This document shows positions 1-64,000 of a DNA stretch of 64,000 bases, piece after piece. The position numbers and the translations under genes were made by a program. The stretch's first letter is position 1. Every line of letters starts with the position of its first letter. The notes beneath the pieces were generated by a model, which saw only the letters and a program-made list of their open reading frames with translations, had not been told where the DNA came from and made no database searches. The stretch comes from Pseudo-nitzschia pungens. Its lineage: Eukaryota > Bacillariophyta > Bacillariophyceae > Bacillariales > Bacillariaceae. The DNA lies in NCBI GenBank assembly GCA_037355855.1, contig CM074761.1, positions 310,001 through 374,000 on the forward strand, written 5' to 3'.

Positions 1-3000
1 GGCCCGGAAGGAGGAAGAAACCGTAACTATCGGCAAGTCAATCCCCGGTAATTACCCGTAATTGCACCACTTCGGAACAACCTAAAACAGAAACTTGGAA
101 CTGGTGGTGTACAAGTTTGAAGTTTATGTTTGATTTGGCGTATCATGGTTGACTGGTCGGCGGGTCACAAATCGCAAGTCGTAAATTGACGTTCAAAAGT
201 TTGGGGGCGATCGTTCATTTTCGGGTCCCTCTTGACTCTCCTCACTCTGTACTCTCACATACCGGTACCGGTACGGTATGTACGAAGTACAAAGAAAATT
301 AGTCATAGTTTTTTTAATTTTACTGTGCTGCTACATGATAGCCACTTAGATCTATCTATCCCAAAAAAGAAGAAGACTTACCAAGTGTTGGATCTTCCAC
401 TCCTACTAGGACCTGGTGCTAGTAGCACTGTGGTGTCCTCGTCGCTACTAGTAGTACTACTACTACTAGTACTAGTAGTAAGAGCAAACATCAATGGCAA
501 GGAGTAGGAGGAGATAATACTAGTACTAGTGCTACTACTATTATTAATAGGAGGAGGAGCAAACATACTCCTAGTCGTCAGATCATATTGTTCTTTTCGT
601 AACAAACAGCTGTCTCCTCTGATCTGCTCGTCTGGATTCTTGCGGAGATCAACAAATACTTTATTTGTACGACGTAAGGCATGATGGATCACCTCTCATC
701 TTCTTGCATAGGATCTCTGCTGCTATAAAATTGCGTTTCTGAACACACATTCTACTAGCCTGCCGCAGACATATGCAACGCTGCTTTTTTGCGCTACACC
801 ACCATCAGCATTATGGTGGTACTAGCATTAGTACAGCATTGCCTTTTCTCTGGCAACTTAGTGTTTTTTGGAAGTGTAGGCTTGCAGCTTCTTGCTTGTT
901 GTCTTTTTTGAATACAAAACAATTCCATAATTTTAGCAGGGTGAGTTGGCAGCAAATGCAACCCAAGACCTATTCTCTGTTGGAACACGATGTGAATGTA
1001 AAACAATACTGCGTACCAAATTTCTCCTCACTGTTTTTTTCATTCTGATGATATTAATATCGTAATGATGATATAATTGCAACAGCTGTTCTAGTAGAAG
1101 TAGTACTATTAGTACTACTAGTACTAGTACTACTAGTAACGTTATTTGGCTTTTTCTTTTATATGATCACAGAAGGACTACTCCTATTTCATATTGCAAC
1201 AGGAGATTTCGTATCAGCTTCTTGGTGTTGCTAAGCCATCGAGTAAGCGAAATACGAAATCCGCGGTGTCCATGCTGGCTTGAGTTTGCACCCACTGCTT
1301 GACGAATTTCATCAGATTCGTCTTCCGCTGACAAGAAACAATAGTTTTGTTGTCATCATCAAAGTAGATCTTCTATCTTCTTCCGTTGTTTGTATGATGT
1401 TCGGTTGGCATCGCTTTCTCGATAGTAGTTTCCGGAACTGGTGACTCGTTAATCTTCATCATCGGTTTCGATTGCGCGTTCGAAAAGCCGCAAAGCCTCT
1501 GTGCTTATGGAAGCTTCTGTTTCCGATCGTCACGAAAAATGCGTTGTGTCTAACTACAGTGCAGGGGTACGTTTCTTGAAGTTGTGTGCGGATTTTGGCC
1601 ATTCTTCTGTACGCCACTCTTGAATCCAGGGTGTACGATCTAGAAAGCCTCTTCAAATGTTGCTATTCTTTTTGGAAACTCAGCGTTATTGAACTGTTGA
1701 GTAGCTTTAGCTCCTCAGCTCCAAATTTCTTTCCCACTTCTGCAAGAATCTTCTTGTCGCATGTAGTAGTTCTTCGTCCTTTATCGCATGCATCGATTCT
1801 TCGACATTCCTTAGGACTCCATAAATCATCGTCCGAGCCCACAATTGTGTACAGCCGCTGGTGTCTTTTTAACTTCATGTTTCAGGCTCGATATCTTCAC
1901 GACTGACCATGCCGTTGAATCAATCTTCTTGACATTCTTGATTTTCTTCGAGCACTTCTTGCCAATGCTATGCGTAACAAGACTAGCGTTCTTCGAAGAA
2001 TGTTAGAAAAAGATGAAAATAGACGGATGGTTTGGGTAGGAATGTGTTTCACTATTTTTGTGCATTGTCAAGTAAGCACGGTGATTTCCGCTTTGGTGTG
2101 AACCTACTACTTACCTCACTCTGCTGTTATCCACACAAGCTTCTCTATACAAATATAAACTAATTTACAATCAGCTCGCTTCTCAAATTTGGTCTCATAT
2201 CGTGTCACCTTGCTCCACCAAATCTACCGACATAGAACTCCGCTCAATCGAATGGGTTGTCTCGTTGACTCAGATCTTCTTGTTGTCGACAATGTTTGCG
2301 TGTTGTTGATGAACAGATCCATAGATCCCAAGGATACATCTTTCAGATATACTAGAAGAACTTTTAGGCAAACCTTCATCTCTTCGAGTTCCTTTTGGGG
2401 TACCTCTGTGTTTGCGCCGAGGCGCTCCAGAGCATCCCGACTGGATTCCATCCGGTCGGGGACACCTCCTGTTCCGTCGAGAAATCCTCTCGGGCCATCA
2501 ATTGTCTTGGGGTGTCTTCGAAGCGATCAGTAAAGGTGCACAGCAGTGCTCGTACCATAATAGAAAAGTTTTGGATTGGACTCACATGGCTCAAGAAGAA
2601 TGTCAGAGGCGTTCTAATTTCCGAATAGGAAAATGCACGCATCAACAATGGTATTCGCCTCTCCAGTCTTTGCTCAGCCAATGATAAAACTCGGGCATTG
2701 GGGGAAATACCTTCTTCATGAACCGCTATTTCAATCGCCTTTGTCCAGACTGCAACAACATCTTCGGTCGTTCCGTTAGTCAGTCCATCATCAGTCTGCT
2801 ACGTAGATACTCTAGAAGACATTTCTCGAACTGCCAAGGATCGAGTGTCATTGCATGTGCCATCGTCTGCGTGTTCTCTTGGTGATTTGGTCTGGTTTGT
2901 GGTGATCGTTGAATCTCAATCGCCACGGAAGGAATCGATCCGCAACTTGGAGGTACTTTAGCCCGTGTTCCGAGGGTGACAGCGTTGCAATTATTGTTCC

Positions 3001-4159
3001 AGGGGACTCATGTATTGACGAGGTGTGTTGCGCTCAGTTCTTTCGCAATGCCTTCGAAACTTGCAAGTCTTCAGGCGCTGGCTGTAAGGGTCAGATAGAT
3101 AGCAGTATGACTGAAGATAGGAATTCTCTCCCGTTTCATCCGATGGGCTTTATTGTCACGTACTGGTATGTGCTGGTATACGTACTTGAATGACGAAAAA
3201 GAAGGTGCGTTTGAGGTTGTGAAAAGCACTCTCAACTCTGCACTCTGCAGCCAAGGGCGGGAGCACAACAACTACCGTTGACTTGTTTCATACTTCCCTG
3301 TAGAGAAGACAGACTTCCCGATTGCCGTCTCCGAGTCAGTACAAACTAGAATGCAGTGTTGTTATTAGGCGACGGACCGGTACTTGTAGACCCAAGGGGC
3401 AGCCGATGCCGAATTCTGTTCAATTTTCAGCATGGCGCGAAATGGATACCAACAACCAACACCGTAAGATCTTACCTGGATTGATGATCCGAAAGCCGTG
3501 ACGAGAAGATTGACGACGACTTTTGAGTTCGTTCCCAAATGAAAATTCTAATGCTCGTCAGTTCTATCGGTAACCTTATGTTTTCTACTTTCCCGAAGAC
3601 TCCTCGAGACAGGGAAGGAAACATTCCTGACAGCGCCAAAACTCGTGACCGGGAATGGCAGTGTCAGTGAAAGCAATCGAATGAGTCGAAAATCGAATCG
3701 ATTGAAATACCTCTTACCGCTTTCTACTCCTTACTCGTCCGTCCGTTCGTCGCACGACCCAGTGTGAACAGTAGTATAACGGAACGAACCACCATCGTCG
3801 CAAACGAGCCGAATACTTCCTCCTGAGCATCAATTTGAGCTTATACCACCACGATAGTAATAGACGAGGTATGTGGCCACCATGACGAAACAGGAGCGAC
3901 GATGGAGAATGAATACGAAGATGAATATGAACACAAATCTGAGACAACAACTAGGATAGCCTGTGTAGCATAGCCGGGAGGACGCATGACTTGTTGGAAG
4001 AAAGCCGCCGAACCGATCCATCCGCATCACAGCGACGTTTCTCGGATAGTATTGCCGCCTGTCTCATCGCTCACAAATCGTTGCCTTTCATTTGCAAATC
4101 CCGATCCAAACCAATCGAAACAGATTCTTTTTCCGTAGGGTTTATTATATTTATACAAA
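1..4159. other. Gene-poor stretch upstream of uL14
   Basis: No gene can be supported here. The first 1.2 kb is AT-rich and carries tracts of alternating ACTAGT/TACTAG (about 440-560 and 1100-1140). Between about 1240 and 2700 the minus strand has several short open frames (1459-1656, 1663-1878, 2224-2451, 2376-2681) whose composition looks more protein-like than the plus strand. They are broken by stops and frame changes, so a decayed minus-strand gene is possible, but I recognise no family. The last 200 bases before 4160 are AT-rich and end in a run of T/A directly before the uL14 start codon. Confidence 0.4.
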
Positions 4160-4591
4160 ATGAGTGAGAAAGTTATTCGTGGACGTGCCAATGCCTCCGG
4201 CATCAAGCACAAGGTTTCCGCCGGTCTTCCCACGGCCGCTGTCATCAACTGCGCCGACAACTCCGGAGCCAAGAACCTCCACATCATTGCTGTCTGCAAC
4301 ATCGGCGGCCGATTGAACCGTCTCCCCAAGGCCAGTTCCGGAGACATGGTCATGTGCTCGGTAAAGAAGGGAAAGCCCGAGCTCCGCAAGAAGGTCATGC
4401 CCGGAATCGTTGTGAGACAACGCAAGTCCTTCCGTCGAAAGGAGGGTGTTTTCATCCACTTCGAGGACAGCGCCGGAGTTATTGTCAACAACAAGGGAGA
4501 AATGAAGGGATCCGCCGTTTCCGGACCAGTCGCCAAGGAATGCGCCGAACTCTGGCCCCGTATCGCATCCAACGCTGGATCAATTCTGTAA
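4160..4591 (+). CDS. RPL23: 60S ribosomal protein uL14 (eukaryotic L23)
   Basis: This is a structural protein of the cytosolic large ribosomal subunit. uL14 sits on the 60S face and contacts the 40S subunit. The 143-residue frame is uninterrupted, close to the usual eukaryotic length of about 140. It shows the family core: an N-terminal [14 protein letters not shown] stretch (here [13 protein letters not shown], residues about 28-40), a GDMV segment, the basic [13 protein letters not shown] region, and the L14 signature block from [20 protein letters not shown] to SGPV near residues 95-125. The start codon follows an A-rich leader, and no upstream in-frame Met continues the homology. No intron is visible. 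An AATAAA-like signal lies about 20 bases after the stop. The eukaryote-type N-terminus and C-terminal extension argue against a plastid or mitochondrial L14. Confidence 0.96.
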
Positions 4592-4612
4592 TCGAATCAA
4601 CAACAATCACAT

Positions 4613-4618
4613 AATAAA
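4613..4618 (+). terminator. Candidate polyadenylation signal of uL14
   Basis: AATAAA occurs 22 bases after the uL14 stop codon. Its position and sequence fit a poly(A) signal, but cleavage was not observed. Confidence 0.4.
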
Positions 4619-4645
4619 GTAATACACACCCTATCTCCCCCCGCG

Positions 4646-4667
4646 ACACACACACACACACACACAC
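4646..4667. repeat. (CA)n microsatellite
   Basis: Eleven uninterrupted AC/CA dinucleotides lie just downstream of the uL14 gene. Confidence 0.9.
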
Positions 4668-6686
4668 GATCACATCTGTGGTTCTGCATTGATTTAAAAT
4701 TCGTTTGGAAGATGCGCTTTGTGCAGTCCTCGGACTGATATGTGGTTGCCCTGTCCTTGTCGGTGGGGCGATGCTATTGGATTCTCTACGGTTGATCGTC
4801 AACGGAAAGATCAGTGGCCACAACCGCACGCGTATTTTGATTAAAACCAACAGTTGAAAGACTTCTAAAAAGTCTGAAAAGTCTACGCATAAGCAATTCA
4901 TGTTGCGTATTATTAGATTGCAGGAGCGAGTATTCTTCGTTGGACGGAACATTTCGTCGTGCGTCGATGAGAGTGTCGTGTTCGTTCGCCTACCGATGCA
5001 CTTTTGTATGTCTCTGCACAACATTGTACCGTGATGCGTCGATCATGGTTTTGCCAACGCACCATCTTGCAACAACTGAAATCAAAAGATCGTGGGATTT
5101 GACGAAGTCCTCGTCCTTGTGCTCGTACTAGTAGTAAATTACTGGATTGGCTGGATTCTAGTCATTCTGTATTATCACCAAAGAAGACCTACTAATCATT
5201 ACTGTTAGTACTAGTTTACTTCTACAAATCACACGTCGCAGCGCCATGTGGTTGGCACGTCGCAGTGCCATGTGGTTGGCACTCCGCAGCCATGGCTGAT
5301 ATTCCTTTGGTGAAAATTTCGCATTGCTCATGATATAATAGGACTGCAAAGAACAATAGTAGGGTAAAGAGTGAACACCAGTCATCAAGATCATGGGAAT
5401 AAATCTAGTAGAATACAGATGAGAATGACCTCACTTATTTGTTGAGATAATGTCGAGGTGGTGAATACTAGTACTTGGGACTTCACACTTCACAGATTCT
5501 GACTGAGCTAGTAGTAGTAGTACTACCTCACTACTAGTAGAGGATGGTGACACATTGCTTCTTCACCACCAGTCAGCAGAAGACACCACCAGCAATAAAC
5601 AAAAAATGATAGTACTACTAGTAGTAACTACTAACTACTAATGGGACGATATTACTACTAGTACAAACTGAAAACCGAAGTCTCGAATCGCTATTCGCAA
5701 GAGTTGATGCCTTTTACTACTAGGAAGTACGAGTACGAAGTAGTAAAGTTTACCTCCTGTTCTTTGCTGTTCTTGCTGCCTTCCTCGCAGTTTGTTGTTG
5801 TTGTGCTGGTGGACCGAAACGGTGGGCCCCCGGTCGCAGCCAGACCTCCTACAACGGTTCTACCACTCAGGTAAACCTAACTAAGGTTACTCGTAGAATG
5901 CACAAAGTCATGATTGATTCAATCGAATGAGTAAGTTACGTTACCTTACCGGTACGTAATCAACCCAGTCTGATTTTGTTGTTGGTGGATAACACCATAC
6001 CGTACATAAGATTACCATACGGTATATTGTAGATACGTGTAATATTTAGTGGTGTTATATTATCGTCGTCAAAAATCAAAACTTGACAGTTTTTGGCGCG
6101 AAGCTGCGATTGCACCTTGGTGCGGCATTTTTTTCACGGGACGATGGATGGATTATGGATTCCGCACCAAAGTTCTCTGTCCGAACGCTCCCAAAACTCT
6201 CTCAACTCTCTCACCAACACCCTCTCAATCAATCAACAATTCTCAAATCTCAATCAAGTCTCAAAACACTCTTTCAACACCAAACCAATCCGAGAAAACC
6301 GTCGCAAGACTCCGATTACTCTCCGGGGAACTTCTACCCTTCAAGCAGTCGAACGACACCCTAGGGGTCCCGCACTGTACGAAACTCAGTCGATGATCAA
6401 AATCAATCAAGACCAAACAGCGACTGCGCAATATAACAAATACTACGTAATACAGTAGTACAAAGTACAAGGAGCGCTGCTTCGTATCTGGTGGACAAAC
6501 GCTGCTCTTCGGTATTCCATTACTCCTGTTATTTGGAGTGCAGTACCGTATATCCTACATATCCTGGCGCCATTGGCGTACCGCATATTCATTCGCAAGG
6601 CTTCTTCTTCTTCTTCTTCTTCTTCTTTCGATTGCTGTATTTATTTGTACCGGATACCAAACGCGCCACCGTTATTGAGTCGAACC
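4668..6686. other. Intergenic region with short repeats
   Basis: No supported gene. A 27-bp unit containing CGCAGTGCCATGTGGTTGG is tandemly repeated about 2.3 times at 5229-5290. TACTAG tracts lie at about 5510-5535 and 5610-5660. A TC-rich run (TTC repeats) at about 6600-6628 directly precedes the next gene and may lie in its promoter or 5' UTR. Confidence 0.4.
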
Positions 6687-7397
6687 ATGTCCTCTCTTTC
6701 GAAGAAGCGGTCGTCCCTCGGCGACAGCGACAGCGACAGCGACGATGACTTTCTCAATCCCGTCTTTGCGACGCGTGCATCCAAGCGCATCGGTGCGCGG
6801 GAAACCGAGGCCAAGAAGCAAAAGCGCATGGCGCAAATGACCGCACTGATCGACAGCGGGCGCATCAAGCTCGAGCAGGAGAGCCGCATGGACGCCATCC
6901 AGAAGCAAGAACAGCAGAAACAGAAGGAAGAGCAACAAGAGCAGCAAGAGCAACAAAAACAACAAAACCAGGACTGTTTGAACCGAGAACGAGAACGAGA
7001 ACGAGAACAAGAAGTTGAACCTGGCTCTGCGCGCACGAGTACTGCGGGAAACCCACACAAATTCCACGATGGAACCAGAAATGGAACCAGAAGCTGCCAC
7101 GGAAATCATGGCGGGGACACTCCGCGGGGGAGGAACCTCGACCGCGGATTGTTTTCCCAAGAGGAATGATCTTCTACGAAACAAACGGAATGATTTTCGC
7201 AGCCACCTGCCGAGGGACACGAAGGAAACCATGTGCCTGGGATCGCGAAACACCCTTCGGTGGTCTCGCTTTTGTGCTGTTGGTGTAGGTGTAGGTGTAG
7301 GTGTAGGTGGAGCCCGTACTGACGGTGCGATCCCAAAGTCGTGGTCGAGCTTTGATGAGGCCATGGCGGATTTCCGGACCCTGCTGCTGGTCGACCA

Positions 7398-7439
<42 letters not shown>

Positions 7440-9974
7440 ATGCCCAGATCACGAATTATCTCCGTTTGCAGCGCTCCGGAAGGAACTCCTCCAACCACCT
7501 CTCACCCAAACGCGTCACGCCTGGAGGTACACGCACAACAAGCTTACGCGGCAACCCCAAAATCTTCCAGTAGACGTCTTGCGGTGGATGATGACCCTGG
7601 CGTGTGGTCCGATGGTCCAAACGAAACCGAAGCCGAAGCCGAAACCCGAAGCCAAAGCCAATAGTGGTCCCGCCGAAAGGAATAACAATCGCAATCGCAA
7701 TCACAATAACAATAACAGGGGCAAGGGCAAGAATAATGGCAACAACAATGGCAAGAGCAATGCGGAGGCGAGCTCCCGTGCCGCGTCCTGCTCCTCCTCC
7801 TCTCTTGCGCTTTGGAACACCGCCAAGATCGATGCCTACCAAACCCTGCATCGTCTCTGGTCGCAAAACTCGGGGTTTCCCTTGCAGTTGCCGTTGCCGT
7901 CGCAGTTGCAGCGGGACGAAAACAAAAAAAACAATCGACCCAACAGCACGAACAGCAACAGCAACAGCAACAGCACCAACAGCAACAACACGGTTCGGTG
8001 GTTGGTGTCGGTTTCCGATCTTCCCCATCAGCTGCACCAATGGTTCGGATCGACCTTTGTGGTGGGGGACGAGAATGGCAAGCACAGTCCCAATCGTACT
8101 ATCGGAACACGCCAACAAACAGAAAACGCGGGGGATCCAACCTCCGCGAATCCTTCTTCTTCGTCGTCGTCCTTGTCACCGACGACTCGGGTGGTCCAGA
8201 GCCAGAACGAAAACCAAAACGAGAACGAGAGCGAAAAGGACCCGACGATGATCGTCCACGTCACCAACACCCGCGCTTCGCTGATTCGGTTTCTAAAATT
8301 GTGGGCCCTGGCGCTTCAAACGCAGAACGAAAGCGATACAACGACCGCGAAAGCAAGTGCGAGTGCGTGTGCAACCACAACCGCGAGTGCAAGGATGAAA
8401 CCATGCGGGGCGAATCTGGTGAACTTTTCTTCGTCGTCCGGTACACCTGCGCGCAGCAACAATGACTCCTGCAACCAGCAAAGGGACCATGTTTCCAACG
8501 CCATACTGGCCGTCTTGTGGGTCGGGTTGGATCCCGAGTTTGCGTCGAGCGACAGGTACGTGCACGACACAAATCACATCCTTGCGATGCTTGCTTGTAT
8601 TGCGACTGCGATCAAAATGGTCTCGGAGGCGACACTCGATCCAACCGACCACAACGCAACAACTCAACAGCACTCGTTTCTTGTTTCGTTTTGTTTTGTT
8701 TTGTTTTGTTTTCCTTCCACGATAGTGCCAGGGACGAATGCAATGGATGCATTCGAACCATTGTCCGCTGCCTTTTGAACAGGGTCTACAGGAACATAGC
8801 AGCAGCAGCAGCAGCAGCGTCGTCGTCGTCTTTGGATTCGGAAACCGGGGGTGGTGCAAATGGAAATGACAACAGAGATGGCGGCGGGAACGCGACCGCA
8901 TCGTCGTTGTCCTCCTTCGAGCGGTGGCTGGTCGAACTCGCGGACCGACTCTGCCACGACTGGTCCACGAAACTGGGACCGGGTCCGAGGGGCACCGATG
9001 CGCACGGGGACGATCGCGCCTGGTTTTGCTTGGCGAGGACGGTGGCGTGCCTCGAGGACGGGAGCAATAGCCCTGCACATGCACATGCACATACGAGTAC
9101 TGGTGCACAATTTATCCACGGCAAGAATACCGTGCAATGGTTCCGATGGATCTTGTCCCGGAGCATCCTGAATCGCGCATTCGCGGTCGGAGTCGGAGCC
9201 ATTGTGCCAATCGCAAGCGACGAGCGAGGCGGGGAGCCCACCAACCCGCGGCCGGCGACAAACACGACTCCTCCCGAGGAGACGACAACGACGATCACAA
9301 CGACGACTACCACCACCTCCAAGGCGGGCAGCGCCCGAGACTGGGTTTCCAACGCGGTGCAAGAAGAGATGAAGGGCTGGAACCTTCCGGTGGAGCAACG
9401 AGCTCGCTCGTCCCGGTCGTGGCAAGCGCTCGCGCTGGCTTTGGTGGGGCTCACCAGGCTCGCCACCTCGTTTCCCGGAGATAACAACGACGACGACGGT
9501 TACGACGATGCGGCAAGTAGGTGCTACGCCGTCATGGCCGTTTGCACCGACTGCTTTCGAATGGGTGTCGCGGAGTTGCAGAGAACCGCTCTGGAGCACT
9601 GTCGGAAGAACGAAACCATTGGAGCCGACTACTATTGTCAGTATTATTATGATTTGGAAGAATCATCCCCCGGCACGGCAACCTCCCGGGAAAACGGCAC
9701 GGAACGGGGTCCCCCCGATGCCGGGGTGCTCGAACAGCGCGCTCTCTACTGCGCCTTTGAGCGGTTGGAGAGCTGTGCGCAGATCGTCTCCAACAAGACC
9801 CGGGTTCTGATCATGCAAAACATTTGCTTTCCGTGGGCGAGTCACCTAGCAGAGAGCCTGCGGAACTATGCTCGCCTGCTCAAGGGAGACTTCGCTCCAT
9901 CCGCCGTAACGAATGCGGTTCCCGCCCCAAAGCAGCAGCCCACAATCCAGTCCTTCTTCAAAAGCAGCGCTTGA
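6687..9974 (+). CDS. Low-complexity protein with C-terminal PIP box
   Basis: Probable nuclear protein that binds PCNA. The last residues are QPTIQSFFKSSA, matching the PCNA-interacting peptide consensus Q-x-x-(I/L/M)-x-x-F-F exactly, followed by a Lys. The start chosen is ATG 6687 (MSSLSKKRSSLGDSDSD), an acidic/basic N-terminus. It is followed by an E/Q/R-rich coiled-coil segment, a polyGln run (about 7399-7440), Asn- and Ser-rich linkers, and helical blocks such as LPVDVLRWMMTLACG, DAYQTLHRLW and NAILAVLWVGLDPEF. A GT-AG intron at 8556-8725 joins two frames precisely. A second frame change lies between 7015 and 7169 and must be a short intron or a frameshift. The helical blocks faintly recall the CANIN domain of SLF2-type SMC5/6 regulators, but this is a guess. 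Expression and the first junction are unproven. Confidence 0.7.
8556..8725 (+). other. Spliceosomal intron in the PIP-box gene
   Basis: The 170-nt intron starts AG|GTACGT and ends after a long TTTTG/TTTCC polypyrimidine tract at CGATAG. Removing it carries the frame from ...FASSD through a split Ser codon into SARDECNGC, joining the upstream and downstream open frames exactly. Confidence 0.85.
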
Positions 9975-11690
9975 CTAGAGAACAGTGTACGTAGTTACGC
10001 ACTACGAAATATTCACACTCTTCGGAATAGCTCGAATCATCACTCCATTGAGATGAACCATTGATTCGACAGGTTGATCTATTTTTGCAACGATTGCTTT
10101 CTTTCTCCAAAACCATTGGAGGAAGATGGGAGATAAACCTTACTGAACAACGCACAGATTCTTCAGTCATGAGTCTCTGACACATTCCCGAGTTTCAGTC
10201 ATGGTTCAATCGTACGGTACGGTATTGTAGAAACATCCTTCCCCTTTCCGTTCCGATGCTGGTGGACTGTTTAGGGAACGAGTAGTACGGTATGGTAACC
10301 TTACCATAATAGAAGTACTACAACAGAATGTCGGTACAAAAATACCCGATTGATTCATGACAGTTTCGTACGTCCAACGACAGGTTCTCTACGCATCCCC
10401 TCATGCCATCTTCCTATGATAACTTGTTTATTACCGGTAATTACCACTTCTTATTATTTTAATCATCGTGTTCTTCCGATGATATTTTTCAATAAGAGAA
10501 CCCTACCCTTCTCGAATCTGAGCCTCAATCAAGCCTCCCAAAAAAGTGCTCAAGTGGACTGGATGTACACTTAAAGAGCACTGCAACGTAACATTTCTTA
10601 GCAAAGCTGTTCGAATTTGCGAGATCACTTCCACTTCCCATTTTCCGAGCACAGAATCATCTTTGTGGTAAAACAATTCGAACAACAACGATGACAAGCT
10701 ACGACATCGATGTTGAAACAGGTCCGAGGGATGAAGAAGAGTGAGCCAAGAAATCAGTTCCCAATTGGATGCTAGTAGGGTAAGCCGTCGAGATCGAATC
10801 GAAAAAGGAACATCATTCTTGTTCTTTTTGATGCAATGCAATGTGTGATGCATTCATTCACTCATGCGGATTGTCTCTGCTAGTGCGAGTAACGATTCTT
10901 CCGCCGTTGTGAACAAGTTAGATGTAAGTGCTGTTCTTGCTAACTCCTTGTTTGTTGTCTTAAAATAATAGTACAGGTACTTAGTGGTAAACATTAAACA
11001 TAAGGCGCAAATCGCGCGTTTTTTATTTCCGACCACTCATGCAGTAAGTTAAGGTTATCCTTACCGTCACTCTTACAGGTGAGGTTAGCCTAATTACCGT
11101 ATCTCTAATAAAAATAAATAATAATACTACCGTATTACCGGTACGTAACCTTATTTCGTAATAATTGCTGTACGAAGTAACCTTAAGGTTCACTTCGTAC
11201 GGAAATCTTAAGTAAGATCTTAGTAGTATTTTACTAGAGTAATCATCTTACGTACGTAAGGTTACATTCGAACCAACCAACACAACATCATCAATCAATT
11301 ATCATCACTCGCAAAGAAGCACAATGAATGAATCGAATATCGAATCACTCTCACTCAACTCTCAAAAATCATGATGAACAACTCGATTTCGTTTTCACTT
11401 CGACGATCATTGACAAGAAATGATGCACAGCTGTAACCGGGGGCTCTTTCGAAGTTCTTCATCTGCAGTTCTTGGTTCAGGTTGACAGCTGTCAGTTTCA
11501 AAAGTACATTTCGTAGCTTACGGAAGCACTTTGTCCCCCAAGACGTTTCTCGAATCTGGGGAACGGTAACCTTAATCGAAAGGGAAAATAATTTTAACTC
11601 GGACCGACTTGTTGGGTAGACGACGGTCTCACGAACGAACTTATCATTAAGGACTATCAGATAAATATCGAGCACGGCTCCTCTTGAAAC
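9975..11690. other. Intergenic, possible short minus-strand frame
   Basis: No convincing gene. A minus-strand open frame of 116 codons at 10503-10853 has a fairly ordinary amino-acid composition, but it has no recognisable domain and no support. The rest is AT-rich with many copies of the short motifs GTAAGGTTAC and TACGAAGTA, especially 11040-11270. Confidence 0.35.
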
Positions 11691-13523
11691 ATGAGCGCGG
11701 GTGCGAAAAATCTTCTTAAGCGTTGGATCTTGACCAGGCCTCTCCCGTATCTTAAGCAGGGTTCGACGCTCTCCATTAGATCCCAGTTGCAAACCGATAT
11801 CCGCATTCGATCGCACTGGAGGGACGACGGTCAGCTATCCTTCTTGCAACAGATTCTTGTCCCACAAGATTGCGATCGCACGGCGTCGGGCCAGATTTTG
11901 CTGTCACGGAACGACGACAAGAGGACTTCGCTTGGTCGGGAGGATCCCCACGTTTCGATCGACGTGCTCAACAGACTCGGAGTGGAACAGCATACAACGG
12001 GAGAAGGGAGCGACACCAATTCCACAAAAATACTGCTGCCATTGCCGAACCCGACAACAGCTGAAGTCGGAGAGGAAGAAGAGGGCAACCTGTTGACAAT
12101 AGATGTGCCAGACAAGATCAATCTCGATTGCGATCTCACGGAAGGAGGCTCTATATTTGTTGAAAACAAAGTCGAAGGAGACGTGAGGCTCAAAACCGCA
12201 AGGGGTAATATTTCGGTGAAAAAACTCAGGGGTCACCACATCGAGCTGGAAACCACCTGTTCTGATTCCCGATATGACGAAGGAGCAGACTCCGACTCTT
12301 CTGCAGCCCCGTCCTTCATTTTCGTGTCGGAAGGCCTGGAGAGCCAATCTCTGCGACTCGTAGTGAATAGACCTTCGGTTGATAGGATTCGTGCCAAGCG
12401 CATTCACGCAAACAAGTTGGAGATCCTGGCGGGGTTGGGGAACAACGACGAAAGCGCTCCTTCGAATAGTTTCGCAACACACGAGAAATTGCTTTTGGAC
12501 GACGACGACTCAGGTGCTACCTGCGATATTAGTTCGCTGTATATTATAGGAGATGCCACCGTGGACGTCCGAGAGCCTGCTACTGCCACTGACGACCTGG
12601 ATCGTCGACATCGCCAAGCGGTTCGCATTAAATCCCATCACGGTCACATACACGTGCAAGTGTCGGCCCCAAAACCCAACGTCCACAACGAACTCACCGG
12701 AGACGCCAGACCATTGGTAGATCTGGGTGGTGTCAACGGGAGTTGCGAGGTGTTTGTGGCTCGACCGAGAACCAACGTCCGACCGAACGACGACGATGAG
12801 TGGACCGCGTGCCACGTTCACTTTGACAGCATTGCTCCCGACAGCGTCAATCTGATTCACGCTAGGGAGGGCAACGTACACGTGACGGTGGACCGAAAGG
12901 TGGAGTCCGACGTTCGTCTTCTTTCCCCTCCATCCGACGCAGATGATGTAGATATCGAATTTTTGTTACTCGAAGACAACGAAGACGGCAGTTTGGCGGA
13001 CGAAGTCACACATATGTTGGAAGAAATGGAACAAAGCGCTGTGGCTGCAAGTAAAAACATACCGCCAAGCAGTTGCAGCAAAGACAGCACTGACGTACCT
13101 AAGCGAATCAGGATCCAGACACAAGCGTTTGCGTCACGAGAGCGAGTCGAAAGCCAACGCTTCAATCACTGCGAGTTTGTGGATGGTTGGATCGAGAACA
13201 CCACTTCCGAACCCGACAGCCGTTTCGACCGAAAGATTCGGGGCAACAGTGGTGGAGGGAAAATAAGTCTCGACGGAGCGCAACACCAGGCCCTGCACGG
13301 TTTCGTTGCGGACAAGAGTGGTGCAACAGCAGCAGCAGAGGATGGCTTTGCTCGCCCGTTCCTAGCGGTTTCGTCTCCCGGCAGCATTGTTTTGGAAACC
13401 TTGAGTTGGCTCGGAAACATTGCTCGGCGTTACGGACTCGATGAAAGTCGAAACGATGACGATTTGGGCAGACAAGCTACTCGAAGAAAAGGTTTAGGAA
13501 GAATTATTCCCAAAGAGGAATAG
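11691..13523 (+). CDS. DUF4097 / FAM185A-like beta-repeat protein
   Basis: Predicted beta-helical protein of 610 residues with no introns. Residues about 130-420 contain repeated short beta strands of the kind seen in the DUF4097 (putative adhesin) fold and its eukaryotic FAM185A relatives: GGSIFVENKVEGDVRLKTA, then GNISVKKLRGHHIELE, VRIKSHHGHIHVQV and EGNVHVTVDRKVESDVRL. The role of FAM185A is not well established. The N-terminus (MSAGAKNLLKRWILTRPLPY) is basic, hydrophobic and free of acidic residues, so it could be a mitochondrial presequence. The C-terminal third is acidic, Ser-rich and probably disordered. The start is the first ATG of the frame. Family assignment rests on the repeat pattern alone. 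Confidence 0.65.
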   Translation: MSAGAKNLLKRWILTRPLPYLKQGSTLSIRSQLQTDIRIRSHWRDDGQLSFLQQILVPQDCDRTASGQILLSRNDDKRTSLGREDPHVSIDVLNRLGVEQHTTGEGSDTNSTKILLPLPNPTTAEVGEEEEGNLLTIDVPDKINLDCDLTEGGSIFVENKVEGDVRLKTARGNISVKKLRGHHIELETTCSDSRYDEGADSDSSAAPSFIFVSEGLESQSLRLVVNRPSVDRIRAKRIHANKLEILAGLGNNDESAPSNSFATHEKLLLDDDDSGATCDISSLYIIGDATVDVREPATATDDLDRRHRQAVRIKSHHGHIHVQVSAPKPNVHNELTGDARPLVDLGGVNGSCEVFVARPRTNVRPNDDDEWTACHVHFDSIAPDSVNLIHAREGNVHVTVDRKVESDVRLLSPPSDADDVDIEFLLLEDNEDGSLADEVTHMLEEMEQSAVAASKNIPPSSCSKDSTDVPKRIRIQTQAFASRERVESQRFNHCEFVDGWIENTTSEPDSRFDRKIRGNSGGGKISLDGAQHQALHGFVADKSGATAAAEDGFARPFLAVSSPGSIVLETLSWLGNIARRYGLDESRNDDDLGRQATRRKGLGRIIPKEE

Positions 13524-14430
13524 AATACGGTCTCTGGCTATTTGTGTTTCTTAGAGTGGTATTGGTGCGAATCTAGCATAGTTGTACGGAGTCACCCAGT
13601 GAACAATGAACAAACAACAAGAATAATGATGAATGATGAGAAAGCGAACTTCGAAGAATAATTCTCGCGACTCTTCGAGAACAGGTCCTTCCATATTTCA
13701 TACTATCATACAGAATTTCCCAAATCAATAATGCCACTTTATTGATGGACTGTTTTTAATACCGCACCTCGTGTTCAGTAGACAAATACTAAATATTGCT
13801 TTTTAACCATCGAAATGATGCATACGTCAGATAAACATACTAACTGGTGTAACGCTGTGAGATAAAAGTACCGGAGCTATTGTGGTGCTAGTACTAGTAC
13901 TACTAGTAGTACTATGGATGATGCCATTGAGGACGCGGGAGGAGAGGGCACTGGGTCCCAGTGTAATAGTCTAGTACTAGAGATCTGTACTGGAGCTAAT
14001 ACATACCTCACAACTACTAGTAGTACTACTAGCTCTTTGCAGTCCGCTGAACAGCACACGCAACAGCATCCAGCATGGATTCGATGTTATGCTGTATGTT
14101 ACTTTGTACTACTATGCCGCGTTCGCATGCTATAGAAGGATTCAGGACGATGCTACGTGCATTCTGTTGTACTAGTACTAAGGTTACTACTACTAGTAGC
14201 TAGAACCGGATACCTCGTCCTTCAATTGGAACCACGCAGCAGCAAACACAATGAAACAATAAAAACGCTGATAACTAAGGTTACTATCATGGCGGGAATC
14301 GATACTAGTAGTACTACTAGTACCAGTACTAGTAGTACTTCCCTCTAGAGGTAAGATACCGGTAGGTCGAATCGATGTTACTAGGCGTGAGGACCTTACG
14401 ACTAAGTTAATTAATTACCATGTTATTATT
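13524..14430. other. Intergenic with ACTAGT tracts
   Basis: No supported gene. The stretch is dominated by TACTAGTAC-type palindromic tracts at 13887-13912, 14015-14035 and 14310-14342. Short open frames over these tracts are low complexity (Ser/Thr runs) and are not believed. Confidence 0.4.
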
Positions 14431-14803
14431 GAGTGATTCCTGAAAACACAAATTACCTAAAGTATTAAATCGCATTAAACAACGTTTATTTTTTTGCGCA
14501 CCCAACGGACGCTAAAGAATGAGAGTTTAACGGTCGATTCCGTTCGTGCCTATTTTGGGCATTTTGGAATTTGGAATTCTCTTTCCAAAAACAAAAAAGT
14601 CATTAGCCGAACCTCTATAGCAGGCCGGCTCTGTTCGGAACACGAAAAAAAGATCAACTTTTTTACTTGATTTTGCATCCTTAACAACAGGGGGGGGGAT
14701 GTACTCTGGCAAATTAATTTAATCTTTTTCGAACAACCGAATCGATCGACAAATCCACAATCGAATCGACAGCCTCTTCTCTTGCTGAATTAGAACTAGT
14801 ACA

Positions 14804-15763
14804 ATGGTGTCAACACTCGAAATGATTTTTTTCTATTACTACTATAAGAAATATAGAATGCCTGATTACAATTATAGGCAGTTATCCCCTGAAGATAAAA
14901 GAAGACGAGACCGAAGAAATCCTCGAATCTCCATCCGTAGATACACATCATCCCCATTCGCTTACATGTTTGGATCTGGGGACGATCAAGCCCTTCTCAA
15001 CTGTTGTGGAATGGATCATAAAGTCTTTCACGAACTGCTTGCTATCTTTGAACCCTATTTTGACATGTATACATACAATGAGACAACAAGATGCATTGTT
15101 CGGAAACCCGAAAAGATGAAAGGTCGAAGACGCGACATGGATGCTGTGGGTTGTCTTGGGCTAGTGTTGTACTGGTTTCGAACGCGTGGATCAGCAGCAA
15201 GATCGATTAGTCTAGCCTTTGGATTAACTGCCACTCCTATGTATAAATGGCTTATATTTGGCAGGAGAGTACTTCTTTTTGCAATACAAAAGGATCCTTC
15301 TGCCCGCGTTCGATTGCCAGATAAAGACGAAATCGAAAATTATATCAAAGTTATCGGTGCCAAGTATCCACTATTAGGACAGCATCGAGTCTGGGCAGCT
15401 TGTGATGGACTTAAACTTGATTTACAGAGGTCTTGTAATTGGAGGATTCAAAACCGATACCACAATGGTTGGACATCAAACACACACGTCAACTCTGTTA
15501 TTATCTTCGGTCCTGACGGTTTGATCAGGGCCTGTACGCTTAATTGTCCCGGCAGTTGGCACGATAGTACACAAGCTGATTATGGCTTATATGGAAAAAT
15601 GGAGCACATCTATGACCGGTTCAAAGCCAGAGTGGTAGTTGACTCTGCCTTCAATGTAGGATCCAAGGATTTCCTAATTAAAAGTTCTCAAAAAGATCCA
15701 GACACACCGGCTGGAGTTGCACTGAACCGAGCTGCAACAAGCTGTCGACAATTATCCGAGTGA
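14804..15763 (+). CDS. Harbinger-type DDE transposase, C-terminally truncated
   Basis: Nuclease that would cut and rejoin the element ends. The DDE superfamily (DDE_4-like) motifs are visible. The first catalytic Asp lies in AACDGLKLDL (about residue 203), the second in the PGSWHDSTQAD block (about residue 250), and a VVVDSAF segment follows. The frame stops at SCRQLSE, where family members normally continue past the third acidic residue for several tens of residues. The sequence from there on is the antisense of the neighbouring DUF6818 gene, suggesting an internal deletion. The start may be ATG 14804 or the Met at 14858 (MPDYNYRQLS); the latter avoids an odd poly-Tyr leader. The tail overlaps the convergent gene by about 86 bases. 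Confidence 0.8.
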   Translation: MVSTLEMIFFYYYYKKYRMPDYNYRQLSPEDKRRRDRRNPRISIRRYTSSPFAYMFGSGDDQALLNCCGMDHKVFHELLAIFEPYFDMYTYNETTRCIVRKPEKMKGRRRDMDAVGCLGLVLYWFRTRGSAARSISLAFGLTATPMYKWLIFGRRVLLFAIQKDPSARVRLPDKDEIENYIKVIGAKYPLLGQHRVWAACDGLKLDLQRSCNWRIQNRYHNGWTSNTHVNSVIIFGPDGLIRACTLNCPGSWHDSTQADYGLYGKMEHIYDRFKARVVVDSAFNVGSKDFLIKSSQKDPDTPAGVALNRAATSCRQLSE

Positions 15764-16013
15764 TCCTCTTTGCCTCTTTGACATACCAGGGACACTTTGG
15801 ATCTCCAGTGGGTATAGTTTTTCGATGGTATGTTGCGAATTTTCTTCTAATCGAATCCACGTCTCTTCCGGGGAACTTTTCCGAATGTTTATCAACCACT
15901 GTCTGCCACTCGTCGGGTCCGATGGGTAAGACTTCTTCCAAACAAGCAAACATGTGAGTCAGCTCATCATTGCCATAGTTGCCAGCACCATGTTTTCTTC
16001 CTTTTCCAGGCAT
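15678..16013 (-). CDS. DUF6818 Myb/SANT-like transposon accessory protein
   Basis: Probable DNA-binding partner of the Harbinger transposase. Myb/SANT-like second proteins bind subterminal repeats and help transposase enter the nucleus. The 111-residue frame from MPGKGRKHGAGNYG shows the DUF6818 pattern: a Trp-centred helix (EEVLPIGPDEWQTVVDKH), then DSIRRKFATYHR, and the signature PTGDPKCPWYVKEAKRI. I chose the internal Met at 16013 because homology begins there. The upstream 29 codons (to 16100) are probably untranslated. The last 29 residues overlap the antisense of the transposase tail and may not be native. Confidence 0.75.
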   Translation of the reverse strand: MPGKGRKHGAGNYGNDELTHMFACLEEVLPIGPDEWQTVVDKHSEKFPGRDVDSIRRKFATYHRKTIPTGDPKCPWYVKEAKRITRIIVDSLLQLGSVQLQPVCLDLFENF

Positions 16014-16423
16014 TTTGCTCTGCAAGGTTGAACAGCAGTTCCAAAACGAGTGATCGATAAGCAGTTCAGGGAAACAATTAACCGAATGCAATAGGTACAC
16101 ATGTTATCAAATTTGAAACACAAGTTGACGATTTACAAAACGCATGTCAAAACGCATGTTCGATTTACAAAACACATGCTATAAATTTTTTCAATGACTG
16201 ACATCCCTTCCCCGACTAAAATTTGGATAAGTTTTTCGATTTTTAGATTCCGTTGGGAATTTTTTCAGAGTATCAGATTATGAAGGAGGAGGTTCGGCCC
16301 ATTCATAATCTGATTTTGATTTTGCATTATTTGCATTAATTAGGACTAAATCGTCTCCCAAAAACCTAAACCGACCGTTATTATATAAACTTTTAATGCA
16401 ATTAATGTTTTCAGGAATCACTC

Positions 16424-17062
16424 ATTATGATTATTGTTTTTGCCACGTGGTGTTTTCCGAGTTTGAGACCTACACTCAAAGCGCGAAAACAACGAAAAAG
16501 TCTTCGAAGCTAATTTTATTGTTATTCGCATTTTAAACCTTACTTCGTACAGTATTTCCTATCCTGGGATATGAGAACCGATGAGGCAGTTGTACTTAAT
16601 ATGCCCGTCACCTCCAAAATAACGGTATTCAATAGGAGTGGTCAGAATCTTCTATGGAATCTTGTGGTAAGCCTTACACGTAATATCTTTCTAACAATAA
16701 GCAAAGTGCAGGCACCGTACATTTGGTTAGAGGACACGAAGAGTTAGTCCCCAACGTGACACTGAAGAAAGGGAAAGAGTCGCACGGTAAGGGTAATTGT
16801 ACTGATAAGGTTAAGATTACCGTATCGGATCTGTAAGTAATTACACTCAGGATACTGATACTCGCACGAGTAGGATTACAGTACGTTATGTAGTAACTCG
16901 GTACAAGCGTTGCTTACCCGCAAAGCCTGAACCACAACCACAAGGCACTGGTGGCAACGAGAAACTAGGGTCATAATTTTTTGTCTTCCCATTCGTATTT
17001 TGTCTGCCTTGCCTTCATCATATCCAAAAGATTGAAAACAAGTCACTCCCAACAATAGAAAG
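16424..17062. other. Intergenic, calreticulin upstream region
   Basis: No gene seen. The region is AT-rich with scattered GTAAGGTTA-like motifs (16786, 16808). It presumably contains the calreticulin promoter, but I see no clear TATA element. Confidence 0.35.
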
Positions 17063-18559
17063 ATGAAGTTCTCAGCTCTTGCTATCACCGCAGCTACATG
17101 CATTGCTTCTGCCTCGGCGGAGTTCTACATTACGGAAGATTTCAACGACGATGTAAGATCCAAGAACACGCCTGACATATTTGTTGTTGTTGTTTTGGCC
17201 TTTGTTTTGCGTTGTTTTGTGGAACATCCCATGGATGACCCAGCCGCTCCCGTTCCCTGGATTCCTGTGCCTCTATAGATGTCGTCAACACTCATGCATT
17301 TTTTTTCTCTCTTCTCTTCCAAACTATGGTCATTTTGCAACGGTTGCTTTTTTGACAAACAATTAAAACCGTTCGATGCGAACCGCGTGGTGGATCTGAT
17401 TCGGAATCTTTCTAATTGTCCACCCAAAAACCAGAACTGGACGAGCCGATGGACAGAATCCACTAAATGGAAGCCAAAGGCCGAAATGGGAACATGGAAG
17501 CACACTGCTGGTAAATGGTACGGAGATGCCGATGACAAGGGCATCCAAACGTCGGAAGATGCTCGTTTTTATGGTCTTTCCGCCAAGCTCGACAAACCTT
17601 TCACTAGCGGAGACAAGCCCCTCGTTATTCAATATTCTGTAAAGCACGAGCAAAATCTCGACTGTGGCGGTGCTTACATCAAACTGCTTCCCGGCGCTGA
17701 CGGTTTCGACGCCGCTGCCTTCGGAGGTGAAACTCCTTACGCCGTCATGTTCGGCCCCGACATTTGCGGTTCGTCCAACAAAAGGACCCACGTCATTCTG
17801 CACGACTTTGTGAAGGACGAGAATCTTCTCGTCAAGAAGGAGGTCAAGACGGAAACAAACGACTTGACCCATCTCTACACACTGATCATCAACACCGACA
17901 ACACGTTCGAGGTTCTCGTCGACAACCAGTCGGTCCGAAAGGGAGCCCTCGACGAGCATTTTGACTTTTTGGAGCCGAAGCAAATCAAGGATCCCGAACA
18001 ATCCAAGCCCGACGACTGGGTGGACACGGCAAAAATTGCCGATCCCGATGACAAGAAACCAGACGGCTGGGACGATGCCCCAAAAGAAATCCCCGACCCC
18101 GATGCCAAGAAACCAGAGGACTGGGACGAGGAAGACGATGGTGAATGGGAGGCACCAACGATCGACAACCCCGACTACAAGGGAGAATGGAAGCCAAAGA
18201 TGATCGACAATCCCGATTACAAGGGCGCATGGGTGCACCCCATGATCGACAACCCAGAGTACAAGTACAACGAAAACATGTACAAGGTATGCCGAGACGG
18301 ATGTACGCACGTTGGTTTCGAAATCTGGCAAGTGAAGACCGGAACACTGTTCGATGATATCATCCTCACGGACAGTGTCGAGGAGGCTAAAGAATACGCC
18401 GAGAAGACATTCTTCAAGAAGAAGGACGCGGAGAAAAAGATGTACGACGAAGAGATGGCGAAGAAACGGGCAGAGGAAGAAGCCGCCGCTCCTCCCATGG
18501 ACGACGACTACATGGGCGACGACTTTGACATGGGTAACATGATGGGAGATGAGTTCTAA
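17063..18559 (+). CDS. CALR: Calreticulin, ER lectin chaperone
   Basis: Soluble ER chaperone that binds monoglucosylated glycoproteins and calcium. Exon 1 encodes a signal peptide (MKFSALAITAATCIASASA) and the first mature residues. A 282-nt GT-AG intron (17153-17434) follows, and exon 2 begins NWTSRW, giving 404 residues. Both calreticulin signatures are present: the KHEQNLDCGGAYIK block and VMFGPDICG. The P-domain has three type-1 repeats (IADPDDKKPDGWDD class) and three type-2 repeats (GEWKPKMIDNPDYK class), the normal complement. No transmembrane helix follows, which separates it from calnexin. The C-terminal acidic region is short, and the protein ends GDEF rather than KDEL or HDEL. Confidence 0.95.
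17153..17434 (+). other. Intron of the calreticulin gene
   Basis: It begins GAT|GTAAGATCC and ends AACCAG|AACTGG. Its length is 282 nt (phase 0), and removal joins EDFNDD to NWTSRW, as expected for calreticulin. Several stops lie inside it in the exon 1 frame. Confidence 0.9.
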
Positions 18560-19034
18560 ATTCTCTCGTTCTTGCCCAAGATTCGATGATCCTTCCTTTC
18601 GTGTGGAAAAGGGGAAAATCTGATGGAGGAAAACATTTCGGAGCAAACGACTGCTACATATGCTTTCGATAAGTACTATTAGGATTTTATTGTTTTTTTT
18701 AAAAGAATTATGAGTGAAATACCAGAGAGGAAATCAGATAGCGGATCTGTGCGAGTCGCTGTGTCGACGCCGCAATTCGTCTTGTTTCTTCACCCGAACT
18801 TGGAGTCCGTAACGTGCTAACTACTTGGAACGTTCACTTTGGCCACATTTACGGACTCAAGTGCTTGTCTACGTGCAAGAAAGGCTCCAAGTGAAGTAAA
18901 AGAAGAATTTAGATGCAATCGCAGAGTCGTTCCTGTGCATTTTTTCATCCATTTCAGTCCCAGTCGACATGGAAAATAGGTCATTTTTGAATTTGTTGTA
19001 AAAGCTGTGCATTTGCTTCGCAACAGATTGAAGC
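18560..19034. other. Convergent 3' region between calreticulin and the PDZ-like gene
   Basis: This is the 3' flank of both genes. On the minus strand, a frame shifted by one relative to the end of the big gene stays open from 19126 to 18869. It encodes a plausible helical segment (ELQSVAKQMHSFYNKFKND), so the upstream protein may really extend into this stretch. Confidence 0.4.
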
Positions 19035-22000
19035 TCATAGTCCGAAGAGCCCAATTCCCTCGGAAATATCTGCTTTTTCTTCCAGTCGGCCTTCAAAGGT
19101 CTCTCGCCACTCATCAAGAATGGCAAAGTCGAAAATCAATTCTTTTGGATTTTCCATCAAAGACCAACCATTGTCGGATTTGACCCATTGTTCTTCCAAC
19201 GTATCCCGGAGTTCCTCGTTTACACAATGCCTCGAGTCCGGATCGGTCTTGGTCGACCAAGAAGTAATCATGTCATCCAAAACCACAATATCGACCTTGG
19301 TCCACCAGTCGTCCGTCAATACAGGAATTCCCGAAGTTGACACCTTGATCATCCCCATTTTCAAAAGAGCGATCAATTCGTCGTAGAGCCCGGATCGAGT
19401 GGGAGACAACACGTGTACAGCGAGGCAGAACTGATCCAGAATCTCGTTGGAAATACTCAGGGTAGACGGCGAATCGGACAAAACGGAGTCTTCGAATTCT
19501 CTAACGCTTTTCGAAAAAGTTGACAGTTCATTGCTGATGGATCTGGAACCCTTCAGCCCGAACCGGACATTCTCAAACGGGAAGGAACCTGTTGTCCTGG
19601 GATTCGTTGCATGAGCCTCCCAATGATCGTGATCGGAGTGAACAGCATGAAACAACTCCCATCTCCAAGCGTACTCATCTGTATCGGGTTCGCGGTAGCA
19701 ATGCCCCCACGTTTTGCTGACAAAATCGAGCATTCGGATGAGGTATTTCATACAAAATTTCGGGTCCCCTTCCCGATCAAGTTTATGCTGTTTCCTGGTG
19801 TGGCCCTCGGTCTCACCATCGGGTTTGCGTTTTCCCAAACACTCCAAGGGGACGTCATCATCCTCTTCATTCGTGTTGTTGTTCGACCTCTCGTCATTAT
19901 TATCTTCCTCATCCTCTTTGACAGAGATGCGGAATTCTCTCCGCAGTTCGAATATCGTCGAAAGAACTATTGTTGTCAGGTTGGGAGCGAAGACCGCCTT
20001 GTGCAACTCTTTGACTTGTATCTCTTCCATTTTGTCCACGAATCGAGCTTCAATGGATTCGTTCTCTGTTTCCGTTTTCAGTTTCAATATCCTGCTCTTG
20101 AAAGCAGATTCTACGGCATTCAATTCTTTGGAACTGTCGGGAACGTAGTTGCTCTTTTTGTGTCGCCGGAGTTCGGCCAATTCTTCCGTTGACAGACGTT
20201 TCCGGAGGTCACGATACAACACACATTTCGGATCAGAGACATACTTGTGGTCCGTGTCCTTGCATCGGCATCCCTTGGATGGCCGAGGCAAGTGTCTCAT
20301 GGCATGTCGCTCCACGTCGGAAGAAAACGGAATCGATTCGGTTCCAAATTCCTCTCGAAATTTCTTGGTCCAATAACTCTTGCCCTTTTCAACCATTCCA
20401 TAATCCATCAAGCGTGCCAGATCCATCCACTTGTTTTTCAGCGTTGTGGTTTCCCTCGGTGTCAGTGCTGTGTCCTTCAGGATAGAACCCATCTGAAATA
20501 TTGTGGTGTGCATTTGCCAGAGAGTGTCTGGAATGTCTTGTCCAAGTACACGCTTTGTGCTGTGAAGCATTTGAAAGAAACAATTGGAAAGAGCAGCTAT
20601 TTCCGCAGGGCTAAACACCATGGAAGAGTTCACCGGAGGAGGTAGATTCACGGCCGTTGTGCCACTGCTCGGCATGGGAGTTGCCTTGGCCGGAGGGGGT
20701 TTCGCAACGGTTTCTACCTTGAGAGGAACGACCGATTCCTTTTTCCTCGCAACCACGAGCCGTGTTTGAATCAGCGAATCACTGACCACATCGGCTTCTC
20801 TCGAAAAGACCGCGCAAGCATCCCGGAAGGACATGCCGTGCAGATCGTGTCCCTGAACCGCAACCACAATATCTCCGGCGCGAAGCTTTTCGTTCGAGTC
20901 GACATCCGGTCTCCTGGCATTTTGTCTCTCGGCATCTGTCACCATCATGACCGAAAAGTTGACCCGGCGGCGTCTCTTTCGTTTCTGCACAAGGGGTACT
21001 TTTCCCGCAGTTTTGTTCGTCCCCTTCTGCCCATTTTCAATGGAGGTGACCAGATCTTCCAAACACTTCTTCACTACTGATTTGGCATCTGCGGCATCCT
21101 CGTCGTCCTTGCTATTCGAACGACAGGCAGGTTGTTCACTGGCAGGATTGGACGTGCCCCCATTCTCGTCGGTCTTGCCTTTCGGGTTTGTCGCAATCTG
21201 TCCCCGAACGATCGTCGCCGCTGCAAGCTCCGTTTTACTCTGGCTCGTAACCGATGGGATTGTGCCGGTGTTTTCTGCTGGCGGGTCCGTACCGGAAGAT
21301 TCGGTGGGTCCTTTCGGGGGCAGACGCACCGACGGGGGCGATGGGTGTTGCGCTCCGACGGTTCGACGCACTGGGACGGGCGTTCCGACGGAGCATTCGT
21401 TTTCGGGTGCTCCCGTTGCTTTGGTTTGGGTCCCGCTCGTTGCGCTTGGAGTCCCTCTTTCGTCTCGCTTTGGATTTGGTTGCTCTTTGCTATTGTTGTT
21501 GTTGTTGTTGTTGCTGTTGCTCTTGCTTTGTTTCTGCTTCTGTTGCGCCTCGATCCAGGCCGGATCCACCAGCGCCGATTCCGTGTGCAGTTTCAGGTTG
21601 ACCCCAAAGGAGTTCTCGGTCCGGGGATCGCGAACCACCAGGATCGTCAAGAGGTACCGGTTGTTGTCCCGACGATGACGATTCGCAAACGGAGAGGGCG
21701 GTTCGAGGGGCTCGCAGAGGAGCACCGGCTGCTCGGCTTTTTTCTTTGCTCTGGGTGCCCTCGGGCGAGGACGACGGACCAACGCCCTACTGGTTGGCCA
21801 CAGCACGGGGGGTTGGGGAGGGGGAGGAGGAGGTGGGATCCAAGCCAGGGACGAGGACAAAGATGCGGATGCAGATGCGGACGGGAAATGCTGCATGCCG
21901 TAGCAGCAGTGGTGATAGTTTTGGGCGTTCCAAACAACGGAGGTGGGGTACACCGGCATCGTCGCCGTCACCGTTGGTGTCGCCGAGTGCCAGCTTTGCG

Positions 22001-23921
22001 GGGGAAGAACCGCGGCTCTTGGCGCTAGCATTCCAGAGCCGGAGGTGATCGACGTCAATCCGTAAGGAAGGATGGTCATTGGCCCCCGCGAATCGTTCGG
22101 TTGGTAACGGGTGGTGTTGGTGACTGGGTGGTTCGGTGCAACGTATTGCGGGGGTCGCGGAAACGAATGCTCTGGTTGTCGTTCTTGTTTCGTTGTCGTC
22201 GTCGCCGCTGCATTCGAAGGAGCCGCTCGTTCGAGCTTTTGGGTCACGGGCTCCTCGTTGTCACGGGGCGGCAGAGATGAAGACAGCGACAGCGACAACG
22301 GCGAGGGCAACGGCGAGGGCAACGGCTCACCGGCACTCGGGCAATCGGTTCCGCCATTTCTCGGGCAAGCAGTAGCAGCGGACGACTCGGCATTTGGGTC
22401 TTCGAGTGTGCTGCTCGGAAGACTTCCGGGTGGGTTGGGACTGCTCGGATTCTCGACGGACAACGAGTCGCTCGCTTTCGCTCCGAGGTCGAAATCTTGA
22501 TTGTTGTTGTCGAGCGCCATTGGTTTCGTTTCGGCAGTGGTCGTGGTCGTTGTCGTGCTGCTGCTGGCAACGCCCACGCTGCCGGCTCCATCGTCGGCGT
22601 CATCGGATGCTTCCACGAGTCGTTTCGGCGACATCCAGTCTCCCGCGTCGATGAGCGCGTCGATGGCGAGAGCGGTGGGCGAATCGATGGGAGAGACTGG
22701 CGTCGAATCCAACGTCGAAGCCGATGCCAAAGCCGTCGGAGGTTGGGACCGCTTGGGAGTGGTCCCGTCCGGAACCGCGTCGGGTTCGGTTTGGACCGCA
22801 CCGTGCAGCGGGGTTTGGGGCGAGGGAGGAGGAGGTGAATCGGAACCGGTTTTGGGATGGACCGGGCGCGGATGCCGATCCTCGTTCGGTGAAAACAGCA
22901 CGTGCGGGTCGAGTTGCAGCGCATCGTGAGAAACCGCATGGGTTTTCTGTTGCTGTTGCTGGTGAAGATGCCAAAACCGTTGTTGCTGTTGCTGCTGCTG
23001 TTGCTGCTGGAAAAAGTGGATCCTTTGTTGCTGTTCCATCCATCGCTGCTGGTGATTTTTCCACGCCTTCAGGTCCCTCTGATACTTGGCCTCCGCCCTG
23101 GACCGCTGCTCCCGCAGTTTTTGTTCGGCCATCAGTCGTTTTTCCTCCTGCTTGCGTTCCTTTTCTCGCTCCTTTTCGAGCCGTCTTTGTTCCTTCTCGC
23201 GCTGCCTGCGGATCTTTTCGTTTTGTTTGGCGGCCCTGAGGCGTTCGCGATCGGCCTTTTTTCGCTGCTGCTCGGCGGTCCGGCGGGCCAGTTCGGTTTT
23301 GCGGCGTTCCTCTTGCGCAGCGCGTTCGGTTCTGCGGAGGCGGAGGCGCTGTTCGGTCTCGCGCCGGAGTGTTTCGAGCTGTTTTTGTTTCTTGAGGGCG
23401 GCGATTTCCTGCTTGAGCCGCTGCTTGACGCTTTTCCCGGACCGGGTTGTCGGTCGGAGGGTTTTGCCGCTGCTGCTGGCAGCGGTGGTGGTAATGCTCG
23501 GGGACACTCCCGCCCTGCCGAAAGCTTGGGTGGCAGAAGTACCGATCCCTCTGCTGCTGCCGCCGCTGCTGCTGCTGCCGCTGCCGCTGCCGAGCGATTT
23601 GCCGGTTTGCGTCTTTGTCGTCTTTTGTTTCCCGTTTGGTGTCACGCGCGGGGTCGGTGGTGCCTGCGACGCTCCGAGAATTTGGATGTGTGCGTGGACA
23701 TTCTCATTTCTAGGACGTGCAGCATCATGGGCATTGACATTGACAGCAGTGTTCGTGCCGATCGGGCCGTGGGTTGTGGAACCAGACGCGAGACGGGTGG
23801 GGGGAGTCGGAATGCTTGTGCTTGTGCGTGTGCCAGCAGGAGTGCGAGTGGAGACAAGAGCACCGGCATTCCTTCCGGCACCGGGTTTCTTCCGTTTCAG
23901 GTAAGGATTGACGATCGCCAT
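19035..23921 (-). CDS. Large coiled-coil protein with PDZ-like domain
   Basis: Unrecognised 1628-residue protein, probably a scaffold. The start chosen is the Met of MAIVNPYLKRKKPGAG. The 30 codons upstream in the same frame translate a CGTAT repeat and look untranslated. Domains in order: a low-complexity Thr/Ser/Gly N-terminus; a highly charged K/R/E coiled coil at about 160-295; polyGln at about 300-320; Pro/Ser/Thr-rich disorder to about 750; and a PDZ-like domain at about 990-1055 (LRAGDIVVAVQGHDLHGMSF, preceded by VNFSVMMVTDAE). Then come a Cys-containing basic region (GCRCKDTDHKYVSDPKC) at about 1230, an acidic Asn/Asp run at about 1330-1360, and a folded-looking C-terminus with Trp-rich helices. 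No signal peptide or membrane helix is seen. The PDZ call rests on the GD-I-V-V core and spacing. Confidence 0.75.
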   Translation of the reverse strand: MAIVNPYLKRKKPGAGRNAGALVSTRTPAGTRTSTSIPTPPTRLASGSTTHGPIGTNTAVNVNAHDAARPRNENVHAHIQILGASQAPPTPRVTPNGKQKTTKTQTGKSLGSGSGSSSSGGSSRGIGTSATQAFGRAGVSPSITTTAASSSGKTLRPTTRSGKSVKQRLKQEIAALKKQKQLETLRRETEQRLRLRRTERAAQEERRKTELARRTAEQQRKKADRERLRAAKQNEKIRRQREKEQRRLEKEREKERKQEEKRLMAEQKLREQRSRAEAKYQRDLKAWKNHQQRWMEQQQRIHFFQQQQQQQQQQRFWHLHQQQQQKTHAVSHDALQLDPHVLFSPNEDRHPRPVHPKTGSDSPPPPSPQTPLHGAVQTEPDAVPDGTTPKRSQPPTALASASTLDSTPVSPIDSPTALAIDALIDAGDWMSPKRLVEASDDADDGAGSVGVASSSTTTTTTTAETKPMALDNNNQDFDLGAKASDSLSVENPSSPNPPGSLPSSTLEDPNAESSAATACPRNGGTDCPSAGEPLPSPLPSPLSLSLSSSLPPRDNEEPVTQKLERAAPSNAAATTTTKQERQPEHSFPRPPQYVAPNHPVTNTTRYQPNDSRGPMTILPYGLTSITSGSGMLAPRAAVLPPQSWHSATPTVTATMPVYPTSVVWNAQNYHHCCYGMQHFPSASASASLSSSLAWIPPPPPPPQPPVLWPTSRALVRRPRPRAPRAKKKAEQPVLLCEPLEPPSPFANRHRRDNNRYLLTILVVRDPRTENSFGVNLKLHTESALVDPAWIEAQQKQKQSKSNSNNNNNNNSKEQPNPKRDERGTPSATSGTQTKATGAPENECSVGTPVPVRRTVGAQHPSPPSVRLPPKGPTESSGTDPPAENTGTIPSVTSQSKTELAAATIVRGQIATNPKGKTDENGGTSNPASEQPACRSNSKDDEDAADAKSVVKKCLEDLVTSIENGQKGTNKTAGKVPLVQKRKRRRRVNFSVMMVTDAERQNARRPDVDSNEKLRAGDIVVAVQGHDLHGMSFRDACAVFSREADVVSDSLIQTRLVVARKKESVVPLKVETVAKPPPAKATPMPSSGTTAVNLPPPVNSSMVFSPAEIAALSNCFFQMLHSTKRVLGQDIPDTLWQMHTTIFQMGSILKDTALTPRETTTLKNKWMDLARLMDYGMVEKGKSYWTKKFREEFGTESIPFSSDVERHAMRHLPRPSKGCRCKDTDHKYVSDPKCVLYRDLRKRLSTEELAELRRHKKSNYVPDSSKELNAVESAFKSRILKLKTETENESIEARFVDKMEEIQVKELHKAVFAPNLTTIVLSTIFELRREFRISVKEDEEDNNDERSNNNTNEEDDDVPLECLGKRKPDGETEGHTRKQHKLDREGDPKFCMKYLIRMLDFVSKTWGHCYREPDTDEYAWRWELFHAVHSDHDHWEAHATNPRTTGSFPFENVRFGLKGSRSISNELSTFSKSVREFEDSVLSDSPSTLSISNEILDQFCLAVHVLSPTRSGLYDELIALLKMGMIKVSTSGIPVLTDDWWTKVDIVVLDDMITSWSTKTDPDSRHCVNEELRDTLEEQWVKSDNGWSLMENPKELIFDFAILDEWRETFEGRLEEKADISEGIGLFGL

Positions 23922-24011
23922 GGAATGCGGAGAGTCGAAGGTACGATACGATACGATACGATACGGTGCGGCAGTTGTCAAAGGATCTGTTCCTTTCGCT
24001 CTCTGTTGCAA

Positions 24012-25408
24012 CGCTAACAGTACGTACTGGTACTGCGATGGTGAATTGCGTTGGAAGAGAGTTGTGCCGTAGTTCGGTAGAGTACCGGTACGCTATTGAA
24101 TACTGGAAGGAAGAGAGATGATGATCGAGAAAGGTGTTGAGTCTGGTTAGTGAAGCAAGTTTGCGACAGAGAGCGCAAGGTTACTGGTTAATCTTACTGC
24201 ACATCGTGATGGAACGGGACAGATACGGCACTACGGTACGAGATCTGTAATCTGTACGGTATGTAAGGTAATCATTCCGATGTGATAGGATTTTTTGTTC
24301 CGAAAACAATGCCGAGATTTTTTTTTTGGCGCGCTTTTGACTCAAAGACTAAGGTTACCGCATGATACGTAATCTTACCGTGATGGATACCAGGTACGAG
24401 TTCTTATACTTACGAGTGCGTACTTGTACTACTAGTAGTACCGCACCCTGAATCTTACTTCGCGCCAAAAATTATTTCCCATCTTTTGTTCTTGCGGCGT
24501 GTCGAGTTGAGGTGTACGAGTGCACGTAAGGTTAAGGTTTAGTCTGAATGAATCTCAATCAAAATGCATCAACAATCATCGTCAGTGAAAAAGGTCGAAT
24601 GAATCGCGACCGACACTACAGTCTTACCGTACCGGTACCAGCAGCATTACCGGTACGACGCATTCAATACCGTCAGTACTACTACTACTAGTGCTACTAC
24701 TACTATTAGTAGTAAGTATTGGAAGCACCCTCGAGATGATGCTGATTCATTCAAAATGCTTGGTCGTCCATCGAAACACAGATACGATCATAGAATTATC
24801 CAATCGCTCTAGAGCCATTGGATGTTCTACATAAAAAGAAATACGAAGTAGCAGTAACATTCAATTAGGGTTGTAAAATTCCTGATGACATTTCGAATAT
24901 GGCAGAGAATAGATTTTCATCGTGTTGTGTCGTTGGTCTCCTGTGTTATGGATGATAGATAGTCAACTTGAGAACCTAAGATCCATTATCGAGCCGGTAA
25001 ATGAATGAAGCGGTTCGGATGGGGGTTGGTGGAGCAGCTGCTGCCAGGAGCTGCGTCCAGAGGAAGCAAACTTCCGACACCAACTACCATCGTACGAAGT
25101 AGTAGATTGGGTTGGTGTGTGTGTTGGGGGGGGTTGCAAAAAGTGAGAAGGGGGGGAGCACAGTTCGAGGCGGTGAGTGAAATGCCAAGACCATGCGCGC
25201 AGTGGTGTTGCAAGCAACAGAGCACCGCAGTGTGCAAAGAATAGTTTAACAAGAAGGGGCAATGCCCCCAATAAATTGTTAAATTTATTAGAACAGTTAC
25301 TACACAAGATCAAAGCCAAGAGGCGAAGAGAGATAGGACACGAACACGTGCGAGAGCGTTGCGGCGATCCGAGAGGTACACCCCAATGATCTTCGAGAAG
25401 TCCTCTGT
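24012..25408. other. Intergenic, microsatellite-bearing promoter side of the PDZ-like gene
   Basis: No gene supported. The (CGTAT)n-type pentanucleotide at about 23942-23967 lies in the leader of the minus-strand gene. The rest is AT-rich with GTAAGGTTA, TACGAAGTA and TACTAG motifs. Both strands at 25000-25390 have short open frames without recognisable content. Confidence 0.35.
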
Positions 25409-25508
25409 TACTACAAAATTCTTATCAGCTGTCCCCCGGTTCTACGTCCCCGACTACTAATTTCTACTGAAACCCGGGGACAGCTGATAGGAATTCTGTA
25501 CGGTAGTA
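25409..25508. mobile_element. Fold-back MITE, copy 1
   Basis: Short palindromic element whose left arm reads CTTATCAGCTGTCCCCCGG and whose right arm is nearly its complement (one mismatch, CCCGGGGACAGCTGATAG), around a loop of about 40 bp with ACTACTAATTTCTAC. A near-identical copy lies at 35569-35663 and a half copy at 41096-41141. It has no coding capacity. Confidence 0.75.
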
Positions 25509-25959
25509 CCAAAATTATTTTCTAATCGGTGTATTGACTCGGGTATCGTACCGTACGAAGTACGAACGGAAGATTTTACTGTAGTGCGTCAGAGACAGAA
25601 AAGGACTCACTCACTCACTTACTGCTCACTTGTCTACCGTACGGTACCGGTAACCTTACAGAACATACCGGTAAATCTACAGTAAAAAGCATAACCTTAC
25701 TCGTACAAGTAATTACTGGTACCGGTAAGACTTACGTAAGGTTTTAACCTTACTCGCAGAGACGTGAAAATCTGAAGCATCATTGTAAGAGCACAAATGA
25801 ACGAGTTACGTAATCTTTTTCCACAGACCTTTTGTACTAGGATCGTCCAAAATTACAGTAGTTTTTCCACGATTCTTGACACGGAAATTCTGCTGGGCAT
25901 AATCCCTACCGGTACCGGTCCAAGTTGCGCAACAATAACACGGGCCAACATATCACCGA
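25509..25959. other. AT-rich spacer before repeat cluster A
   Basis: No gene is visible. The stretch contains several GTAACCTTAC and GGTACCGGTA motifs and TACGAAGTA at 25555. Confidence 0.35.
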
Positions 25960-26878
25960 TAACACCAGCAAGCAGCAGGCAGCAAGCAGCAGGCAGCAGG
26001 CAGCAGGCAGCAGGCAGCAGGCAGCAGGCAGCACGCAGCACGCAGCACGCAGCACGCAGCAAACAGTTAATAGCGAGTAGCAGCGATGCTAGCAGTGATG
26101 TCAGCAACAGCGAGTGGTTTTGCTAGGTTCGACACGTTCTTTTTGTACTGCAAAGAGATACCCCAGCATCACCCTAGATAAACAGCACACCGAGGGAGCA
26201 GCGAGAAGCGAGCAGCGAGAAGCGAGCAGCAAGAAGCGAGCAGCAAGAAGCATCAAACAAAGTACCTGGTTTCGCTAGGTTCGACACGTAGATAATCTAC
26301 TGCAAAGGGGAACCCCAGCACAGCCAAGATAAGCACTAGTACCAGGGGGGTGAGCAGCGAGCAGCAACAAGCAGCATGCAGCAAACAACAGCACGCAGCA
26401 AGCAGCAAGCAGCAAATAACACACGGGGTTTTGCTAGGTTCGACGCGTTGTTTTTGTACTGCGAAACAATACCCTAGCATCGCCCAAGATAAACAGTACA
26501 GGAGGAGCAGCAAGCAGCAGCAAAGCGTCGATATACGGGGGAGCAGCAAGCAGCAGCGAGCAGAAAATAACGTGCAGGGGTTTCGCTAGGTTCAATGCGT
26601 TGTTTTTGTACTGTAAAGGGATACCCTAGCGCAGCCAAGATAAATCGATACAGCAGGGGGGGAGCAGCAAGCAGCAGCAAAACATCGATATACAGGTGGA
26701 CAGCAAGCAGCAAGCAGGATATAGCAAATAGCAAATAGCAAACATCAGACAGCAGCAAAACGTGGATATACAGAGGACAGCGAACAAGCGTCGTCGATCT
26801 ACAGGGGACAGCGAGTCTACAGAGGACAGCGAACAGGCGTCATCGATCCGCAGGGGACAGAGAGTCTACAGGGGACAG

Positions 26879-26910
<32 letters not shown>

Positions 26911-27330
26911 GCAGCGAATGTACAGGGAGGCACCGAACAAGCGCAGATTGACAGCGAGCAAGCGTCATCGATCGACAGGGGACAGCGAACAGCAACAGCT
27001 CTTTGATGGGGGGCAGCAGGCGATACGATATTCCGACAGAACGAAATCGATCCAATGCTCGGTGGACGCGAGGCGATTCCAAAACCGATCGATCCGTGCA
27101 CTACTCGGGGGACGCGAGGCTATGCATCGATACCGCTGCGAAAGAATAGAATAGAATAGAACGAACGATGAGGGGACGCACGCGGGGCGATAGTGTACAG
27201 AAACAGATCGATCGAATACTCATGGGACACCGGGCGATGGATTGATGCTGCGAAGGAATAGATCCCCACTCGGGGGACGCGAGGCGAGGGAACTTTCCAT
27301 CCAATCAAAACAGATCGATCCCTACATCGA
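25960..27330 (+). repeat. Repeat cluster A: CAG-rich arrays and 155-bp units
   Basis: The cluster starts with a (GCAGGCA)-type run (25975-26065). Four units spaced 152-157 bp follow, with cores at about 26116, 26268, 26425 and 26577. Each has a conserved core of about 70 bp containing TTCGCTAGGTTCGACACG, TACTGCAAAG, ACCCCAGCA and AAGATAAAC, plus a variable AGCAGC spacer. From 26660 to 27330 a shorter motif recurs (CATCGATATACAGGGGACAGC type, about 35 bp), with further diverged copies. The same families appear in inverted orientation at 56460-58060. Open frames here are low complexity and not believed as genes. Confidence 0.8.
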
Positions 27331-29240
27331 TAGATGCTCTGCAAAAGAGATCGATCGAACGATAAGGGAAGGAATCGGGCGATATAGATAGATCGATTGT
27401 CCGGAGACGCGTGGTAAGTGAATCCTTCCGGTATTACAATATGTTATCGAACTCAAAAATCGACGAGTTCTTCCTTCTCAACAAACCATTGTCGCTGTGT
27501 CTTCAGAACCACTTGTTTTTGTTTGCAGCAACAATAGTGGTGCGGGGAGCCCCTTCCGCAACATCGGGTGCCACCTCATCAGATAACCACTTACTGGTGA
27601 AAACTCCGGGGCTACACAAAAACACTGCTGAGAAATAGAATACCGTACATCGAGCGTTGCATCCGCGTAGGAAATGTTTCTCTCAAGATATCCGGGAGTT
27701 TCCCATCAACGGCAAAGAACAAACTACGAATAAGAATCAATCCCGCGAATGAGGTTGGCACGGAGGGCATTTTGGAACGTACGGGAGATTCCTCTCGGGC
27801 AGGGCGGGGGCCGATGGGTACCGATCCGAAACGAGTCACGAGATATCCCACCCACAAGATATCCCAACTATCCCAATAGAATCTCAAGAAATTTGAGTTC
27901 CCCTACGAGATACCTAAACAGATACCTAACGAGATGCCCCACCAAAAATCCCACAGATACCCCATCGGATCGTCCATTATTAGATTGTCCACCAGAATTC
28001 ATTTCACCAGGCATCCCACCCGAGGTTGGGTCGATTATGGATAAATGCATAAAACAATGTTCACGACTGCAAAAGCAGGCACAGAGAGAAGAATATAAGA
28101 CGCAGCACGGTAGAATAATTTTTGGTTGCGGTCACGAATCACAATCTCTTGGTGGCGACCGGGGAATGAAGTGTGTTACCGCGGAGTGGCGGGCCGCATT
28201 GTTGTTGTTGTTGTTGTTGTTGTTCGACACCGAGGCATTCCCCCGGCCGGAGCGGTTGTTCGATCCGGACGACCCATTTACACGTTGCTGATGGTGATGT
28301 CTACAGAACGGTTTGTATCTATTGGCAGAAAGCACATGTCTCTTCTTTTGTTTTTGTTTCGTATCCTTGAAAAGCAAGCCCAAGACTGATCGGAAAAAAA
28401 TACTACGTCTGCAATAAATAGAAGTAACGAAGTAGTAGTGTCTGATATTTTTAGTAGCGAACCGGATTTCAAGGGTTTTAGATCTTATGTGAAATTGATT
28501 CATCCTGATTCCAAGAGACCACGTACGGGTAAGATCTTTTTTAGTCTCGTCAACGACCCAATAAGTGGTAACTTACCGTACAGAAGATAATGCATGTTGT
28601 TATGATGTTCGTAATATTATTATACTACTATTAATTATTGTTACTACACGTACGGGTCCAACAATATTACGAAGTACCGAAGTAATGTACTATGAGGTAA
28701 GACCTTAGTTGATACTCATTTTATATTCTACATTGAACTAGATTCCATGAAAGGCGCGTAAAATGGTCCAACAATATTATAATAATACCGTACGGTACTA
28801 TAGTTGAGTTAAAACTTGACAGTTTCGCCCAACCATGACCGAATGGAAACTAAGGTTGATACATCCACCACCCACACAACGTGTTCTTTTGGGTCGAGAG
28901 ATTTGACGAGAGATTTGGCGAGAGATTTGGTGACGAACATAGTCTTTGTATTCTCACAATTCCATTTTCACAAATGATAGTGAAAACGACAAGCATTTAT
29001 TCCGAAGCCACTTTATTCGTTGACCTACCTGGTATCATACGATACGATAAGAATCCTAGTACTCTCTACCGGTAAGTCATTTGAACGAATTTGAGCACAA
29101 TGTTAGTTTTCTCATTGTCCCACCTTCGTCGTACATCTCGAGATTCCATTTTGAATCGATGCTGTTTGTCATTCTTTACTAATCACTGTCGGCGTTTTGC
29201 GTTGAAATACTGCAGAAACTTTTGAATCTTTGAAAGCATA
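27331..29240. other. Intergenic with one weak open frame
   Basis: A 180-codon plus-strand frame at 27749-28291 is the only sizeable one. It encodes Arg/Pro-rich sequence with a polyLeu run from a (TTG)n microsatellite (28200-28224) and has no recognisable domain, so it is probably not a gene. The remainder is AT-rich. A tandem GAGAGATTTGGCGA motif occurs three times at about 28896-28932. Confidence 0.3.
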
Positions 29241-31154
29241 ATGCGTTTTGAGACTACTTCCATTGCTTTCCTTGCAGCATGTGCCTCCGCAAGCGACGAT
29301 GCTCCGACAGGATCTTCAAACCACCCACCGTTGGCTTCCAAGAGATATAGCAACCCCATGTCCCTCTCCAAGATGTACTCCAGCGAAGCAACCGAGTTGG
29401 CTTGGAATCCTGTCAAACCTCTTTTGAATAACGTTCCTGTGACTTCGACACTTGAGGTCGATGGAGATGCCAACGAGATGGATACTATTGGTACTCCCGA
29501 CCTTGGTATTTTGGAGACAATGTTTTTCAAAAAGAGTGAAACGGAGGGAGAATCAAGTAGCCACCCCAAAGGAACCAGAAGGCTTGGGGACCATCTCGAC
29601 GAACCTGGTGCAGCAACCATCGATTGTGAATCGTATTGTGCGCAGCATTCACGTCCCGTCATTGAAGTTTCGGGCGAAGAATTTGCAGCTGTTGTATATT
29701 CGTGCCTTATTCTTGAAGGAGTTTGCCCATATGGTGATATTCCTTTGAACTGCTGGAATACTTCAACCGTCACGGATATGAATGACGCATTCTATTTTGG
29801 CGCGCGCGGAGAGTTCAATGAGCCATTGAATTGCTGGGATGTTTCTCAAGTTACTGACATGAGTCTCATGTTTCATTATCAATCTGCCTTCAACCAGCCC
29901 ATCAACGAGTGGGACGTTTCTCAAGTTGATAACATGAATGCCATGTTCTATCAGGCATCTGCCTTTAACCAGCCGATCAACGAGTGGAATGTTTCTCGAG
30001 TTTATGAAATGAGTTTCTTGTTTGGTTATGCATTTGCCTTCAACCAGCCTATCAACGAGTGGAATGTTTCTCAAGTTGAATACATGAATGCTATGTTTGG
30101 TGATGCATCTATCTTCAACCAGCCGATCAACGAGTGGGATGTTTCTCGAGTTCAAGACATGTCTATGATGTTTTATAAGGCATCTGCCTTCAACCAGCCG
30201 CTCAACGAGTGGGATGTTTCTCGAGTTTATGACATGCATGCCATTTTTGCTGAAGCATCTGCCTTCAACCAGCCGATCAACGAGTGGGATGTTTCTCGAG
30301 TTTTTGACATCATTTATATGTTTCATAAGGCATCTTCCTTCAACCAACCCATCAACGACTGAGATTTTCCTCAAGTTTACGACATGACATCCACGTTTTA
30401 TGAGGCATCTGCCTTCAACCAACCCATCAACGAGTGGGATGTTTCTCAAGTTGCTTACATGGATCTCATGTTTTATAAGGCGTCTGCCTTCAACCAGCCG
30501 CTCAACGAGTGGGATGTTTCTCGAGTTGCTTTCACGGGTCTTATCTTCTCTAAGGCATCTGCCTTCAACCAGCCGCTCAACGAGTGGGATGTTTCTGAAG
30601 TCTATGACATGTATTTCATGTTTCATGAGGCATCTTCCTTCAACCAACCCATCAACGGGTGGAATGTTTCTCGAGTTGATCGCATGAAAAAGATGTTTTT
30701 TAAGGCACGCGCTTTCAATCAATGCTTGGCTCCATGGGAAACCTTGGTTTCTGATCGAGAAGTAGACATGAAAAAGATGTTTAAAAGATCTGGCTGTGAA
30801 TCAACCTCAAGTCCTGATGGTGTATGGTGCAATAGTGATTGCACTTGTGTCGATGATGGTTCATTTCGCTTGAATTGCAAAATGAATCAAGATTGCAACT
30901 GGGTTGCAAGAAATCCAGGGAAACGTTGTGGCAGAAAGGACAAAGCAACACAGAAATTGGTCGGAGACATCTGCCCAATGGCCTGTAATATGGGCTGCTT
31001 GTGCCAAAATTCCAATGAGTCGTTCGAATCTGACGGTGATACGATGGAGTGTGAGGACGTGAAGAAAAAGCAATGCAAACAAGACGCTACCAGCAAAGTG
31101 TTCCAGGGAAGCATTGTTGCGGATCTGTGCCCCAAGAAGTGTGGCGTTTGTTGA
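29241..31154 (+). pseudogene. BspA-like (DUF285) repeat protein with internal stop
   Basis: Predicted secreted surface protein made of 25-residue BspA/DUF285 repeats. The N-terminus is a signal peptide (MRFETTSIAFLAACASAS). A Cys-containing cap (DCESYCAQHSRPVIEVSG) lies at about residue 129. About a dozen repeats of the type FNQPINEWDVSQV-x-x-M follow, then a Cys-rich tail of two modules ending LCPKKCGVC. The frame is continuous for 637 codons except for one TGA at 30360-30362, where every other repeat has the conserved Trp (TGG) of the NEW motif. That one substitution gives either a truncated 373-residue protein or a recent null allele. Flanking repeats are intact, so decay is recent or the base is an error. 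Confidence 0.8.
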
Positions 31155-31872
31155 TCTCGTCTCGAAGAGTAAAAGGACGGAAGCAGCACTTTTTCCAGGA
31201 GACGTTCGATTGAAATATTTTTTGTTGTTGATGAAAGCCTGAAGTTCCTTTCTGCTGTTTTGGTCTGAAACAGTTAGGGACAATGCACATGGCACGTATA
31301 GTTTTAAGATAGATTTACCATTATTTGTTAATTTCAAATTGCATGGTTCAGACCATTGTTTCTTTGGGTCTGATACACCATATTGTCTTGCTCGAACAAC
31401 ACGAATGATATTATCTTCTAGTATTTGACGATTCCCATGAACTACATCCTTGGCGGGGAAGTAGCTGTTGGAAGAAAAAAACTCACCATCTTTGTTACAC
31501 AGATGTAGAGTCAAGCCACGAGAGGTCGGATAGTGGCAACGAATCGTTCCTGCAGCTTCTTCTGAGCATTGTATCTGGATGTAACGGATTGTCCCGGACC
31601 GGACCGGACCGGACGCATCGTGGGGTCTCCCAACCGGGAGGTGGAGGACTTATCAACCGGCTGCTTTGCGCCCGACTTTTCCAACCCCGGTGATCCGCCT
31701 GGCTGGAGCCCGGGGCATCCAACGTCAACGCGATCACGGCCGACCCAGTGCCACGAATTCGATGCAGTGATTCTACCATCTTTTATGAACACTTTTTTCT
31801 TTATCGTTCACTTAATTTTTTTTGCGTGCAGTGAGAGTTTCGTTCATCGAACGCTAGCTGCACGAAGCGCGT
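31155..31872 (-). other. Possible gene remnant between BspA-like and M66 loci
   Basis: On the minus strand an open stretch from about 31590 to 31190 has protein-like composition (for example KLTNNGKSILKLYVPCALSL) with several Cys residues. It lacks an ATG start and has no recognised domain. Next to it (31595-31612) is a short GGACC tandem repeat. It could be an exon or decayed fragment of a secreted protein. I cannot define a gene. Confidence 0.25.
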
Positions 31873-34346
31873 TCATCTCACTGTGGTGTTGGCGCACTTT
31901 CCGAGGCCAACCTTGGCGCATGTTTTGGGACACCAGTCAAACAGTCTAATGCCTTTCCACTTCTTCCTGCATTTCTTGGCAACCTTTTTCCCTTTCCCGA
32001 CCCACTTGCAATTTTTTTTGCTTGTTCTTGAACCTTAGATCGGAACTACCGTCGCAATCGTCTTCGTTGGGTTTCACTGTGGGTTTCATTGTGGGAGCAG
32101 TCATTCTTGTGGGTTTCATTGTGGGAGTAGTCATCGTGGGAGTCATGGTTGGAACTTCTCCCTCCTGTTCTGTGTATCCATTGACGGTATACGTGAGAGG
32201 GGGACGATCCTTCCGGGGTCCGTCCAGGGCACGCTGTGCAAGCAACACCTTCTGGCAGTAGACCGATGCCTCGTAGGGTTCGTCCGCGGTTGCTACGTTC
32301 ACGTGGAATTTGTTCATTCCCTTTTGGTCCACGAATGTCTCGAGATTGTACGCCAAGTTGCCATTCTCGTTGGTCTTGACTACCAGCTCGCAACCACTAC
32401 TACCGCTTGTTGCTCCCGTGTTCTCACCATCGTCGTCGTCGTACACAAACCCGAGTGCTCCGTGCAGTGCGGGGTAGACGTAGCTCTCTAGGCCGCGGCC
32501 GGAATCCTAGTATCCGACGATGGTGGTGACCGGAACCCGGTGCAATCGAGGCGCCTTGTTGCCGTTGGCATTGTTCACAAACTCCTTCATTTCTCCGCTG
32601 GAGGCATCGAGCTTTACGAATCCTGTAGAAGACGACGCGTCCCACATCGCCCTGGATTCCAGAAACTTTTGGATCTTTGTCAACACGTGTGGGGTGTACA
32701 GGGTGTAGCGGATTGTTCCCCAGAAGGGTTCACCACCTGCCATGGCGTCCGTGCCGTATTGGTACTTGTCCATGAATGCTGATTGGCACCGATCGTTGAG
32801 ACATTGCTGTTTTCCCGTCGAGGTAGAAGAGAAGTTGGGGATGAACAGGTTGTTTGTGCTGTCCCAGCCCCAGGCTGAATTGATTTTGTTTGCAGGACGA
32901 TGGACGCTTCCATCAAATCCACCCACGTAGTGACCCAATCCATAGTTGTGGCCAACCTCGTGGCTCATCTTGTTCCCTGTTGAGTCGTACAGGGTGATCA
33001 TGCCGTTCCCTCCACTCCAACCATGATTGACTACACCATTTTGGTACATTCCCACGGTGTTGTGGGCAGCCAGAAAGGCGCAAGTGAAAGGATGGGGTGA
33101 CTCGGATTGTGCCAACGAGCTCGAGATGCCGTAGTTGGCCAAATCAATTCCGTGCGACAACAGAATCTTTCCAATGTACTCTCTCATGTCACCCGTGTGC
33201 CCACCGCCTTCGGTGTCGCTAACGGTGTCGTAGAATTTTCCAGTTGGAAGCATGATCTCCGTCAGGTGGATCGTTTCGTACTGAACCACTATGAGGCGGG
33301 TAGCCAGGGTAGTTTCAAAGTACTCGCGGTTTGTGGTTGGGTCGTCTCGGAAAGTGAATTCATTTCTCAGTTCGGTCAAGAATCCTGCATCCAGGGTGGT
33401 AATGATCAATTCCGTGACCGCTCCAACCTTGGCTTCTAGAACACCCTTGAAACCATTCAAAGAAGCAAACTCGAGCGTCATTCCGGGTTTCACCCACTCG
33501 GGCTTCAAGGTGGCGGAATAAAAATTGTGCCCAAAGATGTATTTGTTGTGTTCTAGGTCGTCGGGAAGGATCCATGCATTGTTGTAAGGTGTCAAAACAA
33601 AAAGATGCACGTCTCCTCTGGACATAATCTTTGATCTCCAACCACCTGTTTGTACATTTGGATAATAGACACGTACGTCCCATCCCGAATCGCACGTGAT
33701 CTGAATCTTGGAACCGACGGGAACATCAGAGCCATCTGGTAGATAAATTTCTCTCACCCAGGAACCATTCCATGTTTTGACTTCAACTTCGTTGGTTGGA
33801 GTTTTTGAATTATCGTTCAACATCTCTTTCGAACCGGCACCAGATTGGTCATTGCCGACCATATCAAGGTTGTTTTGGCCCGTCACTTGGTATGGGTTCT
33901 TCAGAGAGGAAGGGAATTCAGGCACGTATTCTGGAGCTCCCAAATCAAACCAGCCATCGTGTTTTGGTATGTTTACTGGATCGCTCAATTGCAATTGGTT
34001 TGTTACCAGATATAATTGCTCCGTCTTTGTCCCGAACCGTGAATTCCATAACGAAAGATGGGTCGTCTATCATGTGCGGCTTCAGCATGACTAGAGTTTT
34101 TCGAAGGGCGGTCAAATGAGGCTGGTTGTCATTCTCGATTCCGTGCTTCGACGGGATGATTTGGGCTTGTGCAAATAGAACGGTTCCTTCCAGAAGTGCG
34201 CTGTCTTGATTTGCTGGCTCCAAGTCTGACGGCCATTGGTTGTCCCAAAATACTTGCTGAGGAAGACCGACAGTGATGGACGGAGAGGTGATTAACACCA
34301 ACGCCAAAGTTCAAAAGGTGAAAAGTTTTCGATGGCAAGAGATCAT
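31873..34346 (-). pseudogene. M66 (StcE-type) metalloprotease pseudogene
   Basis: Remnant of a secreted zinc metalloprotease of family M66, whose bacterial members cleave mucin-type glycoproteins. The catalytic zinc motif HEVGHNYGLGHY is intact (32927-32962), as is the downstream Trp/Asn-rich M66 region ending near AMAGGEPFWG. At the N-terminus is a signal-peptide-like stretch, and at the C-terminus a Thr/Pro/Met repeat linker and a Cys-rich module like that of neighbouring genes. Four lesions are visible: TGA at 34311-34313 within the signal peptide; a one-base frame change near 34010; TAG at 32507-32509 inside the catalytic-domain end; and a frame change at an 8-T run (32012-32019). No Met-initiated long frame exists. 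Lineage-specific loss is likely, although the homopolymer lesion could be a sequencing error. Confidence 0.8.
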
Positions 34347-35568
34347 TTTGATGAATCGTCGAGTTTCCCCAATGATCATTCTTTACTGTATCGCTGTTAT
34401 TTTTGTATTATTGTTTTTGCCGGTGCGATTGGTGTTTTCAACAATCTTTCGATTTTTTTTTTGTGAGGAAGTCAAATTTTACTGTTTCCATGACTTCTCG
34501 TTTGTTTCATATCATTTTGTTGCATTAGTTCCGAATTGTACGACTACAACTAATCAAAGCTCTTGAGGGCAATACAATTTTTGGTGATAATATTTCTTCC
34601 AATGTTCAATGAAAAATATCTTGCGTGATCTTGCCCATTCCGAAGAAAATTACTTCGTACTAAGATTACGTACTGTATTTCGTATTTTCAATTTGTTGCG
34701 AACCACGATACTTCACGGTAATCTTATTCTCCAATTGATTCCGATGGTACTGGTACACGTACCCGGTACATTACGGCAGTAAACTTCGTAATCGAGTACG
34801 TGATCTTTTTTTTGGCAAACACGATCGGTTGACTGCCTGGGTCTGTTTTAGATTTTCGTGAGATATTTTCTCAATCGCTCCCTCCTTGTCTATTGCCATG
34901 GTGCATAGTAGTAAACTTCGTAATCGTGTACGTGATCTTTCTTTTCTCCTGTTGGCAAACACGATCGGTTGACTGCCTGGGCCTGGCAACAAGGCAACAT
35001 GTTTCGATTTTTGTGAGATACTATTTCCTTACTTGTTTTAATCGCTCCCTCCTTGTCTATTCGTCCTGAGAACTTCTTTTGCGAGTCACGGTGTTTTACC
35101 GGTAATTACTTACTACACGTACAACCTTTTCGTAATCCACGCCGGATAAAAAAAAAAGTACCCACTGGCCTCCATAAGGAGGAGTACTACTGAAATTATG
35201 CAACACTTGTGAGGTCGAAGCGTGTTACAACAAGGTTGAGACTGAAGGAGCGTTACTTCTAAAGACAACGGTGCGAGCAACTCGAAGGTTCTTGATGTGA
35301 TACACAATGTAGGACCGCTGTGCTATGTCTATTGATTACTGTATGGTGTTCAAATCTCATTCGGCGGGCAAATCCTCACATTTTCAATTTAGACAAAAAA
35401 TACTGCTTACAGTTGGAAACCGTATGTGCATACACGTAGGAAAACCGATGCGCTATGCACTGTAGTCTACCAGATCGAAAGATGTACAGGTACTCGTACG
35501 ATTACCCGTAAGGTTACCGTACCACCTTTAATTGATGAATAAAACCAACTTGTAGTATGATGTTATGC
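34347..35568. other. Intergenic with direct repeats
   Basis: No gene is visible. A direct duplication of about 130-150 bp is present: 34781-34895 and 34909-35061 share ACTTCGTAATCG, GGCAAACACGATCGGTTGAC and CGCTCCCTCCTTGTCTATT. The rest is AT-rich. Confidence 0.5.
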
Positions 35569-35663
35569 TACTACAAAGTTCCTATCAGCTGTCCCCCGGT
35601 TCTACATCCTCAACTACTAATTTCTACGGAAACCGGGGGACAGCTGATAGGAATTCCGTAGTA
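35569..35663. mobile_element. Fold-back MITE, copy 2
   Basis: 95-bp palindromic element with perfect 23-bp arms containing CCTATCAGCTGTCCCCCGG, around a 30-40 bp loop. It is the best-preserved of three copies and lies about 270 bp upstream of the M11 protease start, so it could fall in the promoter or 5' UTR. Confidence 0.8.
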
Positions 35664-35936
35664 GAAGAGACTTCATCAAGGCCCAATGAAGAATCTTCAG
35701 AAAGTTCCCTTCATTTTTGGTATGATTTTCGTAAATTGCCCGTCCTTCTTGAATTTTGAACGCGTAACTCGATCGCGCCATGCCGTAATACCGATGCGTC
35801 ATAACTATTATTGCGAATTCAATTTGCGAATTCATCGGAGAACAACAACTTTTCACTACAATTTTCGACGTTCCCACTCATCTTATAATTCCACAACCAC
35901 AACAAAATTAAAAAGCAAACTATTACAACAACGGTA

Positions 35937-38081
35937 ATGAATATCTTTTCAATCACGATTCTCGCTATCCTATTGGTAGGTGTGTCCTCTACCGTCCTTC
36001 GAGGATCCCGTCATCGACAATTATCGCAAACAACCACATGCAAGCTATACATCGAGGATATCCAATATAAAACCAATAATGACAGGATATCAGATACATG
36101 GGTTTGCGAGCTACCAAAAGAAGATTCTAGAATTCTTGGATTGCAATATTTGGAAATTGAAGGAACAGAATTGATCATGGAACGTGCTGTACCAGGCGAG
36201 TCAACGATGACTCTCAGTAAAGCGATTGTTGATACGGAAGATCCAAAAATTTACATCCCCGCAGATGCGCTCATTGAAGTTCGTAACGATCCCCGCGGCG
36301 CTGACCCTACAAGAATTGAGCGTGATCTATCAGTCAAAAAAGGAGTTCTCACTACTCTTGTGATTCGCATATCTGATTCCAACGATATTGCACCAACTCC
36401 TGATGTCTCTCAACTTGAAAACGACTTTTTTGATGATGAAAGCTGCCTCAAGACACGATACAAGGCCTGCTCGTACGGAAAACTTGAGATCAAGCCCTTT
36501 TCAGGTATAACCGAAACGGGTATGGAAGTCAATAATGGAGTTATTGACATCAAGATCAATTTTGATCTATCCACCAACAACCATCGCAATATGTTGCAAC
36601 AGGCTGCGGTGGCAGATGCCGTCGATCAACTCGGAGACTTGGACATATACGACCTCGTTGCTTTTGTCTTTCCACCAGGCACCGGTGATTGGTTGGCATA
36701 TGCATTCATCGGTGGCAAATTCAGCTTCTTCAACAACGAGGCTGCATCATCTGTGTCCGTACAAGTGCACGAGGTTGGTCACAATCTTGGACTGGCCCAT
36801 TCTGGAGAAGAAGGTGGAAGCAATTATGGGGACAAGACAGGGTATATGGGAGCCTCATCCGGAGCTGACGATATGAATTTGTGCTTCAATCCAGCCAAAA
36901 ATTATCAACTTGGTTGGTACGATGACAAGGTAATGACAGTCAATCCTCTTGATGGTGAGCCAGTCAAGGAATTCACACTGAATGGAGTTGCCGACTACAA
37001 AGGGAATGATGCTGCGTTGATTGTAGTCCGGCTGCAACAAATGGCAATGGATCAAGATTATTACATAGGATACAATCGCCAAGCTGGAATCAACGAAGAC
37101 ACCTATGAAGATAAAAATCTTGTCACAATTGTCCGCAAGGAGAAAGGACTTCCAACAGAATACGGTGAATCAAAAAAGGTTGCATCGTTGTTCTTGGGTC
37201 AATCCCATGTTATTGAAAACTTCAATGGTGAACGAGGAAGGCACGTTGAAATCAAATTTGCTGCCGTTTCGAATGGAAACGAAGATATTCGAGACGCTGC
37301 TATCGAAGTCATTGACGTCTACAATAGACCGGAAACTCCTACTCCTACACCCCTAGAATGCGAGATGTACACCATCGAGATTACAACTGATGATTACCCT
37401 GAAGACAATCGATTCGTCATTCTTGACGATGAGCTGGGTACGATGGTGGCCCAGGGCCCAGGGATGACACAGAAACGCACTTTGTATACAACTGAAGTGT
37501 GCCTTCCATACAATAAAAGCTACAAATTCATCCTGTACGACCAGTACGAGGATGGCATATGCTGTAAACAAGGCCCTGGCTCTTATCGTGCACTTGATTC
37601 CCAAGGAAACGTTTTATTTTCCAGAGTGAAAGTAAATGAAAAATTTAATGTGAAAGTCGAGCATTTTCAAGTTGGTACGAGCCCAAATGTCATCACTGCA
37701 ACAACTACTTCCCCAACCATTGCTCCAGTCGGATCTCCTACTGCTGCTCCTACTCGATCACCCACCGTCAGTCCTACTGAATCTCCTACGGTTCCTCCCA
37801 CTCGATCACCCACCGTCAGTCCTACTGAACCCCCTACAGCCTCTCCTACTCGACCACCCACCACTCCTCCTACTCTTACCCCTACCGCTAAATCTAATAC
37901 GGGTTCAGCATTCTCGGTCTGCAAGGACAAGAAAGGAAAGTTCAAAATCAAGAGCTCAGGCAAAGGAAAGAAGAAGAACTGCAAATGGATCAAAAAGAAG
38001 AAGAAATGTGATAACACCTTCGATGGCAAGCCATTGTGGAAAAGCTGCCCACATTCGTGCAACAGATGCACTGATTTGTAA
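35937..38081 (+). CDS. Gametolysin-like M11 metalloprotease 1
   Basis: Secreted zinc metalloprotease related to Chlamydomonas gametolysin, which degrades cell-wall glycoproteins. In diatoms the substrate is unknown. The 714 residues begin with a signal peptide (MNIFSITILAILLVGVSS). The peptidase domain has the zinc site HEVGHNLGLAH (His278, Glu279, His282, His288), followed by the family's Gly-Tyr-Met segment and CFNPAKNYQLGWY. A separate domain with four Cys covers about 474-580 (CEMYTIEITTDD to KFNVKVEHF). A Pro/Thr/Ser linker (about 593-652, SPTVSPTESPT type) leads to a Lys-rich Cys tail (about 657-713) ending SCPHSCNRCTDL. The frame is intact without introns. The first ATG is used because the signal peptide starts there. 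Confidence 0.9.
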   Translation: MNIFSITILAILLVGVSSTVLRGSRHRQLSQTTTCKLYIEDIQYKTNNDRISDTWVCELPKEDSRILGLQYLEIEGTELIMERAVPGESTMTLSKAIVDTEDPKIYIPADALIEVRNDPRGADPTRIERDLSVKKGVLTTLVIRISDSNDIAPTPDVSQLENDFFDDESCLKTRYKACSYGKLEIKPFSGITETGMEVNNGVIDIKINFDLSTNNHRNMLQQAAVADAVDQLGDLDIYDLVAFVFPPGTGDWLAYAFIGGKFSFFNNEAASSVSVQVHEVGHNLGLAHSGEEGGSNYGDKTGYMGASSGADDMNLCFNPAKNYQLGWYDDKVMTVNPLDGEPVKEFTLNGVADYKGNDAALIVVRLQQMAMDQDYYIGYNRQAGINEDTYEDKNLVTIVRKEKGLPTEYGESKKVASLFLGQSHVIENFNGERGRHVEIKFAAVSNGNEDIRDAAIEVIDVYNRPETPTPTPLECEMYTIEITTDDYPEDNRFVILDDELGTMVAQGPGMTQKRTLYTTEVCLPYNKSYKFILYDQYEDGICCKQGPGSYRALDSQGNVLFSRVKVNEKFNVKVEHFQVGTSPNVITATTTSPTIAPVGSPTAAPTRSPTVSPTESPTVPPTRSPTVSPTEPPTASPTRPPTTPPTLTPTAKSNTGSAFSVCKDKKGKFKIKSSGKGKKKNCKWIKKKKKCDNTFDGKPLWKSCPHSCNRCTDL

Positions 38082-38254
38082 CCAAACTTACGGCCAATAT
38101 CAATTGGACATGTAAAAATTATTGTAGATTCTTGTAATTTATATCGATTTTAATTCTCCTTTACACCACCAACCCGAACCGACCAACGACCTAGTACAAG
38201 TAGGGTATATGGTATGCTGCTACACCGATCGATTGCAGCAGCTCACGAAAGAAT

Positions 38255-39390
38255 GGATCATTGCGTCGTTCTTTCTCTGCATTCCCGAAAGACCGGGATC
38301 ACCGTGCCATTGTTTCTCTGAATTCCCAAAAGACCGGAATCATTGTGTACTTTGGTTCCTTGCAGTTGCTCACGAAAGCCAGGAATCATCGTGCCAGTGT
38401 TTCTCTGTATTCCCGCCCGAAAGACAGGGATCATCGTTTCTTTGTTTCTCTGGATTTCCGACAGACAGGGATCATCGTGTCATTGTTTCTCTTCATTTAC
38501 GGAAGACCGGGATCGTCATGTATTTGTTTCCGAGGACTCCCGAAAGACTTGGATCAACGCGACAGTTATCATAGTGTGTTTGATTGTATGCACTCCCGAA
38601 AGACCGGGATCACCGTGTATTTGATTGATTGTATGCACTCCCAAAAGACAGGGATCATTGTGTATTTTTGACATTCTTGTTGTCTCTTGGCATCCCTGAA
38701 AGACCGGGATCACAGTGTATTTGTTTCTCTGCATTCCCGAAAGACCGGGATCATCGTGTATTTGTGTACCGGCGCTCATGAAAGACTGGGATCATCATCG
38801 TGTAATTGTTTCTCTGCATTCCCAAAAGACCAGGATCATCGTGTTGTTGTCTCTCGGCATTCCCGAAAGACCGGGATCATCATGTACTATTTGTGTACCC
38901 TGTCGGCGCTCACCAAAGACCGGGATCATCATGTATTTGGTTCCCTGCACTCACAAAAGACCGGGATCATCATGCATTTGGTTCCCTGCATTCCCGAAAG
39001 ACCGGGATCATCATATATTTGTTTACAGACACTCACGAAAGACTAGGAGCATGATGTACTATTTGTGTACCGGTTTTCACGAAAGAGTTTCTCTGCATTC
39101 CCGAAAGACGGGGATCATCATGTATTTGGTTCCCTGCCGGCGCCCAAAAAAGACCGGGAGCACCGTGTTGTTGTCTCTTGGCATTCCTGAAAGACCGGGA
39201 TCATTGTGTACTATTTGTGTACTGGCACTCGCGAAAGACCAGGATCATCATGCATTTGGTTCCCTGCATTCCCGAAAGACCGGGATCATCATGTAGTTGT
39301 TTCTTTGCATTCCCGAAAGACCAGGAGCATCATGCATTTGGTTCCCTGCATTCCCGAAAGACCGGGATCATCATGTTGTTTGGAGGGCTA
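38255..39390 (+). repeat. Minisatellite, 40-60 bp unit
   Basis: About 20 or more tandem, diverged units, each with CCCGAAAGACCGGGATCATC followed by GTGTATTTG or a variant and TTTCTCTGCATT. Spacing varies between units. Isolated units follow at 39640-39740 and near 40160. All three plus-strand frames stay largely open and give repetitive peptides (IPERPGSS, SRKTGII), which I read as a by-product of the repeat. An inverted, diverged set is at 58855-59570. Confidence 0.85.
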
Positions 39391-39600
39391 GTCCTATTTT
39401 TAGTAACCTTGGTATTCCTCTTCCAGCAAGTGGTAATGTCTCATGTCTCTAGTCCCGGTCATTCTTATTCCCTCATGTCTCAAGTCCCGGTCACTCTCAT
39501 TCCCAGTCCCAATCCATATTCAATAATCTTAGGCTCATTATTTCATTCAATAGTCTTACGAAGCATATCATACGTGCATATCTGGTATCACGTCCAAACA
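39391..39600 (+). repeat. Dispersed repeat, copy 1 (pair at 50551-50740)
   Basis: It shares GTCCTAT-TTAGTAACC, CATGTCTCTAGTCCCGGTCA, TTCAATAGTCTTACGAAGCA and CACGTCCAAACA in the same order with 50551-50740, with indels. It is inserted within the minisatellite. No coding content. Confidence 0.7.
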
Positions 39601-39758
39601 CATGTACTACTACCTACTATTATTTGTGTACCCTGTCGGCACTCACGAAAGACCGGGATGATCATGTAATTGGTTCCCTGCACTCCTGAATGACCAGGAT
39701 CATCATGTACTTGCCTCTATGCACTCCTGGAAGCCCGGGATCATCATGTAACAATTGT

Positions 39759-40145
39759 GAGGATGAATCCCGAATAGATAGTGAATAAATACCTCACTCT
39801 TTACTAAATACATGCGATTATATCGACAGTAGAGAGCATACCAACATTTTGCAGGTTATGAGCATCATCGACTAATTCTCAACACGAACAGAGCAACCCA
39901 ACCACACACCCCCAAAGTCCACAACATAGACTGCTCCACTTACAATCTCGATCCTCTAATTGACCTTCTTCAGAACTCCTCTTTTTCGAGTCACGAACAT
40001 AATCAGAGTTTCGATCCTGTAAGTGAGGGGTGGTGTGAGGATGAATCCCGAATAGATAGTGAATAAATACCTCACTCTTTACTAAATACTTCGTACATGC
40101 GATTATCGACAGTAAGACTTAGAGCGCATACCAACATTTTGCAGT
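39759..40145 (+). repeat. Direct repeat pair of about 110 bp
   Basis: 39759-39863 and 40034-40144 share GAATCCCGAATAGATAGTGA, CTCACTCTTTACTAAATAC and CATACCAACATTTTGCAG, differing by small indels. The 170 bp between them is unique. Confidence 0.8.
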
Positions 40146-41757
40146 AATTGATCCTTTGCATTCCCGAAAGACCGAGGTCATCTTCTCTTGTTTTGTTTCT
40201 CCCCACTGACGACTGTAATATGGTTGGCAAAATATATCCACTCTACAATATGATTGGCTGATTAGTGTGTCCTTGTCATATCTCTGGAAACCAGAGGTCG
40301 ACCGAATATAAAAATAAAGTGATTGATAATCTTGTAAAATAAGAAATTATGATAAGAGTTATGATTTTGGAAACTAAGATAAAAATGAATGTTCTCTCGT
40401 ACAACGTCGTGTTGTTTATCTTGATAAAGAGCAAACAGACATAGAGAAGCTTTGCAATATATATATTGCAATATATGACAGTCCTTTGCGCGCAAGCCGA
40501 AAATTATGCCGGCTCGATGCCGTCACTCAAAAACACACAATTTTCGGCCCAATTTTACTCGACGTGATCCATCATGGTAAACGTGATCCAGTAGAAGTAA
40601 TTTTTCACGGGTAAGATTACGGTACCGGTAAGGTTACAAGTAATTACCTACGGTAAGGTTTACCATTTTGACGTCCTACGGGTACCGCTGCAATTGATGC
40701 ATGCATTAAAAAAAAGTGAGGTTCTCTACAATCTTAGTCACAAGGCATCCACGTAAGTAATTCGAACGCATTACAACCGTTTGTAGCTAGCGCTCACCGT
40801 TTCCGAAGACACCGTGCGCTTGCTGTGATCGCCCTGCTTAGATCGCCGCCAAGTGCAGTGCAACCCGTTATTTGGGTCGTACTCTTTGCCGACGAAGCCA
40901 ACATAACACCTTCCCTCCGAAAAGGACTGATAGCAACAGCAACACACAACAAATGATATTTTTAATGCGACTGCACTATCTTTATGCAAATGCTGACAAT
41001 CAAACTACGGAACCTAACGGAAGATGGCAATTCCGAACGTCAAGCTACCCTCATCGGCTGCGCTTCGGTCCACATCGTATTCCAGTATTGGTCACTGATT
41101 TCTACGGAAACCGGGGGACAGCTGATAGGAATTCCGTAGTAATTGTTCCAGGTATTACTACGTACTTCGTATTTCGTGCAACGTTTTCGGTTAAAAAAAA
41201 AGCCAGGTCGAGAAAAAAAAAAGCCATTTGATTTTGGAATGGTCTTAAAGAAAATTTTGGAATGGTCTTAAAGAACCCAAAGAAGTCATAGAGAACCTGA
41301 GTCATGGACATCGGTCAAAGAGAACCTTGAGGTTGTAGAAATAGTGTTTGTTTCTTAATTCATAAAAGTAGATTGTTTCTTGTGTGTCGTAGTTTTGGGA
41401 GAAACGACAGTTGATTGACAAAAAAAAAAGTCACATACGCGGAGTAAGATACGAGGTATATCATTGGACACAGGCATATGAAAACGCGCATCAGATTTAC
41501 GCGCAAAGGGCACATGAGTCGCAGTGTTGAACCTTGTCGTAAAACATAAATATCGTACGATTGAACAAAAACAATGATGATATACGCCATTGCCACGAAT
41601 AACGATGATCCGAACCAATGCTCTTGTTGCCAACCAGGTTCATTATTACCATGTTTTATGCTCTTACTCACTAGACCGCTGATTTCTGCTATTTTAATTT
41701 TTTTTTCCACTTCAAATATTCACAGACACCAAACAAAATCATTGAACTCCTTCCACC
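40146..41757. other. Intergenic with half fold-back MITE
   Basis: No gene is supported. 41096-41141 is the right half of the fold-back MITE family (CCGGGGGACAGCTGATAGG to TCCGTAGTA). A 14-bp palindrome (ATATATATTGCAATATATAT region) lies at about 40454-40476. The A-rich segment just before 41758 is the likely leader of the next gene. Confidence 0.4.
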
Positions 41758-44700
41758 ATGAGATTCTTCCCATCATTCCTCGTGTTCCTCTTGATTTCCT
41801 GGCTTGCCCAGGCACAGAAAAAGGTTGATCTTCCCAACGAAATTGATCCGAATCTTTTGCTTGATTTTCCTCTTGTTTCTCCGGCTCACAATGAGATTCA
41901 TCAAGACTCTTTGCTTGGTCACCTTGATCCCCAGGAGAATGATTATCAGCTTTCTCAGAATCCCATGAAGTCCAATCCAGTTCGTTCCCTTTTAGTGGTA
42001 GAAAATGATTGTGCTCTCGAGTGTTCAAGTTACGGACGTCCTGTGATCCAAGTTTCGGGTCCTGACTTTCGGAGTCTTATTTCCGATTGCATTGCAACCT
42101 CAAACTGCCCAGGCAGCAATGTTCCTATGAACTGTTGGGATACTTCGGCTGTAACAGACATGTACAGAGCATTTTATCACCAGTCTTCCTTCAATGAGCC
42201 CCTGTATTGCTGGGACACATCAAGTGTTACAAATATGTTTGACACCTTTGCTAATGCTCGGGCTTTCAACCAACCCATTGGATCATGGAACACAGGAAAC
42301 GTCACAGATATGCCATACATGTTCCGCACTGCTACTGCATTCAATCAACCCATTGGATCATGGAACACAGGAAAGGTCACAAATATGCAGGCTATGTTCC
42401 ACACTGCTACTGCATTCAACCAACCCATTGGATCATGGAATACAGGACTGGTCACAGATATGTCATGGATGTTTGAAAAGGCTTCTGCTTTCATCCAGCC
42501 CATTGGATCATGGAACACAGGAAAGGTCACAACTATGCATGCTATGTTTTACTCTAACTTGGCATTCAACCAACCCATTGGATCATGGAACACAGGAAAC
42601 GTCACAGATATGTCATACATGTTCCACACTGCTACTGCATTCAACCAACCCATTGGATCATGGAACACAGGAAATGTGGCAAATATGAATGACGTGTTCC
42701 GCAGTGCTACTGCATTCAACCAACCCATTGGATCATGGAACACAGGAAAGGTCACAAATATGCAGGCTATGTTCCACACTGCTACTGCATTCAACCAACC
42801 CATTGGATCATGGAATACAGGACTGGTCACAGATATGTCATGGATGTTTGAAAAGGCTTCTGCTTTCATCCAGCCCATTGGATCATGGAACACAGGAAAG
42901 GTCACAACTATGCATGCTATGTTTTACTCTAACTTGGCATTCAACCAACCCATTGGATCATGGAACACAGGAAACGTCACAGATATGTCATACATGTTCC
43001 ACACTGCTACTGCATTCAACCAACCCATTGGATCATGGAATACAGGACTGGTCACAGATATGTCACACATGTTCAACACTGCTACTGCATTCAACCAACC
43101 CATTGGTTCCTGGGATACATCAAGTGTGACAAGTATGAATAGTATGTTTTACCAGGCTTCTGCTTTCAACCAATGCCTGGGCTCGTGGCCATCTAACGTG
43201 CTTTCTCATGTCACAGTTACAGACATGTTATTGGGCACTGCATGTCCTGTTCCTGGTACACCATCAGTGAGCGACGAAACATGGTGTCAGGACTCAACTG
43301 ATGCATGCATTAATTGTGCTACCGAGTGTTCAAGTTATGTACGTCCTGTGATCGATGTTTCGGGTTCTGACTTGCAGAGCCTTATTTCTAATTGCATTTC
43401 AAGCACAAACTGCCCATACAGCAATGTTCCTATGAACTGTTGGAATACTTCAGCCGTAACAGACATGTACCGAGCATTTTATTCCAAGTCTGCCTTCAAT
43501 GAGCCCCTGTATTGCTGGGATACATCAAGTGTGACAAGTATGAAACATATGTTTATACAAGCTTCTGCTTTCAACCAACCCATTGGATCATGGAACACAG
43601 GAAAGGTCACATCTATGAATGCTATGTTTTTTTTATCTGGGGCATTCAACCAACCTATTGGGTCATGGAACACAGGACTGGTCACAGATATGTCATTAAT
43701 ATTTGACAAGAATTATCCTTTCAACCAACCCATTGGTTCCTGGGATACATCAAATGTGACAAATATGCGTGCTATGTTTGTAGAATCTGCTTTCAACCAA
43801 CCCATTGGATCATGGAACACAGGAAATGTGGCAAATATGCATGACGTGTTCCGCAGTGCTACTGCATTCAACCAACCCATTGGATCATGGAACACAGGAA
43901 AGGTCACAAATATGTTTGACATGTTTCACACTGCTACTGCATTCAACCAACCCATTGGATCATGGAACACAGGAAAGGTCACAAGTATGCATCAGATGTT
44001 CCGCACTGCTACTGCATTCAACCAACCCATTGGTTCCTGGGATACATCAAGTGTGACAAGTATGAATAGTATGTTTTACCAGGCTTCTGCTTTCAACCAA
44101 TGCCTGGGCTCGTGGCCATCTAACGTGCTTTCTCATGTCACAGTTACAGACATGTTATTGGGCACTGCATGTCCTGTTCCGGGTACACCATCACTATCTG
44201 CTGACACATGGTGTCAGGACTCAAATGATTTATGTTTTGATCCCAGCATGGCACCCAGCAACGTGCCAAGTGTGTTCCCAAGCATGAAGCCCAGTATGAA
44301 GCCCAGTAATACTCCAAGTGGTATCCCCAGTGGCATTCCCAGTTATGTGCCAAGCACAATCCCAAGCAATGTTCCCAGCTTCAAGCCAAGCATGGTCCCC
44401 AGCATGATCCCAAGCTACTATTGTGATGCAATCTGTGGCAATTCACGTCCAAAGATAACAACCAGTGGTGCTTCATTTCGGGATCAATTGAAGCAATGTG
44501 TGAATGATGTTATTTGCCCAGAAAATAAACCAGTGAAGTGCTGGGATGTCTCAGGTGTAGCAAACATGGGTTATGCATTTTATGGATTAAACACCTTCAA
44601 TGAACCTTTGGACTGTTGGGATGTATCGGGAACAATTGGCATGAGCATGATGTTTAGTGGTGCATCTGCTTTCAACCAGTCCATCAATGAATGGAATGTT

Positions 44701-45648
44701 TCTAAAGTCAGGCGTATGAAAGGCATGTTCAAAAATGCACATAATTTTGACCATCCACTAGCCAGCTGGGATGTGTCAAGTGTCACAAAGATGGGACAAA
44801 TGTTTCACAAAGCAAGTAAATTTAACCAAAACCTGAATGCCTGGAATGTAGGGAAAGTCCAAGAGATGGAAGCAATGTTCAAAGATGCTTATCTGTTCAA
44901 CCAGCCACTTGCCAGCTGGGATGTGTCAAGTGTCACAAACATGCACCACATGTTTGCCAGTGGTGGTAAATTCAATGAGCTGCCTCCATTTGAATATCTC
45001 TTCAATCAACCTATATCTGCATGGGATGTATCGAGTGTACGAAACATGGATTCTATGTTCAGAAGCGCAAATTATTTTAACCAGCCACTCTCAAACTGGA
45101 CGGTGTCAAAGGTCACAAAAATGACTAGGATGTTTGAGGCAACAAAGAATTTCAACCAGCCCCTGGATGCATGGGATGTCTCCAACGTCAAAACCATGGT
45201 AGCAATGTTTCGTGGATGTGACAACTTCAACCAGATACTCTCCAGCTGGAATGTTACTGGTGTCACAAGCATGACACAAATGTTTGCATCTGCTGTGCTG
45301 TTCAATCAAGATCTTAGTGTTTGGAATGTGGGCAGTGTACAATGGATGCCAGGAATGTTCTGGAATGCATCTTCCTTCAATCAATGCTTGGATACATGGG
45401 CTACCAAGACTCCTGCAGATATTAAGGTTGCCAAAATGTTTCTGGGTAGTTCTTGCCCTAGTGCTCAGAATCCAAATCCATCCGCTGGACCATGGTGTCA
45501 ATTTGACTGCACTTCCTCTGGCATTGGCAGGAACCGTCACCTTGAAGAGGTTGTAACCACTGAAAATGATGTTGAGCTGGGAGCCAGTGCATCTTTTTTG
45601 AGTGGTGTGGGTGCCTTGTTGCTTTCAGTTTGCCTTTCATTGATATGA
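41758..45648 (+). CDS. BspA-like (DUF285) surface repeat protein, 1296 residues
   Basis: Large predicted cell-surface protein, possibly adhesive, as proposed for BspA repeat proteins. The signal peptide is MRFFPSFLVFLLISWLAQA. Three modules each start with a Cys cap (about residues 84, 519 and 887; ECSSYGRPVIQVSG, ECSSYVRPVIDVSG, ICGNSRPKITTSG) and continue as 25-residue repeats of the form FNQPIGSWNTGNVTDM-x-x-M. Modules 1 and 2 each end in a near-identical CLGSWPSNVLSH segment. A Pro/Ser/Met linker (about 830-887, KPSMKPSNTPSG type) separates modules 2 and 3. The last 20 residues are hydrophobic (FLSGVGALLLSVCLSLI) after a small-residue site, resembling a GPI-anchor signal. The frame is intact, although within module 1 a 375-bp unit is duplicated. 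Confidence 0.9.
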   Translation: MRFFPSFLVFLLISWLAQAQKKVDLPNEIDPNLLLDFPLVSPAHNEIHQDSLLGHLDPQENDYQLSQNPMKSNPVRSLLVVENDCALECSSYGRPVIQVSGPDFRSLISDCIATSNCPGSNVPMNCWDTSAVTDMYRAFYHQSSFNEPLYCWDTSSVTNMFDTFANARAFNQPIGSWNTGNVTDMPYMFRTATAFNQPIGSWNTGKVTNMQAMFHTATAFNQPIGSWNTGLVTDMSWMFEKASAFIQPIGSWNTGKVTTMHAMFYSNLAFNQPIGSWNTGNVTDMSYMFHTATAFNQPIGSWNTGNVANMNDVFRSATAFNQPIGSWNTGKVTNMQAMFHTATAFNQPIGSWNTGLVTDMSWMFEKASAFIQPIGSWNTGKVTTMHAMFYSNLAFNQPIGSWNTGNVTDMSYMFHTATAFNQPIGSWNTGLVTDMSHMFNTATAFNQPIGSWDTSSVTSMNSMFYQASAFNQCLGSWPSNVLSHVTVTDMLLGTACPVPGTPSVSDETWCQDSTDACINCATECSSYVRPVIDVSGSDLQSLISNCISSTNCPYSNVPMNCWNTSAVTDMYRAFYSKSAFNEPLYCWDTSSVTSMKHMFIQASAFNQPIGSWNTGKVTSMNAMFFLSGAFNQPIGSWNTGLVTDMSLIFDKNYPFNQPIGSWDTSNVTNMRAMFVESAFNQPIGSWNTGNVANMHDVFRSATAFNQPIGSWNTGKVTNMFDMFHTATAFNQPIGSWNTGKVTSMHQMFRTATAFNQPIGSWDTSSVTSMNSMFYQASAFNQCLGSWPSNVLSHVTVTDMLLGTACPVPGTPSLSADTWCQDSNDLCFDPSMAPSNVPSVFPSMKPSMKPSNTPSGIPSGIPSYVPSTIPSNVPSFKPSMVPSMIPSYYCDAICGNSRPKITTSGASFRDQLKQCVNDVICPENKPVKCWDVSGVANMGYAFYGLNTFNEPLDCWDVSGTIGMSMMFSGASAFNQSINEWNVSKVRRMKGMFKNAHNFDHPLASWDVSSVTKMGQMFHKASKFNQNLNAWNVGKVQEMEAMFKDAYLFNQPLASWDVSSVTNMHHMFASGGKFNELPPFEYLFNQPISAWDVSSVRNMDSMFRSANYFNQPLSNWTVSKVTKMTRMFEATKNFNQPLDAWDVSNVKTMVAMFRGCDNFNQILSSWNVTGVTSMTQMFASAVLFNQDLSVWNVGSVQWMPGMFWNASSFNQCLDTWATKTPADIKVAKMFLGSSCPSAQNPNPSAGPWCQFDCTSSGIGRNRHLEEVVTTENDVELGASASFLSGVGALLLSVCLSLI

Positions 45649-46215
45649 GACACTGTGTTGCTGGTGCTCATGATGATGAATATCTTTCGGAAGATCTCCC
45701 TCAGAAGTATGAGTTTCGATGCTGAATCTGTTCCATACTGTTATTGGACTATATATAGTCATCATACAAGTTATAATAATAGAAATATATTTATTGCTTT
45801 ACTGCTCAGTTGACGATTCGATACTTTTTGAGACCAATATATGAATTTGATACTAATGTAGAATTTGACTCGAACTTTTATATTCTATGTTCATTTCCCT
45901 CGCAATTACTCCGAACAGGCCATTCACGATTGAATATCGTAGATTCTTGCAAAAAATCTATCACTATTTAAATTGAAACTGAATAGTAAATTATTTCCTT
46001 GACAATAGTATAGCCATTGAAACTTAATGCTTCGAGTCTCTGTTTTCCATATTAGTCTACTGCCAATTTGGCAGCATATTCTTGTGCGTTGGATTCGTTC
46101 GTGGCAAAGGACTGATCATCGTCTTGGACTCTTGGAGAATAATCCATCATGGTTTCATGCTGTGGGTAATATCGGTATCAAGGAATGGAAACAAGGGGAC
46201 TAGTATCGTCCAGAT
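45649..46215. other. Intergenic, AT-rich
   Basis: This is the 3' flank of two convergent genes. No gene or repeat was recognised. Confidence 0.4.
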
Positions 46216-47898
46216 TCAGAGCAGTAGAATCATGAATGGTGTCCAGTGTCGTCTCACGAGACGTTCCATTTCCTGTATCATTTCTCCTACGATCTCCTTC
46301 GGCATAGTTTCGGTGCATTCGAGCAGCACGCAGTGCTGACAACCGATCCAACATGGCTTGCTTTTGTGAATCGCGTTGTTGTCGTTTCGATTTTGTGACG
46401 ACAAGGATGAGGAGGGAGATGTCAATGTGGACAGAGACGTACTGAGATGGAACGCGGGTCTTATCCTTGACAGGATTGAGGTGACGCAACGCGACGCCAT
46501 TGCATGCTCTTCTCCGTTATTCTGTACTACTGGTGTTGTAGCTCGATGGTGAGGGGAACTGTGGAAACGACGTTCCCAATGCTTGAATCCGTCCTGCTGA
46601 TCCGGTAGCAATCCATATGATGCCTGTTCGTTCCCGCTCCAAAATCCATTAGGTCTCCTGGAGTGATCGAGCCCTCTTGAATGATTACTTCCACTGTTCA
46701 CACCAGCGTTGGGTTCTACTCCTTTTGAGTGATGGATGACCTCCTCTTCGTCATCTGGACCTCCTTTTGGGTGATGGATGGCCTCCTGTTCATCATCTGA
46801 AAGGCCTACGTAAATGTTGCCTCTCAGAGGTGACATAGGATTGGTCTTACCAAAAAATCCTGGTGGGTGTTTTTTCTGTTGTTGTTGATGTTGCTGTTGA
46901 AAGTTCTGGAGATTTCCCCGGTTGGCACGACGGTTGAGGAGCGTGCGTTGTCGGCTCAAGAGCATTTTATGGCGTGATTCCATAATAGCAGGATAGTTTT
47001 CGTGGAATGGAGAAGGCATGGGAGGCACGGACTCCGGCTTTGAGCCCGGTGGCGTTGCTTGCAATTCCATTGGATCCCTTGCATTGCTCACATTGTTTGG
47101 ACTCTGTCGTTGTTCGCGTGATGGATCGTGATCCGTTTCCATTGAGGGAGGGCGGAGTGGGGTTGCAGACGCAGGCTGCTCATGCTGTTGCTGGATGGGC
47201 CAGTGCCGAGGTTTGTCTTTGACGCTCAATGTAGGGGGTGCTTGTGAACCAGGTGATTGAAGGATTGACATATCTACTACCGCTCGTGGTTTGTCCGTTG
47301 ATCGGCTGGTGGTCTCGGAAGTGTCATGCACCTGTCCAATACCATCCTCGGATCTATTCAACAGGTTGAGTTGTTGAATTTCCTCATAAAAACGGTCTGC
47401 GGATCGGCTGGATCTAGATCTCTGTATATCTCGATACGACCGTTCCGAGGATCTCCCGGATCGTTCCAGAGCCCCGAATGCCTGACGAGAAGAGTTGATT
47501 GAATGGCTCGACCGATTTGAAGAGTCCATTGACACGAGAGGACTGCTGCCAGATCGGGAAGATCTCGAGGACGATTCGAATACTTGTTCGCTGGGGCTTT
47601 CTATCGATGGAATAAAGGGACCCAACGGAGTCCGAGCGGTTCCAATTGATCGAGGGGATTTGTACGGCGAGTCCACGCCATCCTCGGAGGTGCTCATCGA
47701 TCGATTGGATCTGTTTGGGGGGCTCTGAAAGATCGTGTGGATTTTGTACGAGGCTTTGAGTTTTGAGTTTCTCAATCGTTTAATCACACTACCATCACCG
47801 CCGTCATTGAGATCCGCTCCCAATAGACTCATGTCATTATTTCTGGGCTGATGGCCCTTTAGAACAACAACTGAATTGTACAAGTTCGTCGCCGCCAT
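46216..47898 (-). CDS. Ser-rich disordered protein of unknown function
   Basis: I recognise no family. The 560-residue frame is rich in Ser, Arg, Pro and Gln with clusters such as SSRSSRSGSS and RSSRSADRFYEE. It has a polyGln stretch near residue 335 and a tandem 16-residue duplication (AIHHPKGGPDDEEEV, then VIHHSKG) near 370-390. It is probably mostly unstructured. No signal peptide is seen. Upstream of the first Met (47898) the frame stays open as YEIWEKLEMAATNLYNS, and a gag-like remnant lies directly upstream on the same strand, so the N-terminus could derive from it. Near the C-terminus another frame (46489 down to 46178) has better-looking content (QAMLDRLSALRAARMHR), so a last intron or frameshift is possible. 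Confidence 0.5.
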   Translation of the reverse strand: MAATNLYNSVVVLKGHQPRNNDMSLLGADLNDGGDGSVIKRLRNSKLKASYKIHTIFQSPPNRSNRSMSTSEDGVDSPYKSPRSIGTARTPLGPFIPSIESPSEQVFESSSRSSRSGSSPLVSMDSSNRSSHSINSSRQAFGALERSGRSSERSYRDIQRSRSSRSADRFYEEIQQLNLLNRSEDGIGQVHDTSETTSRSTDKPRAVVDMSILQSPGSQAPPTLSVKDKPRHWPIQQQHEQPASATPLRPPSMETDHDPSREQRQSPNNVSNARDPMELQATPPGSKPESVPPMPSPFHENYPAIMESRHKMLLSRQRTLLNRRANRGNLQNFQQQHQQQQKKHPPGFFGKTNPMSPLRGNIYVGLSDDEQEAIHHPKGGPDDEEEVIHHSKGVEPNAGVNSGSNHSRGLDHSRRPNGFWSGNEQASYGLLPDQQDGFKHWERRFHSSPHHRATTPVVQNNGEEHAMASRCVTSILSRIRPAFHLSTSLSTLTSPSSSLSSQNRNDNNAIHKSKPCWIGCQHCVLLECTETMPKEIVGEMIQEMERLVRRHWTPFMILLL

Positions 47899-47934
47899 CT
47901 CCAGTTTCTCCCAAATCTCATATATGGATGTATC

Positions 47935-48557
47935 TGCGTCTGTAGATCATTTAACTTGGTCGCCAATCAGATCACAAGGTACTGCGGAACTCCACTGAGT
48001 AGTGTCGCAAATAACTCATCTTCTGTTGGTTTGATTGTCTTGTACTGGTATTTTTGCATCAGTCCAAACAATCACTCAAAAATTTTCTTCGGAGGATCCA
48101 ATGCCCCCATCGTAACTGCCTTTCGATCCCTATCCAGTTGAATCCTGTCAGCTGTATCAGTCCGTCTGTACAACTTGAACAACTCCTCAAAGATTTGATG
48201 GACTCGTCCTCTTGGCCACTTGCGGACTGTTACCGCATTTTCTTCTGCTGTTGCTCCCCTATCCATCTTGGACTTCTCAATTATGGCATACCCCGTATTG
48301 TTGTTGTGGAATGCTGTATATAAATCATTCAGAGCTTTGGTGTGCTTTCTCAACGCCCTCCGTTGCTCCTTCGGCATAGAGGCATATGCTGCTGCTTCAC
48401 CATCGCTTGGTAGATCTGGATGTGGCTCCGAACTCACCAACTCTTGGTACTTGCTCCTGCTTGCATGAGCTAGGAATTGTCTGAACCATCCTTCAAAATC
48501 CACGTCTCCTGTGTTCGTCAACTTGGGAATATACCTCAGCCCCATGCTGCTCGTCAC
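47935..48557 (-). pseudogene. Retrotransposon gag-like remnant
   Basis: The minus-strand frame from MTSSMGLRYIPKL resembles the gag/UBN2-like N-terminal region of diatom Copia-type elements: FEGWFRQFLAHASRSKYQEL, then KMDRGATAEENAV, GRVHQIFEELFKLY and DRIQLDRDRKAV. After a first TGA the same frame continues with matching content (FGLMQKYQYKTIKPTEDELF, LLSGVPQYLVI), then hits a second TGA. No protease, integrase, reverse transcriptase or LTRs are seen nearby, so this is an isolated, inactivated fragment. The family call is by resemblance to remembered gag patterns and is moderate. Confidence 0.55.
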
Positions 48558-48686
48558 TTCGCTCCGTCAACTCTTTTGACTTCTCATGTAATATTGCTTG
48601 CTGTCCGATAACACCACGGTGCAGCTGCTTTTCGTCGATCGTCCGATAACGACACGCGACGTCGACTTCTTTCCTTCTCCCTTTTT
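48558..48686. other. Spacer upstream of gag remnant
   Basis: Contains repeats such as TGTCCGATAACA and CGTCCGATAACGACACG that relate to the array that follows. Confidence 0.3.
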
Positions 48687-49483
48687 CAATCGTATCCGTT
48701 TCCGCCGATAGATCCTTTCTGTTATTCAATCGTATTCGTCTCCGCGAATAGATCCTTGTGCTTCTTGTTTTCTTTGCGATTGTTCGTTGAATCAAATCGC
48801 CTGCAAGACCAAATTCCATTACGTTGGTCCAATATCTTTCTTTTGTTGTTTCGTTTCTTCTTCTTTCGCGATTGTTCGTCGTTGAATCAAATCGCCTGCA
48901 AGACCAAATTCTTTTCGTTGGTCCAAATGTACTTTCTATGTCGTCCGACAACAACACGAGACGACGCATTCTTCTTATATTCTTCCGATCGTATTTGACT
49001 CCGCAAATAGTACCGAAGTACTTGGGGCTCCCCAAATAGATCCAATCGTATTCGAACTCCGCGAATAGATCCCTGTGACTGATCAGGTCACCTGCAAGAC
49101 CGGCTTCTTGTTGTTGTTGCTCCCTTGGTCCACTCAATCGTATCCACACTTTGGATAGATCCAATCGTATCCGCGCTTTTGCTTTCGGATAGATCAAAAT
49201 CAACAATCGTATTCGTCTCAGCGAATAGATCCTTGTTATTCTTCAATCGTATTCGGCTCTTTCTTCTCCGAATAGATCCTTGAGTGGTTTTGCTGTCAAT
49301 GTACAAGCAGTACTGGGAACCCTGTAGAAAACTATTTCAACCACGACGCACGAAGGCAGTGTGGGACTGGACTGTGTCCAGTGATGAATCGTGTCACGGC
49401 TACAATTTAAAATAATTCTGCAATCGTGTTCTGTATCAACAAATGGATCCCCTGCAATCGTATCCGCGTTTTCGGATAGAGCC
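48687..49483. repeat. Array of short hairpins with covarying stems
   Basis: Nine units, most in the frame CAATCGTA-stem-loop-stem-TAGATCC, start at about 48687, 48727, 48987, 49043, 49135, 49162, 49204, 49244 and 49455. Stem pairs differ but stay complementary: TATTCG/CGAATA (48727, 49043, 49204, 49244), TATTTG/CAAATA (48987), TATCCA/TGGATA (49135), TATCCG/CGGATA (49162, 49455). The 48687 unit has one mismatch. A further unit at 49020-49042 uses TTGGGG/CCCCAA before ATAGATCC. Interspersed are three copies of a second hairpin block, GCCTGCAAGACCAAATTC with TTGGTCC downstream (48800, 48893, 49094; the last diverged). Function unknown; no coding support. Confidence 0.8.
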
Positions 49484-49573
49484 ATCAACACGTTCTCGCC
49501 TCGTGTACCTTACCGTAATTACTGATCTCTCGTCTTTCGAGCGCTCCTCTAACCGAGAAATTCTTCGAAGAAT

Positions 49574-50301
49574 GAGTGATTCCCGAAATACTAATAACAT
49601 ATTTTTAAGTGACATAAAACATGTTAATTTGGATTCCCGAAAAGATAAATCAAATGCCCTTCCACATAAAAAGCTGTAGTGCCGTCTGTACGACTACGAC
49701 TTGACATAAACATAAATCGGAATCGCGCGCCAAAAAAGAATCTTTAGATGCGTGGGTTGGGAGTAGAGAGAGAGTTTTTATTTTCTCAACTAAGATTCCA
49801 GATTCCAAAATAGGCCTTGTCCGTTGAAACTAATCTAGGCTTGTCCGTTGGGCGCGCAATTTTTCTATTATTAGTACTACGTATTGTATTATTTCGGGAA
49901 TCCAAATATGTGTGCACATAAACTATGATTTCATATTACATTATTCGTGACGTGGCACACACAGATCTATGTGCTCACACATAGAAAAATAAGAATCTAT
50001 TAACGGATTTCTCAGAATCTGGAGGTCACATATTTGCCTCCTCCAGATTTTAAGCACCAATTCATATTTTCAAGGAATCTTGAAAACAATAATTGCGCGC
50101 TAAAAATTGTCGATACACGCGCATTCAGGGAATAAAGAGAGCATTTTTTGTTTTTGGAAACAAGATTCCAAATTCTAAAATAGGCCTTCTGCACGCCTGT
50201 CTGTCATCCGTTTTTAATGCATGTCCGTTGGGTGCGCCAAAAACAATGAGGACATTGAATTTAGGTTATGATATTACACATATTAGTTTCGGGAATCACT
50301 C
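49574..50301. mobile_element. Harbinger-related MITE with nested second element
   Basis: 728-bp non-coding element with terminal inverted repeats GAGTGATTCCCGAAA and its complement, flanked by AAT on both sides (3-bp target duplication). The TIRs match those of the 14431-16423 transposon apart from one base in the first 14 (CCCG in place of CCTG). Internal GTCCGTTGGGTGCGCC-type motifs also match that element. Inside it, 49627-49907 has its own 16-bp inverted repeats (ATTTGGATTCCCGAAA), suggesting a nested insertion of a cousin. Confidence 0.75.
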
Positions 50302-50550
50302 AATGTTTGGAGGGCTCTGAAAGATCGTGTTGTTAATTCTGAATCCAAAGTAACCTTACGGTAGATCAATACTTCGTAATTACTTGTAAAACCTTACCGG
50401 TAACCTTACTGAGACGATTATTCCGACCACCGGATTCTCCATTCTCATCTCTTGTTTCCTGTTCTTATATCCACACAAATATCTTCTGTATACGTGTCTA
50501 CTTCAGACCGTATATTTATACTTATTGCACTGTAGACTCGGTACTTAGAA
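50302..50550. other. Intergenic
   Basis: Right after the MITE, a short segment (about 50305-50331, TTTGGAGGGCTCTGAAAGAT) matches part of the Ser-rich gene at about 47718-47744, and may be a captured fragment. No gene. Confidence 0.4.
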
Positions 50551-50740
50551 GTCCTATATTTAGTAACCTTTGTATTCTTCTTCAAGTAATTGGTAATGCC
50601 TCATGTCTCTAGTCCCGGTCATTCATATTCTCACTTCCGCTCCATATTCTATAGTCTTACAAGTAAGGTTACCATGTTCAATAGTCTTACGAAGCATATC
50701 ATACGTGCGTATATCACATCTGAATATCACGTCCAAACAG
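50551..50740 (+). repeat. Dispersed repeat, copy 2 (pair at 39391-39600)
   Basis: Same ordered blocks as copy 1, with an extra GTAAGGTTACC insertion around 50663. Confidence 0.7.
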
Positions 50741-50824
50741 GATCGTCCCGAAGAATCGTCTGCCATGCGACAATTGTACCGGTACATAAGATCGATCTTG
50801 TTGAAGTGCATGATGGTGGTGATG

Positions 50825-51320
50825 TTATTTTTTTACACAAAGAAAAAAAGAGTGAGAACTGAGCTATGGTGGGTTGAGCTGAGCTGAGTTCTCTATCGAG
50901 TTTAAACTGGGACTTGACTCCGTGTCATGTATCTTAATCGTAAGGTTTACTGTAACGCTGTAAATTGTTACAATGTACGTCATAGCGTAGTTGTAATTTC
51001 ATACGTTGCTCTCGCGCTTACTAAGGTTACCTTGCTCGCACTGACTGCAGGGCCAGGTATACGGTTTCAGTACATATCGTCGGCCGTACCCCGCGGCAGT
51101 AGGATGGTAATTACTGTAGCAAACTGTATTCTGTATTCGTTAGCGTACGGCACAGCAACCTTAACCCTGTAACATTTTAGCTACCGGTACGAGATGCTAC
51201 TAAGGGCGTTACAACTAGGTATCTGGAACTGGTACAAATCCTATACAAGGACCAAGCATTCTTTCTGATAGCCTCTCATCGCATCCTGCTGTCAATTAGC
51301 ATTTTGCTAAGCCTCCTGTT
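50825..51320 (+). repeat. Diverged dispersed repeat, copy 1 (pair at 62095-62650)
   Basis: It shares, in the same order with 62095-62650: AAAAAGAGTGA, a GAGCTGAGC run, GGTAT-CGGT-AGTACATAT, CAACC-TAACCCTGTA, TGGTACAAATC, and CTAAGCCTCCTGTTAGC near the end. Divergence is high, with many indels. Confidence 0.5.
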
Positions 51321-51430
51321 AGCACCCTGTAAGCTGCTACCAGGAGCTACTAGTAAGATATGTAGACTCAGTAATTTAACCGGTCAAGTAGTACTATGAT
51401 CCTCCATCATAGTACTAGTACTACTAGTAG

Positions 51431-51834
51431 CATCTTCCATAGCATCTTCCATAGCATCTTCCATAGCATCTTCCATAGCATCTTCCATAGCATCTTCCAT
51501 AGCATCTTCAACAGCATCTTCAACAGCATCTTCAACAGCATCTTCAATAGCATCTTCCATACTTGCATCTTCCATACTTGCATCTTCCATACTTGCATCT
51601 TCCTTCATAGCATCTTCCGTAGCATCTTCCATAGCCATCTTCCATAGCCATCTTCCATAGCCATCTCTCATAGCCATCTCTCATAGCATCTTTCATAGCA
51701 TCTCTCATAGTAGCATCTTCTTTCATAGCATCTTCCTTCATAGCATCTTCCGTAGCATCTTCCATAGCCATCTCTCCTCATAGCCATCTCTCATAGCATC
51801 TCTCATAGTAGCATCTTCTTTCATAGCATACTTG
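51431..51834 (-). repeat. 12-bp minisatellite (CATCTTCCATAG)
   Basis: About 30 units of CATCTTCCATAG and variants (CATCTTCAACAG, CATACTTG-containing). Both strands stay open as peptides SIFH or MEDA. I read them as repeat by-products. Confidence 0.9.
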
Positions 51835-52404
51835 AAGAGTGGATTATCAACATCACATTAACCCCCTACTACTAGTACTACTAGTAGAAATAAAGTTCTT
51901 TCTGTTTCAAGAACAATTACCCTGCCAGTTTGTTGGCTCCTCCTTCTGAACCACCAATCTTGAATTGATAATACGAGATATGAAGTACTAAATCATCCCC
52001 CGGCTCAAGAAGGAGAGTTGGGTGAACGTTGATGGCATGACTACAAGAGTATTACAACAACTGCTGCTTTCAATTCAGCAACAAGGGCATTCATCCGTGT
52101 ACGAGTACGGTACGCGACGTTCGTAGACTCCGACAGAGACGAAGGTCAGCTTGCCCTCTCAAGTCCGCGACTGAACAACACAAAACTCCTTTAGCGGGAA
52201 GAACAGTTGATACTAGTAAGAATTACGTACTGTAGCACTACGAGTACAAGTACTACTACGTTGGGACAATACCATTGGTTGTTCAACGGGGACGAATCCC
52301 TTTGTGATCCTATGACCCCGAAGTGAATCATACCTACGTACTGTGGGCTGTCCCCATGGTCACGGGACGCTGGTTCTCCCCACACCGCTAACAGCGGGTG
52401 GACC
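51835..52404. other. Intergenic
   Basis: Nothing recognised apart from a TACTAGTACTACTAGTAG tract near 51868-51887. Confidence 0.35.
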
Positions 52405-52890
52405 AATGAGCAGTGCGGTCAGTGGAAGAAGTGCATCGAAACCCTGAAAAAGAGGATGGCACCAGCAACAAGATCATGGGTCCGGGAGAGCTTCCGGAAC
52501 GTACGTTCAAAGGCATTTTGGCCGTTGCCGCGCACATTCTTTGTGAAACGGCAGATGCGGGATGCAAGGTGATGCTCTTCGGCGTCGTGCCACGGCGCCT
52601 TTGCGTCGGTGATCGACGCAGTGAACAATGGACTCGAAACGGGGGTCGACATACTTTTCGAAGACCAAGAAAGAGTCGCCTCACATCCGGTCGGCCGATT
52701 GCAGACCCGGATTCTTCAACCCGGATTATAACAAGCAGGAGGAGCACGGCGTCGATGGGAGCGTCGAGGTCCGACAGGAGCTCATATCGGATTCGTTGCA
52801 TCCCAACGCCGAGGGCCACAAGCTCCTGGCTGAGTGTATACGAAAATACTTCTTCGACCAACCAAATCAACCAGAAAAGAGAATAATTCA
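52405..52890 (+). pseudogene. SGNH/GDSL hydrolase remnant
   Basis: Three plus-strand frames in succession carry pieces of what looks like one esterase-type protein: ILAVAAHILCETADAGCKVM then LFGVVPR (52510-52590), AFASVIDAVNNGLETGVD (52598-52652), and EVRQELISDSLHPNAEGHKL (52767-52826). The last has the D-x-x-H block of the SGNH catalytic site. The frame changes and the lack of the N-terminal GDSL block make this a decayed fragment. The assignment depends mainly on the last block. Confidence 0.5.
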
Positions 52891-53081
52891 CAATAAGACG
52901 AGAGGAGACACAACATGCGAAATTCACCAGAACAGAATGAGAGTGAAACGTACTTGTACGAGCTACTACTTAGGATCTTTTTATGACCATGACCTTACAA
53001 AACAAGATTGCTTGAACCGTAAGGTAAGATTACGTGTACAGTGCGTACGAGTAACTTACTCGTAAAAGTACTGGTAAATAT

Positions 53082-53500
53082 GAGTGATTCCTGAAAACAT
53101 AAATTGCATAGAGTATTAAATGTTATTGAACAACGTTTATTTTTTTGCGCACCCAACGGACGTGCATTGATTGATATTTAACGGTCGTTCTCCGTTCGTG
53201 GCTATTTAGCTGATTTAGGAATTTGGAATCCACTTTCTTAAAACCAAAAACTAATCAGCCGAACCTCTACAGCAGGCCGTCGGCTCGGTTCGGAACACCA
53301 AAAAAAGACCTTTATTTTTAGATTCCGTTGAGGAGTAATAAATCTGTACAGTCGAGGGGCATCGACTGTACAGATCTGGTTCTGAACGTGCATTGTTTGC
53401 ATTAATTAGAACTAAATCGTTTCCATAACACATAAATTTATTCATGTGCGACCGTTATTATATTAACTTTTAATGCAATTAATGTTTTCAGGAAACACTC
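53082..53500. mobile_element. Harbinger-derived MITE
   Basis: 419-bp deletion derivative of the 14431-16423 element. The left TIR is GAGTGATTCCTGAAAACA; the right one has one mismatch. Shared internal blocks include TTTTTTTGCGCACCCAACGG, GCCGAACCTCTA and TTTGCATTAATTAG. A 14-bp stem hairpin (53342-53355 with 53362-53375) sits at the same relative place as the hairpin in the larger element but has a different sequence. Flanks are TAT and AAT, so the target duplication is imperfect. It ends 230 bp upstream of an M11 protease start. Confidence 0.85.
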
Positions 53501-53730
53501 AATCTTGGGTCGTATTTTTATTTTTTTTCTTGTTCGGTCGTGTACGAGTACTTGTACCCTTAGCAGTAATTTTAAGATTTACGCGTCGAACTGGTGGGGG
53601 ACCGTGCCCAGCGTTCGCTAAGAAAAAAAAGAAATTCGAAATTGAAAACATCATCTCACAAATCGAATTAGTTTCGACCAAAATCAACACACCACAACCA
53701 ACAGATCCAAGAATACTATTACTGTTTACC

Positions 53731-55962
53731 ATGAAGCTGACTTTGACGCATGTTCTATTCGTCTGTCTAGCCTTTGTAAATGCGGCTTCGCCTCCATCTT
53801 CACCTTCGCCTTCAAACGAGGAGGAGGATGATCGGCACGAGATACTTGTGCGCCGCTACCTGACAGAAGAAGACGAAGCAGAGTGTGTGCTCTATCTCAC
53901 AGAGATAGAAGACAACGAAAGGTGGAATTGCAGATTCACAAAGGAACAAGCAGAAGAGCTCGGTATTCCAGCCGAGATGGGAATCGAAGGTGTCCCCGAA
54001 GAATTTTTTGAATCGGCGGTTTCTGGAGGAACCATCGTCAAGTTCGTGGACGGTGCATTTATCAAACAGGATCCTTTCGCTGCCGCCGATTCCAGAAGCA
54101 ACATATCTGTTGGAACCGTAATGGTCCCAAGGGCAGCGTCCGTCAAGATCAGAGACCTGTCCAACGATGATCCTCGTCACTACCTCAATCATCGCAAAAC
54201 AAAAGGCAATTTCAAAACCCTGGTGGTTCGCATCATCGACAGCCTCGATAAAGAACCAGCCTTGGCCGAAACATTGAGAAATAAAATCTTTACCAATTCT
54301 TTTAACATGAAGAAACAATTTGAGGCCTGCTCCCAGGGCCAGATGATCATTGAAGAAGCTGGCATAGTTGACGTCAAAGTCAATGTTCCCTTGAACGACG
54401 ACACCAATGAGCGTGATTTCGGAGCAGTAGCAAAGGCCGCAGCAGAAGCCAAGTATGGTGGAAGTGTCGGTCTCGAAGCAATGTACGACTTTGTGATGTT
54501 CTGCTTCCCTCCTGGCAAGGGCTTTGGTGCCTGGACTAACCTTAATAGCTTCGATAGCTATTACAGCGATATTTGGTACACGTATCCCAGTGTTCAGATG
54601 CATGAAATCGGACACAACCTTGGACTTAAACACAGCATGGCGAATGACGAAGAATACGGTGATCGTTCCTCTCTCATGGGAAATATTGGAGGAGAAGAAG
54701 GCCCGCATTGCTTCAATCCTGCCAATAACTACCAGTTAAGATGGTATGAAAAGCAACAGCTGTCAATCAAGCCCTTGGAACTGCAGACTCCTCGGACCTT
54801 CGTCTTGAATGGAGTGAACGACTACAGGCGGGATGGGTCCTCAGTTGGAGAATTGGTCGTGTTGCGCCTTGAATACTATGGGACTGAAACAGAAGGTTGG
54901 GATTTCTACGTTGGGTACAATCGTGCAGCTGGAATAAACAGAGGTGTATATGCGAAGCCGGAGTATATTGACACTGTTACTGTCGTCCGTAAAACCGAGG
55001 GCGGGATGTATGGAAATGGTAAGACTGATCGGTGGGACATACCGGTGGGGGGGAGCTACACAATCAAGAGGCCAGTGTCCGACGTACCCGATGTCTACAT
55101 TGACTTCCAGTCCATTCAAAACGGTGGGAAGGACGCCATCGTCGTCATCTCCAACAGTCAGATGATCGGATTGCCCACCACAGCGCCTACAGCGGCATCC
55201 ACAATGACATCCACATCCACATTCACATGGTCACCCACAGTGGCACCCACATACTCACCCATAGAGTCAACCACATTGTCACCCACAGGGGCACCCACAT
55301 ACTCACCCACAGAGTCAACCACATTGTCACCCACAGTGGCACCCACATACTCACCCATAATGTCACCCACACCGGTACCCACCATTGAACCCACAGTGTC
55401 ACCCACAGTGTCACCCACACCGGTACCCACCATTGAACCCACAGTGTCACCCACAGTGTCACCCACAGTGTCACCCACAGTGTCACCCACAGTGTCACCC
55501 ACACCGGTACCCACCATTGAACCCACAGTGTCACCCACAGTGTCAACCATAATGTCACCCACACCGGTACCCACAATTCTACCCACAATCTCACCCACAA
55601 TGGTACCCACCACGGCATCCACAACAGTACCCACCAAGGCACCAATTTCAGAGCCCAGATGTGGGTGTCAAAAATGCACCGAAGAGGTCTGGAACACAGA
55701 AGTCGATGGTCATTCGTGTGGTGATCGAATAATGTGGGTTTTGTCGCTTGGGTGGTTTGACTATATGGCTGGCGCATGCCGTTTTGTCTCGGAGGAGTTT
55801 CCGACAGTGTGTACATGTGCGTGCGATGCATCGCAGCCAACGCCGAAGCCAATCGCTTCTCCAACGCATCAGCCTACGCCGTCTACCACTTCGTTGTTGA
55901 CTTCAACATCCACCGTGCCCGAGGAATTTCGACTATTTACCGAAACGAAAAAAAGCCCGTAG
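53731..55962 (+). CDS. Gametolysin-like M11 metalloprotease 2
   Basis: Second secreted M11 protease, 743 residues. The start is ATG 53731 because it begins a signal peptide (MKLTLTHVLFVCLAFVNA). The longer upstream frame runs into the MITE at 53082-53500 and is not credible. The zinc site is HEIGHNLGLKH (His291, Glu292, His295, His301), followed by the family's CFNPANNYQLRWY segment at about 328-340. The propeptide-like N-terminal region is acidic. A long Pro/Thr/Ser/Val linker (about 484-637) is a 12- to 36-bp tandem repeat (SPTVSPTVSP and PVPTIEP units). A Cys tail with CGCQKCTEEVWNTEVDGHSC and VCTCACDAS (about 645-700) follows. It is more acidic and differs in Cys pattern from the protease at 35937, so they are distant paralogues. 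Confidence 0.9.
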   Translation: MKLTLTHVLFVCLAFVNAASPPSSPSPSNEEEDDRHEILVRRYLTEEDEAECVLYLTEIEDNERWNCRFTKEQAEELGIPAEMGIEGVPEEFFESAVSGGTIVKFVDGAFIKQDPFAAADSRSNISVGTVMVPRAASVKIRDLSNDDPRHYLNHRKTKGNFKTLVVRIIDSLDKEPALAETLRNKIFTNSFNMKKQFEACSQGQMIIEEAGIVDVKVNVPLNDDTNERDFGAVAKAAAEAKYGGSVGLEAMYDFVMFCFPPGKGFGAWTNLNSFDSYYSDIWYTYPSVQMHEIGHNLGLKHSMANDEEYGDRSSLMGNIGGEEGPHCFNPANNYQLRWYEKQQLSIKPLELQTPRTFVLNGVNDYRRDGSSVGELVVLRLEYYGTETEGWDFYVGYNRAAGINRGVYAKPEYIDTVTVVRKTEGGMYGNGKTDRWDIPVGGSYTIKRPVSDVPDVYIDFQSIQNGGKDAIVVISNSQMIGLPTTAPTAASTMTSTSTFTWSPTVAPTYSPIESTTLSPTGAPTYSPTESTTLSPTVAPTYSPIMSPTPVPTIEPTVSPTVSPTPVPTIEPTVSPTVSPTVSPTVSPTVSPTPVPTIEPTVSPTVSTIMSPTPVPTILPTISPTMVPTTASTTVPTKAPISEPRCGCQKCTEEVWNTEVDGHSCGDRIMWVLSLGWFDYMAGACRFVSEEFPTVCTCACDASQPTPKPIASPTHQPTPSTTSLLTSTSTVPEEFRLFTETKKSP

Positions 55963-56459
55963 GGGAAAGTTCTTGTGAGCGTGATTTTCGGTCCTGCTCA
56001 ACGTTGAGTGTCAAGGCCTTTGGGTCCTCCTCGCATCTTGTTTCCTTAATTAAGTAGACTACCCATCGTACACTGCTTCGTGGGTGATCACATGTGGAAT
56101 CTGGAAAGAATGACCGGCTGATATGATACCCGTACAACATTCGAAGAGGGCATAGAAGGATTACGAAAGTGTCAAGGCCTTCGTGTTCTCGCATGTTCGT
56201 TTCCAAACTCATGTAGATGTAGACCACGCATCATAAATAAAATTACTTTGAAATGGTAAGGTTACTGTTGTTGACGCTGCTGACTCTGTTGGTGTGGTGG
56301 TTTGTAGGTTGGTTTGCCTTCGGGCTTTGTTTGTTTGCTTTGCGACAGAGAGATTGATTCGATACGCGCAGTATCACAAACGATGACAGGGTCGATAACA
56401 GGATCTATGTTACTTGCAGTACTGCAACCGATTCCAGGATCTCTGCACTACTCGCGATC
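55963..56459. other. Intergenic 3' flank
   Basis: No gene. A short duplication of GTGTCAAGGCCTT with TCCTCGCAT and TTCTCGCAT contexts occurs at 56008 and 56168. Confidence 0.35.
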
Positions 56460-58060
56460 GGTTTAACTGAGCTGTCCCCCTGTAGATGGATGCGTTGCTG
56501 TCCCCCTGTAGATCGATGCACTGAAGTCCCGGTGTAGATCGACGCGTTGCTGTCCTCTCACTTGTACAGACAAGAATTTACAGATTGTATTGGTAGATGA
56601 ATCTTTTCAAGAAACAAACAGTTCCGTTCAGTTCCATGCATCGCTCAAGTTGAAAGTATCACTTATTCCTATTGAAATCTCTCTTTCAAGAAAGAGAGGC
56701 TGGAACTCTACAGCAGCCCTACTGCTAGGATGGACATAGCTAGCCCCAACAAATGACGTTCACCATACAAGACTAGCCAGACCTTCTTGCTTACACAAGA
56801 AGCGACTCAGCAAAAGAAAAGAATGAATCTGTACTAGTCACCCAAAAGAAACATTTTGAATATCGACGCGTTGCTGCTGTCTCCTTTCCCTGTATATTGA
56901 CGCGTCGCTGTCCCCCTGTAAATCGACGCTTTGCCACATCGACGCGTTGCTAGTCGCTGTGCATCGACGCGTTGCTGTTCCATTGTATATCGACGCTTTG
57001 CTGCTGCTCGCTATCCCCTGTATATCGACGCTTTGCTGCTGCTTGCTGTCCCACTGTATATCGACGCTTTGCTGCTGCTCGCTATCCCCTGTATATCGAC
57101 GCTTTGCTGCTGCTCGCTATCCCCTGTATATCGACGCTTTGCTGCTGCTCGCTGTCCCACTGTAGATCGACTTTTGCTGCTGCTTGCTGCCCTCCCCCCC
57201 AGTGTATCCTGTTTATCTTGGCAATGCTGGGATGTATCTTTGCAGCACACAATCCACGATTCGAACCTATCGAAACCCTGTACGTTATTTGCTGCTTGCT
57301 GCTTGATGCTTGATGCTCGCTGCTTGCTATCTCCTGTATATCGATGCTTTGCTGCTTCCCCCCCTTCTTGGGCGATGCTGGGGTATGCCTTCCCGGTACA
57401 GAAATCACGCGTCAAACCTAGCGAAACCCCTGTAGGTCATTTGCAACTCACAGCTAGCAGTTAGCATCGGTGCTACTCCCTGTTTGCTGCTTGCCGCTAT
57501 CCTGCTATTCCCGTTGCCAACTGTTTCGATGCTGTGATATGTCGGTCCGTGTTGTTATCGTGTTCTTTTATGCATTTGCATACGGAACGTGTACACGTAC
57601 CAGCGAAAAATCCGTTTCGAACAATCATCCACTCCTCCTGTTGCTGTGACCACAGCTTGCAGCTCTGCTGCTCCCCCCAGAAGATAGAGTTTATCTGGGG
57701 CCATGCTGGGGCACCCCTCTTACAGTACAGAAACCACTTGTCGAACCTAGCGAAACCCCGTGCGTTATTCACCGCTTGCTGGTAGCATCGCTAGCCGAAC
57801 AGCTCCCCCGCATCCCGTTTCCCCTGTCCTGTTCATCTCGGGCCATGCTGGCGTATCGCTTCACGGTACACAAAGCACGTGTCGAACCTAGCGGAAGCCC
57901 CGTGATTCGTGATTCGCAGCTCGTCGTTGCCGACGCTGCTGCTGTTCGCTGTTCGCTGTTGCGACTGCTGCTAGGGTACCGCTCGGCAGTACATAAATGA
58001 ACTGCTCGGCCTAGCATTCACGTTAGCATCACTGCTACTCGCTACTCGCTACTCGCTGCT
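56460..58060 (-). repeat. Repeat cluster B, inverted counterpart of cluster A
   Basis: 56470-57185 is a set of about 35-bp units, CTGTATATCGACGCTTTGCT followed by GCTGCTCGCTATCCC, which are the reverse complement of the cluster A short motif. Four copies of the 70-bp core of cluster A, also reversed (GTCGAACCTAGCGAAACCCC and TGCTGGGGTAT blocks), lie at about 57200-57280, 57365-57435, 57680-57760 and 57820-57905. The core reads in nearly the same frame (MLGYxFxVQKxRVEPS) in most units. Confidence 0.8.
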
Positions 58061-58854
58061 AACGGTTACGATTTCTTCGCTGTTTCGTGCCGTGCCGTGA
58101 TATGTTCGTTCTTGTTGTTATCACGTCGTTTTGCGCATTTCCACAGGTCAGCGGAATGCAGAACGCAGAACAAGTGTATGGGTGAATTTGAGGTTACGGG
58201 TATTCGTACCTTACGTAAGATCTTAACCGTCCCGGTATCCAAAATCGTGCAAATTTTCTAGCTTTGTACCGTAGTACAAATGGCCCGTAGAAACCCTGTA
58301 GAAATTAGAAATATCGAGACTCGAAACTCATTGGCTTCTTTCGAATTCTCGATTCGAATGGCTTCAGATTTGGGTAAATTAAAATAAGTTACTTTCTGTT
58401 TGAGTAATTTACGTACGTACGTAAGAGTACGTACGTGCGAGTTTTGTCACTAGTTTTTCAATCCCCGCCAATCCAACACCACACTTGTCACAATGGTGTT
58501 ATCAGTGTTTGAGAGTGCAGCGTCCCATCTGCCTGACCGAGGAAGTAGAGCCCCCCAAAACGTGGTGGCAGTGGCCTGCGGGCACGTCCCTTCCCGCCAT
58601 GATTTCGTCGAACTGGGGGGAGAACTCGGGGCGGGACAAACGACTACGGTAGGGCAAAGACAAGGGCAACGGCAATTGCGATGGCAATAGCAACGACAAC
58701 AACGATCCAACAACGATCCAACAACGACCCAACAACGGTGGAAATGGCAACAACAACACGGCCGCCAGTCTCAATGCCAATGCCAATGCCACCAATACCA
58801 ATCCCAATACCAATGTCGTTCGCAGTCTATGCTGGGGGGGAAAAATGAACGATG
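58061..58854. other. Intergenic with Asn-rich frame remnant
   Basis: 58480-58845 has a plus-strand stretch of GAC/AAC-rich codons (DGNSNDNND, then NANANATNTNPNTNVV) resembling an Asn-rich exon. It has an internal stop and no start, so no gene is defined. Confidence 0.3.
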
Positions 58855-59570
58855 ATCCCCGTCTTTCATACACTCAACAGGGAACAAGAAGAACCAAACT
58901 ACGACGATCGCGGTTTTTCGTGAGTGACTGTAGCAGGGAACCAGCAAACACTACACGACGACGATCCCGGTTTTTGGTGAATCATGCACGGAGTGGAATA
59001 CAACACGATGAGCCCCCTGTTGCGCGACTGCGGAAAACCAAATACACGACGATCCCGCCGGTCGTTTGTGAATGCTGCACGGAATCGAATACGCGACAAT
59101 TCCGATCAATCGCGACGAGCGACTGCTGGGGATCAAATACAGTACATGGCAGCCTGTGGGCGATCCCGCTGCTGGCTGGTGCTTTCTGCTACCGGTACGG
59201 AACCAAATATAGGAGAATCTTGGTGGTCTTTCGTGGTGATGATCCACTGTGTGTAGCTCCACTTTGAACTCGAGACCTCTTGTGCGACTGCACTACCGTA
59301 CGTGTTCACGCGCAAAGGCCAGCAGGATCGGGGGAGGAAAAGTGCAGAGAAGAATCAAATTCATCGAGATCGCGGTCTTTTCGCGCGTGCACAGAAAAAA
59401 GGTCACGACGATCCCGGCCTTTCGTGCATGCGGGGAACCAAACACATCACTTTGTTGTAAGCAGTATTTGGTTCCCTTCATCGAGGAATGACAGAGATCA
59501 TCGTGTATTTGTTTCGCTGCACTCGACCAGGATAATCGAGTATTTGGTTCCGTGCGTTCGCAACAGACCG
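58855..59570 (-). repeat. Diverged inverted copies of the 38-kb minisatellite
   Basis: Units such as ACGACGATCCCGGTTTTTGG read on the minus strand resemble the GCATT-CCGAAAGACCGGGATC-ATCGTGTAT unit at 38255-39390. The last part (59480-59570) switches to the plus orientation (GAGATCATCGTGTATTTG). Confidence 0.65.
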
Positions 59571-60196
59571 TGCAGCAGTGTCATGTTTGCGTGCGTTGCA
59601 GCTATCCGCAGCATGCATTCTGCTACTAACAGGGATTCCGTCGGAGCATTTTTCCCTAATGGCTGGCTATCAGTTTCTTGTGTTCTTCCTTCCCTTTGGA
59701 TTTGCCACCAAAACGACAGTCCCGGTTGCCACCCTTTCGTTCTCGTTTCGTGCTTCGTTTGGCGTTGCAGAACGAGGGAACCGTGGCGATACCAATCCGG
59801 TGCAACTTGGCGGAATTCAGCGAGTCTGCGAGTGAGTCTCAGCCCACCCATCGACGGTTCTTGTTCTCGGTGGTTTGCTCGGCGGAAGTACTACCAATAC
59901 TACTACTACTACTACTAATTTTGCCAGCAAAATAATGCCATGTTGTTTCATAGTAATGTGTACTTTTATTTTTTCTATTGTATAATTGCATGTAATTTTG
60001 CTTCACGACCCTCCTATGCTGGGATTGTAGCTGCACAATTCTACTCACACACCTCCATCATCAGTCGAACACTGTTGTCGTTTGGGTGTGGACACGGCAG
60101 TGATTGAATTGCGGTATCCGTTCGAGTTTTGGAGGGTAAATCTTGTGCGCTCCTGATGGGATTCACTCACCCCGTTCGTGCATTACGGAGGAGGGC
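59571..60196. other. Intergenic
   Basis: An 85-codon frame at 59678-59935 has no recognised content and ends in a (TAC)n run (59886-59914). No gene is claimed. Confidence 0.3.
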
Positions 60197-61303
60197 TCAT
60201 TCTGGTCCGCTTTTTGGGAAAAAAATGCTCGTTCTCTGTTCGACGCAATACTTTGCCAGCTGAACTATGGATTCTTTTGACCCAAACTCAATGGCCTCTG
60301 GATTCCGCAGCAAATCCTCGAGGACAATTTCGACATCTCCTTTTAAGGATTCATTTGCGAATTCCAATGCCCGTCCATTTTTAGTCACTGCGGCTAAGAC
60401 CACGTCCTTGTCGTTTTGCAACTCTTTGGATGCAAACCGCAAGGCCCGTCCATACTTATTCACTGCAGCTAAGACCACCTCTCTGTCGTTTCGCAACTCT
60501 TTGGATGCAAACCACAAGGCCCATCCATCATCGTTCACTGCAGCTACAACTACCTCTCTGTCGTTTCGCAACTCTTCGGATGCATATTGCAAGGCCCATA
60601 CATTATTATTCACTGCAGCTACAACCACCTCTCTGTCGTTTCGCAACTCTTCGGATGCATATTCCAAGGCCTCTCCATTATTATTCACTGCAGCTACAAC
60701 CACCTCTCTGTCGTTTCGCAACTCTTCGGATGCATATTCCAAGGCCCACCCATGATTATTCACTGCAGCTAAGACCACCTCTCTGTCGTTTCGCAACTCT
60801 TCGGATGCATATTCCAAGGCATCTAAATTGGATGCATATTCCAAGGCCCACCCATGATTATTCACTGCAGCTAAGACCACCTCTCTGTCGTTTCGCAACT
60901 CTTCGGATGCAAATTTTAAGGCCAATCCATCCTTATTCACTGCAGCTAAGACCACGTCTTTCTCGTTTCGCAGTTTTTTGGATGCATATTCCAAGGCCCG
61001 TCCATTTTCATTCACTGCGGCTAAGACAACCTCTTTGTCGTTTCGCAACTCTTCGGATGCAAAACACAGGACCATTCCATTTTTATTCACTGCAGCTAAG
61101 ACCACGTCTTTGTCGTTTGTTACGGTGTTCCCAAAATATCTTAGGAAGCTGCCAATTCGTGCTACTGCAGCCATGGCAACATCTCTATCCTCCAGCATTG
61201 GAGAGGGAGGGTCACGCTGCTTTAGCTCGTCCAACGCGTCTTTGATGACATAACCTTCATCATCCACGCAATGATCATACGCATGCTGTCGAATGAATTC
61301 CAA
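60197..61303 (-). CDS. DUF4116 repeat protein
   Basis: Protein made of about 12 tandem 25-residue DUF4116 repeats, of the type NDREVVLAAVNNHGWALEYASEELR. The molecular role of these repeats is unknown. They occur in large numbers in some algae and protists. The C-terminus (VQLAKYCVEQRTSIFFPKSGPE) is unique. One repeat (60818-60847) carries an extra 10 residues from a partial duplication (ASNLDALEYAS). The frame has no upstream ATG: it opens just after a stop near 61333, and the first in-frame Met lies at 61198. A plausible 3' splice site (TTGCTGTCAG) sits at 61310-61319, so an upstream first exon is likely. Confidence 0.8.
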   Translation of the reverse strand: MEFIRQHAYDHCVDDEGYVIKDALDELKQRDPPSPMLEDRDVAMAAVARIGSFLRYFGNTVTNDKDVVLAAVNKNGMVLCFASEELRNDKEVVLAAVNENGRALEYASKKLRNEKDVVLAAVNKDGLALKFASEELRNDREVVLAAVNNHGWALEYASNLDALEYASEELRNDREVVLAAVNNHGWALEYASEELRNDREVVVAAVNNNGEALEYASEELRNDREVVVAAVNNNVWALQYASEELRNDREVVVAAVNDDGWALWFASKELRNDREVVLAAVNKYGRALRFASKELQNDKDVVLAAVTKNGRALEFANESLKGDVEIVLEDLLRNPEAIEFGSKESIVQLAKYCVEQRTSIFFPKSGPE

Positions 61304-61333
61304 GAACTCCGTCTGACAGCAACAAATTCAAAA

Positions 61334-62094
61334 CAGTACGAGTAACCTTATTCGTACAAGTAGTCGTACAAGTAACTGTAGTACGAAGTACAAGTAAGTC
61401 TTGTACGAACCAAAGTTCCGTACGAATTGAAGTACTCGTAGTACCGTATCCACCTATGTCTTACTAGCACAAGTGCTTTTTTGTTTCGAATTCGAATTGA
61501 GCATGACCAAGACTGGATATTCTTCCACGAATGGCCTGTAGAAATAGAAACCCAGTAGATAATACAGTAAGAATTATTATTATGTTGTCGTAACTCGAAA
61601 CTCATTGGCTTGTCTTTTCGAAAGACTTCATTCAGATTTTTGTACCGTACGAGTAAGATACTGATATGAGTAAGTCTTGCGGTTTCGTAAGTTCAACGTT
61701 GAGAGTATCAGGAGTCATATTGAATTAGTGGAGTTGTAAGTGCTTATCCTTACCTCTTGTAATATTTACAACGAAACTTTATCTTCTGTAAAGAAGAGGA
61801 AGAGTGTTAGAAACCGGGGTATGGTAACAAAAATAAAAATTTATGGGGATACTGCTGAGCTGTGTTGATATCCGCTCGTCAGCGGTCTTCGGGGAACTTA
61901 ATCGTAGATATGGATTATCTCGTACTGGTCTAAAAATAGGGGAAAGCCTTAACAATAATAATACATAAAGTCCTGGCAAATCGTGAGTCTACAGCGGACT
62001 GTTCAAGGTCTATTGCATACGCTCAAGCAATACAAGGCACTTCCCTAGATGTACATCGGAAACAGTCGTAAAGGAGGGCATGATAGGTTTCTAT
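61334..62094. other. Intergenic
   Basis: No gene recognised. It contains short motifs GTAACCTTA and TACGAAGTA at 61342 and 61382. Confidence 0.35.
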
Positions 62095-62650
62095 TTTAGA
62101 GGAAAAGAAAAAGAGTGAAAGGAGCTGAGCCAAAGCGCTCAGCTCTGTATCGTGACATCGATCCGCTAACTCGCTAACTCGTATAATAACAGAGCTCCTG
62201 TAGCTCTGGTACTGTATCCTACGAGTAGCGTACCGTATCGGAGTATCGTAGCGTAGCTCCGCTTAATTAAGCTTCGCTTAATTATCAACGATCCAATCGT
62301 ATGCTAGCTCACTTATGCTAGCGCGTTGGGTAACTGTTTGGGCCGGGTATGCGGTCATGGTACATATTATACACCAATGACCCGACCCCGGCGGTAGCAT
62401 CATATCTTAGCATTGGTATCATGGTAGGCTAGCATCTTTCAGTATCTCGTAGCCTTAGCAACCCTAACCCTGTAGCATTTAGCTACACCACAGAGGGTGC
62501 TTTACTCGGGGTACGTAGGATTGGTACAAATCGTACGCGGCGACCCTAGTAGACTCTGCTAGCATCCATACTAGACAGGATAGGTCTGCTGCTAAGCCTG
62601 CTGCTAAGCCTGTTGCTAAGCCTGTTGCTAAGCCTGTTGCTGAGCCTGTT
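62095..62650 (+). repeat. Diverged dispersed repeat, copy 2
   Basis: Partner of 50825-51320 (see there for shared blocks). It ends in the 12-bp minisatellite that follows. Confidence 0.5.
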
Positions 62651-62674
62651 GCTAAGCCTGTTGCTGAGCCTGTA
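62591..62674 (+). repeat. 12-bp minisatellite (GCTAAGCCTGTT)
   Basis: Seven units of GCTAAGCCTGTT or single-base variants. Confidence 0.9.
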
Positions 62675-62869
62675 TGCTAGCAATTAGCACACAGCTCTAG
62701 CATTCAGCTCAGCACCTGTTAGTCAGTTACTGGAGGCTGCTGACTGTAGCCCCAGTACATTCTCCTACACAGGAGCCTTAGCACAGATGGTAGCACCACC
62801 TTGAATATCTTCATAGAGCAGGATGCTGAGCAGGATGCTAGCACCAGGATGCTGCTGAGCAGGATGCTG

Positions 62870-63420
62870 GTGGGCCCTTCTAGTAGAATTTGTACCACAT
62901 TGACATATCCCAGTTCTTAGCAGATCAATATTGGGAGATCTATAGGGGGTGCTAGCTTACAAACTTAACTGTTCTGGGATAAGGGGATACTGGTGAACAG
63001 GATGCTAAGCAGGATGCTGGGCCCTGCATGTAGAATTTGTACCACATCTACATACCCCAGTTCTTAGCAGATCAATATTGGGAGATTTACAGGATGCTAA
63101 CTGATGAACTGAACGGTACTGGGCTAAGGGGGATGCATACTGGACAGGATGCTAGTAAGCAGGATGCTTGGCCCTGTATGTAGAACTTGTACCAGGTGTA
63201 CATGCCCCAGCTCTTAGCAGATCAATATTGGGAGATCTATAGGGGATGCTAACTGACAAACAGAACTGTGCTGTACTAAATGGGAGGATAGTGAACAGGA
63301 TGTTAATCAGGATGCTGGGCCCTTCCAGTAGGATTTGTACCAGATCTATGTACCCCAGCTCTTAGCAGCCCTATATTATAAGATATTCAGTGTGCTAAAA
63401 TATAGACAGAACTGTAAAGA
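62870..63420 (+). repeat. 148-bp tandem array, about 3.7 units
   Basis: Units start at the GGGCCC or GGCCC at about 62872, 63019, 63170 and 63317 (147-151 bp apart). Each carries GTAGAATTTGTACCA, CCCAG-TCTTAGCAG, TCAATATTGGGAGAT and CAGGATGCT blocks. Units differ by about 10-20 percent. There is no coding capacity. Confidence 0.85.
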
Positions 63421-64000
63421 AATAGGCCCATATTTAGTAGTACTGCTATCGGTCACACCCCAATACAGTACTTTTTGTCTTCTCGTGCGGTAGTAAGGTA
63501 CTTTTAAAATGTACGAAGTACTGTACTACTTACTCTACTACGAAGTCATTCAACAACAAATTCTTCATACTGGCACTTTTAAATACGAAGTAGAGGCCAT
63601 GGAGGCCATGATGGCGGAATACAACTCCACTAATTAAAAATCTTACCCCCCGAAGGTCCAATATTATGACACCTAAAGTACGTACGAAGTTCGAAGTACT
63701 TACGAACAAGGACCTACTGATAAACCTTGTACGAGTTTTTTTTTCCTTATTTGAAAAAGTAATTTCTTAACCTTACAGAGTAAGATTACACGTACGAAGT
63801 ATGATCATTTTTTTCTCAATATTGAATATTGTGAATCAATCATGAGGAAGAATACGGTAAGGTTACGACGTTCTTTCACTAATTACTTTGTCATCATTCA
63901 TTACGATCACGAGTACGAGTAAGGTTAACTTTTCCCACCGGTCTCGTAGTTATTTCACGAAGTAAGATTTTTACAGCAGTCGGAAGTTTTCACCGTCTAA
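63421..64000. other. Intergenic, motif-rich
   Basis: No gene is seen. Many TACGAAGTA motifs (63510-63800) and GTAAGGTTA motifs (63769, 63857, 63919) occur. Confidence 0.35.

Follow-up and report, generated by a model that had tools for sequence, protein, structure and literature searches.

A repeated, covarying hairpin in the 5' leader of a Ty1/copia-type retrotransposon family of the diatom Pseudo-nitzschia pungens

The hairpin units and their pairing

What are the short inverted repeats that crowd into some 800 bp of a chromosome of Pseudo-nitzschia pungens, and why should the two arms of each change together? The DNA considered here, hereafter the window, is a stretch of 64,000 nucleotides (C4:310001-374000) of the 66.9-Mb assembly, in 28 contigs, that we searched for further copies; loci of interest are cited by their L numbers. 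An earlier note, made from the letters of the window, had described nine units with co-varying arms, ascribed tentatively either to a retroelement leader or to an unrelated structured transcript. We find nine units and a weak tenth, all on the minus strand within 48687-49482: the exact sequence CAATCGTAT occurs eight times and CGATCGTAT once, with starts spanning 48687-49455, and the degenerate tenth unit, at 49421, reads CAATCGTGT. On the minus strand such a unit, which we call class A, has the form GAUCUAU-NNN-loop-NNN-AUA-C-GAUUG. Its helix comprises 10 pairs and one bulged C, the flanks being paired too, with G.U, A-U, U-A, C-G, U-A, A-U and U-A besides three variable pairs, and its loops are rich in purines (69% A+G). 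The array described earlier is real; to be corrected are its functional strand, which is the minus strand, and the dimensions of its unit, from a stem of 6 bp to one of 10 bp with a bulged C. The joint changes TATTCG/CGAATA, TATTTG/CAAATA, TATCCA/TGGATA and TATCCG/CGGATA are likewise present in the window, with a single stem mismatch in the unit at 48687. The TTGGGG/CCCCAA hairpin, which had been set apart as a separate unit, belongs to the same class as the others, because it stands alone in L026 and L029 as GATCTAT-TTGGGGAGYCCCAA-GTACGATTG; in the window it is fused with its neighbour (48986-49042).

A first pattern of the unit has 70 matches in the genome (32 on the plus and 38 on the minus strand) and a looser pattern 99, the reversed control patterns giving none for either. 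From 60 candidate units outside the window we picked 46 for an alignment, A1, in which the sequence of the flanks, CAATCG/TAGATCC, varies little and the bulged C is mostly kept; the covariance model R1 was built from A1, with the window sequence excluded. On the 64-kb window R1 returns nine minus-strand matches at E<=2.5e-5, every one of them within the array, and otherwise the tenth unit alone. Following the minus strand, they lie at 49455-49482 (E=2.5e-5), 49421-49449 (the degenerate unit, E=0.9), 49244-49278 (E=1.3e-9), 49204-49231 (E=1.1e-9), 49162-49195 (E=1.4e-7), 49135-49161 (E=9.3e-7), 49043-49071 (E=1.2e-8), 48986-49042 (the two fused units, E=1.6e-5), 48727-48754 (E=1.1e-9) and 48687-48714 (the unit with the mismatch, E=4e-6). 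An Rfam scan of the window gives no match to the array above the gathering score, its sole match being a U2 spliceosomal RNA gene at 25151-25336 on the minus strand (RF00004, 115 bits), and ARAGORN, under bacterial settings, finds no tRNA in the window.

Does the pairing persist across the genome while the letters change? Units with no more than one mismatch in the flanks number 161, the window included, of which 155 remain after the removal of six over-extended ones, and 88 of these are distinct. In their three variable pairs, 246 of 264 cells hold standard pairs (93.2%), compared with a mean of 73.3% and a maximum of 79.5% in shuffled controls, none of 10,000 of which reaches the observed value; all such counts pool related copies, and the fractions of shuffles are not probabilities. 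Sliding one arm by 1-3 bases leaves 16-44% of the cells of the 88 units paired. When only the 24 distinct arm pairs are considered, 80.6% are paired versus 65.2% after shuffling (maximum 77.8%). The alignment A1, set against shuffles, has 98.0% of 459 cells paired, with 24-42% in slid controls; two-sided changes fill 33 of its cells versus 9.3 in shuffles (0 of 500), and they affect five pairs, a number reached in 2 of 500 shuffles. The arms of the genomic copies evidently change together, as expected of maintained pairing, and the predicted RNA structure of the class A leader is well supported by these comparisons. Tandem duplication of one arm, the origin that would have undone this idea, fails to account for the conserved bulge and the varied loops, and chance or a simple tandem repeat is rejected by the shuffles, the slid controls and the reversed patterns.

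The leader that contains the class A units is modular and larger than the array; in the window it begins at the post-LTR palindrome (49572) and continues as far as gag (48545). Interspersed between the class A units are double hairpins arranged around a (U/C)UGCAG linker, here called module B, with 73 instances, 48 of them distinct. Among their second hairpins eight arm types can be told apart, and every one of them is complementary to the arm downstream of it (8 of 8, scores of 4.5-5 out of 5), a score of 4.5 being reached by 10.7% of cross comparisons. The first hairpin, H1, changes from GACCAA/TTGGTC to GATCAA/TTGATC in L039 and to GACCGA/TCGGTC in L037, and is mismatched as GACCAA/TCGGTC in L027, L035, L040 and L047; its pairing amounts to 80.0% versus 75.5% after shuffling, with 149 of 5000 shuffles at or above the observed value, in a test weakened by a badly chosen anchor and partly mis-anchored rows. 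One module, B1, occurs once per leader and is recognised in 31 of 35 sources (it is absent from L028, L036, L041 and L042). In the window it occupies 49075-49132 on the minus strand, with a GACC..GGTC hairpin, a TTGCAG linker and the hairpin GTGAC-CTGATCA-GTCAC, the loop of which contains the palindrome TGATCA. The B1 stems are complementary in all 31 cases, in five versions: GUGGC/GCCAC (n=13), ACAGC/GCUGU (n=14, two with a loop one base shorter), GCAGC/GCUGC (n=2), GUGAC/GUCAC (n=1, the window) and GUGAU/AUCAC (n=1). Their palindromic loop, (A)CUGAUCA, has UGAUCA in 29 of the 31 and UGAUCC in L033 and L046, and a self-complementary loop carried on a stem is one mark of a dimer initiation hairpin. 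A genome search with one B1 version, allowing up to three mismatches, finds 22 identical copies, five with exactly two changes, located at paired positions and possibly stemming from one event, and none with a single change. In all ten whole leaders that were folded the B1 stem has a mean pair probability of 0.66-1.0.

Two copies of another version, B2, lie further along the minus strand of the window: one at 48868-48925, with a GACCAA/TTGGTC hairpin, a TTGCAG linker and a GCGATT/AATCGC hairpin, marked by direct repeats D4-D6, and the second at 48776-48831, recognised from direct repeats and comparison of the B modules. The last autonomous module changes stepwise, with ACUCG/CGAGU in L039, ACUUG/CGAGU in L048 and ACUUG/CAAGU in L059. 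A putative class D hairpin, GTCGTC/GACGAC, lies at 48940-48965 on the minus strand (direct repeats D15/D16; GTCGTC/GGCGAC in L026), with a loop resembling that of its two sisters, also putative, which occupy 48600-48666 on the same strand and have the arms GTCGACGTC/GACGATCGAC and GCTG/CAGC, judged from sequence and direct repeats.

The retrotransposons that carry the array

To which kind of DNA do these leaders belong? In twenty 10-kb stretches examined around matches, most have direct repeats of 360-440 bp with TG..CA ends just 5' of the hairpins, that is, LTRs, and the genomic copies of the motif lie mainly in leaders of LTR elements, whether autonomous, gag-only or, in two cases, deletion derivatives without ORFs. 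Among the exceptions are L001-L003 and L013, with two hairpins inside a minisatellite; around L036 no LTR of the family is matched. Fourteen LTR pairs are listed, with 5-bp target duplications such as ACCCG, CCGAT, AGAGC, ACTCG and ACTAT, and the pairs with target duplications bracket the leader plus gag. Eleven of the 14 are free of substitutions (two of the 11 with gap columns), the remainder having one (L024), two (L029) and 15 (L035), and most of these insertions are on this ground young.

Judged from its alignments, the array in the window is the 5' leader of a decayed gag-only Ty1/copia-type retrotransposon spanning approximately 50739-47712 on the minus strand. Its 5' LTR, of about 436 nt (50304-50739), aligns with positions 1-325 of the L039 LTR at 84% over 50739-50410 and ends with CCAAACA at 50304-50310. 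A later insertion of 728 bp (49574-50301), with 15-bp inverted ends GAGTGATTCCCGAAA (inverted repeat I1) and a 3-bp duplication AAT, sits at the junction of LTR and leader, outside the leader proper. The palindrome TTCTTCGAAGAA, at 49561-49572 on the minus strand, has the position of a primer-binding site, directly after the LTR in intact relatives. The decayed gag (47788-48545, minus strand) matches residues 1-207 of L030 gag at 83% with two TGA codons, and then residues 199-253 at 73% with one; it is followed by a 52-nt remnant of the 3' LTR end (47712-47763, minus strand), 94% identical to the LTR end of L037. The rest of the 3' LTR beyond these 52 nt is not matched in the window copy, nor was pol found between its gag and the LTR remnant, nor its own target duplication. 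It is an old, decayed relative of the gag-only elements. Of the two settings considered earlier, then, the leader of a retroelement with its gag remnant on the same strand is the one that holds, the array lying between 5' LTR and gag as in other LTR retrotransposons of the family, and the same position disposes of the unrelated structured transcript.

An ORF at 48493-49206, considered as an N-terminal extension of Gag, differs in frame from gag and is taken as a chance occurrence. On the minus strand, an open frame of 560 aa (46216-47898) runs from the C-terminal part of gag through the LTR remnant into a serine-rich protein, for which continuation no Pfam match is found; this frame may possibly be a retroelement-host fusion or arise by chance. 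Elsewhere in the window there are 75-bp tandem repeats (29835-30707, 42265-44100 and 60361-61118), with a period fitting protein repeats of 25 residues, and, at 38246-39751, a tandem array of degenerate 41-bp units sharing a GAAAGACCGGGATCATC core.

Six gag-only copies (L022, L026, L030, L032, L035 and L039) contain a gag of 365-400 aa as their sole forward ORF that starts with ATG and exceeds 105 aa, and have the layout of TR-GAG elements, namely an LTR pair and a gag ORF without pol. In L024 gag lies inside an internal part of 7 kb, and it is broken or shortened in L025, L029 and L038. The autonomous L033 has the same kind of array before an intact gag-pol ORF of 1786 aa, with RVT_2 at 1260-1491 (E=1.7e-31) and SH3_retrovirus at 919-986, ahead of RVT_2, in the order of Ty1/copia; no integrase-core Pfam match is listed for this ORF. 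The RVT_2 domain, an integrase region before the RT and the TG..CA LTRs with 5-bp duplications are all features of Ty1/copia elements (Pseudoviridae). The first 700 residues of the element have one strong protein relative among those found, from Psemu1, which we take to be Pseudo-nitzschia multiseries (39% identity, 83% query cover, E=1e-113). Gag has one CX2CX4HX4C and one CX2CX3HX4C zinc knuckle in L033 and in all seven gag-only copies examined, the L030 gag scoring 21.3 bits with the zinc-knuckle Pfam, under the cut-off of 27 bits. Over 28 pairs among eight pol-less copies dN/dS of gag is 0.13-0.38, pointing to purifying selection on the gag of pol-less copies; with respect to L033, dS is saturated.

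Two derivatives have no ORF of 70 aa: L034, with an internal part of 649 nt and seven R1 matches, and L037, with 1427 nt and six matches, both with target duplications and LTRs without substitution. The idea that they represent a mobilised family is rejected, for their deletion junctions are spanned by 1 of 25 and 1 of 16 matches, namely the elements themselves; because each junction is unique in the genome search, the deletions may date from the final round of reverse transcription or may postdate insertion. Such copies are consistent with the leader acting in cis, which they do not prove. Separate observations concern L001, L002, L003 and L013, where a collapsed 23-nt TGTTTGGACGTGACCTCCAAACA, the post-LTR palindrome and two class A hairpins are enclosed in a GC-rich minisatellite; hairpin pairs of this type recur at eight sites, four of which were read. 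On C7, two arrays at 3636288 (in L043) and 3640242 are 3954 bp apart on one strand, and gag matches and three 3'-end matches repeat the same spacing; these are perhaps tandem elements that share an LTR.

How widely is the array distributed among related elements? Twelve RT copies are 95-100% identical to L033, and the array is present in all nine of their leaders that were read (L033, L046, L048-L052, L059 and one in L031). It is absent from six leaders, of 94-120 nt, read in a clade with 54-57% RT identity (L053-L058, some ten further rows of which were left out), and from L060, the single locus at 68%, with a leader of about 40 nt. The tally is thus nine of nine leaders in one pol clade versus none of seven in relatives, and, since the six array-less relatives of the 54-57% clade carry TTCTTCGAAGAA at the same place, one clade seems to have gained the array. 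In L033 (2509-2520) the post-LTR palindrome is TACTTCGAAGTA, still palindromic, and in L060 (approximately 1208-1221 of the reverse complement) it is presumably ATACTTGCAAGTAT, self-complementary too. The letters of this palindrome differ between lineages and its self-complementarity is kept, which is odd for a primer site complementary to a tRNA; a role in dimerisation or self-priming is possible. A search for tRNA primers with the CTTCGAAG pattern stays at control level (15 versus 12), and a looser pattern (38 versus 6 in the control) picks out no primer.

The leader RNA and its possible function

At which level would the hairpins act? The earlier note had placed RNA and DNA cruciforms side by side. 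Compared with dinucleotide shuffles, six leaders (L022, L026, L029, L033, L034 and L039) fold with z-scores of -2.4 to -4.4 on the gag strand versus -1.2 to -1.8 on the other; either strand of the gag of L026 and L039 scores between -0.6 and 0.1, and the leader in the window gives -1.17 sense and -1.40 antisense. Within whole-leader folds of ten leaders, 46 of 80 class A helices exceed a mean pair probability of 0.5. Mismatches in nine helix pairs of the 88 distinct units comprise 36 G.U versus 17 A.C on the gag strand, for which a one-sided p=0.006 assumes an independence that does not hold, the count by distinct position and type being 7 versus 7. Moreover, 11 leaders have five AUG versus 138 expected from dinucleotide shuffles, a count in which the leaders are not independent since modules recur; AUG is the most depleted of the 64 triplets (0.04, with UAG next at 0.31), while six gag-only copies together have 227 versus 277 expected in their 3' noncoding parts. 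These indirect lines of evidence, namely the excess of G.U, the stronger sense folding and the depletion of AUG, favour RNA of the gag strand (minus in the window) over a DNA cruciform as the form in which the array acts. From the purging of AUG over 390-980 nt we infer that ribosomes probably scan the leader, an internal entry site or a shunt being less likely for the same reason.

This raises a further question: what would an RNA gain from so many copies of one hairpin? Our preferred explanation, to which we assign a probability of about 0.58, is that the array is the structured 5' leader of a Ty1/copia-type family working as gag-strand RNA, in which it constitutes a cis-acting region for encapsidation and dimerisation read by the zinc-knuckle Gag. 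It is base-paired and lies between the 5' LTR and gag, as does a packaging signal of the retroviral type. Ribosomes scanning the AUG-poor leader would translate gag; its product, via the two CCHC-type zinc knuckles, would bind many class A hairpins and select the RNA for the particle; the UGAUCA loop of the single B1 would start dimerisation by pairing with its counterpart in another RNA molecule, both the binding and the dimerisation being what we infer; and pol-less elements, relying as they do on enzymes provided in trans, would keep and enlarge the region. Several points count against this explanation: the deletions in the ORF-less copies possibly followed insertion, 46 of 80 helices is a modest yield, the window leader folds weakly, R1 finds just two or three hairpins in five of the nine autonomous leaders (L048-L052), H1 of module B barely exceeds its shuffles, and the zinc-knuckle score of the L030 gag stays under the Pfam cut-off. 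Moreover, the seven array-less relatives evidently manage without the array.

The strongest alternative, unlikely in our judgement, is that the structures serve the translation of gag by slowing or redirecting ribosomes or by binding a host factor, with no part in packaging. It would suit a leader that is purged of AUG, and so probably scanned, and an array that is present in the gag-bearing copies examined; yet the two ORF-less derivatives keep the hairpins, though perhaps simply for want of time to lose them, six relatives precede gag with 94-120 nt devoid of the array, and the purging of AUG fits plain scanning, not internal entry or a shunt. Less plausible again are palindromes acting as DNA, either as repeated protein-binding sites of an enhancer or insulator, of which the Drosophila copia leader and the gypsy insulator are examples, or as cruciforms the arms of which agree through template-switch repair. 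The conserved letters of the flanks CAATCG/TAGATCC would fit such sites, and the repeated palindromic motifs of Sireviruses are read as transcriptional (PMC2829016). Nevertheless, the bulged C breaks the palindromy and is mostly kept, the letters of the upper stem vary while pairing stays, the gag strand tolerates G.U above A.C (an excess that might also come from a mutational bias), and six leaders fold better in sense than in antisense. We consider it quite improbable that the hairpins, numerous and imperfect as they are, feed or occupy the silencing machinery of the host as a decoy or source of small RNAs, for a 10-bp stem is short as a substrate of Dicer-type enzymes. Finally, a functionless by-product of chance or tandem duplication deserves hardly any credence, even if the units are repeated, often in tandem, and array length varies between copies, since no shuffle among 10,000 or among 500 matches the observed pairing, several distinct stem sequences pair and the reversed patterns have no match.

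Returning to the encapsidation reading, the size of the leader invites an evolutionary extension of it. Six to nine class A hairpins are found per leader where R1 works well, with one to four B modules. R1 finds six in L033, L046 and L059 and two or three in L048-L052 (four to six with looser matching), and among the gag-bearing pol-less copies eight in L022, seven in L025, nine in L026, seven in L029, eight in L030, nine in L032 and nine in L039. There is one B module in L033, L048 and L059 versus three or four in seven gag-bearing pol-less copies, and leader length is 386-430 nt in L033, L048-L051 and L059 versus 766-980 nt in eight pol-less copies. It is conceivable, although we would sooner bet against it, that gag-only parasites have expanded a packaging array shared with their helper and so win Gag from it in competition, and that the array, having arisen once in a diatom Ty1/copia clade, records an arms race over encapsidation; the comparison sets 766-980 nt, seven to nine class A hairpins and three or four B modules (seven copies counted) against 386-430 nt, six hairpins and one B module in the helpers that are modelled well.

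Comparison with known systems and significance

Among known systems, the psi and DIS regions of retroviruses are similar in having several hairpins before gag, a palindromic loop on a stem and a zinc-knuckle Gag. Retroviral psi consists of few distinct hairpins, and differs in not being made of many copies of one diverging class; no sequence relation is claimed. The yeast element Ty1 offers another likeness, for its region for packaging, dimerisation and priming (TIPIRT) is also a structured 5' end of a Ty1/copia-type RNA. In Ty1, kissing-loop hairpins at the 5' end have been proposed as the starting point of dimerisation and packaging (PMC5454406); with the proteins provided in trans, an RNA needs no more than 380 nt from its 5' end and 357 nt from its 3' end (PMC4974528), and the layout of L034 is similar. 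Ty1 has one pseudoknot domain, whereas the diatom leader has repeated, diverging hairpins, is poor in AUG and goes with a zinc-knuckle Gag, the Gag of Ty1 being without zinc knuckles (PMC4974528). Sireviruses, also Ty1/copia elements, likewise carry palindromes that recur in their non-coding DNA, but these lie before the TATA box of the 3' LTR and, in two elements, next to the ENV gene as well; most have a CGG-CCG core in common, and the comparison drawn for them is with transcriptional activators (PMC2829016). The words 'hairpin', 'stem-loop', 'covaria' and 'packaging' have no occurrence in the main text of that paper. Diatom CoDi elements are of Ty1/copia type too, and 'hairpin' does not occur in the main text on them (PMC2806351).

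The TR-GAG elements of plants share the LTR pair and gag without pol; the copies described here come from a diatom, and may differ from the plant ones in having the hairpin array and a gag under purifying selection. Structured leaders and gag-only elements were already known; against the sources accessible to us, the array of one diverging hairpin class with covarying stems, combined with a single palindromic-loop hairpin, appears new. No report of an array of this kind was found in the open-licence literature, which is weak evidence of absence.

To our knowledge, the encapsidation signals of LTR retrotransposons have been studied mainly in yeast. Here, helpers, gag-only parasites and deletion derivatives within a single genome carry many diverged copies of one hairpin, and related clades lack the array. 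Comparative work and simple RNA assays could use such material to test how a zinc-knuckle Gag recognises RNA and how helper and parasite RNAs compete.
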